Assembly: GCF_001202025.1 (NCBI RefSeq)
Contig: NZ_LGHS01000075.1
Coordinates: 1-41,989, forward strand
Direction of reading: 5' to 3'
DNA: 41,989 nucleotides
Source: Pseudorhodobacter aquimaris
GTDB lineage: Bacteria; Pseudomonadota; Alphaproteobacteria; Rhodobacterales; Rhodobacteraceae
Below, piece after piece: positions 1 through 41,989 of this stretch (the first letter of the stretch is position 1; every line of letters starts with the position of its first letter). The translations under genes were made by a program, and so were the position numbers. The notes beneath the pieces were generated by a model. The model was not told the origin of the DNA and did no database searches. It saw nothing but the letters and a program-made list of their open reading frames with translations.

Positions 1-493
1 GCTCTTGAACGTGTTGGATGATTTCAATCGCGAAGGATTGGGCATCGAGGTCGACTTTTCTTTGCCAGCGGAACGCGTGATCAGAAGCCTCAACCGCATC
101 ATCGAATGGCGTGGCAAGCCCGGCACCATAAGAGTCGGCAACGGCCCGGAATACATCAGTGGAAAGCTAATGAAATGGGCCGAGGAACAAGGGGTTACCA
201 TCCTACACATCCAACCCGGCAAACCTCAACAGAATGCTTACATTGAGCGCTACAACCGGACGGTCCGGCATGAATGGCTGGACCAATACATCATCGAAAG
301 CATAGAGGAGGCACAAGATCACGCCACGCAATGGCTATGGACATACAACAACGACCGCCCGAACATTCCTCTCACGGTTTGCTTGCAAACCGTTGCCGGA
401 CAGCGGGGCATCGGCGGCATCACTCCCGCCCAGAAACTGAAAATGGCCGCGTAAGTTCTACGGATGCACCTCGTTAAAAAGGGGGGGATTACC
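1..493 (+). mobile_element. Right end of an IS3-family insertion sequence
   Basis: The window opens inside an IS3-type element. It contains the 3' part of the transposase gene and a tail of about 40 bp after its stop (455-493). The tail has a G7 run and ends in GGATTACC, which I take as the terminal repeat because coding and IS character stop there. The left end lies outside the window, so the element cannot be sized and target duplications cannot be checked. The exact right boundary is inferred from where similarity to remembered IS ends stops. Confidence 0.75.
2..454 (+). pseudogene. IS3-family transposase (OrfB, integrase core), 3' part, probably inactive
   Basis: This is the C-terminal half of an rve/DDE integrase-core transposase that starts upstream of the window. 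The family usually has D..D..E. Here the second Asp, normally in a VDNGPEY-type motif, reads VGNGPEY, so a catalytic Asp appears to be Gly. The Glu motif IERYNRTVRHEW is intact. Near the C-terminus, where relatives read roughly DRPN-MGIGGITPAQKL, there is a 39-nt in-frame insertion (367-405) centred on a perfect palindrome with 9-bp arms (374-382 and 385-393). The two changes suggest an immobile copy. The family assignment is secure. Inactivity is inferred from the missing Asp. Confidence 0.8.
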
Positions 494-557
494 GTGCGAC
501 TGGGTCGAACCCGAAGCCCCGGCCTCGGTAGATCTACCAATTGAGGGCGCTGCAGCC
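494..557 (-). pseudogene. Possible decayed tRNA gene remnant next to the IS
   Basis: Read on the minus strand, this stretch has a D-arm-like segment (TCAATTGGTAGA) and, about 30 nt later, a T-arm-like segment (GGGTTCGACCC). The spacing is roughly that of a tRNA. No proper anticodon stem or paired acceptor stem can be drawn, so it is not a working tRNA. It may be a degraded tRNA or a chance match. The IS ends directly beside it. Confidence 0.3.
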
Positions 558-657
558 CTAAAGGCGGCGGTGATCATCGTGGTGTTGCATTATTCTACAA
601 GTGGTCCGCTTCTCTGACCCAAAGCGAAAGGCCTGAACAGAAAGTGCCAGACCTCAT

Positions 658-867
658 CTAATAATCACGCCTGCCGTTCGGGTTATTTCCAAGCAGAAGG
701 AGCAGCAGGCAGGCCAGGATTGGAGAAAAAAGTAAACTTAAAAGCACCCATCCAAAGGCAGTGCGGCCCCGCTTCGACGCCATTCCTGCAGGCAGCAGGA
801 TAAAAATCCAGAGTGCGAAAAAAAACGCCCCCAGCGCAAACAAAATGCCGAACCCAGTTTCAAACAT
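658..867 (-). CDS. Small two-helix membrane protein
   Basis: A 69-residue protein on the strand opposite the tail genes. Two hydrophobic segments (about residues 5-27 and 36-58) are separated by a short basic loop, ASKRGRTAF, and the tail is polar. The start at 867 is preferred over a longer form because AAAGAAG lies just upstream. I do not recognise the family. Small hydrophobic proteins of this layout occur as superinfection-immunity or holin-like products next to prophage genes, but nothing here proves that role. It lies between the IS end and the tail tube gene and is divergent from the latter. Confidence 0.5.
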   Translation of the reverse strand: MFETGFGILFALGAFFFALWIFILLPAGMASKRGRTAFGWVLLSLLFSPILACLLLLLLGNNPNGRRDY

Positions 868-974
868 AACGCTTCTTTCAACTCCCTTCGGATCACACTG
901 CCAGTAAATTCCGGGCAATTACAAAATTGTACAATGCCCGAATACAGGTAACTCAAAAAAAAGGAACACTTTTC

Positions 975-1913
975 ATGGCACGTGCGCAAGGCGCGCGGGC
1001 GCAGATGGCGCTTGCGTTCGAGACAGTTTACGGCACTCCGCCTGCTGGCGGTTTCACCAAGATGCCCTTCGCCAGCACCACGCTGGGGTCTGAACAGCCG
1101 CTCTTGAACAGCGAACTGCTGGGCTATGGCCGCGACCCTCTGGCGCCGATCAAGGACGCGGTGACGGCAGACGGCAATGTCGTCCTGCCGATTGATGCGG
1201 CCACATTTGGCTTCTGGCTGAAGGCGGCCTTCGGGCAACCTGTGACCACCGGCACCGGCCCTTGGACCCACGCGTTCCGCTCCGGGGGCTGGACGCTGCC
1301 CAGCCTGTCGATCGAGACCGGCATGCCAGAGGTGGCCCGTTTTGCCATGTATTCGGGTTGCGTGCTCGACACACTCAATTGGCAGATGCAGCGATCTGGG
1401 CTGCTGACCGCGACGGCAAGCCTCGTCGCACAGGGCGAAGCCGTTGCCAGCACGTCTGCTGCGGGCGCGCTGGCCGAACTTGCCCTCAAACGGTTCGGGC
1501 ATTTCAACGGAGCGATCACGCGCAATGGCGCGAGCTTGGGCAATATCGTCTCGGCCGAGATCACCTATGCCAACAGCCTCGACCGGATTGAGACCATCCG
1601 CTCGGACGGCCGTATCGACGGGGCCGACCCGTCCATCGCAGCCCTGACCGGCAAGATTGAGGTGCGCTTTGCCGATCAGGTCCTGGTCAACCAGGCTATC
1701 GCGGGCGATCCCTGTGCGCTTTAGTTTGCCTACGTCCTGCCCTCCGGCGAAAGTTTCACCTTCACCGCCCATGCCGTCTATCTGCCGCGCCCCCGGATCG
1801 AGATTTCCGGTCCGCAGGGCGTACAGGCCAGTTTTGATTGGCAAGCAGCCCGCGACACCACATTGGGCCGGATGTGCACTGCCACCCTTATCAACGACAT
1901 TGAGGAGTATTAA
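975..1913 (+). pseudogene. Phage tail tube protein, interrupted by TAG at codon 250
   Basis: The product resembles Phage_tube_2-type tail tube subunits, which polymerise into the inner tube of siphovirus tails. The start has a good site (AAGGA about 10 nt upstream). The frame is open for 249 codons, then meets TAG at 1722-1724. The same frame continues for 62 more codons with clear family character (FTFTAHAVYLPRPRIEI, then GPQGVQASFDW) to TAA at 1911-1913. The intact protein would therefore be about 312 residues. Loss of the conserved C-terminal strands should prevent tube assembly unless TAG is suppressed. The tail chaperone gene follows 3 bp later, so the two were one transcriptional unit. 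Confidence 0.8.
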
Positions 1914-1916
1914 TCC

Positions 1917-2354
1917 ATGCTGCGCCTGAACCTCACCCGCGAAGCTGAGTGGCTTGGTCTGGCCCTTGGCGTGCGCATCAAGGTCGACCCCCTCACGACG
2001 GCTATCATGGTTGCCGCCCGCACCGATCCACGGGTGCGCACTATTGCCCCCGGCACACCTGACGACAGTATCGCCGTGGTCTTTGCCAAGTCCATTGCCA
2101 CCCATGCCATTATCGAATGGGAGGGTGTGGGGGACGAGAACGGTGTTCCTATCGCCACAAGCCCCGAGGCCATCGACGCCCTTCTGGACCTCTGGCCAAT
2201 CTTCGAGAGGTTCCAGACAGCCTATGTCGCCAAGGGTCTGGAGCTCGAGGCCGAAAAAAACGGCTCACCGTCCTTGCCGATTGGGTCTTCGGTGGGGGCG
2301 AGCGCTACTGCGCAGCCTGCGAAGGGCACTGCGAAGACTGCCCACAAATCCTGA
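1917..2354 (+). CDS. Tail assembly chaperone, G-like (zero-frame product)
   Basis: A 145-residue protein directly after the tail tube gene and before the tape measure, the position of lambda gene G. The N-terminal 110 residues look like a folded domain (MLRLNLTREAEWLGLALGV at the start). The last 30 residues are low-complexity Ala/Ser/Thr/Lys, typical of the part read only when frameshifting does not occur. A slippery heptamer sits at codons 113-115. The role, coating the tape measure during tail assembly, is inferred from gene order and layout rather than from strong sequence recognition. Confidence 0.75.
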   Translation: MLRLNLTREAEWLGLALGVRIKVDPLTTAIMVAARTDPRVRTIAPGTPDDSIAVVFAKSIATHAIIEWEGVGDENGVPIATSPEAIDALLDLWPIFERFQTAYVAKGLELEAEKNGSPSLPIGSSVGASATAQPAKGTAKTAHKS

Positions 2355-2590
2355 ACGCGCCCCAAACCCACGAAGGCTGGCAGGTCTGGGACCTCGCACA
2401 ACGCCTTGGTGGTCAGATCCGCGCAATACCGGGCGCCATCCTAGGCTGGGACATGACCGCAGCCTTGGCCATGGCAACGGCGCTGGGCATTTCTCCGCGG
2501 GCCGTTGTTGAGCTTCTGCCCGGGATTGAGGCCGCAATGGTGCGCGGCATGACGAAACAAAACAGCCAGACTGATCTGTCTGGCGACTAG
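1917..2590 (+). CDS. Tail assembly chaperone, G-T-like fusion made by -1 frameshift
   Basis: A -1 slip at 2255-2261 joins the first 115 codons of the G-like gene to a frame that ends at TAG 2588-2590, giving about 224 residues. The downstream part has its own protein character: a Cys-rich segment (ERYCAACEGHCEDCP), then WQVWDLAQRLGGQIRA and a conserved-looking helical stretch ending ELLPGIEAAM. It has no good start codon of its own near the junction, which argues for frameshift expression. In lambda the T part recruits the tube protein. The same is assumed here from position. Confidence 0.7.
2255..2261 (+). promoter_or_regulatory. Programmed -1 frameshift slippery heptamer A AAA AAC
   Basis: In the zero frame the codons are gaA AAA AAC, the canonical X XXY YYZ arrangement. 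A -1 slip enters exactly the frame that encodes the T-like extension. Site, phase and gene context all match tail chaperone frameshift sites. I did not establish a downstream stimulatory structure. Confidence 0.8.
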
Positions 2591-2700
2591 AGCGCATCGC
2601 GTTTAGCCGGGTTCACGCATTCACCGGACCGGGTGAGGCAGCGTTTGCGAAGCATAACGCGTTCGCCCGGTCCGGTGAATTCAATTGAACGCGACACGCT
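2591..2700. repeat. 110-bp extended palindromic element between tail genes
   Basis: A perfect 15-bp inverted repeat (2619-2633 with 2666-2680) is flanked by further imperfect complementarity (2591-2605 with about 2684-2700). It encloses a smaller hairpin (GCGTT/AACGC with TGC/GCA inside, 2641-2660). Nearly the whole gap between the G-T stop and the tape measure folds on itself. It looks like a REP- or MITE-like palindromic repeat rather than a terminator, since no T run follows. Confidence 0.65.
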
Positions 2701-2718
2701 TTAAAAGGACATTCCCCC

Positions 2719-5197
2719 ATGGCAGAAAAACGCGTCTCTGTCCGCCTCGCAGCGGTCGGCGGCCGCCAGGTGCGCGCAGAGCTGGAGGGCATTGGCGACG
2801 CAGGCGCCCGGGGTTTTGGGCGTCTGTCGCGCGAGATGGATGCGGCAAACACCCGGCTTGCCGCTTTTGCGCGGCGGGCTGGCATCGCGATGGCGGCGGC
2901 AGCGTCCGCCGCAACTGCGGGGCTCGGGATCATCGTGCGCAACGCCGCTGAGAGCGCAGATCAGATCCGGTTGTTCGCGCAAGTGGCCAATGCCACACCC
3001 GAGAGCTTCCAGCGCTGGGCGGCAGGCGCGCGCACCGTCGGGGTCGAGCAAGAAAAGCTCGCAGATATCTTGAAGGACGTGAACGACCGGGTTGGGGATT
3101 TTTTGCAGACCGGCGGCGGGCCGATGAAGGATTTTTTTCGAACAGGTGGCCCCCCGCGTGGGCGTCACGGCCGATCAGTTTGCCCGGCTTTCGGGGCCCG
3201 AAGCCCTGCAGCTTTATGTGACCTCTCTCGACCGTGCCGGTCTGAGCCAGCAGGAGATGACCTATTATCTTGAGGCCATGGCCTCAGATGCCACCCGCCT
3301 CCTGCCTCTCTTGCGAGATGGCGGGGCCGAGATGACGCGATTTGGCGATCAGGCCCGCGCGGTCGGCGCAGTTTTGACGGTGAGGCTCTGGCCTCTCTGC
3401 GCCAGACGCAGATTGCGCTCGGCAGCCTCTCTCTGGTGTTCGATGGGCTGCGCAACCAGATCGCTGTGGCCGTGGCCCCGGCGGTCACATGGCTGGCCGA
3501 GGTTTTCGTGGCCCTGGCAGGCGAAGGCGGCGCGCTCAGGACTGCTCTTGAAGCATTGGGTTCCAATATGGGGCGCATAGCTGCTTACGCGGCCACCTTC
3601 GCCGGTCTCATGGCGGGGCGCTGGGTTGCAGGGCTTGCCGCTGCCGTCCTGTCCGTCCGGGGCCTCGCGACGGCGCTTGTGATCCTACGAGGCGCACTGA
3701 TCCGAACCGGGATCGGCGCGCTGATCGTCGGTACGGGCGAGTTGGTGTTTTCAGTTCGGGCGGCTGGTGCAAGGCGCGGGCGGTTTTGGGGCGGCACTGG
3801 GGCTCTTGGGGGATCTTGCCCGCGAGGTCTGGGACCGCATGCATCTTGGCATGGTGGCCTTGGACCTCGCCATTGTTGCGGGCTGGACGGAGATCAGCGC
3901 GAGCATTGCTGCCGCGTTGCAAACCGGGCTTGAAGCCGTGGTAGGTTTTGGCAATGCCACGCTGAACACATTCCAAGGGGCCTTTGATGCGATCAAAGTG
4001 CTCTGAGGCGCCCTGCCCGCCACCATCGGGGACTTTGCCTATGGCGCTGCTAACGCAATGATCGGTGGTGTCGAAGCCATGCTGAACGGCGTAGCGGGCC
4101 GGATCGACGGGTTTTTAGAGGGGATCAACGCCGGTCTTGATGTCCTAGGCATCGAGAAGCGTGTGCCCCTGATCGGCACGATCGAACTTGGCGGGGTTGA
4201 GAACCCCTTTGCCGGAGCGGCGGCGAATGCCGGTGCCGAGGCGCGCGCGGCGTTTCAGGCAGCGTTTTCAAGTGATCCGATCACGCCACCTGATCTGGGG
4301 CTCACTACCGCTGCCGAGACGGCCCGGAGCGAGGCGGCGCGCCTCAAGGAGATGATGGGCGAGGTTGCGACGGCGGCGACAGCACCCCTGCAGTCTGTGG
4401 CCGCCCTGCGCGCGGCGGTTGCTGCGGGAACGGCTGAGACGGCCAATGGTCTCGGCGGAGCGCAGGGCGCGGCTGCCGGGCTCTCAGACGCGCTCGATGG
4501 TGCTGGCACTGCGGCGGACCGCGCCGCGGGTGCGGGGCGTGCGGCGGGGACAGCGCTCAGCGATGCGGCCAAGACCGCAAAAGATGCCTGGGAAGCCACG
4601 TCCAAAGCCGTGCTTGCCGCTGCCGAGCGATCCCGCGAGATCGCGCAAGGTCTGGTACAAGATATCACCGGCCCCATCAAGGACGCCCTCAAATCCGGCG
4701 AGTTCACTTGAGAGACCTTTGCCGGGGCAATCTCGCGCATCGCCCAAAACCTCGCATCCCGGCTGATCGATCTTGCCTTCAAGCCGATTGAGAATGCCCT
4801 GATCAATGCGCTTTCTGGCGGGGGTGGTAGCGGCGGCGGTGGCTTTCTTGCAAGCCTCTTTGGATTTGCGAAGGGTGGGGTGTTTGCGGGTGGTTCAGAG
4901 ATGACCGCCTTTGCACGCGGTGGGGTCGTCAATCGCCCGACCGTCTTTCCCTTTGCCTCGGGCATCGGGCTGATGGGCGAGGCGGGACCAGAGGCCATCA
5001 TGCCGTTGAAGCGCGGACGTGGCGGACGGCTCGGCGTCGAGATGAACGGCGATGGCGCGGCCCCCGCGGCCCAGATGTCCACGCGCATCATCAACGTGCT
5101 CGATCCCAGCGTCGTTGGCGATTATCTCGCCACGCCCTCGGGGGAACGGGACATCCTGAACGTCATCCGCCGCAATCGCGGGGCCATCAATGCCTGA
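2719..5197 (+). pseudogene. Tail tape measure protein, broken by three frameshifts and two TGA codons
   Basis: A lambda-type tape measure gene: basic start, long Ala-rich helical stretches, hydrophobic segments around 3590-3740, and a C-terminus with GEAGPEAIMPLKRG typical of tape measures. Family-like sequence continues across five lesions. There is an extra T in the T7 run at 3130-3136. One T is missing near 3371-3375. There is an extra T at about 3747-3750. TGA stops lie at 4004-4006 and 4709-4711. Both TGAs stand where relatives carry Trp (KVL-W-GALP and GEFT-W-ETF by recall). Intact length would be about 825 residues. Between lesions the frame is clean, so decay is recent or the homopolymer differences are sequencing errors. 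Confidence 0.85.
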
Positions 5198-6347
5198 GCA
5201 ACTGCCCTTATGGCCCCTCCCGGCGGTACAGCAGATCACCGAAGTTTTGGAATGGCGCACGGATATCCTGTCAGCGCAGGCCGGAGAACAGCGCATCGCG
5301 CTGCGGCCCCGGCCGCGCGAAATCATCACACTCCAGCATCGCTGTGATGCCCGTGGCATGGCGCGCGCTGCAGAATTGTCACGCGCGGGGTTCGCAGGCG
5401 GCTGGCAGGTACCGCTTTGGCACCTAGCCCTGCAGCCGACCGCTGATCTCGCACAGGGGGCAACCGAGATCCTGCTGGACACCACGCTGTCGGATTTCCG
5501 GGCGGCAGAGTTTGCAGTCCTTGCCATCGATGGACGCGAAGCCGTTTTGGTCGAGATTGTCACCGTGGCCGCGGATCGTATTCTCCTGGCAGAGCCACTG
5601 GGCATGCAACTGCCCGCGCTGTCGGTCAACGCCGCTCGCATCGCCGTCGCCCCCGTTCGGCAGGGCGTCCTCGCCTCGGCCATCGAGTTCACGCGGCGTC
5701 GTCAGAGTGATGGCATGGTCACAGCGACCTTCCTGCTGCGCGATGCCGCTGACCTCTCGGTGCCCGTTCTACCCAGCTATCTCGGCCGTCCGGTACAGAC
5801 CAACCCGAGCCTTGTGCGCAGCCCGGTCAACGCCAGCTTCCGCAACGCAGTGGAATATGTCGACAATGGTTTCGGCCCCGTTATGGTCGAGCCCTTGCGC
5901 GATGTGTTTGAGCGCGGCGAGGCGATCACGCTCAAGGCCCAAAGCGCGCCCGCACGCTGGGCGCAGCGCCGCTGGCTCTGGTCGTTACGCGGCCGCCAAT
6001 CGAGCTTCTGGCTGCCAACCTGGGGGCGCGAGCTGCAACTGCGGGCCGCGATGACCTCAGGATCGACGCTGATGCGCGTGGCACCTGTCGCGTCACTGGC
6101 GGGCTATGTGGGACGCCCGATCTTGCTGGAAATACTCGGGGCGCTGCGGTTTCGGACGATCACGGCCGCCATCCCGGATGGGATCGATCACCGTCTGACG
6201 ATCTCCTCCAGCCTCGGTGAGCCGATTCCCTTAGGCACAAAAGTGCATTTCATGACGATGGTGCGTTCTGACGCTGACAGGGTGGAGATCCGGCATGGCG
6301 CAGTGGCGAGCGAAGTGACATTGCCGGTCGTGGAGGTTGCAGGGTGA
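5190..6347 (+). CDS. Phage distal tail-type protein
   Basis: A 385-residue soluble protein whose start overlaps the tape measure stop by 8 nt, as is usual for tail genes. Its position between tape measure and DUF2163 hub is that of the distal tail (Dit-like) protein in siphoviruses and gene-transfer-agent-like tails. It is rich in beta-strand patterns, without signal peptide or membrane segment. The frame is intact, unlike most of its neighbours. Identification rests on gene order and general resemblance to Rhodobacterales prophage proteins. No catalytic motif is visible. Confidence 0.7.
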   Translation: MPEQLPLWPLPAVQQITEVLEWRTDILSAQAGEQRIALRPRPREIITLQHRCDARGMARAAELSRAGFAGGWQVPLWHLALQPTADLAQGATEILLDTTLSDFRAAEFAVLAIDGREAVLVEIVTVAADRILLAEPLGMQLPALSVNAARIAVAPVRQGVLASAIEFTRRRQSDGMVTATFLLRDAADLSVPVLPSYLGRPVQTNPSLVRSPVNASFRNAVEYVDNGFGPVMVEPLRDVFERGEAITLKAQSAPARWAQRRWLWSLRGRQSSFWLPTWGRELQLRAAMTSGSTLMRVAPVASLAGYVGRPILLEILGALRFRTITAAIPDGIDHRLTISSSLGEPIPLGTKVHFMTMVRSDADRVEIRHGAVASEVTLPVVEVAG

Positions 6348-6770
6348 GGTCCGGTAAAGGCATGGAAGGAGGAGGAACAATACGAGACGTGCTCGATCAA
6401 AAAAGGGCGTAGGCGTGGCAGCACACAGCGCCGCCGGTTCCAGATCTAGCCTTACTGGACGGTGCGGTTAACGGCAGATCAAGCCCGATGTGGACACCAT
6501 AAAGGTCTGGAAACCGACCTTCGTGGCGCTTATCGCAAAGGCCATATACGCGGATCAAAACGCACATGGCCCCTTCGGATGCATGACTGTTTTTGGGCTT
6601 CGCAACTACAGCATCTACCAAAGAGCAATAATAGAAATGGGCACTGCTCGCGGAAAGCTCACAAGTATTTTAGTGGTTCATACACAGACATCGAACCGAT
6701 CACTCACCGAGTCAGCTTGCAAGGCTTGGCAGTCCAGCTAGGAAACGTAAGAGTCATTCATTGCTTCGGC
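6348..6770. other. Gap at the left edge of the acyltransferase insertion
   Basis: 423 bp between the distal tail gene and the 3' end of the acyltransferase gene. Short open frames exist on the plus strand (6462-6806 and 6490-6741), but they lack ribosome sites and recognisable protein character, and one runs into the opposite gene. I see no terminator, repeat or tRNA. It probably came in with the acyltransferase cargo, because the hub gene normally follows the distal tail gene directly. Confidence 0.5.
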
Positions 6771-8861
6771 TCAAAAGGACCGTTCCACGCGGACCACTAT
6801 GATTAAATCGGGTTTTTCCTCTGAACTAATAAGTTCTTCAGGAAGCGTTCGAAGGTTTGATTTCCAGTGTCCAAGATAACGGACCTCCTTAAAGGTCGCG
6901 TCGATGTAGTGCGCCAGAGCATTTGTGAATGAATCACCAATAACCCATACGGTCTGCTCAGACAGTGGGGCTTTGTTAATCACAATCTTCGCACGGTCAA
7001 AGGAGGTTTTCGGCAGGCTCGGAAGAGACATGATTTCCAAGTCTGGATTGCTACCCCATCCGATTTCCCAATTATCGCCTACGGCAACCGGAAAGTCGTG
7101 AAGCTCGGAGATCGCGATCAAATCACCCCGGTGCAGCTCGCCAGCTTCAAATGACACTTCGGGGACGGGCCAGCCCATGCGCTCTGCCAAAGTTGAGAAG
7201 GCACGAAACGCTCCCTTATCATTCCAATGCGTGTCTGTTCTATAATACAACAATCCAGAGCCTGCCTTAGCACGCAGAAAGTCTTCGACCGGATCAACCA
7301 CAATCATATTCGGAATAGCATTCAATTGTTCTGTAAAATAGGTTACATAGCGCCTGTCAGAAGGTTTGATCTTGTTGGGTAGAAACTCCGGATAGGCCGT
7401 CGATTTGTTGGGGCCAATCAATAAAGCAACCGACGTGTTTACCGTTTCTGCGGCTTCAGCGAGGTTCGCGAAGAGCCTTGCCTCCCGGGCAGTGTCCTCC
7501 GGAAGGGGGATGTGGGCGAGCTTCAGTTTTGCAACTGTGTTATCATATGCATTCCCCAAAAAGAGCCACCCATCCTTCCCCCGATACCATTTGGAAGATG
7601 AACCATAAATGTGTTCGGCTCCCGGGCGTTTGATGAGCAGGTCTTCGAGCCTGCGCGACTCAGAGAAGTCCGTTCGGCTTATCACGAGCCCAGCCATACC
7701 TACGCAAAACATCGCGCCCGTTAGACCGACTATCTTAAGGCGAACGCTCCGGTGTCCAAATCTCAAAGGCCTTTCAACAAACCTGATTGTGAACCAAGCA
7801 AGAATGACCGCCAAAATGACCGCCAAAATGCGTTCATTCCTATGCGGAAGCTCCCCGCTTTCGACAATTTGGAGAAACGACAGAATGGGCCAGTGCCAGA
7901 GATAAAGTGGATAGCTGATGAGTCCAAACCATACAGCAACCGGGTTCATCATAAAAATCCGATTGGACCACGCAGTTGCTCCTGCTGCTATGATGAGAAT
8001 GGCACCACAAACCGGAACAAGGGCCCAGATGGACGGAAACGGCACGTTTGAGCTGATCTCGGTAAAACCGTAGATCAGGAGGCAAAGTCCCCCAAGGGCC
8101 ATAACATTTTCAGTGAGCGCCAACTTTCCCGGCACGATCCACAAGGGCACGGCCCGCCCAATAAATGTATCGACGCGCATCTTGGCACGATCAAGCGCAT
8201 CCCGCTTGTAGAGCATTAGCCAAGCAAGAACGCTACCGCTCAACATTTCCCAGAAGCGGCCGAAGGGCCAGAAAAAAACCTCGGTCGGTTTCGACGCCAC
8301 GAACCAGACATTGAAGTAAAACGACAACACAGCAACCAACAATGTGACCCATATGAGATTAAATCGCTGCCACCACGCTAGCCACAGAACGACTGGCCAG
8401 AAGATATAAAACTGCTCTTCGATGGCCAGGCTCCACAAATGAAGCAGGGGCTTGGTATCTGCTGCGGTGTCGAAATATCCGCTTTCGCCCACGAGTATAA
8501 AATTGACGATAAACGCAGCGCCACCGGCAACATGTTGTCCAAGCTGTTGGAACTCTTCTGACATCAGGGCGAACCAGCCGAAAGTGAGAGAGCTAACCAT
8601 CACGAGAATGAGGGCTGGGAAGATCCGCCGGATGCGTTTGCCAAAGAAGTTGAGAAAAGAAAACTTGCCTTGGTCAAGGCTCGCGAAGATGTGGCCAGTA
8701 ATAAGATACCCGCTAATCACAAAAAAGACATCAACGCCGATAAAGCCGCCCGTTAAGAGCGCAGGAAATGCATGATATAAAACAACCGAAAGCACAGCAA
8801 AGGCTCTTAGTCCGTCTATTTCAGCCCTGTAAGCTGTCGTTGTATATTCCGCAGAAGACAA
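6771..8861 (-). CDS. Acyltransferase-3 family O-antigen acetylase with C-terminal AlgX/AlgJ-like SGNH domain
   Basis: A 696-residue inner-membrane protein. Residues about 10-365 are an OafA/YrhL-type acyltransferase-3 domain (RAEIDGLRAFAVLSVVLYH, GFIGVDVFFVISGYLI) with about ten membrane segments. After a further helix the C-terminal 270 residues are periplasmic and carry GKDGWLFLGN (about 425), DTHWND (about 541) and GDSF (about 641). This is the signature of AlgX/AlgJ-like SGNH acetylesterase-fold domains rather than the usual OafA SGNH partner. It probably moves acetyl groups onto LPS or capsule. The start is TTG at 8861, since no in-frame ATG precedes the conserved region. It lies antisense inside the tail operon, as expected of a phage moron altering receptors. 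Confidence 0.85.
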   Translation of the reverse strand: MSSAEYTTTAYRAEIDGLRAFAVLSVVLYHAFPALLTGGFIGVDVFFVISGYLITGHIFASLDQGKFSFLNFFGKRIRRIFPALILVMVSSLTFGWFALMSEEFQQLGQHVAGGAAFIVNFILVGESGYFDTAADTKPLLHLWSLAIEEQFYIFWPVVLWLAWWQRFNLIWVTLLVAVLSFYFNVWFVASKPTEVFFWPFGRFWEMLSGSVLAWLMLYKRDALDRAKMRVDTFIGRAVPLWIVPGKLALTENVMALGGLCLLIYGFTEISSNVPFPSIWALVPVCGAILIIAAGATAWSNRIFMMNPVAVWFGLISYPLYLWHWPILSFLQIVESGELPHRNERILAVILAVILAWFTIRFVERPLRFGHRSVRLKIVGLTGAMFCVGMAGLVISRTDFSESRRLEDLLIKRPGAEHIYGSSSKWYRGKDGWLFLGNAYDNTVAKLKLAHIPLPEDTAREARLFANLAEAAETVNTSVALLIGPNKSTAYPEFLPNKIKPSDRRYVTYFTEQLNAIPNMIVVDPVEDFLRAKAGSGLLYYRTDTHWNDKGAFRAFSTLAERMGWPVPEVSFEAGELHRGDLIAISELHDFPVAVGDNWEIGWGSNPDLEIMSLPSLPKTSFDRAKIVINKAPLSEQTVWVIGDSFTNALAHYIDATFKEVRYLGHWKSNLRTLPEELISSEEKPDLIIVVRVERSF

Positions 8862-9142
8862 AATTTTCTCATTCCTGTAGTTCAGCGTTCAGCCTGATCC
8901 GGATTTGCGGTATTTATACGAGTTTGAGAAAGTGGGCCATATAACAAATTTGTCCCGCATTGTAGACCTCGGTCACCACCGCAGTGAAGGCCCGCTCCCG
9001 CTCTTTCATCCGAACAACCCCTGTTCCACCGCAACGACCTGGGACACGCGCCTGCACACGCCGTGCTGCCCTATAATGCACCGTCATCCCGGTCGCGGGT
9101 GCAACCTGTTCGCCTGACCCTATGCGTGGAAACACCCCCATC
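8862..9142. other. Gap upstream of the acyltransferase gene and hub gene
   Basis: 281 bp holding the 5' region of the leftward acyltransferase gene and the upstream region of the rightward hub gene. Reading leftward there is a TATAAA hexamer about 50 bp before the TTG start that could be a -10 element, but no convincing -35. I see no coding sequence. Confidence 0.35.
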
Positions 9143-10003
9143 ATGACCTACGACACCATCGAAGCCTCCCCCGCCGATGGCCGCCCCTATTACCTTTACC
9201 AGTTCATTGAGGGCGCAGAGGTCTGGCGTTTCACCAGCAGGCCCGAGGATTGGCTCAGCGCAGGCAGCGGCGGCGACACCATTACCTGGAGATCCGCTGC
9301 TGTGGCACACGTCGATGTGGCGCAAACCAGCGAGATTGAGCGTGGACGCTTGGTGCTAACCTGGCCGCTCTCGCATCCCTTTGCGCGGCGGTTTCTCGCC
9401 CCGCTTGGCAATACGCCGATGACACTGACCATCTTTCGCGGGCATGAACAGGTCTTGGGCGAGACCGTCGCGCATTGGAAAGGCCGTGTGGTTGGCGCCG
9501 AAGTCGAGGGCGTGCGGATCTTGCTCACCTGCGAGTCCGTCTTCAGCACCCTGCGCCGCGCGGGCGTGCGCGCAAAGTATCAGCGCCTCTGCCGCCACGC
9601 GCTTTATGGGCGCGGCTGCGGGCTCGATATTGCGCTGCACTGGCAAACCGGAACAGTGACGGCTGCCTCCGGTACTGCGGTAACAATCCCAGAGGCCGCA
9701 GCCCAACCCGATGGCTGGTTTCGCGGTGGGGTGTTGCGGTTCGGCACCCAGCTTGGGTTTATCACGGGGCACGCAGGGGCGGCTCTGACCCTCTCACGCC
9801 CCATGCCAGATCTGGCCGCAGCCCTCGCCGCCCCCGAGATCGATCCCGTCACAGGCGCGTCCCTGCCCGTCCTCGCCGACATCGCTCCCGGTTGCGATCT
9901 GCGCGCCGCCACCTGTGCTGCAAAATTCGTCAATATCCTGAACTTCGGGGGCTTTCCCGAGATCCCGGGCCGCAATCCCTTTGGCGGCAGTTCCATCGTC
10001 TGA
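9143..10003 (+). CDS. DUF2163 / phage_BR0599-family tail hub protein (gpL-like, putative Fe-S)
   Basis: A 286-residue protein. The N-terminal part matches the DUF2163 pattern (YYLYQFIEGAEVWRFTSRPEDW) and the C-terminal part matches phage_BR0599. Two Cys pairs, C-x8-C (CRHALYGRGC) and C-x6-C (CDLRAATC), correspond to the four ligands that bind an iron-sulphur cluster in lambda gpL and in gene transfer agent hub proteins. It closes the tail tube near the tip. The start at MTYDTIEAS is preferred over an ATG 21 nt upstream because the family begins there, although neither start has a strong ribosome site. The frame is intact. Confidence 0.85.
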   Translation: MTYDTIEASPADGRPYYLYQFIEGAEVWRFTSRPEDWLSAGSGGDTITWRSAAVAHVDVAQTSEIERGRLVLTWPLSHPFARRFLAPLGNTPMTLTIFRGHEQVLGETVAHWKGRVVGAEVEGVRILLTCESVFSTLRRAGVRAKYQRLCRHALYGRGCGLDIALHWQTGTVTAASGTAVTIPEAAAQPDGWFRGGVLRFGTQLGFITGHAGAALTLSRPMPDLAAALAAPEIDPVTGASLPVLADIAPGCDLRAATCAAKFVNILNFGGFPEIPGRNPFGGSSIV

Positions 10004-10042
10004 CGCGCCCCCGCGCCCCCCAACAGGAAACGGCACCCCCAC

Positions 10043-10190
10043 ATGGCCTGGACCTTTATCGCGCGGCTCGTGCTCGGGCTCGTGCTGTCTGCGATTTCCT
10101 ATCGGCACCATGCTGATCACTGGCCCCAACGTCGTTTGGGCCGGAGACCTCCGCGTCGTCCCCATCAAGAAGAAAGGCGGCAAGAAGTGA
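10043..10190 (+). pseudogene. Small hub-associated gene with internal deletion and frame change
   Basis: The beginning (MAWTFIARLVLGLVLSAISY) and the end (GTMLITGPNVVWAGDLRVVPIKKKGGKK) are typical of the small protein that follows DUF2163 in Rhodobacterales prophages and GTA-like tails. They lie in different frames and meet directly at about 10098-10105. Relatives have several dozen extra residues between these parts, so a deletion of about 40 codons that also shifted the frame is inferred. The TGA at 10188-10190 overlaps the GTG start of the next gene, showing the old operon coupling. Confidence 0.6.
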
Positions 10191-10453
10191 CAGACCCGGA
10201 TCAAACTTCGCCAGCATCGCTGCGGGTCACCATTCAAGACCTCCGATCCGCCCGCTATTGCCTCGCGGGCGTGCGCCCTTGGTTTCAAAGGCATGGCTTT
10301 GATTGGCAAGAGTTCCTCGATCACGGCATCGCGTCCGAGCGATTGCACAGCACCGGCGATGCGCTGATCGAACCCGTAATCCAAGAGGCCAAGACACGGA
10401 TCGCGGCAGGGTTGGTGTCAGGACGTCCGGAGGCGCAGGGTGGGCGGAAGTAG
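10187..10453 (+). CDS. Small conserved tail-operon protein
   Basis: An 88-residue protein starting at GTG within the stop of the preceding gene (GTGA). The sequence contains VTIQDLRSARYCLAGVRPWFQRHGFDWQEF and ends in a Gly/Arg-rich tail, a type regularly seen between the hub and tail-tip genes of Rhodobacterales prophages. No membrane segment or enzymatic motif is seen. The function is unknown to me. It ends 14 nt inside the tail-tip gene. The frame is intact. Confidence 0.7.
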   Translation: MTDPDQTSPASLRVTIQDLRSARYCLAGVRPWFQRHGFDWQEFLDHGIASERLHSTGDALIEPVIQEAKTRIAAGLVSGRPEAQGGRK

Positions 10454-13400
10454 CAAGTCTCAAACCGTCGGCTATCGCTATTCGCTGGGCGTGCATCTCG
10501 CGCTTTGCCACGGACCGGTGGATGCGATCCGCGAGATCCTCGTCGATCGCCGCACGGCCTGGTCTGTCACGACGGGCGGCAACTTCAGCGGCGGTGGCGC
10601 CGCCGTCGAGACCCGGATCGGCACCGTTGCAGGCCTATCCGCAACGGAAGCTTTGGCAGGCGACAGTGGTGCTACGATCACTTTCCCGTGGATGCGCGCA
10701 GGCGTGCGCGTCGGGCGGGATTACCGCCTCGCCCTAGCGAACGGCTCCAGCCAGACCATCACGCTGCAAAGCGTTGCCTATGATGCCGCGACCAACATAA
10801 CGCGCTGGACCGTCCTTCCCGAAGCCTTGAGCCTGCCCGCACAATCGGTCGTGGTGTTTGAGGCCACGACAGGGACCAGCAACGCAGGGGCTGGCGGCGG
10901 ACGTATCCGCATCGATAAACCCGATCTCTTCGGAGGCGAAAGCCGCGAGGGCGGTATTGTCGGCGATGTCGATGTCTTGATGGGCGGTCCCGGCCAGGGC
11001 CCGAACGACTATCTCGCCGCGCGCATGGGCGGCGATGTACCCACCTACCGTGGGCTTTGCAGTCTGGTGTTGCGCCAAGCCTATCTTGGCATCAACCCCT
11101 ACCTCAAACCCTGGGCCGTCCGCTTCACCCGGGTGCTGACAGGCGAGGCAGGTTCACCGCAATGGTACCCAGAGAAGGCCGCCATCGTCCCAGAGGCGAA
11201 TATCTCGGATGCCGCGATCTACATTGCCCTCGACGTCTCGGGCTCAATGTCGGGCACCCGCATGGCAGCCCAGAAGGCAGGCGTGGCAGCCCTGATCCGC
11301 GAGATTGGCGCCAGTGTCGATCCCGACCTGCCCAATGACATCCGCATTGTGCTCTGGAACGTTGCCGTCGCCGGATCGGTTGAACGGCGCGGCATGGGCT
11401 CGGAGGATTACGCGGCCCTCGAGAGCTGGATGCTGGCGCTGCCCAATACCACCTCGGATGGCACCAGCTTTGATGCGGCGTTCACAGATGCCAGCGCCTT
11501 CTTCGCAGGTGGCGGTTCCAAGCGCCGGATCGTGATTTTTGTGACTGACGGCGAACCCTCGCCCACCTCTTCCGTCGAGGCAGCCCTCGTCCTCATCCGC
11601 ACCCTGCCCCCCACCGACATCTTCGGCTTTAACATCGCGCTCACGAACACGACCTACACCGCACGCATCGACAACACGCCCGTTGACGGCGTGCCGGTCA
11701 TCCCGCCCGGCAATCCGCAAGCGCTAGTGGCCTCCTTGCGCGGGGCGTTTGGCAATGGGCCGGACATGAACCCGGCCCATATCATCCGAGAATGCCTGAC
11801 CAACCGCGATTGGGGTCTGGGCTATTCCACGGTCGAGATCGGGGTGAGTTTCACGGGGGCTGCGGATGCGCTCTACACCGAAGGATTCGGGCTGTCGCTG
11901 ATCTGGCAGCAAGACAGCTCCATTGATGCGTTCATTGGCAGCATTCTAGATCATATTGATGCCACGCTGTTCATCGACCGGCGCAGCGGGCTTTGGGAAT
12001 TAAAGCTCGTCCGGGCCGATTATGCGGTGGCCAGTATCCCTGTGTTCGACGAGACCAATGTGGTCGATTGGGGCCGCCTCGGGCGCCGCTCGCCTGCCGA
12101 TCTGGTCAACAGCGTCACCGTCAGGTTTACCGATGCCTGGACCGACGACACCGGCGCTGTCAGCGTTACCGATACCGCCCGGGTGCAGGCCATGGGCGAA
12201 GTGCTGGCCACCACGCTTGATTACCCAGGCATCCGCTATCAGGGGCTGGCCGTACGCGTCGCCGAACGCGACCTGCGCGCGCTCTCCGCCCCGCTGCTGG
12301 CGGGTGAGATTGTCATCAATCGCGAGGGTGCGAGCCTTGGGCCGGGCGATGTGATCCTGGTCAACTCGGCGCGCCGCGGGATTGCGGATGTTGTTATGCG
12401 CATTTCCGAGATCGACAGGGCGACGGGCGCGACAATGGCATCCGGCTCAAGATCGCCGAGGATGTCTTTGCGCTGGGTGCAACCGCAATCGCGGGCGGAC
12501 GACAACCAAGCGGCAGCGGTGTCGCCGCCCCGCCGCGCACATTGGCACGCCGCATGGTCGAGGAAGCCCCTTACTGGCTCTTGGTACGCGAGTTGGGCCA
12601 TAGCGAGGTCGACCGCATCCTTGGCGAGGATCCCGGTGCAGGCGCGCTGATAGCCACTGGCGAGCGCCCAAGTGCGGACGCATTGGCTGCCGAGCTGTGG
12701 GTCAATTCCGGCACTGGCCCTGCGCAGGAAGGTGTGGTCGCCTTCGCGCCCACGGCCCTGCTGGCCGCGGACCAGCCCGATGATCCAGAGGTGCGCGTGA
12801 TCGCAGTGACCGGCTGACGCGATATCGGTGAGGTTGGCATCGGCACGCTGGCCGCCTTAGGCGGGGAACTTGTTCGGGTCGACGGGATCACGGCCACGGC
12901 GATCACAGTTGGGCGCGGATGCCTCGACACTGTTCCGCGCGCGCATGCGGCCGGAACGCCCGTCATCTTCTTTGACGAGGTGGCCCGGATCACCGAAGAC
13001 GCATGGGCCGCTGGCGAGACGCTGGCCGCACGGCTGTTGCCCGAGACCGGGCGCGGAACACTGGCCTTTGCGCTGGCACCCGAAGACATCCTCACGCTGG
13101 ACCGCCGCGCGATCCGGCCCTTGCCGCCCGGCCGCGTGCAGGGCAATGGCAGCTACACCCCCAATGTGGATGCGCTGATCATAGGTGATCTGCTGCTCAG
13201 CTGGGCGCATCGCGACCGGCTAACCCAGACCAGCCCGGTGATCACCGATCACACGGCCGCTTCCATCGGGCCAGAGCCAAGGGTGCGCTACAGCATCGAG
13301 GTCCGATGGATCGACCCGGACACCGGCATAGCCATTCTGCCTGCGGGCATCGTGATTGATGCGGGTCTTACCAGCAGTTGGACCCTTGCTCCGGATGATA

Positions 13401-13570
13401 TTTCTGAGACTGGCGCCCCCTACCGTACCGCCGAGATCAATGTGGCCGTGCGATCTGTGCGCCTTGTTGAGGGCGCCTGGCTCTCGGATCGGGAAGCCAG
13501 ATGGTTTCGCCTGACGGCCCCCATTGCCGCCGGGTGGGATCGGGGCTGGGGCTTTCTCTGGGGCGCCTAA
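10440..13570 (+). pseudogene. Tail-tip/host-specificity protein with inserted vWA domain, broken by one frameshift and one TGA
   Basis: This large tail-tip gene (about 1,040 codons) starts at GTG 10440 after CCGGAGG. Residues 1-250 and the part from about 440 are tail-tip type (YRGLCSLVLRQAYLGINPYLKPWAV, MNPAHIIRECLTNRDWGLGY). Between them lies a vWA domain with a full MIDAS: DVSGSMS (Asp265), the SDGTSF Thr and VTDGEPS. One base, probably a G, is missing at about 12417-12421. The protein then continues in the -1 frame from DNGIRLKIAEDVFALG. In that frame TGA at 12815-12817 interrupts before RDIGEVGIGTLAALGGE, and the rest is open to TAA at 13570. The first product would be about 660 correct residues plus a wrong tail. 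Confidence 0.8.
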
Positions 13571-13618
13571 GTATAGCCACTGTCACATTTACCAAAACCA
13601 CAACGAACGAGGACGAGC

Positions 13619-14293
13619 ATGCCGGAACGGATCATGCCCGGATTGGGGCTGCGCGCCTTTTACGATCCCGGTCAACGCAATTGGGGCACCAGCGTCAGCG
13701 AGGACCTGCGGCGCCTCTCGGCACTTATCCAGGCGCGCGCTGCATCGCGCAGCACGCCGCTGCCCACCACTGGCAGCGCAGGCCAGGTTCTGATCGTGCC
13801 CGCCGCAGCCGGTGCCAATGCCAATACCATCGCACTCTGGGATGAGATCGCAGGAACCCCGGCCTGGGTCTTTCTGCCGCCGCAGGACGACTGGCAAGTC
13901 TGGATCGCCGACGAGGCGCGCCATGTGCGCTTCAGCGCCGGGGCATGGATTGAGGTGCAGCGCCCCGGCATTGTGACGATCCGCACCTTAACGGCCACGG
14001 CGCATACGCTGGAAATAAGCGACACCGGCAGCATCATTGAGGCCACCGGCTCCTCCGCCGTCGCCGTGACAATCCCCGCCGAGGTGAGCGTGCCGTTCGA
14101 GATCGGCACTCTGATCAACATCACGCAAGTGGGGACCGGGGCGGCAACGATCACGATCGCATCGGGCGTCTCGCTAAATGGCACCTTAGGCGGATCGGTG
14201 GCGTTGACCGGCCAATGGGCGGGGGCGGCATTGACCAAACGCGGGGTAGATGCCTGGATCATTCAAGGCGCCTTGGCCGGATCCGTCGCATGA
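13619..14293 (+). CDS. DUF2793-like tail fibre protein
   Basis: A 224-residue protein with a family-like N-terminal module (GLRAFYDPGQRNWGTSVSEDLRRLSALIQAR) and the WVFLPPQDDWQVWIADE pattern of DUF2793 proteins. A beta-rich Thr/Gly/Ala repeat region suited to a fibre shaft follows. It comes directly after the tail-tip gene and overlaps the next gene by ATGA. It probably joins the adhesion apparatus. The domain name is by resemblance. Confidence 0.65.
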   Translation: MPERIMPGLGLRAFYDPGQRNWGTSVSEDLRRLSALIQARAASRSTPLPTTGSAGQVLIVPAAAGANANTIALWDEIAGTPAWVFLPPQDDWQVWIADEARHVRFSAGAWIEVQRPGIVTIRTLTATAHTLEISDTGSIIEATGSSAVAVTIPAEVSVPFEIGTLINITQVGTGAATITIASGVSLNGTLGGSVALTGQWAGAALTKRGVDAWIIQGALAGSVA

Positions 14294-15111
14294 GCCGCCT
14301 GATGCTGCGCGCAGCGATCTTGGAGCAAAGTGCTGCCGGTGCAGGCCCCCCGCTCGATATTGGCAGCATCTGGCAACTGGACGTCACCCGTCGCCCTGCA
14401 GGCTACACGCTCTCGAATGACAACCAAACCGCCGTCAACACCTCGGGCGGGACCAACTACCAGCGCTGGGTGCCAACCGCCAAGGCGATCCTGCCCTCGG
14501 ACGGGCGGCGCTATTGGGAGGTGCTATGCGCCCCAGGCGGCGCCGCCGCATTCGACGGTTATTTCGGCGTCGTCTCGGCCGAACAGCGCGAAGAGTTCAA
14601 TGCTGGCAACAACCCGATCACGCTGGGCTCTATCGGTTGGCGCGGCAACGGCACGCTCTGGTCCTCCGATACTACAGCATCCTCCCAGCGCATGACCGGT
14701 CTGCCATCCCATGGCAGCGGCGATGTGCTGATGTTTATTCTCGATCCGGCCACAGCCAGCCTCTGGACAGGCAAGAACGGCATCTGGCACAGCGATCCGG
14801 TGAGTGGTGCTGCCACTTGGACCGCAGGCGGCAGCACCGCCTTTTATCCGCAAATCCAGGGCCGCAATTCCGGTGATGGCGGCACGCTGCGCTCATTGCC
14901 CTCGCAGTTCAGCTATCCCGTCCCGCCCGTCGCGCGCGCGCTGGGTTTTGCGGACCCCGATCTCTCAATCTTTGAGGCCGACGTCTTCTTTGAGTTCGGC
15001 TGGGACAAGGATCTCAGCGTTGGTGAGTTTGACGCCTGGCTCGTTATTGGTGGCGGCAAAGCCCTGACCGCCACCCATACCGCCCTCTATATCGAAGTGG
15101 AATTGCTATGA
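14290..15111 (+). CDS. Tail fibre protein with SPRY-like beta-sandwich domain
   Basis: A 273-residue protein coupled to its neighbours by ATGA overlaps on both sides. Residues about 70-215 have the spacing of a SPRY/B30.2-type sandwich: RRYWEVLCAPGG, FGVV, ITLGSIGWRG, GDVLMFILDPATASLWTGKNGIWH, AFYPQIQGRNSG. SPRY-like folds are used by some phage fibres as ligand-binding domains. The C-terminal 50 residues are acidic and hydrophobic and may be a trimer or partner contact. The frame is intact. Receptor binding is inferred. Confidence 0.6.
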   Translation: MSRLMLRAAILEQSAAGAGPPLDIGSIWQLDVTRRPAGYTLSNDNQTAVNTSGGTNYQRWVPTAKAILPSDGRRYWEVLCAPGGAAAFDGYFGVVSAEQREEFNAGNNPITLGSIGWRGNGTLWSSDTTASSQRMTGLPSHGSGDVLMFILDPATASLWTGKNGIWHSDPVSGAATWTAGGSTAFYPQIQGRNSGDGGTLRSLPSQFSYPVPPVARALGFADPDLSIFEADVFFEFGWDKDLSVGEFDAWLVIGGGKALTATHTALYIEVELL

Positions 15112-16106
15112 GTTACATCCTGCATCTGGGCCACCAGCCCACTGACATCGCCGGTATCTCGGGGCTGCTGAGCACCACGGCCGGAGGGTTCGATGCCACC
15201 CTCGACATAAACGCCATCCGGCATGTTGGCGGGAGCACCTATTCAGCACCCTTTTCTATCGCCGTCGCTGAGCCCCTGGGGGATCTTTGGCTCGGGTTTC
15301 GCTATGTGCCGCCCAACACCGACGCCAACAGCATCTCCCGGTCCGAGACGAGCTTTCTGGAGTTTTATGACGCGAACAACGTGATGATCGCCCAGATCAA
15401 GCCGATCACCTCGACCAATCGCTATCACGCCATCGCCTCAGGCGACACCAGCGTACAGGGCAGCTCGAGTTACCTGGCGCCGAACGGTCAGCCGCAATGG
15501 ATCGACGTTCGCCTGTCGGTCGGCGCCGAGATCACCGTCGAGTTCTATGTCGAAGGCGTGCTGCAGACGGCGGCCACGGCAGCCAATACAAGCGCCGAGG
15601 GCAAGCCGCGGCATATCCTCTTTGCCAATACGGCCCTTCACGGCGCCTCCTCGACACGCACCTGGTATTACGCCCATATTGCCGCGCTAGACGGGGTCTC
15701 AACTATCGGACGGCGGTTCGTGCGCCGCAGCCCGAACGCCATCGCCAGTTTCAACCAGATGATCGGCAGCATCGATGCGCTGAAGGACAGCGACATCGCC
15801 ACCCGGGTTGCCAGCAATTCCGCGGGCCAGCGCATGTCGTTCTCGCTCACCGGCCCGACGGGGCCCGCGTCGGTCTCGGCCATCGCGGGCTTGCATCTCA
15901 AGCAGATCGCCCAAGGCGGCACGGACGGACCCGATGCCACCGCCGGGTTCTTGCGCCTAGGCGGCGTGAACTATGACGCGCCGCCCCTGACCGTGCCGAT
16001 GGTCGCGCCAAAGGCATTCTATTCCAGTTGGGCGGTGAACCCTGCCGACAACAGCGCCTGGACCAGCCTCACGCTCCCAAGCGAAGTCCGGATCGTCTCG
16101 GCATGA
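15108..16106 (+). CDS. Tail fibre/adhesin, lectin-like
   Basis: A 332-residue protein overlapping both neighbours by ATGA. Residues about 20-200 look like a concanavalin/LamG-type jelly roll (FDATLDINAIRHVGGSTYSAPFSIAV, LWLGFRYVPPN, WIDVRLSVGAEITVEFYVEGVLQ, RTWYYAHIAALDG). The C-terminal third is a different, Ser/Ala-rich module. It is probably the receptor-binding protein at the tail tip. No enzymatic motif was recognised. The frame is intact. Confidence 0.6.
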   Translation: MSYILHLGHQPTDIAGISGLLSTTAGGFDATLDINAIRHVGGSTYSAPFSIAVAEPLGDLWLGFRYVPPNTDANSISRSETSFLEFYDANNVMIAQIKPITSTNRYHAIASGDTSVQGSSSYLAPNGQPQWIDVRLSVGAEITVEFYVEGVLQTAATAANTSAEGKPRHILFANTALHGASSTRTWYYAHIAALDGVSTIGRRFVRRSPNAIASFNQMIGSIDALKDSDIATRVASNSAGQRMSFSLTGPTGPASVSAIAGLHLKQIAQGGTDGPDATAGFLRLGGVNYDAPPLTVPMVAPKAFYSSWAVNPADNSAWTSLTLPSEVRIVSA

Positions 16107-16393
16107 GCCCGCATCGCTCCGGTGAGAACCACGTCCGCATGCCCGATGTCGAATTTGAGGAATTGCTGGCCCGGGCGGCAGAAGAAGGCGCAAAGCGCGC
16201 GCTTGCCGATGTCGGGCTCGATGGCAAGGAAGCCGCCCTCGATATCCGGGATCTGCGCGCCCTCCTCGATGCCATCCGCTTTGTGCGCCGCACCGCCGTT
16301 CAAAGCGCGGTTCAACTCATCACCACAGGCATCATCTTGGCGCTGCTCGCAGGCATCGCGCTGAAGATAAAAATCTTTGGCTCGGGTGGCTGA
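16103..16393 (+). CDS. DUF6127-type phage membrane-anchored protein
   Basis: A 96-residue protein with a long charged helix (PDVEFEELLARAAEEGAKRALADVGLDG) followed by one membrane segment near the C-terminus (LITTGIILALLAGIALKI). It overlaps the fibre gene by ATGA and is followed by a strong terminator, so it closes the fibre operon. Such proteins sit next to lysis genes in Rhodobacterales phages. Their role is unknown to me, and a holin accessory is one possibility. The family name is by recall. Confidence 0.6.
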   Translation: MSPHRSGENHVRMPDVEFEELLARAAEEGAKRALADVGLDGKEAALDIRDLRALLDAIRFVRRTAVQSAVQLITTGIILALLAGIALKIKIFGSGG

Positions 16394-16481
16394 CACCCGC
16401 GCCATCCCCGATTTGAAGTTTGAAGCTTTCCAACGCGGCCAAACCGACTGATCACCCCGCCAGCAAGCCCGATCCAACCAG

Positions 16482-16505
16482 ACCCGCCCACAAGGCGGGT
16501 TTTTT
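16482..16505 (+). terminator. Rho-independent terminator after the fibre operon
   Basis: A perfect 7-bp stem (16482-16488 with 16494-16500), 5-nt loop CACAA, then a T run. It separates the tail genes from the lysis genes. Confidence 0.85.
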
Positions 16506-16537
16506 CATGCCCGGCGACGGGCGAAAGGAGCCTTCCC

Positions 16538-17296
16538 ATGCCCACAGATACACGTGAACCCCTCCGCCTGATCCAGAGCGGCCTTGATAAACTTGGCCAT
16601 TCTCCCGGCGCCATTGATGGCCTCTGGGGTCTGCGCACCGCCCGCGCGTTGAAAGCGCTTCTGGCGGCGAACGGCCGCGCGGCATCCGTGGCACCGCCCG
16701 GCCCGCTGCCCTGGATCACTGAGGCGAAGTCAGCGTTGGGCCGCCATGAGGCCCGTGACCGCTCCTGGCTAATGGATTGGCTGAAACGTGATGGCCGGTC
16801 CCTGGGCGATCCGTCGAAGAACCCGTGGTGTGGGGATTTCGTGGAAACCTGCATCCGTATCGGGCTGCCTGACGAACCGCTGCTTGGCGCGTTGGGCACC
16901 AATCCCTACTGGGCCCGGAATTGGCTGCTCTTTGGCCGCGGGGTGCAACCGATCACTGGCGCCGTGCTGATCTTCGAGCGCGGGTCCGGTGGCCACGTCG
17001 ATTTCGCGATCGGTCAGGACGACATGCATTTCTACGTGTTGGGTGGCAACCAATCCGATGCCGTCACCATCGCGCGGATCGCCAAGTCACGCCTGCTCGG
17101 CGCGCGTTGGCCCGCAACGTTTCCGCCCCGCCCGCAGCGTCTGCCAACGATGAAGCCGGGCGAATACCTCGCAACCACCAATGAAACCCGAACAGGAGAA
17201 AACCATGCTGAAACCTGCAATCCTGGCGCTGCTGCGCCAAATTCTGACCGTCGCTGGCACCGCGCTGGTCGCCAAGGGATATGTCGAAGCCTCTGA
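16538..17296 (+). CDS. Endolysin: peptidoglycan-binding plus CHAP/NlpC-like cysteine peptidase
   Basis: A 252-residue protein with a strong site (AAAGGAG). Residues 7-50 resemble a peptidoglycan-binding-1 repeat (IQSGLDKLGHSPGAIDGLWGLRTARALKALL). Residues 60-195 are a TIGR02594-like amidase/peptidase with Cys98 in NPWCGDF and His153 in GGHVDFAIG. It cuts the cell wall at lysis. Relatives end near LATTNEA. Here the frame misses a stop and runs about 35 more residues, overlapping the holin gene by 92 nt with low-quality sequence (ETCNPGAAAPNSDRRW), so the native stop was probably lost. Confidence 0.8.
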   Translation: MPTDTREPLRLIQSGLDKLGHSPGAIDGLWGLRTARALKALLAANGRAASVAPPGPLPWITEAKSALGRHEARDRSWLMDWLKRDGRSLGDPSKNPWCGDFVETCIRIGLPDEPLLGALGTNPYWARNWLLFGRGVQPITGAVLIFERGSGGHVDFAIGQDDMHFYVLGGNQSDAVTIARIAKSRLLGARWPATFPPRPQRLPTMKPGEYLATTNETRTGENHAETCNPGAAAPNSDRRWHRAGRQGICRSL

Positions 17297-17372
17297 TATC
17301 GAACCGGTGATCGGCGCGCTGCTGACCATTGGGTCGGTGGTCTGGTCGGTTACGGATAAGCGGGCGCGATAG
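17205..17372 (+). CDS. Putative holin, Pam3-gp28 type
   Basis: A 55-residue protein starting MLKPAILALLRQILTVAG, with two hydrophobic segments split by a charged turn (KGYVEASDIEP) and a basic C-terminus. The size and pattern match Pam3-gp28-like holins. The start at 17205 is chosen over an upstream in-frame ATG (17181) because CAGGAG precedes it by about 8 nt. It partly overlaps the extended end of the endolysin and forms the usual lysis pair with it. Confidence 0.75.
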   Translation: MLKPAILALLRQILTVAGTALVAKGYVEASDIEPVIGALLTIGSVVWSVTDKRAR

Positions 17373-17503
17373 GACCAGTTGCAGCGGCGCGGTTATTCAG
17401 GGCATTCAGCTTGAGTGACCGCACTGCGGACAAAGTCTGAATTCGCTGCGACTGCTCCAATGTCTGCAATTGGCAGTTTTCCTTTGGCACAGTCAGAAAG
17501 GGA

Positions 17504-18376
17504 CTACCTTTCAGCTCGTTCTAAAAACCACGCCACCACTGCATTTGTCGCGGCGTTCAGCTTGGGTTTTCGCGTCGCGAGCAGGTAGAATTCCTGTTCG
17601 CCGAACAGGGTATGTGGTGTAATCTGGATCAATCGCTTGGCCTCAAGTTCCGCAGCCACAAGAAATCGGCTTACCAGAGCCACGCCCTGACCAGAAAGTG
17701 CAGCATCCACGGCCAAGGACGTTTGACTAAGGCGCAGTCCACGACCTCCTTTGTCCTCGATATTCAACAATCCCAGAAATTCCGACCAGAGATCATGCGA
17801 GTCGTGAAGCTTGGGCATAGACGACATGACCTGAGCACTGACAGGCAAAGTGTGCCCGTAAACAAGGCTTGATGCTGCGACTGCGATAACCTCCTGACGA
17901 AACAACAGGTGAGCGTCGAGGGAGGCACCAAATGGCGGCCTGCCCTGCCTGACAGCTAGATCAATACCGTCGCCGTGAAAGCTTGAGACCTTTTCTGTTG
18001 CCAGAATGCGTAGGTCGATCTCAGGGTGCCTGGCCGAAAACTCAGGCAAGTTGGGGATCAACCATTTTGCCGCGAATGTTGGCGTGACGCTCACAAGGAC
18101 TTTGCCGGGTTCTGGCTTTAGTTGATCGGTCGCACTGCGAAGTGCGTCGAACGCGGCGGCAACATTCACGTGATAACTTCGCCCCGCCGAAGTGAAGGCC
18201 AGCCCTTTCGGCAGTCTTTCAAACAATGGCATGCCCAGATGCGCCTCAAGCTGGCGAACGTGTTGGGCGACGGCCCCTTGAGTGACGCCGAGTGCACCCG
18301 CAGCAGCACGGAAGTTCAGAAACCTACCAGCCACTTCAAATGCGCGTAGCCCGTTGAGCGGAGGAAGTTGCGACAT
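17504..18376 (-). CDS. LysR-family regulator, GcvA-like
   Basis: A 290-residue regulator with an N-terminal winged helix (LNGLRAFEVAGRFLNFRAAAGALGVTQGAVAQHVRQLE) and a C-terminal effector domain (VLVSVTPTFAAKWLIPNLPEF, DGIDLAVRQG), as in GcvA/AmpR-type members. It is divergent from the SDR gene with 98 bp between the starts, the classic arrangement in which a LysR protein controls the neighbour. The effector is unknown. It looks like chromosomal metabolic cargo rather than a phage gene. Confidence 0.85.
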   Translation of the reverse strand: MSQLPPLNGLRAFEVAGRFLNFRAAAGALGVTQGAVAQHVRQLEAHLGMPLFERLPKGLAFTSAGRSYHVNVAAAFDALRSATDQLKPEPGKVLVSVTPTFAAKWLIPNLPEFSARHPEIDLRILATEKVSSFHGDGIDLAVRQGRPPFGASLDAHLLFRQEVIAVAASSLVYGHTLPVSAQVMSSMPKLHDSHDLWSEFLGLLNIEDKGGRGLRLSQTSLAVDAALSGQGVALVSRFLVAAELEAKRLIQITPHTLFGEQEFYLLATRKPKLNAATNAVVAWFLERAER

Positions 18377-18474
18377 TTGGCGATAGTATTCCTACAGGCA
18401 TGAAGCATCAATTCTCAGGGGCTATATCGAAAGAAATGTAATATTGCTATGCTAAAGTCGAAATGGAGAGAATA
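18377..18474. promoter_or_regulatory. Divergent LysR/SDR control region
   Basis: 98-bp AT-richer gap between the divergent starts. A TATGCT hexamer upstream of the SDR gene could be a -10. No unambiguous T-N11-A palindrome stands out, so operator placement is inferred from layout only. Confidence 0.4.
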
Positions 18475-19179
18475 ATGTCGGTAGAAAAAGTAGCGCTCAT
18501 CACCGCAGGCGGAAGTGGCATGGGCGCAGATGCCGCCCGTCGATTGGCCGCAGATGGTTTCAAAGTGGGCATTCTCTCTTCGTCAGGGAAAGGCGAGGCG
18601 CTTGGCGTTGAGCTGGGCGGCTTTGGTGTCACTGGCTCCAACACCAACTCCGATGACCTGTTTGCATTGGTGCAGGGTGCTGTGGACCGTTGGGGCCGTG
18701 TGGACGCCCTGATCAACTCCGCGGGCCATGGCCCCAAAGGGCCGTTGTTGCAGATTTCGGATGATGATTGGCACAAGGGCATGGAAGTCTACCTGATGAA
18801 CGTCATCCGTCCGACACGCCTTATTACGCCTGTCATGCAGGCGCAGGGCGGCGGCACCATCATCAACATCTCGACATTTGCCGCCTTCGAGCCTGATCCA
18901 CTCTTCCCGACCTCGGGCGTCTTCCGGGCGGGCCTTGCTGCTTTCACAAAGCTATTTTCCGATAAATATGCCGCCGACAATATTCGCATGAACAATGTCC
19001 TGCCGGGGTTCATTGATAGCCTTCCGGAAACCGAAGATCGCAAGGCCCGCATTCCGATGGGGCGCTATGGGCGGGCGAAAGAGGTATCCTCGGTGATTTC
19101 GCTGCTGGCTTCCGAAGGTGGCGGCTACATAACTGGCCAAAACCTGCGGATCGACGGAGGTCTGACCCGTGCCGTCTGA
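18475..19179 (+). CDS. Short-chain dehydrogenase/reductase, divergent active site
   Basis: A 234-residue Rossmann-fold protein. It has a TAGGSGMG nucleotide-binding loop near the N-terminus and NSAGHG in place of NNAG, and the active-site Ser of IINIS is present. Where classical SDRs have YxxxK, the aligned stretch reads TSGVFRAGLAAF, with neither the Tyr nor the Lys in place. The end (GGYITGQNLRIDGG) is standard. It may still bind NAD(P) but act by another route, or it may not be a normal oxidoreductase. The start after GGAGAGA is preferred to an ATG 12 nt upstream that lies within that site. The DUF6552-like gene overlaps its end. Confidence 0.8.
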   Translation: MSVEKVALITAGGSGMGADAARRLAADGFKVGILSSSGKGEALGVELGGFGVTGSNTNSDDLFALVQGAVDRWGRVDALINSAGHGPKGPLLQISDDDWHKGMEVYLMNVIRPTRLITPVMQAQGGGTIINISTFAAFEPDPLFPTSGVFRAGLAAFTKLFSDKYAADNIRMNNVLPGFIDSLPETEDRKARIPMGRYGRAKEVSSVISLLASEGGGYITGQNLRIDGGLTRAV

Positions 19180-19429
19180 TGTTGTCATCGAGCGTCCACG
19201 ATTTGACCGCGGGGTGTTTGCGGTCAAATGGGGCGCATCGATCATCCAGATCATGGGCTACACCGCTACAAGGTTCGGATGGACACCATGGAACCTCTAT
19301 CTGTTTCTGATCGGCGTATTAGGGTGGTTTGCTGTTGGCGTGTTGTGGAATGACAGGGCGTTGATGCTGGTCCATCTTGTCGCACTCGGTGCGATGATTG
19401 CGGGAATGGCGAGCGGGTCTCCGTCGTGA
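19169..19429 (+). CDS. Small membrane protein, DUF6552-like
   Basis: An 86-residue protein starting at GTG inside the end of the SDR gene, with GGAGG upstream. Three hydrophobic segments (VKWGASIIQIMGY, NLYLFLIGVLGWFAVGVLW, ALMLVHLVALGAMIAGMA) make it an inner-membrane protein. It is translationally coupled to the SDR, so the two probably work together under the LysR regulator. The function is unknown. The family name is by recall. Confidence 0.65.
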   Translation: MPSDVVIERPRFDRGVFAVKWGASIIQIMGYTATRFGWTPWNLYLFLIGVLGWFAVGVLWNDRALMLVHLVALGAMIAGMASGSPS

Positions 19430-19521
19430 ACCAGACATTTAAGAAAGTGCAGCATCAGGTAAAATGGGCTCATTTGAGACCTTTGCTGCATCAATCGCGA
19501 ACGCCCGCTCTTGTCGGAAGG

Positions 19522-20163
19522 TTACTGAACCTTCACGGGCTGCAACATATCATCGGTGTCCAGTTTGAGTGCGCTGCGCCACAGCGGCGTCTTGAAGACG
19601 TGGTGCACGTGCTTGCCGTCGCGCTCTTCACGGGTCTGGATAAGCAGCCCTGCCCACTCGAGCGGGTGCAAGGCGCAGGACGAGAAGGCGGCCATCTCTC
19701 GCCATCCGGCATTATCCCAATCATGCTCTTGGCCATAGAAGGCCGCGAACAGCGCGCGTTCGGTTGTGCCGAGGTTAGCCTCGACGTTGATCACGTTCAT
19801 CCAGACATCCCATTTTCCGAATGGGCGCTCTTCAAAGCGGGCATAGGAGGCATGGTCGAGTTTCAGGACAAAGAAAGGGATCAACTCGGCAAACAGCTTG
19901 CCCGGCGCCTGGGCCAGTTCCGCACCGCGCTTGGTCAGCTTGAACTCGCCTTTGAAGTGCCGCCCCAGACGGAGGGTGATCAGAACGTAGTGCAGCACCT
20001 CAAGCGGTGGGAAGTCGTATTCGTTAATGACTTTATTGTACCGGATCTGCTCAAGGGCGGCTGCAACTGCTGCGCTCTGGATAGCGAACACGCCCTGCCC
20101 TACCTTTTCCGCGACGAAGTGGTGATGGCGGTCGGTAAAGCTGAGGGTGGTTTTGACGGTCAT
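19522..20163 (-). CDS. Chimeric protein: ParD-like N-terminus joined to an unrelated C-terminal domain
   Basis: A 213-residue protein with a strong site (GGAGG, 5 nt before ATG). Residues 1-39 (MTVKTTLSFTDRHHHFVAEKV, then FAIQSAAVAAALEQ) are a ParD-antitoxin ribbon-helix-helix N-terminus. The rest is not ParD: LEVLHYVLITLRLGRHFKGEFKLTKRGAELA followed by alpha-helical sequence. It resembles by recall the C-terminal domain of plasmid pRiA4b ORF-3-type proteins. No ParE-like toxin gene is adjacent. It looks like an antitoxin start fused to the tail of another gene by deletion. It could be expressed but is unlikely to be a working antitoxin. Confidence 0.6.
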   Translation of the reverse strand: MTVKTTLSFTDRHHHFVAEKVGQGVFAIQSAAVAAALEQIRYNKVINEYDFPPLEVLHYVLITLRLGRHFKGEFKLTKRGAELAQAPGKLFAELIPFFVLKLDHASYARFEERPFGKWDVWMNVINVEANLGTTERALFAAFYGQEHDWDNAGWREMAAFSSCALHPLEWAGLLIQTREERDGKHVHHVFKTPLWRSALKLDTDDMLQPVKVQ

Positions 20164-20257
20164 CTGCGCCTCCGTGGTATGACTTAGCCATGTGACAGTT
20201 GCGAAGGATGGTTTCAACGGTGGCGGATGCAACGCTGCTGCTGATCGTACCAGAATC

Positions 20258-20285
20258 AAAAAGGCCCCCGCTGTTTTCAGGGGGC
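20258..20285 (-). terminator. Rho-independent terminator, leftward
   Basis: On the minus strand a 6-bp GC stem (plus-strand 20280-20285 with 20264-20269) with a 10-nt loop is followed by five Ts. It sits between the tRNA fragment and the ParD chimera, so it would have ended the tRNA transcript. Confidence 0.7.
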
Positions 20286-20294
20286 TTGTCAAAC

Positions 20295-20586
20295 GTTGAC
20301 GTGGCGTTGACGTAAAACGGGAGTGCTTATACACAAGTGTTTTTATCGGGCTTTAAGTGTTTGTAATGGTTAGATATTTTGGTTGCGGGGGTAGGATTTG
20401 AACCTACGACCTTCAGGTTATGAGCCTATAATCAAGCAATTAAAATAAGTTAATTAAATCAGCGCCTTAAGTGATAAGGCTTTGATTTCACGGATTTTCC
20501 CACACCGCATTCACCGACATTCACGCGCATTCGGCTGCAAACACAGCGCGAAACGCGCATTCGCGGGTTGATGTGGCGTTGATGTA
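20295..20586. repeat. Imperfect 20-bp direct repeats flanking the tRNA fragment
   Basis: The segments at 20295-20314 and 20567-20586 match at 18 of 20 positions; only two C/T differences separate them. Each contains the sub-motif GTTGAYGT twice. One copy lies on each side of the partial tRNA. Their role is unknown. They could be integrase arm sites or leftovers of a duplicated junction. Confidence 0.5.
20380..20427 (-). tRNA. 3' half of an initiator tRNA-fMet gene (CAU), integration-site remnant
   Basis: Read on the minus strand this is the anticodon loop (GCTCATAACC), variable region, T arm (GTAGGTTCAAATCCTAC) and 3' acceptor strand with CCA of an alphaproteobacterial initiator tRNA. The 5' half is absent: sequence upstream of the anticodon stem (after 20427) is unrelated AT-rich DNA. 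Tyrosine integrases commonly recombine in the 3' half of tRNA genes and leave such a fragment at the other end of the element. The integrase gene at 27.7-29.1 kb is a candidate user. It is not a functional tRNA. Confidence 0.75.
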
Positions 20587-20870
20587 GACAATATCCTTGC
20601 CCCGCTGGATGATGATCGCGAACGGCCCATTCCTGCCGATCGAGGTCTATTAGTGCTGTGTGGCCGCATTTCCCCTAGCGGCCGTCCAAGCGGTGCCGCA
20701 GCAAAACTTACGGGCCTTCGGCATGTTAAATGCCGGATCAGAGGTCAGATAGCATCCACAGGATTGCTTGACTGACAGTTTGGCGCTTGAAATACTCAGG
20801 CCATTCAGGGGATGCTTTTGGCGAAGCGTCGCGCCGAAGTGCGATACTGCAATTGTAGGAGAGATGGTCC
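20428..20870. other. Non-coding stretch inside the putative element boundary
   Basis: 443 bp between the tRNA fragment and the next gene. It contains one of the 20-bp direct repeats and an AT-rich segment next to the tRNA fragment (20430-20490), plausible for attachment-site DNA. No frame has a ribosome site or protein character that I recognise. Confidence 0.4.
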
Positions 20871-21779
20871 GTGCTTCTTAAAATGGTCAGAGAGACCTAC
20901 GACAGGCATTTGGCGGACCCGGAGTCGGACCCGTTTTTCATGAAGCTCCGCAGCGATGCTCAGGAGGAGCGTTACCGGCGGGTCAAGATGGTCCGTGATC
21001 TGGCCTATCGTGCCACATCGTTCGTCATTGAACCAGCTGCGCTCGACCTGATCGCCACTGTCCAGTCCGGCGTCAAGCTTGTCGAGGATTTCGGACCGCT
21101 GCTCGTCGAAGCACCGCTGCCGTTTGACTCGGTCTGGATGGAGTTTGAGGAGGATATCGGCGGGTCGCGGAACGGATCCGGTGTTCTGATTCAGAAGATT
21201 GGCGGCAAAATTCTTGTCTGCAGTTTTCACCGGCAAATGGGTAAGCCGTTGATTGAGCCCCTGCTATTCCTGACGGTGGACGCTGATGCAAAGCTCGATA
21301 TGCGGGCCGATCCGTTCACCTCTCCTCGGTTCATCAACGGTTTTGAGGGAACCCAGGATGAACGAGTCAGCCAGTTTTTCGGTGAGGCATTCCCGCAGAC
21401 TGGCTGGACAATCCTGAACGCGGTCGGGGCAATGCACTTAATCGCTGCGAAGGGTGGGCCTCTTGATGTGGAAGATGAGTCGATGTTCTCACGCCCGGAA
21501 CGGCGGCGGATGGAGCGGGAGGGGGCGCTTTCCGCTGGGGCACCGCAGGTCGTAACCAAGATCCGGGTAAACGCCCAGGGGCGGCTGCACCTACAGGCGG
21601 TTGACGACGAGGAGGGCGGTGTCGGCGGTGCCCGACGTCGGGCCCATCGGGTTCGAGGGCATTACATGCGGACAGCAAGGGGGGCGAGCTGGCGCAAAGC
21701 GCATGTTCGAGGGCTGGGGCAAGTGAACGAGACCATTCGGGTGGTCGAGGCTGCGACGGAGGCTCAACCATCCGACTAA
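20871..21779 (+). CDS. Phage/plasmid-type protein of unknown function
   Basis: A 302-residue protein, probably starting at GTG 20871 with AGGAGAG about 8 nt upstream (an ATG at 20883 is the alternative). The N-terminal part is helical and charged. The middle has hydrophobic strands (GVLIQKIGGKILVCSFHR). The C-terminal region carries RRRAHRVRGHYMRTARGASWRKAHVRGLG, a His/Arg-rich pattern I have seen in uncharacterised alphaproteobacterial phage proteins. It may bind nucleic acid through this basic end. It stands alone, convergent with the SIR2 gene. Confidence 0.55.
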   Translation: MLLKMVRETYDRHLADPESDPFFMKLRSDAQEERYRRVKMVRDLAYRATSFVIEPAALDLIATVQSGVKLVEDFGPLLVEAPLPFDSVWMEFEEDIGGSRNGSGVLIQKIGGKILVCSFHRQMGKPLIEPLLFLTVDADAKLDMRADPFTSPRFINGFEGTQDERVSQFFGEAFPQTGWTILNAVGAMHLIAAKGGPLDVEDESMFSRPERRRMEREGALSAGAPQVVTKIRVNAQGRLHLQAVDDEEGGVGGARRRAHRVRGHYMRTARGASWRKAHVRGLGQVNETIRVVEAATEAQPSD

Positions 21780-21895
21780 GCGTCCGACCAATTTCGACGC
21801 AGCCCGGCCCTTTGCGGACAATGACTGCCCCTCCAACGCCGCACAACTGCTTTACCGAAGCGGTCGTTTGGTACGCAGCGCACCATTTCTCAGAC

Positions 21896-24391
21896 TCATA
21901 TTCCCAAGCGTCGAGCGTGTTCATTTAGCCTCCTGAGTTGGGGGTCTTCTGTCAACGCTGGCCTCGTCTGCGCTATTGAACTCAAACATTGCCTGAACTC
22001 ATCGGAAAGGTATGGCTGATCCTTGATGATGATACCAAGAAACCTCAGGGCATCCTCCGGAAACTGACTGCACAGTCCGCTCTCGTGCAATCGATGCATA
22101 ACGGAGTGTGGGTGTCGGATTGGGACCAGCCAATCCTCGACGGTTTTCAGTGCTTCTGGAAACTCTGATCCGGCCGCAATGCTGAGCCGAGCGAGGTCTT
22201 CTGCGATCCCCTCAGTGACAAGGTCGCGCGATTTCGGCCATACGTGCTGCCAGAACGGCAGGATGCGATTTTTCCAGTATTCCTTTCGCTGATCGCCCGC
22301 TCCTTCAAGAGCTTGCGCTAGCGCGTCTGCCCCCACCTCAAGCCCCTCCTGCGGCAACAACGCAATAACGGCACTGAACTCCTCCCTAGAGAAGTTCTGA
22401 TTGGGCTCTAGCGACGCATACGTCAGAAAGGCAGCTAGCTGCTTGGCCTGTGCGCCCAATACTGCGTAATGCTGAGCAGTACTGAGGAACTGTGGTTTGA
22501 GTGCGTTCAACAAAGGCCAATATAAACGGGGCGACCAAAGGAACCCACTCCACACAGCCCTTGCCTGCGCCGGTGAGGCGTCCCAATCAAATAGCGGCAG
22601 CAACCTTTGTTCGGCCCATGGCCTATCCACACGGAAAAGCGCAATGGATCGCGCGCCCAGCAACACTCTACCATGACGGAATTGATCCACATCAACATCG
22701 CATATTGGCGTGAGAATGCGCTCGATGTCGTCGGGAAGGTGGTCGTCGTCATTTGGCGCGCCCTTGAGCCAGAGATTGAGAACAGCTTGGGTGACGTGCC
22801 CAATCGGATGATTGATCGCTGCTCCTATTGGATCATCTGCTTGCTCATCATCCGGCTCAATGCCTGAATCAGCATCACGGTGCATTTCCAGTACGCGTCG
22901 GCAGAGCTCGAGAAGGATGGCCTCATGTTGGTTGATCGATTTAGAAACAGCTTCGAGCCACCATGTTACCTGGCGAACGAGCTTCACTAGCACATCATCA
23001 GGCATGGCTTGCACCAGCGAAGCGCCGTATCGCCAAGATCGCAGGGTAAGTCCTTCTCCGCTCCACGATTGAAGCGCTTCCCTCCAACGGATCTCCGGCC
23101 ACTCTCCGTCACGCGCCAGTTCACAGAGCGCGGTAAGGCTAAGAGAGAGACGCGTGCGGCAAATTTCCCGCCACATATCCTCATAGAAATGGTAATCGTC
23201 GGGCACTGGCTGTCTCAACCACTGAACAAGTTCGCTACGTTTGGAGGGTGCGATATCGATCTCTTGCCGGTCTTCGTCGTCCGGGTCGCCGGTGCCACTG
23301 GTCCAAATCGAGAACTCATCACGCTCATTCGGAGCTAACTCCCACACTGAATGCGCGCGCGACAAATCCTCAAAGTGCAGCGAAGCTTCCGCCCCGAGCG
23401 CGATGCCGGATGCGCTCAGCTTGGCCAGCCGTAGCCAGACCGAACGATCCTTCAAGTCAGCCCACTGCTCAGGTTCAAGATCATCGCGATAATTTTGGCG
23501 AGAAGGGCCGGCCAAGATAGCCATTTCCAGCCTCTTCTGCGCAGGTTGGGTCAAATCCCCCCCACGCAGTACAAGAAGCTGGAGCACCTCACGCATTAAG
23601 CTAGGAGACCAGAGCCACCAGGAATCGTCCGCCAAGAGCCAATTCACCCATAGCTCAGAAAGGATACAGTCGTTCTGGGCCGCTGCGAAAAAGGCCAAAC
23701 GTTTGAATGTCGGGTACGGAACCTCAAACCATGTTTTTGCGATCTCACTGGCTCTGGCGGGGTCTTCATTTCGAACGGCCAACCATGAGTCTCGCAGTAG
23801 CTCGATCAGAGTCACCCAACCGCGCAGTCCACGATTTTGCCAGTGCGGACTTATGGACGAAAGGTCCCAGCTTGATCGATCTTTGTACTCGTCAGCCTCG
23901 CCTAACTCTTGCATAATATCCAAGCAGTCGATCAGCAGTTGCCGAAAATCATCAATCAATTGAGGTAATAGTGCCAGCCAGGACTTGTCGTCTGCTAAGT
24001 CGCGGAGGGTTGAGCTCACATCATCGGCCGCCAAGACAAACTTGCAGTCCAATATTTGACCGACGCTAGAGGGCTCACCGCTTGGTTCGGGTTCATCTCC
24101 CCATCTAAATCGTTTGGAAAGCTTAACTTTTGGCGTCAGAGCATCACGCAATTCCATTCGAAGAGTGGCACTGATCCCCTGTTGCGTCAGGCGATTTCTC
24201 CAATCGTATAGATCGCGCTGTCTCCAAGGTGATTTTAACCGACCGTTAAGAAGTAAGCGCCAAAGCGTTCGCATTACCGGTCCAGGGATCGCGTTTGCTG
24301 CATTGACGCGAATATTGTCAGTTCTGCTACCTTGCCTTCCCTCTCCAAACTGTTGTGGCGCATCAATTCGTGTTGGACTAGCAAAGACCAA
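21896..24391 (-). CDS. C-terminal helical part of a split SIR2-domain defence-type protein
   Basis: Open for 831 codons. The authentic part begins at about NIRVNAANAIPGPVMRTLWRLLL. The first 26 residues are probably out-of-frame read-through of the upstream part. The protein is long, Trp- and Leu-rich and all-helical, with an acidic segment (IEPDDEQADDP) in the middle. No catalytic motif is seen. Its N-terminus overlaps the SIR2 gene by 118 nt in another frame. Joining the frames at about 24319, as if one C had been lost on the plus strand, gives one continuous protein of about 1,276 residues. That is the layout of large defence-associated sirtuins, in which the helical part senses phage. Confidence 0.75.
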   Translation of the reverse strand: MVFASPTRIDAPQQFGEGRQGSRTDNIRVNAANAIPGPVMRTLWRLLLNGRLKSPWRQRDLYDWRNRLTQQGISATLRMELRDALTPKVKLSKRFRWGDEPEPSGEPSSVGQILDCKFVLAADDVSSTLRDLADDKSWLALLPQLIDDFRQLLIDCLDIMQELGEADEYKDRSSWDLSSISPHWQNRGLRGWVTLIELLRDSWLAVRNEDPARASEIAKTWFEVPYPTFKRLAFFAAAQNDCILSELWVNWLLADDSWWLWSPSLMREVLQLLVLRGGDLTQPAQKRLEMAILAGPSRQNYRDDLEPEQWADLKDRSVWLRLAKLSASGIALGAEASLHFEDLSRAHSVWELAPNERDEFSIWTSGTGDPDDEDRQEIDIAPSKRSELVQWLRQPVPDDYHFYEDMWREICRTRLSLSLTALCELARDGEWPEIRWREALQSWSGEGLTLRSWRYGASLVQAMPDDVLVKLVRQVTWWLEAVSKSINQHEAILLELCRRVLEMHRDADSGIEPDDEQADDPIGAAINHPIGHVTQAVLNLWLKGAPNDDDHLPDDIERILTPICDVDVDQFRHGRVLLGARSIALFRVDRPWAEQRLLPLFDWDASPAQARAVWSGFLWSPRLYWPLLNALKPQFLSTAQHYAVLGAQAKQLAAFLTYASLEPNQNFSREEFSAVIALLPQEGLEVGADALAQALEGAGDQRKEYWKNRILPFWQHVWPKSRDLVTEGIAEDLARLSIAAGSEFPEALKTVEDWLVPIRHPHSVMHRLHESGLCSQFPEDALRFLGIIIKDQPYLSDEFRQCLSSIAQTRPALTEDPQLRRLNEHARRLGI

Positions 24392-25725
24392 CGTTCGTGA
24401 AGCTTACCGCCCCGTTGTACGATCCAGATAATCAAGTCTGGGTCGTTTAAGTGTCGGAGCAGCCAGCGCGCGAGGTGAAACATCACGTCGTCCCATTGCG
24501 AAATCTCGATGCCTCCCGAAACCAACATCATTGATGGCGCGAGCGGATAAGGCGCCGGTCGACGAACGAGACTAAACTTAAGTTTGCTATCGCATTTGAG
24601 GAGTGTTGGCACGCCGAAGCGAGGAAGATCTGCCTGTTGATAACGCTCATCAGAGAATGCATCGAGTAGCCAATCTAGCGAGGGCACAGGGTTAAACTCG
24701 GCGAATCGTTTTGCTGGCAGCCCAGATGGGTCAGACAGTGCCCATAGCATCCTGCCAACAAAGTCATCTTGGCGTGTGCTGGCTGACGGACGTGCAAGCG
24801 CGTGGGTTACGACTACCTTTTCTTTGCCAAGCACACCGTCTCGATAAGTTTCTGACCAGACATGCAAAGTTTTATGAAGAGCCGAGTGGTCAAGGCTGCC
24901 AACCGGGACCTCGTACAGGATAGGCGTCACGCCTTTGGCTTCCCACTCAATGGTCTTCGCAGGCTCCTGCCCAGGTTCGCAATCGCCCAGGGCCCAAGCC
25001 TGTGGGGTGCTTTCACCCAGCATACGGTCAGCGGCCAATGCATCCATCATGTAACGCAAAACTGGATCATTGATGCTGTAACCAACGAAGCAGACCGAGT
25101 AATTTCGGAACAACTCGCTTACAAAACGGGCGGCCCATCGTTCGGTGAGGTAGGCTAGGCCGAAGTCACCGCTTGTAATTACAAGTCGGTTGAGCGCAGC
25201 TTCATCAGCTTTTTTGGGCAGCGAACCATGCAGGTAGATCAGCCCATTCCAACGGCTGTTCTTCGGGATAGGCAGCATAGGAGCGGAGTATGAATTAAAC
25301 TGCTGTCCACCACGTTTCGCCGCTACTTCAAACACGCCATCGAAATTAGTGGTAACCAGCCGCAGAGCGCCTTCGCGGCTGCGCGCAAGTTGAAGCAAAG
25401 CCGTATGAGTGTCTGTCGCCCCCCTACGGCGCAGTTTTGGCTTCAGCGATTGTGCTAAAGCATTTCGCACGGCGAAGCGCTGACCTGGCAGGCGCCTTTC
25501 GAGCAAGTCGAGCGTGGCATCGTACTGGCCACGATCATACGCATCCTGCTCGATGGGCGACCTTCTGGTCCCAGTGTGTTTGTAAATCTGTTCTACGAGG
25601 CCTTTAAACCCCGGAAGGCCTGCGAGGTAAGAAATTCCAGCGCCGCAAAAAAAGACCAGACGGCCCTCCTCCTGCGCTTGCAGTAGCTCATCCGGTATAT
25701 CTGGCCCCGCAGAAATGAACTGCAT
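24274..25725 (-). CDS. SIR2-domain NADase part of a split defence-type protein
   Basis: A 483-codon frame with a good site (GAGAGGG). The N-terminal 280 residues are a SIR2 domain: FFCGAGISYLAGLPGF (Gly-rich loop, residues 26-40), TTNFD (Asn127, Asp129), LHG (His166) and GYSINDPVLRYMM. The catalytic Asn and His are present, so NAD+ hydrolysis is plausible, as in defence sirtuins that kill infected cells by NAD+ depletion. Residues about 300-465 link to the helical part. The last 15 residues (SMQQTRSLDR end) lie past the frame switch. It is downstream of the WYL regulator on the same strand. Confidence 0.85.
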   Translation of the reverse strand: MQFISAGPDIPDELLQAQEEGRLVFFCGAGISYLAGLPGFKGLVEQIYKHTGTRRSPIEQDAYDRGQYDATLDLLERRLPGQRFAVRNALAQSLKPKLRRRGATDTHTALLQLARSREGALRLVTTNFDGVFEVAAKRGGQQFNSYSAPMLPIPKNSRWNGLIYLHGSLPKKADEAALNRLVITSGDFGLAYLTERWAARFVSELFRNYSVCFVGYSINDPVLRYMMDALAADRMLGESTPQAWALGDCEPGQEPAKTIEWEAKGVTPILYEVPVGSLDHSALHKTLHVWSETYRDGVLGKEKVVVTHALARPSASTRQDDFVGRMLWALSDPSGLPAKRFAEFNPVPSLDWLLDAFSDERYQQADLPRFGVPTLLKCDSKLKFSLVRRPAPYPLAPSMMLVSGGIEISQWDDVMFHLARWLLRHLNDPDLIIWIVQRGGKLHERWSLLVQHELMRHNSLEREGKVAELTIFASMQQTRSLDR

Positions 25726-25952
25726 TTAATCACCCTCTCGAATATCTTCTCTGTTAAGCGCTTGCGGTTTTCCGGAACGTATCAGGCTTGGTAACCGTGT
25801 TAAATGACATCAGGAAAACGGCACTAAATGCTACACCATTGGCTCGAAGGTCTGCTGCCCACAAGAGACAACACGATTTTGCTTCGGCAGCGAACTGCAG
25901 CTCCCCGCCCTTCATGTATAAACTACCAATGTCGGCACATCGATATTGGCCA
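25726..25952. other. Spacer between WYL regulator and SIR2 gene
   Basis: 227 bp. A leftward frame of 74 codons (25754-25978) spans it and overlaps the regulator's end, but it lacks a clear ribosome site and family resemblance. I would not call it a gene. No terminator is seen, so the regulator and SIR2 gene may share a transcript. Confidence 0.4.
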
Positions 25953-26945
25953 TCACGGCAAGACATCAACATCGCCACGCCGCACCCTCTCCAAAATTAC
26001 ACGCAGTTCAGGCGGGGCCAGAACCTCGACCGCCCTGCCCCATGAAACCAAGTGCCAAGCCATTTCCACCCATCCGCTCGCGCTGAATTCAACCAGCAGG
26101 CTGCCGTCCGGCAAATCGCTCATCACCTGGTTTGGATGGAACCGGAAGTCGCGGGCGACGGGCGCAGCGCTAGGCGCAAAGCGCCAGCGGACGGGCCCGT
26201 GCTCGGCTTCAGAAAAGAATGACCCGAACGATTGCGCGCAGTGGACGTTGATGCAGAAGTTCGGGTCGCGCGCGAAGCCCTGCCCCGTCACAGCCATTTC
26301 GCTGATCCGATCAAACCGATACTGACGAATCCGTCGGTCCGGCGTCGTGTCTCGCGCCACAAGGTAATGCCGGGTGCCAAGGATGACGCCATAGGGTTCG
26401 ACAACCCGCTCGCGGGGTGCGTCATCGCGCGCGCTCCGGTACGTCATGCGGATTGACATCGGCGCGATGAAAGCCTCGAACAATAACTTCAGATAATACG
26501 GTGATGCCTGACTCGCTGGCCCGGGACGGCACGCGAACCCATTCGCCTCGAGCATGACCTCGGAACTCACTTCGGCCGACCGAGCTTGTGTGGGCGGCGC
26601 GGACGCGAGGAGCCGGTCGCGCATCTCCGTAAGAGATTTGACCTCGTTCGCAGCCCCGTCTCGATCAGCCCTGCGGATCGCCAGATCCAGCGCAGCAAGT
26701 TCACTGTCGCGAAACCCACGGTGGCGGATGTAATCAACATCGCGCAGGGACCACCAGCGGCGGCGTTCATCATCCGTCACAACATCAATCCGGGGAAACA
26801 CGTCCTCCAGCGCACGTGCCATGCGTCGGGCCGTCCGCTCATTGACGGCAAACTCCGCCATGATGTCGCGCAAGCTTACGCCTCGGTAGCGCGCCTTGGC
26901 CATTTCGGCCAATCGGAACAGGTCCTGCGCCTTGGCGAATGACAT
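25953..26945 (-). CDS. WYL-domain transcriptional repressor (BrxR/CapW-like)
   Basis: A 330-residue protein starting at 26945, where GGGAG lies 10-15 nt upstream. A longer form would include the palindromic operator. The N-terminal winged helix (AKARYRGVSLRDIMAEFAVNERTARRMARALE) is followed by a WYL domain (VVEPYGVILGTRHYLVARD, IRQYRFDRISEMAVTG) and a C-terminal WCX-type region ending with LERVRRGDVDVLP. This is the architecture of BrxR and CapW, which repress defence operons and respond to a nucleic-acid or nucleotide signal. It precedes the SIR2 gene on the same strand, so control of that gene and of itself is likely. Confidence 0.85.
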   Translation of the reverse strand: MSFAKAQDLFRLAEMAKARYRGVSLRDIMAEFAVNERTARRMARALEDVFPRIDVVTDDERRRWWSLRDVDYIRHRGFRDSELAALDLAIRRADRDGAANEVKSLTEMRDRLLASAPPTQARSAEVSSEVMLEANGFACRPGPASQASPYYLKLLFEAFIAPMSIRMTYRSARDDAPRERVVEPYGVILGTRHYLVARDTTPDRRIRQYRFDRISEMAVTGQGFARDPNFCINVHCAQSFGSFFSEAEHGPVRWRFAPSAAPVARDFRFHPNQVMSDLPDGSLLVEFSASGWVEMAWHLVSWGRAVEVLAPPELRVILERVRRGDVDVLP

Positions 26946-26954
26946 GGTGAATAT

Positions 26955-27001
26955 TCTCCCTCTGATTGCGCAAGGGGTAAGCAACTTACCCCATAGGGAG
27001 A
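26955..27001. promoter_or_regulatory. Nested palindrome, likely WYL repressor operator
   Basis: The inner inverted repeat GGGGTAAG-CAA-CTTACCCC (26974-26992) lies inside an outer pair TCTCCCT/AGGGAGA (26955-26961 and 26995-27001). It sits just upstream of the WYL gene, in the gap to the divergent gene at 27142. BrxR and CapW bind inverted repeats at this position. Confidence 0.65.
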
Positions 27002-27141
27002 TTAAACAGGTCTTACGCCAATGCGAATCAAAAATCACGCTGTTTCAGTGATTTCGCCGATCAGCAACGACGCCAAAAGCTTAACACCCGCTGCCAGGCT
27101 CTGCTCGATCTGGCCGGCGGTCCTTGAAGGAGGATTTGAGT

Positions 27142-27753
27142 ATGGGCCTGCCACAACGTGTTTTTTATCCTGTTCACGAAACCGCTGCACGCTGGGGCTG
27201 CACGGTTTCCGACATCGCTGGCTGGGCCGCGATGGGGATGCTCAAGTTCATTACGGGCATTCCGCCTATCGCGTGTGACGAAGTGCGCATCGCTGGGCTG
27301 GTGCAGATCGAGCCCGCGGATATCTTGCCGATGTTCAGGCGTTGTGGGACTGGTCCGCAAGAAGCGTATTTGCGGCGTGTGCGGCAACTCGAAGGAGAGG
27401 ACTGGCTCTATATCACCGCCCCCGAGGAGGGCGTACTGGTCTCGATCGGCGATCTGATGATCCTTGGCCATGAAGTGCAGCGTTTTGAGGACATCAACAA
27501 TCTCTTCGGCCGTGTCGCCGAAGGCGCTGGGCTTGGCGACGATGGGGACTACGACTGGCCCGGGATGAGTGTTGAGATCACGCGCCGGGTGTTCGAAGAG
27601 GGCTTGCCCAAATCCCAGGCCGAATGGATCAGGGAGTTGCAGGACTGGTTCGCCGCGCAGTCGGAAACCGGGGAATTTCCAGACGAGCGCTCGATCCGGC
27701 GGCGATTGTCCCCGTTCCTCAAAGCCGTGAAGTTCAAGAACCCGAAACGGTAA
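27142..27753 (+). CDS. HTH-containing protein of integrase-adjacent type, function unknown
   Basis: A 203-residue protein with an excellent site (AAGGAGG, 8 nt before ATG). Residues 7-35 (YPVHETAARWGCTVSDIAGWAAMGMLKF) look like a helix-turn-helix of the excisionase/MerR-like type. LPMFRRCGTGPQEAYLRRVRQLEG is a recognisable alphaproteobacterial pattern, and the C-terminal half is acidic and helical. It is divergent from the WYL gene and converges with the integrase, overlapping its end by 20 nt. It may be a regulator of the element. I do not know an assigned function. Confidence 0.65.
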   Translation: MGLPQRVFYPVHETAARWGCTVSDIAGWAAMGMLKFITGIPPIACDEVRIAGLVQIEPADILPMFRRCGTGPQEAYLRRVRQLEGEDWLYITAPEEGVLVSIGDLMILGHEVQRFEDINNLFGRVAEGAGLGDDGDYDWPGMSVEITRRVFEEGLPKSQAEWIRELQDWFAAQSETGEFPDERSIRRRLSPFLKAVKFKNPKR

Positions 27754-29053
27754 GATGTTTCGCGCCAGCGCGCTGGCCAGCCCTTGATGGCGGGCTGGCC
27801 GCAGCAGCGGGCCGATCTGCGTCATGAACCAGCCGTGGCTTGGGCTTGAAGGCGTTGGCCACGGCATCGACGCCCGCGCGCAACGGCGAGTCCATCAAAT
27901 GCGCATACCGCTGGGTGGTTTGCATTTGACTATGACCCAGTAACTTCCCGATCATCTCAAGCGAGGCACCACCGCTCACCAGCAGCGATGCAAAGGTGTG
28001 GCGCAGGTCGTGGATGTGCACGTCGGGGATGGCAACCTCGTTCTGGATCCGTGCCCAGAAGCGGCGGATTTCCTGCACGGGCTGGCCGGGCGTGTCGCCC
28101 GGAAACAGCCATGGCGAGCCGGAAACCACCGCAAGGCGGCGCTGGCGCACGATGGCCGCCGCCTCGTCCGAGATTGGCACGCGGTGCACGCGGCGCTGCT
28201 TTGTCGTTGTGGCGGGCTTGGTCCATGACAGATGCTCGAGGTTGAAATCCTCGAACCGCGCCTGTCGCACTTCCCCCACCCGGGCACCGGTCAACATGCA
28301 AAGCCGAATGATCCCGGCAGCGCGGTCGTCCTCCGCCGCATCCAGCGCCGTCGCTAGGCACGCGATTTCCTCTTGCGAGAGATACCGCTCGCGCGGCGTT
28401 TCCATCCGGCGGCGAAACCCCGTCGCGGGGTTGTCGTCGCGCCATCCCCATTTGACGGCATAGGCGAACATCTTGCGAACGACCTCGCCGACACGGTTGG
28501 CGCGGACGGGTGTGAGCTTGGCACCCTGCAACTTGCGCGCGCGGTTGTTGGGCTTTTGCTTTGACGGTCGTGCGCGCCCCTCCGCGACCTTGTTCAGCAG
28601 CAGTTCTACATCATAGGCGCTGACTTCAGTTACCAGCATCCGGCCCCAAGCTGGTGTGATGAACTTCTCCATCATCGATCGCTGATCGGAGGCGTTGAGC
28701 TTGGCGAGATGCGTCAGATGCACATCGACGTAGCGGGCGATCAGATCTGCGATGCGGGGCGCTTCCCGCAGGGCGTCGCGGTTCGCCAGAGGATCGCCCC
28801 CAGCATCAATGTCCCGCCGCAGTTCCTTGGCGCGCGTGCGCGCCGCCGACACGCTCCATTCCGGCCAACGGCCAAAGGTCATGCGGCGCTGCCGACCCGC
28901 ATAGCGATAGTCGAGCGTGAAGGCGCGGCCACCGCCGCGATAGATGCAAACGGCAAAGCCGCGCACCTCTGTGTCAAAGATCTGGTAATCCCGGCCCTCC
29001 GCAGGCTCGGCATCGCGTACGATCACTTCCGTCAGTTTCTGTCTGTTCACCAT
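27734..29053 (-). CDS. Tyrosine-type site-specific integrase
   Basis: A 439-residue recombinase. An N-terminal arm-type domain (DYQIFDTEVRGFAVCIYRGGGRAFTLDYRY) is followed by a SAM-like core-binding domain and the catalytic domain with TGARVGEVRQ (first Arg), HDLRHTF (His, Arg), LLGHSQMQTTQRYAHL (His, Tyr). All catalytic residues are present. The C-terminal tail is Ala/Arg-rich and extended. The start at 29053 is chosen because GAGAGG lies 7 nt upstream; a TTG 6 nt earlier is too close. It probably integrates the right-hand element, possibly in the fMet tRNA. Confidence 0.9.
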   Translation of the reverse strand: MVNRQKLTEVIVRDAEPAEGRDYQIFDTEVRGFAVCIYRGGGRAFTLDYRYAGRQRRMTFGRWPEWSVSAARTRAKELRRDIDAGGDPLANRDALREAPRIADLIARYVDVHLTHLAKLNASDQRSMMEKFITPAWGRMLVTEVSAYDVELLLNKVAEGRARPSKQKPNNRARKLQGAKLTPVRANRVGEVVRKMFAYAVKWGWRDDNPATGFRRRMETPRERYLSQEEIACLATALDAAEDDRAAGIIRLCMLTGARVGEVRQARFEDFNLEHLSWTKPATTTKQRRVHRVPISDEAAAIVRQRRLAVVSGSPWLFPGDTPGQPVQEIRRFWARIQNEVAIPDVHIHDLRHTFASLLVSGGASLEMIGKLLGHSQMQTTQRYAHLMDSPLRAGVDAVANAFKPKPRLVHDADRPAAAASPPSRAGQRAGAKHLTVSGS

Positions 29054-29124
29054 CAGCAAACCTCTCTCTTGCCCCTGTCATGACGCGTAGATCGGGCCGT
29101 CTATCAAGCAGAGCATGGCGCTGG

Positions 29125-29557
29125 GGGTGGCAGGGAGGCACGGGGTGGCACGCCGGAGACAGGTGCCGTGCCACCCCTTATTTTATTGGCAATCTGCGCG
29201 CTGGGCCGGATGCTGACCAACGCGGCACCCACTTTCGCCGATCATGATTTCCACCCGAACGCGCCTCTCAGCACCAGAATCACCATCAAAAGCGGGCGAA
29301 AGCAGAGAAATCTTCAATAAAATATGGGGGTGGCACGCGTTTATGCACGTTGCCACCCCCAGTTTGATCGCGAATGCGTGCGAAAGCCCGCGAATACGCC
29401 GATTTGCGCAGGAATACGCGCGAGCACGCGGCGGACCAATTTGCTGCGCCGCAGCGACGGCTGTGGTCGCCGGACCAGAACCTGCCGAAAAGCCAATAAA
29501 ACAAGGGGTGGCACGGGGGTGTCGAGTTTCGTGCCACCCCGTGCCTCCCTGCCACCC
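29125..29557. repeat. 433-bp region of nested inverted repeats built on GGGGTGGCA
   Basis: A perfect 28-bp inverted repeat bounds the region (29125-29152 and 29530-29557). Inside is a 22-bp pair with one mismatch (29168-29189 and 29493-29514), and at the centre a 10-bp pair (29326-29335 and 29351-29360). Eight copies of GGGGTGGCA or its complement (the last shortened) occur in both orientations. The region lies between the integrase and the excisionase-like gene, where attP, early promoters or an origin are expected. No protein-like frame was found. Confidence 0.8.
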
Positions 29558-29622
29558 TTCGCGATGTGCGTGATTGGACCCAGCATTTGCCCACGTTCGG
29601 GCTCTCACACTGGAGACTTCAC

Positions 29623-29880
29623 ATGCAGGAAATCATGAACGCTAAAGGAGGCAGGGAAACGCCGCGCGCCCTGCTGAGCGGTTGGATCAGCAGGTCCGAT
29701 CTTGCCCAGGAACTCGAGGTAACCGAAGGCACCTTGCGGCGCTGGACCGCCGAACGCTGGGGCCCTCCCTGCATTCGCGCGGGTCGGAAAATCTATTATC
29801 GCCGCAGCGCCGTTGTCGAATGGCTGGAAGAGCAGGAAGCGGCGGACAATCGCCGCGCACGTCGGGGAGGCCGTCGATGA
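29623..29880 (+). CDS. Excisionase-like helix-turn-helix protein
   Basis: An 85-residue protein with an HTH_17/excisionase-type fold: WISRSDLAQELEVTEGTLRRWTAERWGPPCIRAGRKIYYRRSAVVEWLEEQE. The start has GGAG 8 nt upstream; an ATG at 29635 is possible. It is first in a rightward early operon and overlaps the next gene by ATGA. It may be the recombination directionality factor for the integrase or an early regulator. Confidence 0.75.
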   Translation: MQEIMNAKGGRETPRALLSGWISRSDLAQELEVTEGTLRRWTAERWGPPCIRAGRKIYYRRSAVVEWLEEQEAADNRRARRGGRR

Positions 29881-30146
29881 GCATCCCCCTGCCCTTCCGC
29901 AAGCGCAGCGCCCGCGATCAGGTTCGCCAGGACTGGATCGACGAGCGACGGCACGAAGCGCGCATCGTCGTGGCCGATGTTGTGAACCATTCCGACCACC
30001 TGCTGCGGCTCGCGTGCAACGTGCTGGTCCAGCATGGGGAGACGCCTGCCGAGCGTGAAGACGCCCGGATCCTATTGGTCGTCCTTGATGCAAAATCACC
30101 CGGGCGTACCAATCATAATCGATCAGATCGGGAGGGGCGGTCATGA
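29877..30146 (+). CDS. Small early-operon protein, unknown function
   Basis: An 89-residue charged protein coupled to both neighbours by ATGA overlaps. It is helical and rich in Arg, Asp and His (DWIDERRHEARIVVADVVNHSDHLLRLACNVL), without membrane segment or known motif. The strict overlaps support it as a real gene. I do not recognise a family. Confidence 0.6.
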   Translation: MSIPLPFRKRSARDQVRQDWIDERRHEARIVVADVVNHSDHLLRLACNVLVQHGETPAEREDARILLVVLDAKSPGRTNHNRSDREGRS

Positions 30147-30538
30147 AGCGCCGCGGCACACCCGAGGCCGATCTGCAGCGCGCTGTGGTGCAGACCCTGC
30201 ACTTTGCCCTGCCCCGCTCGACCATCATTCATCACTGCGCCAATGAGGTGACCGAGGCCAGCCCCCGCGGCGCAAAACGCCAAGCGATCCTGGTGGGCAT
30301 GGGCGTCCATTCAGGCTTTGCCGATCTGATCGTGCTCTGCGCTGGGCGCGTGCTGTTCCTCGAGTTGAAATCCCTCAAGGGCCGGCTCAGCCCCGCACAG
30401 GAAGCGTTTCGCGATGCCGTTTTGGCGCAGGGCTTCGGTTGGGCGCTAGTGCGTAGCCTTGACGACGCGCTGGGCGCTTTGGCCGACCACGGCTTTACCA
30501 CGCGCATTGCGCCACCCACCCGGAGGGCAGTGCCATGA
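30143..30538 (+). CDS. VRR-NUC domain nuclease
   Basis: A 131-residue stand-alone VRR-NUC protein of the PD-(D/E)xK superfamily: Glu8 in the first helix, Asp61 in GFADLIVL, and the Glu74-x-Lys76 pair in LFLELKS, then GRLSPAQEAF. Phage VRR-NUC proteins act as structure-specific nucleases in recombination or replication. It is coupled by ATGA to the initiator gene downstream. Confidence 0.85.
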   Translation: MKRRGTPEADLQRAVVQTLHFALPRSTIIHHCANEVTEASPRGAKRQAILVGMGVHSGFADLIVLCAGRVLFLELKSLKGRLSPAQEAFRDAVLAQGFGWALVRSLDDALGALADHGFTTRIAPPTRRAVP

Positions 30539-31560
30539 GCCATGAAGCCACCAACTGGGCCATCAAGCAACGCGGGTTGAAACCCACCACCAAGATCGTG
30601 CTCTGGCATCTCTGCGACCGTTTCAACCCGGACTACGGCTGTTTTCCCTCGCAGGACAGGCTCGCGCATGATTGTGAAATCAGCCGCTCGACCCTTAACG
30701 ATCATATTGGCCAGCTTGAGGCGGCAGGCCTGTTGCGCAGGATTCCCCGCATCGATCCAGCAACCAAGCGCCAGCTGCCAACCCGCTACATCCTGTGCTT
30801 CGAGCCGGGCTTCACACCGGCGGATGTGGTTCCGTGTCCGGAAACCGGACACGGGGATAGCGCCCTCAGAGAAAACCCATCTGTGGCAGACGGTTGCGGC
30901 CCGGATTCCCTCCCAGAGGCTGGTCCGTGTCCGAATTCAGGACACGGGATCGACGCGCAAGCCGTGTCCGGATTTTGCCCCGACCCGTGTCCGGAAAATG
31001 GCCAAAGCCGTGTCCGAAATCCGGACACTAACCTTGTAAGAGAACCCTTAAGTAAACCAGTAAAGGAGGAGGAGGACGCGCAAGCGCGCGATGCCGATTT
31101 TGATCGGTTCTTCGCAGAGTTGCTGACTGCACTGGGCTTTGCCGCCAATGCCACCCTGCCCGCTTGGTGGCAAGGCTGGCCAGCCAGAACGCATGTTCGT
31201 CGCTGGATCGATGATCTCGGACTTTCGCAGAAGCGGATCGTCGAGACAGCCACCGAGACCCGAGCCGATCATCCCAATCCGCCCGATGGGCCCAAAGCCC
31301 TCGACCGGTTCATGGAACGGGCCGCCCAGCGCGATGCGCAGGCGACCATTGCGAACGCCAAGAGCCAGAAGACGAAACGGCGGCGCAAGTGCGAAGACCC
31401 TCCCCGGCTCAGCGATGACGAGAAGGCGGCCTTCTACGCCAAAATGGTCAACGCCGATGGCTTCCTGCCGGTCAGCGCGATCAACAACAGCATCCGCGAT
31501 CTGATGTTGGTGCGCGGCCTCGTCACACCCGAACGACTCCGGATGCGAGGGGTGCGGTGA
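30535..31560 (+). CDS. Lambda-O-like replication initiator with HTH_36 domain
   Basis: A 341-residue protein. Residues 1-85 are a winged helix of HTH_36 type (TKIVLWHLCDRFNPDYGCFPSQDRLAHDCEISRSTLNDHIGQLEAAGLLRR). Residues 95-175 are a Pro/Cys/Gly-rich linker (CPETGHG, CPNSGHG, CPDPCPENG) whose DNA consists of repeats of CCGTGTCC. The C-terminal 150 residues are helical and may contact a helicase loader. A DNA-binding N-terminus with iterons inside its own gene is the arrangement of lambda O. It is coupled to the nuclease gene before it (ATGA) and the methyltransferase after it (GTGA). Confidence 0.75.
   Translation: MSHEATNWAIKQRGLKPTTKIVLWHLCDRFNPDYGCFPSQDRLAHDCEISRSTLNDHIGQLEAAGLLRRIPRIDPATKRQLPTRYILCFEPGFTPADVVPCPETGHGDSALRENPSVADGCGPDSLPEAGPCPNSGHGIDAQAVSGFCPDPCPENGQSRVRNPDTNLVREPLSKPVKEEEDAQARDADFDRFFAELLTALGFAANATLPAWWQGWPARTHVRRWIDDLGLSQKRIVETATETRADHPNPPDGPKALDRFMERAAQRDAQATIANAKSQKTKRRRKCEDPPRLSDDEKAAFYAKMVNADGFLPVSAINNSIRDLMLVRGLVTPERLRMRGVR
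30832..31028. repeat. Iteron-like cluster in the initiator gene, probable replication origin
   Basis: Eight copies of CCGTGTCCG or its complement occur in 197 bp. Forward copies start at 30832, 30925, 30962, 30985 and 31008. Inverted copies lie at 30845-30854, 30940-30947 and 31021-31028. The first pair is a perfect 10-bp inverted repeat with a 3-nt spacer. They lie in the linker part of the initiator gene. Confidence 0.7.
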
Positions 31561-32714
31561 ATGGCATGGTGTCACGTCCCCGGCACGGATTGTCCCTCTG
31601 CGCAGGCGGCGGAGGCTTGGATCTGTGCCTCATGCTCGCCGAACCCGGCTATCACACCCGCGCCTTCGTCGAATGGGAGGAATGGCCCCGAGCCGTCCTC
31701 ATTGCCGCCCAGCGCGCCGGGTATTTTGCCCCGGCGCCAATCTGGGATGATCTGCGCAGCTTCGATGCCCAACCCTTTCGCGGTGCCTTTGACATCGTCC
31801 TCGCCGGATATCCCTGCCAGCCCTTCAGCGCAGCTGGAAAACGCGGCGGTGCCGACGATCCCCGCCATCTCTGGCCCGACGTCGCTCGCGTCATTGGGGA
31901 ATGCCAACCCGAATGGGTATTCCTTGAGAACGTCCCCGGGCACGTCAGCCTCGGGCTGGAAGCTGTCCTGCGAGAGCTTTGGCAGATGGGCTACACGCCT
32001 GCGACGGGCCTGTTCTCTGCGGCAGAAGTCGGCGCGCCGCACCAGCGAAACCGCATCTTCATCCTGGCCCACGCCGATGAGCCTGCACCCCAGAACGGCC
32101 AACTACAATCCAGCGGGCAACAGCGACTTCACCCGCAAGGCCGAGGCTCTGGCGCTGGACATCAGCAATTGGTCGACACCGAAAGCGACCGATGGCGCGA
32201 AGGGTGGGCCGGGCCAGAGCTATGGCTCGGGCGGAACGCCACCCCTGCCAGCACAGGCTGCGCAATGGCCAACACCAGCAGCGCAGAACTGGAAGGGCAG
32301 CAGCGAGGCGAGTGTGATCCGCGCAGATGGCAAATCCCGGATGGATATCCTGCATTACCGCGCGGAACAGGGATTCACCCACCCGGACCCGGTGATCGGG
32401 ATGCGTGGGCAACGGTCCTTGCCGCACGCCCCGATCTCGCGCCCGCTCTGGGTTTCAATGATTGCCTCGCATGGGCGCGCCGTCTCGCGGCGGATCCTGA
32501 AGGGCCGGGCACGGCGGCGACTGAACCCGCTCTTCGTCGGATGGCTGATGGGCTGGCCCATCGGGCACGCGCTCTGCGCCTGCTCGGCAACGGAGTTCAT
32601 CCGCTGGCAGCAGCACATGCGTGGCGCGCTCTCGCATCTGCCCATGGCCTCGGGCCCTTGGATTTGGCGGCCGACGGATGGGCCGGAGGGCCCAGCGCAG
32701 ATGAACCTGTTTGA
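31557..32714 (+). CDS. C5-cytosine DNA methyltransferase
   Basis: A 385-residue enzyme starting at GTG inside the initiator's stop (GTGA) with GAGGGG upstream. Motif I LSLCAGGGGLDL, motif IV AGYPCQPFSAAGKR (catalytic Cys), motif VI ENVPG, motif VIII QRNRIFILA and motif X LGNGVHPLAAAHAW are all in this one frame, so it can be a full enzyme. The segment between motifs VIII and X (LVDTESDRW, MANTSSAELEGQ) is the target recognition region. It probably protects phage DNA from restriction. No partner endonuclease is adjacent. The +1 frame is open throughout and carries another protein-like sequence. Confidence 0.85.
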   Translation: MNGMVSRPRHGLSLCAGGGGLDLCLMLAEPGYHTRAFVEWEEWPRAVLIAAQRAGYFAPAPIWDDLRSFDAQPFRGAFDIVLAGYPCQPFSAAGKRGGADDPRHLWPDVARVIGECQPEWVFLENVPGHVSLGLEAVLRELWQMGYTPATGLFSAAEVGAPHQRNRIFILAHADEPAPQNGQLQSSGQQRLHPQGRGSGAGHQQLVDTESDRWREGWAGPELWLGRNATPASTGCAMANTSSAELEGQQRGECDPRRWQIPDGYPALPRGTGIHPPGPGDRDAWATVLAARPDLAPALGFNDCLAWARRLAADPEGPGTAATEPALRRMADGLAHRARALRLLGNGVHPLAAAHAWRALASAHGLGPLDLAADGWAGGPSADEPV

Positions 32715-32730
32715 AAGATTGCGGCCATGA
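32077..32730 (+). CDS. Possible overlapping gene in the +1 frame of the methyltransferase
   Basis: A 217-residue frame from ATG 32077 (MSLHPRTANYNPAGNSDFTRK) to TGA 32730. It contains WSTPKATDG and WPTPAAQNWKG repeats, SHxDP-like THPDPVIG, RRLNPLFVGWLMGWPIGHALC and a QMNLF-type end. All are features I associate with C-terminal regions of phage cytosine methyltransferases. Its stop overlaps the ATG of the following gene by ATGA, the same coupling used throughout this operon, whereas the main methyltransferase frame stops 12 nt before that ATG. It has no clear ribosome site, so it may be reached by frameshift, by internal start, or not at all. Confidence 0.45.
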   Translation: MSLHPRTANYNPAGNSDFTRKAEALALDISNWSTPKATDGAKGGPGQSYGSGGTPPLPAQAAQWPTPAAQNWKGSSEASVIRADGKSRMDILHYRAEQGFTHPDPVIGMRGQRSLPHAPISRPLWVSMIASHGRAVSRRILKGRARRRLNPLFVGWLMGWPIGHALCACSATEFIRWQQHMRGALSHLPMASGPWIWRPTDGPEGPAQMNLFERLRP

Positions 32731-33386
32731 GCATGCAGGGACGGATTAGCCGCAACGGCGGCACGAAGATGAAACGCGCGCTGGGCGTGCAAGCGGCGCT
32801 GGAATGGGCGTTTCGGGTGGAAAAGGCGCAGTTGGAACTGCCGCCGCCGAAGGATGTGTCGGAAGAGGGCTTCGGCTTTGGCCTCGAATATGTTCTGCTG
32901 CAACGTGCGGCGCTGGGCTGCAAGGTGGATGGTGGCCAGCACAAGATGGGCAGTTACACCCATGCCGACGCAGACGTGATCGCCGCCACTGTCGCCGGCA
33001 TACCCGGCAGCCTCGGCGGCATCCGTATGGCAATCAGCGTTGCCGAAATGGCGCGCGCAGGGATAACGCCCGACTGGATGCCAGGCGCGGTGCCACGTTG
33101 CGTGCCAGTCGACATTAAGCGTAACCGCCATGGGGACCGCGCTGTCAGCGTCGCGGTAGGCACTGAAAGAGTACTGATCAGCGGGAAATGGCGTACAATC
33201 GAAGTGCGGGCCTGTCCGGTCACATGGCGGCCACATCCGGAACAGATCGCCGCCGCACGGCGCGGGTATGAGGATTGGTGGCGGGCGTTGGATTGGGTGC
33301 GCGATGGGCTGGTTGCAGGACGAATGTTAAGGGAGATGGAAGTGGCGGCAGTTATGCCGAAGGTGAGACCTTGGGGAACAGGTTGA
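32727..33386 (+). CDS. Conserved phage early-operon protein, unknown function
   Basis: A 219-residue soluble protein typical of Rhodobacterales prophage early operons: GVQAALEWAFRVEKAQLELPPP, EYVLLQRAALGCKVDGG, MARAGITPDWMPGAVPRCVP and ITPDWM-type patterns, then VTWRPHPEQIAAARRGYEDWWRAL. No catalytic motif is recognised. It overlaps the +1 frame of the methyltransferase gene by ATGA and is last in the operon. The following 216 bp hold nothing that I recognise. Confidence 0.65.
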   Translation: MSMQGRISRNGGTKMKRALGVQAALEWAFRVEKAQLELPPPKDVSEEGFGFGLEYVLLQRAALGCKVDGGQHKMGSYTHADADVIAATVAGIPGSLGGIRMAISVAEMARAGITPDWMPGAVPRCVPVDIKRNRHGDRAVSVAVGTERVLISGKWRTIEVRACPVTWRPHPEQIAAARRGYEDWWRALDWVRDGLVAGRMLREMEVAAVMPKVRPWGTG

Positions 33387-33602
33387 CAAAGTCACAATGG
33401 GCTAGAAGCCGACAGATGCCGGTGAGGCAGCGACCCGAAGCAGCCGCTCGATCTCTGCACAGCGTTTCCGGTCATTGATCGACGTGGAGGTCGGAAAGTA
33501 GTTGTCCGCCGCATCTTGTGCCAATGGCCGGTTTCGGTCGAAACAAGTCTGGCTACAATTTGCACGCTGACGATAGTGTCGTCGAGGGTGTTAATGCCAT
33601 CC

Positions 33603-34634
33603 TCAAGTGTCCAAGAAGTCCCACTCTTCGCCCATGACCCACCTCAGCGCACTCAACTTGCCGTTGATCATGCCCCATTCGAAATCTTCGAACGGTCCTA
33701 GAACCTCGGGCCGATCGTTGTACTTATGGCGCACCCGTTCACCGGCCGCGCGCAAGGTCGCTAGGTTGCCTTTGGTGATCTTTGTTTGATCGTATGGCTT
33801 GTCCTTTGGCATCTCGTCGGTGACCTGGATTTCTCCGCTATCGATTTTTTCCATATTGTACACGTGACGGGTGTACCAGACTTGATCCCACAGGAAAGCT
33901 ATTGCCTCGTTGATCTCTGAAGATACACGCGGATCGTCCGGAATGTAAAAATCGTCAAAAGCTCCTGTCGGATCTAAGTCTATCATCAGGTTGCCAAAAT
34001 AATCACCGATGTCTGTGGCGAAAACTGAGCGTACGCCGTCGAAGTAGTAAGCGATATCTGGATGAGGTTTGCTCTTGTCGACCTTGGCATGAGTGAAATC
34101 GTCCGTATTGCTGGTGATGAAGGCAAAGCGGTGATCTTCGTGGGCGCTTTCTTCGACAATCTCATAGTAGGTCTCGAGAATTACGGCGTCCGCGATCCCT
34201 GTCTTGTGGTACGGCGCTACTCGGTCCAGGCCACGGGTGGCAGCCCTAGACCTAGCGATGACGGAAGGCACCAAATGGGTCGCCTTTGCCATGATTTCTT
34301 CGACCTTGGACAGCGTTTCGTCAACTGCGTCCCCGTGCATGTGCATCTTCTGCTCAACATCGAGAATACCTTCAAGAATTGCTGCGGTGTCGCCAGTTCC
34401 AAACTGCTTGATCGTCGCTCGCACGCGCTTGAAATGGTCTTTTCGGCTCGTTTTGGCGGCCTTCATGACGCGGTCCCTGTTGCGTTCGAACTCGGCCTGC
34501 ACAACGTCAGGCACCATGAACTCGACCTCGCACTCGTCGACCGTGCTCTCCATGCGGTGGAGCAGGGGAAGGTTGCGATAGTCTCCCGCTAGGTTGAGCC
34601 AGACACAAGTGTCGAGAACAATCCGAACTGTCAT
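33603..34634 (-). CDS. PIN-domain (DUF4935-like) nuclease of a two-gene module
   Basis: A 343-residue protein. The N-terminal 185 residues are a PIN-like domain: VLDTCVWLNLAGD (first Asp), an acidic middle (VQAEFERNRD), GIADAVILETYYE (second acidic pair) and ITSNTDDF (late Asp), so the metal-binding set of a ribonuclease is present. The C-terminal part (about 215-343) is helical and unassigned. Its ATG overlaps the stop of the DUF4062-SIR2 gene (ATGA at 34631-34634), so the two are coupled and probably act together. Toxin-antitoxin PIN proteins are shorter, about 130 residues, which argues against a simple VapC. Confidence 0.8.
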   Translation of the reverse strand: MTVRIVLDTCVWLNLAGDYRNLPLLHRMESTVDECEVEFMVPDVVQAEFERNRDRVMKAAKTSRKDHFKRVRATIKQFGTGDTAAILEGILDVEQKMHMHGDAVDETLSKVEEIMAKATHLVPSVIARSRAATRGLDRVAPYHKTGIADAVILETYYEIVEESAHEDHRFAFITSNTDDFTHAKVDKSKPHPDIAYYFDGVRSVFATDIGDYFGNLMIDLDPTGAFDDFYIPDDPRVSSEINEAIAFLWDQVWYTRHVYNMEKIDSGEIQVTDEMPKDKPYDQTKITKGNLATLRAAGERVRHKYNDRPEVLGPFEDFEWGMINGKLSALRWVMGEEWDFLDT

Positions 34635-35929
34635 TGTGCGGTAGATTTTTCGAACGACAGTAGGAAGTCATCGGCAGTACCAACACATCCTATCAGTTCA
34701 AATCGTCCACGGATTATGTCGTCCATCGGATTGGGCGTGAGGGACAGATATATACCTTTTCCGTTTCCGCGTCGCTTGAGGACTTTCCGGGCATTTTCGT
34801 CTCGGAGCGAATGGCCGATGACCACCACGGGTCGGTCACCTATCGCGGCCGCGATAGTGTCCCAATACGGCCCATTAGCACGGACGCGGGCAGCGTCGTC
34901 TTCTGTTATTATGAGGCTACCAGGGCACGCAATCGACCCGTCTATTTTAAAGATGGTCAGATCCGTGCCTTCGCCCAGTGTTGCTCCATTCGAATGGAGC
35001 ACCGTGTGAGGGATACCTTTCTCAACTGCGGCACGTTCGAATAAATCGTCGTAGTTTGTCGTGACGATGTGGCGGAAACTCGACACCGCGGCGAGATGGC
35101 CGGGGGTCGGGATGACCCCCTGCGCCATATCGAAAGCTTGGACCACCGTGCGTTCGAGTTCTCTTCGACCGTAACGCAGTTCCAAGGCGGCCGCCACGTC
35201 GGCGAACCTATGTCGCCCGAGCAGCTGATCGCCATCTACGCCAAGAGACAGACGCGCACCAAAAAGTTCGGTCATCACTGCCGCCGTTGGCAATCCCGCA
35301 GGCGCTGAAATGCCGGCGCCGACGAATAGCACGGGGTCATGACCGACAAAACCAGCAGGAATGGATACACGACCTAAAGCGGCATTACTCGAGGTGATTG
35401 GTGCGAAACTCTGCGGACGGGTCCGCGATGTAAGTTCCTTGAGGACGGAACCTTGGAAAAGGTCGAGTAGCGCATCTGCTACCGCTCGCTCAAGGTCATC
35501 ACTCCATTTGAATTCCTGCCGAAACCTACCAGCTCCCCACTCTGCGATCTCGCGCCTGAAATTGTCGCGGGCGTTCGCATCGAGGGTACCACGAGGCGAA
35601 TCATAGTTCAGAGACTTGAAGAACGGCAGTATCGGCAGATCGAGTGTCTTTGCGTGCATGACTTCCATGTGAGTGACCGACCTGCCCTCACCGGCGCCGG
35701 GACCGGAGTCGGGTATCCAGCCATACGTCTCCCCGCTAATCAGGACGAATAGATGGCTACTATCGATCTCAGAACGGATAACCTCCCAGCTCGTGCCGCC
35801 GTCTGGATGCATTCCCTCTGCGTTGACTGGCTCCAAGTTAAGCGCAATCAGCCTCTTGATGACCGCCCGGCGCGCATCACCTAGATCTCTCATCGTGCTG
35901 CTAACAAATACTCGAAGTTTGGTGGACAT
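34631..35929 (-). CDS. DUF4062-SIR2 fusion protein, putative phage-defence sensor/effector
   Basis: A 432-residue protein from ATG 35929, with GGAG 8-11 nt upstream. Residues 4-110 are a DUF4062 (TIR-like fold) domain: KLRVFVSSTMRDLGDARRAV, HLFVLISGETYGW, SVTHMEVMHA. Residues about 195-425 are a SIR2 domain with LFVGAGISAPAGLP, TTNYDD (Asn292, Asp294) and IGHSLRDENARKVL. The catalytic His found in KxHG of active SIR2 enzymes reads KIDG (Asp330), so hydrolysis may be lost or altered. That would suit a nucleotide sensor feeding the coupled PIN nuclease. No system name is known to me for this pair. Confidence 0.8.
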   Translation of the reverse strand: MSTKLRVFVSSTMRDLGDARRAVIKRLIALNLEPVNAEGMHPDGGTSWEVIRSEIDSSHLFVLISGETYGWIPDSGPGAGEGRSVTHMEVMHAKTLDLPILPFFKSLNYDSPRGTLDANARDNFRREIAEWGAGRFRQEFKWSDDLERAVADALLDLFQGSVLKELTSRTRPQSFAPITSSNAALGRVSIPAGFVGHDPVLFVGAGISAPAGLPTAAVMTELFGARLSLGVDGDQLLGRHRFADVAAALELRYGRRELERTVVQAFDMAQGVIPTPGHLAAVSSFRHIVTTNYDDLFERAAVEKGIPHTVLHSNGATLGEGTDLTIFKIDGSIACPGSLIITEDDAARVRANGPYWDTIAAAIGDRPVVVIGHSLRDENARKVLKRRGNGKGIYLSLTPNPMDDIIRGRFELIGCVGTADDFLLSFEKSTAQ

Positions 35930-36300
35930 TGGTGCACTCCTACGACCTCCAGACACAGGGGATTGGCACTCGTGTCAAGGCGTTCGGATAGCTATTCTCG
36001 TCTTGAGCTCTAAACGCTGGGGAGTACTGCGCGCCCAACCTGCTCTTTAAAATGTCGGTGGTAGTCTGCGTCCAGTAAAAGCGAGTACTCCTAGAATGAC
36101 CGAAATGTCCGTAAAGCGAACACTGCTCGTCAAAAATGCCGCAGCAAGCACGGATGACCATTTTGGCGAAGCTGCATTGCAGCGCCTCACCATCAGTAGC
36201 TGGCCGCTCATGGCCGGTAGCGACCGCAGTCCCCCCTGGCATGGTTCCTCCCGGACCTTCAGCGTATACGGGGGGGCTTAGCGCGGCATTTCGCTAGCGC

Positions 36301-36464
36301 GTGGCTTTTTCACCGGGGAAGCCACTTGGAAGCCACCCCCACAGATCGCCTCGGCATTATGACTCATTATCAGTGACTTACCCGGCACGCAGCGTGGGCA
36401 AGGTGGATTTCTTTCGGAAGCCAGGGCGGCCACCTGACGGAAGCCACCCTCGCCAGTAGCCACC
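36301..36464. repeat. Cluster of GGAAGCCACC-like repeats
   Basis: Copies at 36317-36325, 36328-36337, 36416-36423 (shortened), 36439-36448 and 36455-36464 (AGTAGCCACC), a diverged copy near 36427-36434, and one inverted (GTGGCTTT at 36301). Spacing is irregular. They may be operator sites for an element regulator or remains of a repeat array. Confidence 0.5.
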
Positions 36465-36582
36465 ATAGGAACGCATCTCTCCGCCAGAAGCTTCCGGCCA
36501 TCTCTGAACACGTTGATTCCAAGGCAGAAAATGGATTGACATTTCTAGCCCCCTTGACCTACCTATTAATCATCGAAGAATT

Positions 36583-36618
36583 GCGCCCGGAGGAAAACCC
36601 TCGCGGGCGCTTTCTTTT
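36583..36618 (+). terminator. Rho-independent terminator ahead of the methylase operon
   Basis: A 7-bp GC stem (36583-36589 with 36604-36610) extended by GAGG/CCTC inside, with a short A-rich loop, then TTTCTTTT. It isolates the ParB-methylase genes from upstream transcription. Confidence 0.8.
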
Positions 36619-36704
36619 CCCTCCACATCGCGGATCCCGATCGTGTCCCTGGCATTGCCCGGCGCGCTTCGGCACGTCCGCCCTGCCCCAAATGAGAACC
36701 GCCC

Positions 36705-37964
36705 ATGGACCTGGTCTTCGCACCGAGCCAGATCGAGACTTGGCCGCTCGACAGGCTGCGCCCCTATGCCCGCAATGCCAAGATGCACGGCGACGATCAG
36801 GTGGCGAAGATCGCCGCCAGCATGGCCAAGTTCGGCTGGACCGTGCCCTGCATGGTGGCCGACGATGGTGAGCTGATTGCCGGTCATGGCCGGGTGTTGG
36901 CTGCGATCATGCTGGGGTTAACCGACGTACCGGTGATCCGGCTCGGCCACCTCGACGAGGCCGAGCGCCGGGCCTACCGAATCGCCGACAATAAACTGAC
37001 CGAGCTGGGCGAGTGGGACGAGGCCATGTTGCGCGACGAGATCGCTGGGCTGCTGGCCGAGGATTTCGACCTGTCGCTGCTGGGGATCGCCGACGAAGAT
37101 CTGGACGCCCTGTTGCGCGATCCGGATCAGGTCGAGGGCGGCGCGGTCGAGGGCGAGGATGACATTCCGGAACCGCCGGTCACGCCGGTGTCGGTGGCGG
37201 GCGACCTGTGGCAGCTTGGATCGCACCGGCTGATCTGCGGCGACAGCACATCCGCCGATGTGGTCGGGCGATTGCTTGGCGACGTGCGCCCGCTGCTGAT
37301 GGTGACCGACCCGCCTTATGGCGTGGAATACGATCCGTCCTGGCGCAACCAGGCGGGGGCCGCGAAGACCAAAAGAACCGGCAAGGTGCTGAACGATGAC
37401 CGGGCCGACTGGCGCGAAGCATGGGCGCTGTTCCCCGGCGACGTGGCCTATGTCTGGCACGGCGCGCTGCATGCGGGCGAGGTGGCCGAGAGCCTGGTTG
37501 CGGCGGGTTTCGCCGTCCGGTCACAGATCATCTGGGCCAAGGACCGCCTTGTCCTCAGCCGGGGTGATTATCACTGGCAACATGAACCCTGCTGGTATGC
37601 CGTCAAGAAGACCGGCAAGGGCCACTGGGCGGGGGACCGCAAACAGACCACGCTTTGGCACATCTCCGGCAAGGACCAGGACGCGGCCACCGTGCATGGC
37701 ACGCAGAAACCGGTCGAATGCATGCGCCGCCCGATCCTGAACAATTCCAGCCCGGGTCAGGCGGTTTATGAGCCGTTCATGGGATCGGGCACCACGCTGA
37801 TTGCGGCAGAAACCACCGGGCGGGTGTGCTTTGGCATCGAGTTGAACCCTGCCTATGTCGATGTGGCCATCGAGCGCTGGCAGCAATTCACCGGTGCCAA
37901 CGCCCTGCTGGCCGATACTGGCGAGACCTTCGCCGACCTGAAGGCGAAAAGGCTGGCGGCATGA
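36705..37964 (+). CDS. ParB-domain DNA methylase, DPPY type (N6-adenine)
   Basis: A 419-residue two-domain enzyme. Residues 12-115 are a ParB/sulfiredoxin-like domain (RLRPYARNAKMHGDDQVAKIAASM, DGELIAGHGRVLAA, RAYRIADNKLTELGEWD). Residues 165-400 are an N6/N4 methylase domain with DPPYGVEYD (catalytic) and the AdoMet site FMGSGTTLIAAE near the end, a beta-class order. It probably methylates adenine in phage DNA. ParB-methylase fusions are common in alphaproteobacterial phages. It is coupled to its paralogue by ATGA. Confidence 0.9.
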   Translation: MDLVFAPSQIETWPLDRLRPYARNAKMHGDDQVAKIAASMAKFGWTVPCMVADDGELIAGHGRVLAAIMLGLTDVPVIRLGHLDEAERRAYRIADNKLTELGEWDEAMLRDEIAGLLAEDFDLSLLGIADEDLDALLRDPDQVEGGAVEGEDDIPEPPVTPVSVAGDLWQLGSHRLICGDSTSADVVGRLLGDVRPLLMVTDPPYGVEYDPSWRNQAGAAKTKRTGKVLNDDRADWREAWALFPGDVAYVWHGALHAGEVAESLVAAGFAVRSQIIWAKDRLVLSRGDYHWQHEPCWYAVKKTGKGHWAGDRKQTTLWHISGKDQDAATVHGTQKPVECMRRPILNNSSPGQAVYEPFMGSGTTLIAAETTGRVCFGIELNPAYVDVAIERWQQFTGANALLADTGETFADLKAKRLAA

Positions 37965-39325
37965 ACGTGCCCCTGCTGCCCGGCCGGATCGAACACTGGC
38001 CCCTCGCACGACTGAAGCCCTATGCCCGCAACGCCAAAACCCACGACGCTGACCAGGTGGCGAAGATCGCCGCCAGCATGGCCGAGTTCGGCTGGACCGT
38101 GCCAGTGCTGGTCGCCGCCGATGGCGAGTTGATCGCCGGGCACGGCCGTGTCCTGGCTGCCGCCCAGCTCGGACTGCCCGAAGCCCCGGTGATCGTGCTG
38201 GGTCATCTGACCGAGGCGCAGCGCCGGGCCTATCGCATCGCCGACAACAAGTTGACCGAGATGGGCGGCTGGGACGAGGCCTTGCTGTTGCAAGAATTGC
38301 AGGCGCTGCTGATAGAGGATTTCGACCTCGGGCTGATCGGGATCCCCGAGGATGAATTGTATGCACTATTGGCCGACGCCGATGATCGACCGGAGATTTC
38401 CGACGATGCCGCCGACGCGATCCCCGAACCGCCAGCCGAACCGATCACCAAACCGGGCGATATCTGGGTGCTGGGCAAACACCGGCTGTGCTGTGGCGAT
38501 GCTACCGATCCTGCCGCCGTGGCCAAGCTGATGCAGGGCGAGCAAGCGACGCTGATGTTCACCTCGCCGCCTTACGCCCAACAGCGCGCCTACGGCGCGG
38601 CCAAAGAAAAACTCGGCAATTGGGATGCGCTGATGCAGGGCGTGTTTACCGCGGCCCCGGTCACGGACGACGTCCAGCTTCTGGTCAACCTCGGCCTCGT
38701 GCACCGCGATGGCGAATGGTTGCCCTATTGGGAAGGATGGGTCGAATGGATGCGCAGCTCTGGCTGGCGACGCTTTGGTTGGTATGTGTGGGATCAGGGC
38801 CCCGGCCTGCCGGGCGATTGGCAAGGCCGCCTGGCCCCGTCGCACGAGTTCATTTTCCACTTCAACCGCGCGCCCCGCAAACCACACAAGACCGTCCCGT
38901 CCAAGCACGCTGGCGAAACCCTTGGCGGCGGTGGGCTGCGCGGGGCAGACGGCACCGTTCACGCCAAGACCGGCACCGGCAACGCGATCCAAAGCCACCG
39001 CATCCCCGACAGCGTGTTTCGGATAATGCGCCATAAGGGTGGACTGGGCGCTGCCGGATCGCACCCAGCGGTGTTCCCCGTGGCATTGGTCGAGGCTGTG
39101 CTGGCAGCGTTCAGCGATGCCAACGACCTGATCTATGAACCGTTCTGCGGCTCCGGCACCCAGATCGTCGCCGCCGAACGCGCGGGGCGACGCTGCTTCG
39201 CGATGGAGCTGGACCCGGTTTATTGCGACGTGGCCGTGCGGCGGTGGGAGATGGCGACGGGGCGAAAGGCACAGCTGGAAAATCGTAACGAGACCACCAT
39301 TGGCAGGGAGACACGACAGAAATGA
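37961..39325 (+). CDS. ParB-domain DNA methylase, TSPPY type (probably N4-cytosine)
   Basis: A 454-residue paralogue of the preceding protein. The ParB domain is strongly similar (RLKPYARNAKTHDADQVAKIAASMAEFGWTVP, GELIAGHGRVLAAAQLGL). The catalytic motif is TSPPYAQQR rather than DPPY, the AdoMet site is FCGSGTQIVAAE, and the segment between them (about 270-390) differs. TSPPY is usual for N4-cytosine enzymes, so target base and sequence probably differ. The start at 37961 overlaps the previous stop. It arose by tandem duplication or recombination and is followed by an ATGA overlap. Confidence 0.85.
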   Translation: MNVPLLPGRIEHWPLARLKPYARNAKTHDADQVAKIAASMAEFGWTVPVLVAADGELIAGHGRVLAAAQLGLPEAPVIVLGHLTEAQRRAYRIADNKLTEMGGWDEALLLQELQALLIEDFDLGLIGIPEDELYALLADADDRPEISDDAADAIPEPPAEPITKPGDIWVLGKHRLCCGDATDPAAVAKLMQGEQATLMFTSPPYAQQRAYGAAKEKLGNWDALMQGVFTAAPVTDDVQLLVNLGLVHRDGEWLPYWEGWVEWMRSSGWRRFGWYVWDQGPGLPGDWQGRLAPSHEFIFHFNRAPRKPHKTVPSKHAGETLGGGGLRGADGTVHAKTGTGNAIQSHRIPDSVFRIMRHKGGLGAAGSHPAVFPVALVEAVLAAFSDANDLIYEPFCGSGTQIVAAERAGRRCFAMELDPVYCDVAVRRWEMATGRKAQLENRNETTIGRETRQK

Positions 39326-39831
39326 TTATCGACGTCCCAATCTGGCGAAACGCCGACCTCATACGGACCATTCCGATCACACGCGCGGACCTGAACCAAG
39401 CCATATCCCGGAACGACTTTCGGCCGGAAGACACGCCAAAGCCCGGAAAGGCGCGCTGGTATAGCTGGAGAGATGTTGTGGCGGTTGCGGCGGCACAGGA
39501 CCTGCGCAAGCTCGGCTTTGGTCCGTCTGTCGCATTCGGGCTGGTGCAAGAACACCTGTCACCGTTTCTGCAGGGTCGGATCGACGCGCCGGATGATTGC
39601 GCCGGCGTGCTTTGGCTGATCCGCCCGAGTGACGACCACCTCACCTTTGAGGCCCCGTGTGAGTTCCTGCGCCATACCGAATACGAGGAGCTGCTGATCG
39701 CGCCAAACGAGAACGCCTGCATCATCGTGAATGTGGGCCGCATTGCAGCGCGCGTGTTCAATGAATTGCAGGCGACCGAGACCGCCAAGGTCATCCGAGA
39801 GGAATTTCAGATTCTGGGACCGGTGATATGA
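39322..39831 (+). CDS. Early phage protein with possible MerR-like N-terminus
   Basis: A 169-residue protein overlapping both neighbours by ATGA. The N-terminal half (ITRADLNQAISRNDFRPEDTPKPGKARWYSWRDVVAVAAAQDLRKLGF) resembles a MerR-type winged helix, and the rest is a mixed alpha/beta region without known motif. It may regulate the methylase operon or another element gene. Assignment is tentative. Confidence 0.6.
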   Translation: MIIDVPIWRNADLIRTIPITRADLNQAISRNDFRPEDTPKPGKARWYSWRDVVAVAAAQDLRKLGFGPSVAFGLVQEHLSPFLQGRIDAPDDCAGVLWLIRPSDDHLTFEAPCEFLRHTEYEELLIAPNENACIIVNVGRIAARVFNELQATETAKVIREEFQILGPVI

Positions 39832-40055
39832 CCCAGTCGCGCCGCATGTCGCTGATCGAGGCCATTACCAATGTGGCTGTGGGCTATGCGCTGGCGCTGG
39901 CGACCCAGATCGTGGTGTTCCCATGGTTCGGGCTGCATCCGAGCTTGGGCGAGAACCTTGCCATCGGCGCGATCTTCATGGGTATCTCATTGCTGCGCAG
40001 CTACACGCTTCGCCGCCTTTTCGAACGCTGGTGCTCTCGTCCACATCGCAGCTGA
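39828..40055 (+). CDS. Small phage membrane protein, DUF7220-like
   Basis: A 75-residue protein with two hydrophobic segments (NVAVGYALALATQIVVFPWF and NLAIGAIFMGISLL) and a basic end (RSYTLRRLFERW). It begins MTQSRRMSLIEAITN, a pattern I have seen in uncharacterised phage proteins. It overlaps the previous stop by ATGA and ends 21 bp from the convergent DUF3489 gene. The function is unknown. Confidence 0.65.
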   Translation: MTQSRRMSLIEAITNVAVGYALALATQIVVFPWFGLHPSLGENLAIGAIFMGISLLRSYTLRRLFERWCSRPHRS

Positions 40056-40076
40056 TCCGTGCGGTGACGCAGGGCG

Positions 40077-40637
40077 TCAGGCCGCGTCCAGCTTGTACAC
40101 TGTGCCTCTGCCATCGACCTTTTCAGAGGCAATGGGAAGGCCAAGCTTCTTTTTCAGCGCCCCGGAGATCATGCCGCGTACCGAATGAGCCATCCAGCCA
40201 GTCTCCGCCACGATCTCGGTGATCGCTGCACCCTCAAGGCGCTGCAGCAGCGCAATGATCTGGGCCTGCTTGGTCCCTTCGCGGATGGTGACCGGTTTCG
40301 GCGTCTCCGCTGCGGTCGGCTGCGGGTCCGGCTCCGGCTCGGCATTGCGCAGGTTGGTCACCGTGCTGGCCACCACCGGCTCAATCCCGATGGCCAACAG
40401 CCCCGCATCGGTCACCACCAGCGTGGTGCCATGGCCATCGCCGGTTTCGCGCCAGAGAGGTTCGCCCCGGCGCAGGTTGGCGTCGACCTCCTGCAGCCAG
40501 CCATGTGCGATCATTTTGGTGACGGCCATCTTCGCCGCTGCACCGTGCAGCCCTTTGGGCAGCGGCAGGGCGATGTTGTCGGGGCGTTGGGCCCCGGCGC
40601 TCAGGATGATGGTCTGGGTGTCAGTGAGTTTCGGCAT
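40077..40637 (-). CDS. DUF3489 protein
   Basis: A 186-residue protein from ATG 40637 (AGGAGC 6 nt upstream). The C-terminal 70 residues (REGTKQAQIIALLQRLEGAAITEIVAETGWMAHSVRGMISGALKKKLGL, then SEKVDGRGTVYKL) are the DUF3489 winged-helix-like domain. The N-terminal part (TDTQTIILSAGAQRPDNIALPLP, then GAAAKMAVTKMIAHGWL) looks like a second winged helix. It is probably a DNA-binding protein of phage or plasmid origin. Confidence 0.8.
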   Translation of the reverse strand: MPKLTDTQTIILSAGAQRPDNIALPLPKGLHGAAAKMAVTKMIAHGWLQEVDANLRRGEPLWRETGDGHGTTLVVTDAGLLAIGIEPVVASTVTNLRNAEPEPDPQPTAAETPKPVTIREGTKQAQIIALLQRLEGAAITEIVAETGWMAHSVRGMISGALKKKLGLPIASEKVDGRGTVYKLDAA

Positions 40638-40674
40638 GACGGGCTCCTGTTCGATCTGGTTACGCTGGGCGGGA

Positions 40675-40902
40675 TCAGGCGGCATGCTCGCCCTCCTTGA
40701 AGGCGCTGTCGGTGATCTGGCGCAGCAGGCTGGCATAGTGGTTCACGGTGCCGACATCGCCCCAGTTGATCTCGTCGGGGTCGGTCTCGAAATGGTCATC
40801 GCTCAGGGCTTTCAGGCGTTCCAGCATGACGTCGATCTGGACCTTGGTGGCCATGAAGGCGTCGAGGGCTTTGGAGTTGTCGGTGGCGCGGCGTGTGGTC
40901 AT
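40675..40902 (-). CDS. Small acidic helical protein upstream of DUF3489
   Basis: A 75-residue protein from ATG 40902, with AAGGATG about 10 nt upstream. It is helical and acidic (KALDAFMATKVQIDVMLERLKALSDDHFETDPDEINWGDVGTVNHYASLLRQI). It lies upstream of the DUF3489 gene on the same strand. It is of a type common in alphaproteobacterial prophages and plasmids. The function is unknown. Confidence 0.65.
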   Translation of the reverse strand: MTTRRATDNSKALDAFMATKVQIDVMLERLKALSDDHFETDPDEINWGDVGTVNHYASLLRQITDSAFKEGEHAA

Positions 40903-41005
40903 GGCTTGGTCATCCTTCGGTGAGTTGCATCGTTTTCGTGTAATCACAATCGCTCTGATGGGGTGTTTAGTGTAGGCAATAACGAGCAATATCATTGATT
41001 TATGA

Positions 41006-41368
41006 TCAATATACCTGGTGGGAACCGGTCAGCGCCGCCTGCTCGGCTTCGTGTCGTTGTGCTGCGTCGGGTGGGTCACGCCGTGCGTTGATCATGGCGA
41101 CAAACAGCGCGCGGGCGACGGCGGCCACCTCGTCCGCCCCTGCGCTAGAGAGCCCCATGTCATGAATGGCGATGGCCTCGCCCAGATCTGTCAGGGCATA
41201 AATCGTGGCAAACTCCGCTTCGGTCGGGTCGCAGGTAACAGTGTCGCGGTCGTGCTCGGATACGGCCACGCTGCGGCAAAAGCGCAGATCGAAGCCGATG
41301 GCACACTCGCGGCGAGCGAGATCGGCGAGGGTCTCGCCCTCGGGCAGGCAATTGAGAGGCAGCGTCAT
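41006..41368 (-). CDS. Hypothetical protein of a small-gene cluster
   Basis: A 120-residue acidic protein from ATG 41368, overlapping the previous gene's stop by 4 nt (ATGA). The sequence (CAIGFDLRFCRSVAVSEHDRDTVTCDPTEAEFATIYALTDLGEAIAIHD) has no motif I recognise. It is translated together with the upstream gene. Confidence 0.6.
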   Translation of the reverse strand: MTLPLNCLPEGETLADLARRECAIGFDLRFCRSVAVSEHDRDTVTCDPTEAEFATIYALTDLGEAIAIHDMGLSSAGADEVAAVARALFVAMINARRDPPDAAQRHEAEQAALTGSHQVY

Positions 41369-41664
41369 GGCAGGGGCCTTTCGCAGGGGTCGGGGATGAT
41401 CTCGGCCCAAGCGCCGTCCTGCCAGATGTAGAGATGACAGAAGTGGCAGGTCGGGCGCGACAGGAGGATTGGGTTTCGGGGGTGCTCAAACCCCTCGATC
41501 TGATCTGCGCGCACCTGCCGGATCTCGCGTGCGGCGAGGATGTCTTCGGGTGTCCAGCGCGCCAGTGCGGGCAACATGTGGCCGGGGTAGCCATCATAGT
41601 GGAAGTAAACGTGGGCCCATTCCCCGGGCCTGACTTCGATGGCGATCTGCGCGCGCGTGCTCAT
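41365..41664 (-). CDS. Hypothetical protein, phage/plasmid type
   Basis: A 99-residue protein with GGAG before its ATG. It starts MSTRAQIAIEVRPGEWAHVYFHYDGYPGHMLPALARW, a recognisable uncharacterised pattern in phages and plasmids, and has C-x2-C (CHFC) near the end followed by LYIWQDGAW. It is coupled to the gene at 41006-41368. The role is unknown. Confidence 0.65.
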   Translation of the reverse strand: MSTRAQIAIEVRPGEWAHVYFHYDGYPGHMLPALARWTPEDILAAREIRQVRADQIEGFEHPRNPILLSRPTCHFCHLYIWQDGAWAEIIPDPCERPLP

Positions 41665-41696
41665 GAGTGTCTCCGTGTTGCGGGTTTCACACGGGC

Positions 41697-41909
41697 TCAG
41701 ATGAGCCCGTGCTGTTTCAGGACGGGGACGACATCGGCCAACTCAAAGGTGAGGCAGTCGATCCCGACCCGTCCCGCCATCTCGAAGACCTCGGAATTCA
41801 GGCTGAGGTCATTGAAGTGGTTCTGCAGCGTGGTCACGCTCATGGCCTCGATGAAGCGGCTGCGGTCGATAAAGATGCGTGTCGTGTCGGCGGTGGTGGC
41901 GATGGCCAT
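41697..41909 (-). CDS. Small hypothetical protein
   Basis: A 70-residue protein with AAAGGA upstream of ATG 41909. It has mixed alpha/beta character (RFIEAMSVTTLQNHFNDLSLNSEVFEMAGRVGIDCLTFELADVVPVLKQHG). It belongs to the same leftward cluster. No family is recognised. Confidence 0.6.
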   Translation of the reverse strand: MAIATTADTTRIFIDRSRFIEAMSVTTLQNHFNDLSLNSEVFEMAGRVGIDCLTFELADVVPVLKQHGLI

Positions 41910-41921
41910 GGTCGTGTCCTT

Positions 41922-41989
41922 TCAGGATTGGGGTGTGGTGGTTTCAGCGGAGCGGCGTCCAGCTTCAAAGGCCTCTTCGAGTGCGTCGC
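41922..41989 (-). CDS. 3' end of a gene running off the window
   Basis: A leftward frame enters from the right edge and ends at TGA 41922-41924. The visible 22 residues end EAFEAGRRSAETTTPQS. It is close upstream of the 41909 gene and in the same direction, so it is likely part of the same operon. Too little is seen for a family. Confidence 0.5.
   Translation of the reverse strand, partial: DALEEAFEAGRRSAETTTPQS

Follow-up and report, generated by a model that had tools for sequence, protein, structure and literature searches.

A DUF4062-SIR2 fusion gene and a PIN nuclease gene with a portable C-terminal module, joined by an ATGA overlap in prophage-like DNA of Pseudorhodobacter aquimaris

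Do two overlapping genes with defence-type domains, lying among phage genes, make up one antiphage system, or are they separate units that have come to stand side by side? This question is raised by a locus of Pseudorhodobacter aquimaris on contig NZ_LGHS01000075.1 (assembly GCF_001202025.1), of which we analysed the whole stretch of 41,989 nucleotides, here called the window; it is the same as IMG/VR contig IMGVR_UViG_2751185709_000003. The features of the locus are as follows.

33603-34634, minus strand: gene 2, open reading frame for P0002, a PIN nuclease-like protein of 343 amino acids
33606-33932, minus strand: portable C-terminal module of P0002, residues 235-343 (about 110), with GKLSALRW near its end
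34095-34622, minus strand: PIN domain PIN_12 of P0002, residues 5-180 (Pfam E=7.6e-19, 69.2 bits, cut-off 32)
34631-34634, minus strand: ATGA stop/start overlap between gene 1 and gene 2, read from the sequence
34631-35929, minus strand: gene 1, open reading frame from ATG for P0001, a DUF4062-SIR2 fusion of 432 amino acids
34730-35347, minus strand: SIR2-like domain of P0001, approximately residues 195-400, with N292 kept (Pfam SIR2_2 E=6.3e-18 at 287-386)
34940-34942, minus strand: D330 of P0001, at the SIR2 His position, in KIDG
35651-35914, minus strand: DUF4062 (TIR-like) domain of P0001, residues 6-93 (Pfam E=4.1e-18)
35663-35665, minus strand: E89 of P0001, the conserved Glu of DUF4062, by alignment to relatives

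The initial annotation of this DNA had described two minus-strand genes overlapping by ATGA, and the open reading frames were found exactly there. The ATG of gene 1 is preceded by a GGAG-type sequence, and its open frame has an alternative GTG start at 35956. The pair had also been placed alone between a phage operon and a methylase operon. The neighbours are phage replication, methyltransferase and unknown phage genes, and methylases are present on both sides rather than on one: one flank carries a replication-initiation-like gene, a methyltransferase gene and phrog_9306, and the other has genes for a ParB/methyltransferase protein and for a DNA methylase, all on the strand opposite to the pair. 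An integrase (27734-29059) lies beyond the neighbours of the pair. The pair has a G+C content of 55%, and the flanking stretches have 63.5% and 63.7%; this lower value together with the setting would suit prophage cargo acquired late.

Other genes of the window are of interest in their own right. A homologue of the defence sirtuin Dsr1 (21896-25725, minus strand) is split over two overlapping frames, of which 24274-25725 covers positions 1-470 of the PADLOC Dsr1 model and 21896-24391 covers positions 457-1274; because the two frames cover successive parts of the model, the Dsr1 gene appears broken. Immediately upstream of it lies a gene for a WYL/WCX-domain regulator (25953-27038, minus strand). 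On the far side of the integrase, a 736-residue protein (10440-12650, plus strand) has Phage-tail_3 and VWA_2 matches and is possibly a remnant of a tail or of a gene-transfer agent, the latter being our own idea.

If the two genes formed one defence system, as the initial annotation proposed, they would be expected to travel together, and lack of conserved co-occurrence had been named beforehand as the result that would refute the proposal. In our sample, no conserved co-occurrence was found. A relative of gene 2 was near none of six fusion relatives (0/6); in three of these loci the best tblastn match had a chance-level E of 0.35 (searched at E<=10), and in the remaining three there was none at E<=1. 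An open reading frame with the tail module was likewise near none of the six. In the other direction, six-frame searches with the fusion profile A2 found no matching open reading frame, at E<=1e-5 or at E<=1e-2, in any of the 36 loci with PIN genes that were sampled in addition to the window (21 from plasmids, 14 from IMG/VR and one genome stretch, some near-duplicates, with flanks of 0.1-5 kb per side), with the qualification that this profile misses remote DUF4062 proteins such as P0013 of Methylocystis (L100). The IMG/VR proteins among these were identified as PIN proteins from translations and alignment (12/14 in alignment A5). The exact ATGA join of fusion and PIN gene is a single case, and on these counts the pair was rejected as a conserved two-gene system. 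The accompanying statement that no named system is known to contain this pair agrees with PADLOC, which gives none: P0002 matches no family, and P0001 has partial matches within its SIR2 part only.

What, then, is each gene by itself? For gene 1, Pfam finds both domains, and the DUF4062-SIR2 fusion is as originally described. According to a 2026 preprint (PMC13174449), DUF4062 was shown experimentally to be a TIR-like NADase, named Swarozyc, which provides phage defence triggered by the portal protein; this backs the earlier label "TIR-like". The defence-like character ascribed to the genes is supported as well. The auxiliary domains of Swarozyc are the subject of a supplementary figure of the preprint, and because a SIR2 fusion may be among them, we do not claim the DUF4062-SIR2 architecture as unreported; "SIR2" occurs three times in the main text, in passages that do not mention a fusion. 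The DUF4062 domain of P0001 matches the Swarozyc structure PDB 10wc (E=1.9e-7), and E89 was equated with E97 of KpSwz by hand reading of S-x-T-x-x-E, a place at which the PDB alignment is gapped. The predicted structure of P0001 is a weak model (pLDDT 67, from a 4-row alignment); its top fold matches are the SIR2 NADases KomC, DSR2 and ThsA, and its 50 best fold matches are all SIR2-type NADase entries, with no DUF4062 entry among them.

As the initial annotation had pointed out, the position of the catalytic His in SIR2 reads Asp in P0001. Relatives indicate how general this is. Full-length fusion relatives are carried by three Rhizobiaceae plasmids (66.5, 61.5 and 40.4% identity), and one scan of genome contigs, made with conserved-peptide patterns that distant relatives may escape, added a frameshift-broken relative in Mesorhizobium (68% in the best segment) and relatives in Azospirillum brasilense (44%) and a Candidatus Aminicenantes MAG (39%). 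Fusion carriers, hence, span Alphaproteobacteria and this MAG. In the profile alignment, E89 in DUF4062 and N292 and D330 in SIR2 are invariant in all seven distinct fusions. Among 49 distinct SIR2 relatives without DUF4062, the catalytic position is His in 47, Asn in one and a gap in one, a count that leaves out window repeats, two rows with neither site and L124, a fragment of P0001 that had been listed with the non-fusions as "N,D". The Glu is present in 13/13 distinct relatives that have DUF4062 only. Judged from these alignments, the contrast between Asp in every fusion and His in nearly every other SIR2 relative marks the His-to-Asp change as a fixed trait of the DUF4062-SIR2 fusion and not as decay in a single gene. 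P0001 matches in 9 of 289 genomes of the class, at full length only in the window, and profile A2 in 69 of 398 genomes of the phylum, where, among the matches listed, only that in the window covers both domains. A tblastn search of a phage collection with P0001 gave no match.

By annotation, three of the six fusion relatives lie near other defence-type genes. In L003 and L018 the fusion relative adjoins a SIR2 gene with an ATPase gene behind it; these assignments come from annotation in L003 (SIR2 family, ATP-binding) and from inspection by eye alone in L018 (SIR2-like, HerA-like). A site-specific integrase with an RHE_PE00001 family gene accompanies the DUF4062-SIR2 gene in a Sinorhizobium plasmid (L005) and PIN genes in two Agrobacterium plasmids (L055 and L061), and this setting is perhaps a shared cargo hotspot.

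Gene 2 encodes a PIN protein whose acidic residues had been described as being in place, and D8, E48, D149 and D179 indeed are invariant in 21 aligned PIN rows. Its predicted structure (pLDDT 81, 13 rows) has a PIN fold over approximately residues 2-206, for which VapC toxins rank first in the fold search (best E 0.024, probability 1.00); no fold match reached E<=0.001. The A3 alignment contains 20 relatives with 30-40% identity to P0002. P0002 was found in one of 289 genomes of the class, namely in the window, and profile A3 matched in 4 of 398 genomes of the phylum, two of them at full length. There was no match to P0002 by tblastn in the phage collection, a PDB search with the PIN profile gave nothing meaningful, and a literature search on DUF4935 (PIN_12) returned nothing related to the PIN protein.

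The neighbours of PIN genes in 20 plasmid loci vary by annotation, and no defence gene recurs consistently among them. A nucleotidyltransferase and Cap15 (CBASS-like) stand beside the PIN gene in L054, TcmP in L052, DUF2971 in L057 and an IS256 transposase in L049 (annotation); Shedu in L051 and Abi in L062 and L065 are among the neighbours (annotation or Pfam), and in other cases there is no close same-strand gene. From these variable neighbours and the lack of a fusion nearby, gene 2 appears to be a unit of its own that now and then lies behind other genes, including gene 1. In a Polaromonas plasmid (L058:4050-6041), genes for a TIR protein (ThsB_TIR), 8xMP and a PIN-module protein stand in a tight row, with a gap of 1 bp between the PIN gene and the gene preceding it.

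In the 21-protein alignment, the conservation of the PIN protein at its C-terminus is close to that of its active site, with one row, L061, diverging at this end. In the P0002 model, residues 218-234 fall below pLDDT 50 and form a low-confidence linker before a module that is predicted to be helical (helices 238-266, 288-304 and 317-333). Searching plasmids with the tail returned 48 records, mostly PIN proteins, and also a DUF4062-annotated protein of Methylocystis iwaonis and hypothetical proteins of Rhizobium sp. TH2. The Methylocystis protein, P0013, is a direct fusion, with the PIN tail module at the end of a DUF4062-like protein; its N-terminus matches DUF4062 weakly (21.9 bits, below the cut-off of 24.7) and also matches PADLOC PDC-S60 (E 2.5e-22). 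The Rhizobium locus (L101) encodes three hypothetical proteins with matches to the module, of which that of the third is weak (E 4.6e-5), and WYL-domain-annotated genes lie between them. The tail pattern occurs in 2/398 genomes of the phylum, and among 101 genomes of the order of genome G519 the module matched once, in a PIN gene already known. A PDB search with the module profile gave nothing meaningful (best E 0.73), and a literature search with the motif letters found no paper.

The module also exists by itself. Pattern and profile scans of IMG/VR yielded 25 loci, comprising 15 PIN proteins (window included) and 10 short proteins, of which the module makes up most; nine have 93-126 residues and the tenth, L131, has 160, its open frame running to 218. 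Their phage origin is taken from the IMG/VR label. A profile built from the 10 short proteins matches P0002 235-343 with E=3.4e-26 (0/2000 shuffles), all 21 PIN rows (weakest 1.2e-6) and P0013-P0016, and the PIN-tail profile in turn finds 10/10 short proteins (0/1000 shuffles); the short proteins were collected by patterns containing the shared GKLSALRW, and these E-values consequently overstate independence. The similarity extends over approximately 100 residues, and tblastn with one short protein, L114, finds PIN C-termini and the Methylocystis protein with E down to 2e-22. On the basis of the L114 search and the reciprocal profiles with no shuffle hits, the idea that the module is a chance tail was rejected. 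Pfam had no family at E<=0.1 for six short proteins, PADLOC no match for eight, NCBIfam none for eight of nine (L148 had three weak hits below the cut-off) and PHROGs nothing better than E 0.03 for six; L114 had no tblastn match in the phage collection. For the proteins scanned, no family of Pfam, NCBIfam or PADLOC matches the module above its cut-off. An overlap of 4 bases with the preceding gene is seen in four of the 10 short genes (L127, L138, L147 and L149). The gene before the short gene has HNH_3 (Pfam) in L138 and no Pfam match at E<=0.01 in L126, L127, L141 and L147, and those of L126 and L127 are HNH/homing-like by eye. An AAA_24 gene lies upstream in L148, a HerA gene downstream in L136 and an integrase downstream in L130.

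The pair is probably best understood as two separately mobile prophage cargo genes that happen to share one likely transcription unit here. The six fusion relatives without a PIN gene and the 36 PIN loci without a fusion argue for this, as do the Asp of all seven fusions where 47/49 SIR2 relatives without DUF4062 keep His, the deviating G+C content of the pair and the poorly modelled linker that sets off the module. Less easily accommodated are the ATGA join between genes that show no sign of truncation, a point in favour of some advantage in translating them together, the weakness of the P0001 model with no DUF4062 among its fold matches, and the Methylocystis fusion and the Polaromonas row of TIR, 8xMP and PIN-module genes, according to which TIR-like partners may recur. 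The last two observations and the ATGA coupling are also what speaks for a system that requires both genes: the fusion would sense infection or produce a nucleotide signal and so release the PIN ribonuclease. We find such a system quite improbable: the partner is missing from all sampled loci, distant hosts conserve either gene without its counterpart, and release of the PIN by nucleotide sensing does not sit well with the conservation of the DUF4062 Glu or with PIN genes that are solitary or lie behind unrelated genes. It is highly improbable that neither gene is defensive and that both instead serve the maintenance or fitness of mobile elements. The lack of a consistent defence neighbour in the 20 plasmid PIN neighbourhoods would fit, but Cap15 (L054), Shedu (L051), Abi (L062 and L065) and the SIR2 gene by the fusion (L003) are among the neighbours, and DUF4062 and SIR2 are both established in phage defence.

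Two further alternatives concern the single genes. The SIR2 domain could be a working NADase that uses Asp as an alternative base, with DUF4062 making or sensing the trigger, as a Thoeris in one chain. Asn and Asp kept in every fusion and the fold matches to SIR2 NADases are consistent with this, yet DUF4062 retains its Glu, and solved structures are labelled with the His mutants H171A (DSR2) and H146N (KomC), both of which lose activity; we consider this alternative unlikely. Somewhat less doubtful, although still tentative, is the idea that the PIN is an autoregulated toxin with the module as a built-in inhibitor and the short copies as antitoxins or as decoys with which phages counter defence. 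PIN proteins carry the module at their C-terminus, and it also occurs on short proteins, and four of 10 short genes have a 4-base overlap with the upstream gene; against this, the gene upstream in L138 (HNH_3) is the only one of those scanned with a nuclease Pfam match, and no PIN gene was seen by eye near the short genes among the open reading frame starts listed.

Taking the two genes as separate cargo, gene 1 would encode a Swarozyc-like effector that consists of a single protein. Hydrolysis of NAD+ upon sensing of infection would fall to its DUF4062 domain, a role that we infer from the DUF4062 preprint (PMC13174449) and the conserved Glu. The SIR2-like domain, with its His fixed as Asp and its NAD-site Asn kept, may be a nucleotide-binding, oligomerising or sensing part. 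In terms of sequence, DUF4062 as the NADase and SIR2 turned regulatory seems the best and simplest reading, the opposite assignment being less likely. Gene 2 would be a PIN nuclease, presumably an RNase, carrying a portable C-terminal module, and the short separate module proteins on viral contigs suggest that the nuclease is probably controlled or aimed through binding of the module to a partner from phage or host. More speculatively, a phage small protein may have been captured by immune effectors, or the reverse, and may serve as a bait or docking piece on PIN and DUF4062-like proteins, such that one phage process triggers different effectors; a prophage NADase and a PIN in one unit would then give a double-layer abortive response. 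The fusion offers a natural case of one NADase fold seemingly demoted beside another. The tail domain is the lead most worth following, linking the PIN family and a DUF4062-like protein to short proteins of viral contigs and giving a handle on how the nuclease is triggered or restrained.

Compared with known systems, P0001 is closest to Swarozyc. KpSwz (PDB 10wc; PMC13174449) shares with P0001 an N-terminal DUF4062, the conserved Glu and a single-protein make-up, and relatives of both are found in defence-type settings; P0001 differs in having a C-terminal SIR2-like domain instead of an HTH/winged portal-binding auxiliary domain. The SIR2_2 fold and the NAD-site Asn are common to P0001 and the SIR2 NADase effectors ThsA, DSR2 and KomC. 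Unlike them, P0001 has Asp for the catalytic His, as do all seven fusions, and it was not assigned to these effectors. Thoeris (ThsA with SIR2 and SLOG/STALD, and ThsB) was rejected as well: the PADLOC ThsA match covers only residues 201-386 (46.5 bits), and PADLOC finds no Thoeris or DSR parts in P0001 outside SIR2.

P0002, with the PIN_12 domain and the four acidic residues, falls among the PIN_12 (DUF4935) plasmid proteins, which resemble it in length, PIN residues and C-terminal module, whereas none of those sampled lies beside a DUF4062-SIR2 gene. The PIN fold is shared with VapC toxins; P0002, however, is more than twice as long as the matched chains (123-139 residues) and has a helical insertion and the module. 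VapBC was rejected since the gene just upstream is not of VapB type but the DUF4062-SIR2 gene. A PIN ribonuclease required for phage defence is described for the DefensePredictor systems DS-3 and DS-5 (PMC13092281), both set apart from P0002 by their description, DS-3 by a PIN split between the termini and DS-5 by a partner with an AcrIF4-like domain. Altogether, the locus is ordinary in kind and unusual in detail, combining a Swarozyc-like variant with an altered SIR2 and a PIN nuclease with a domain undescribed in the libraries scanned.
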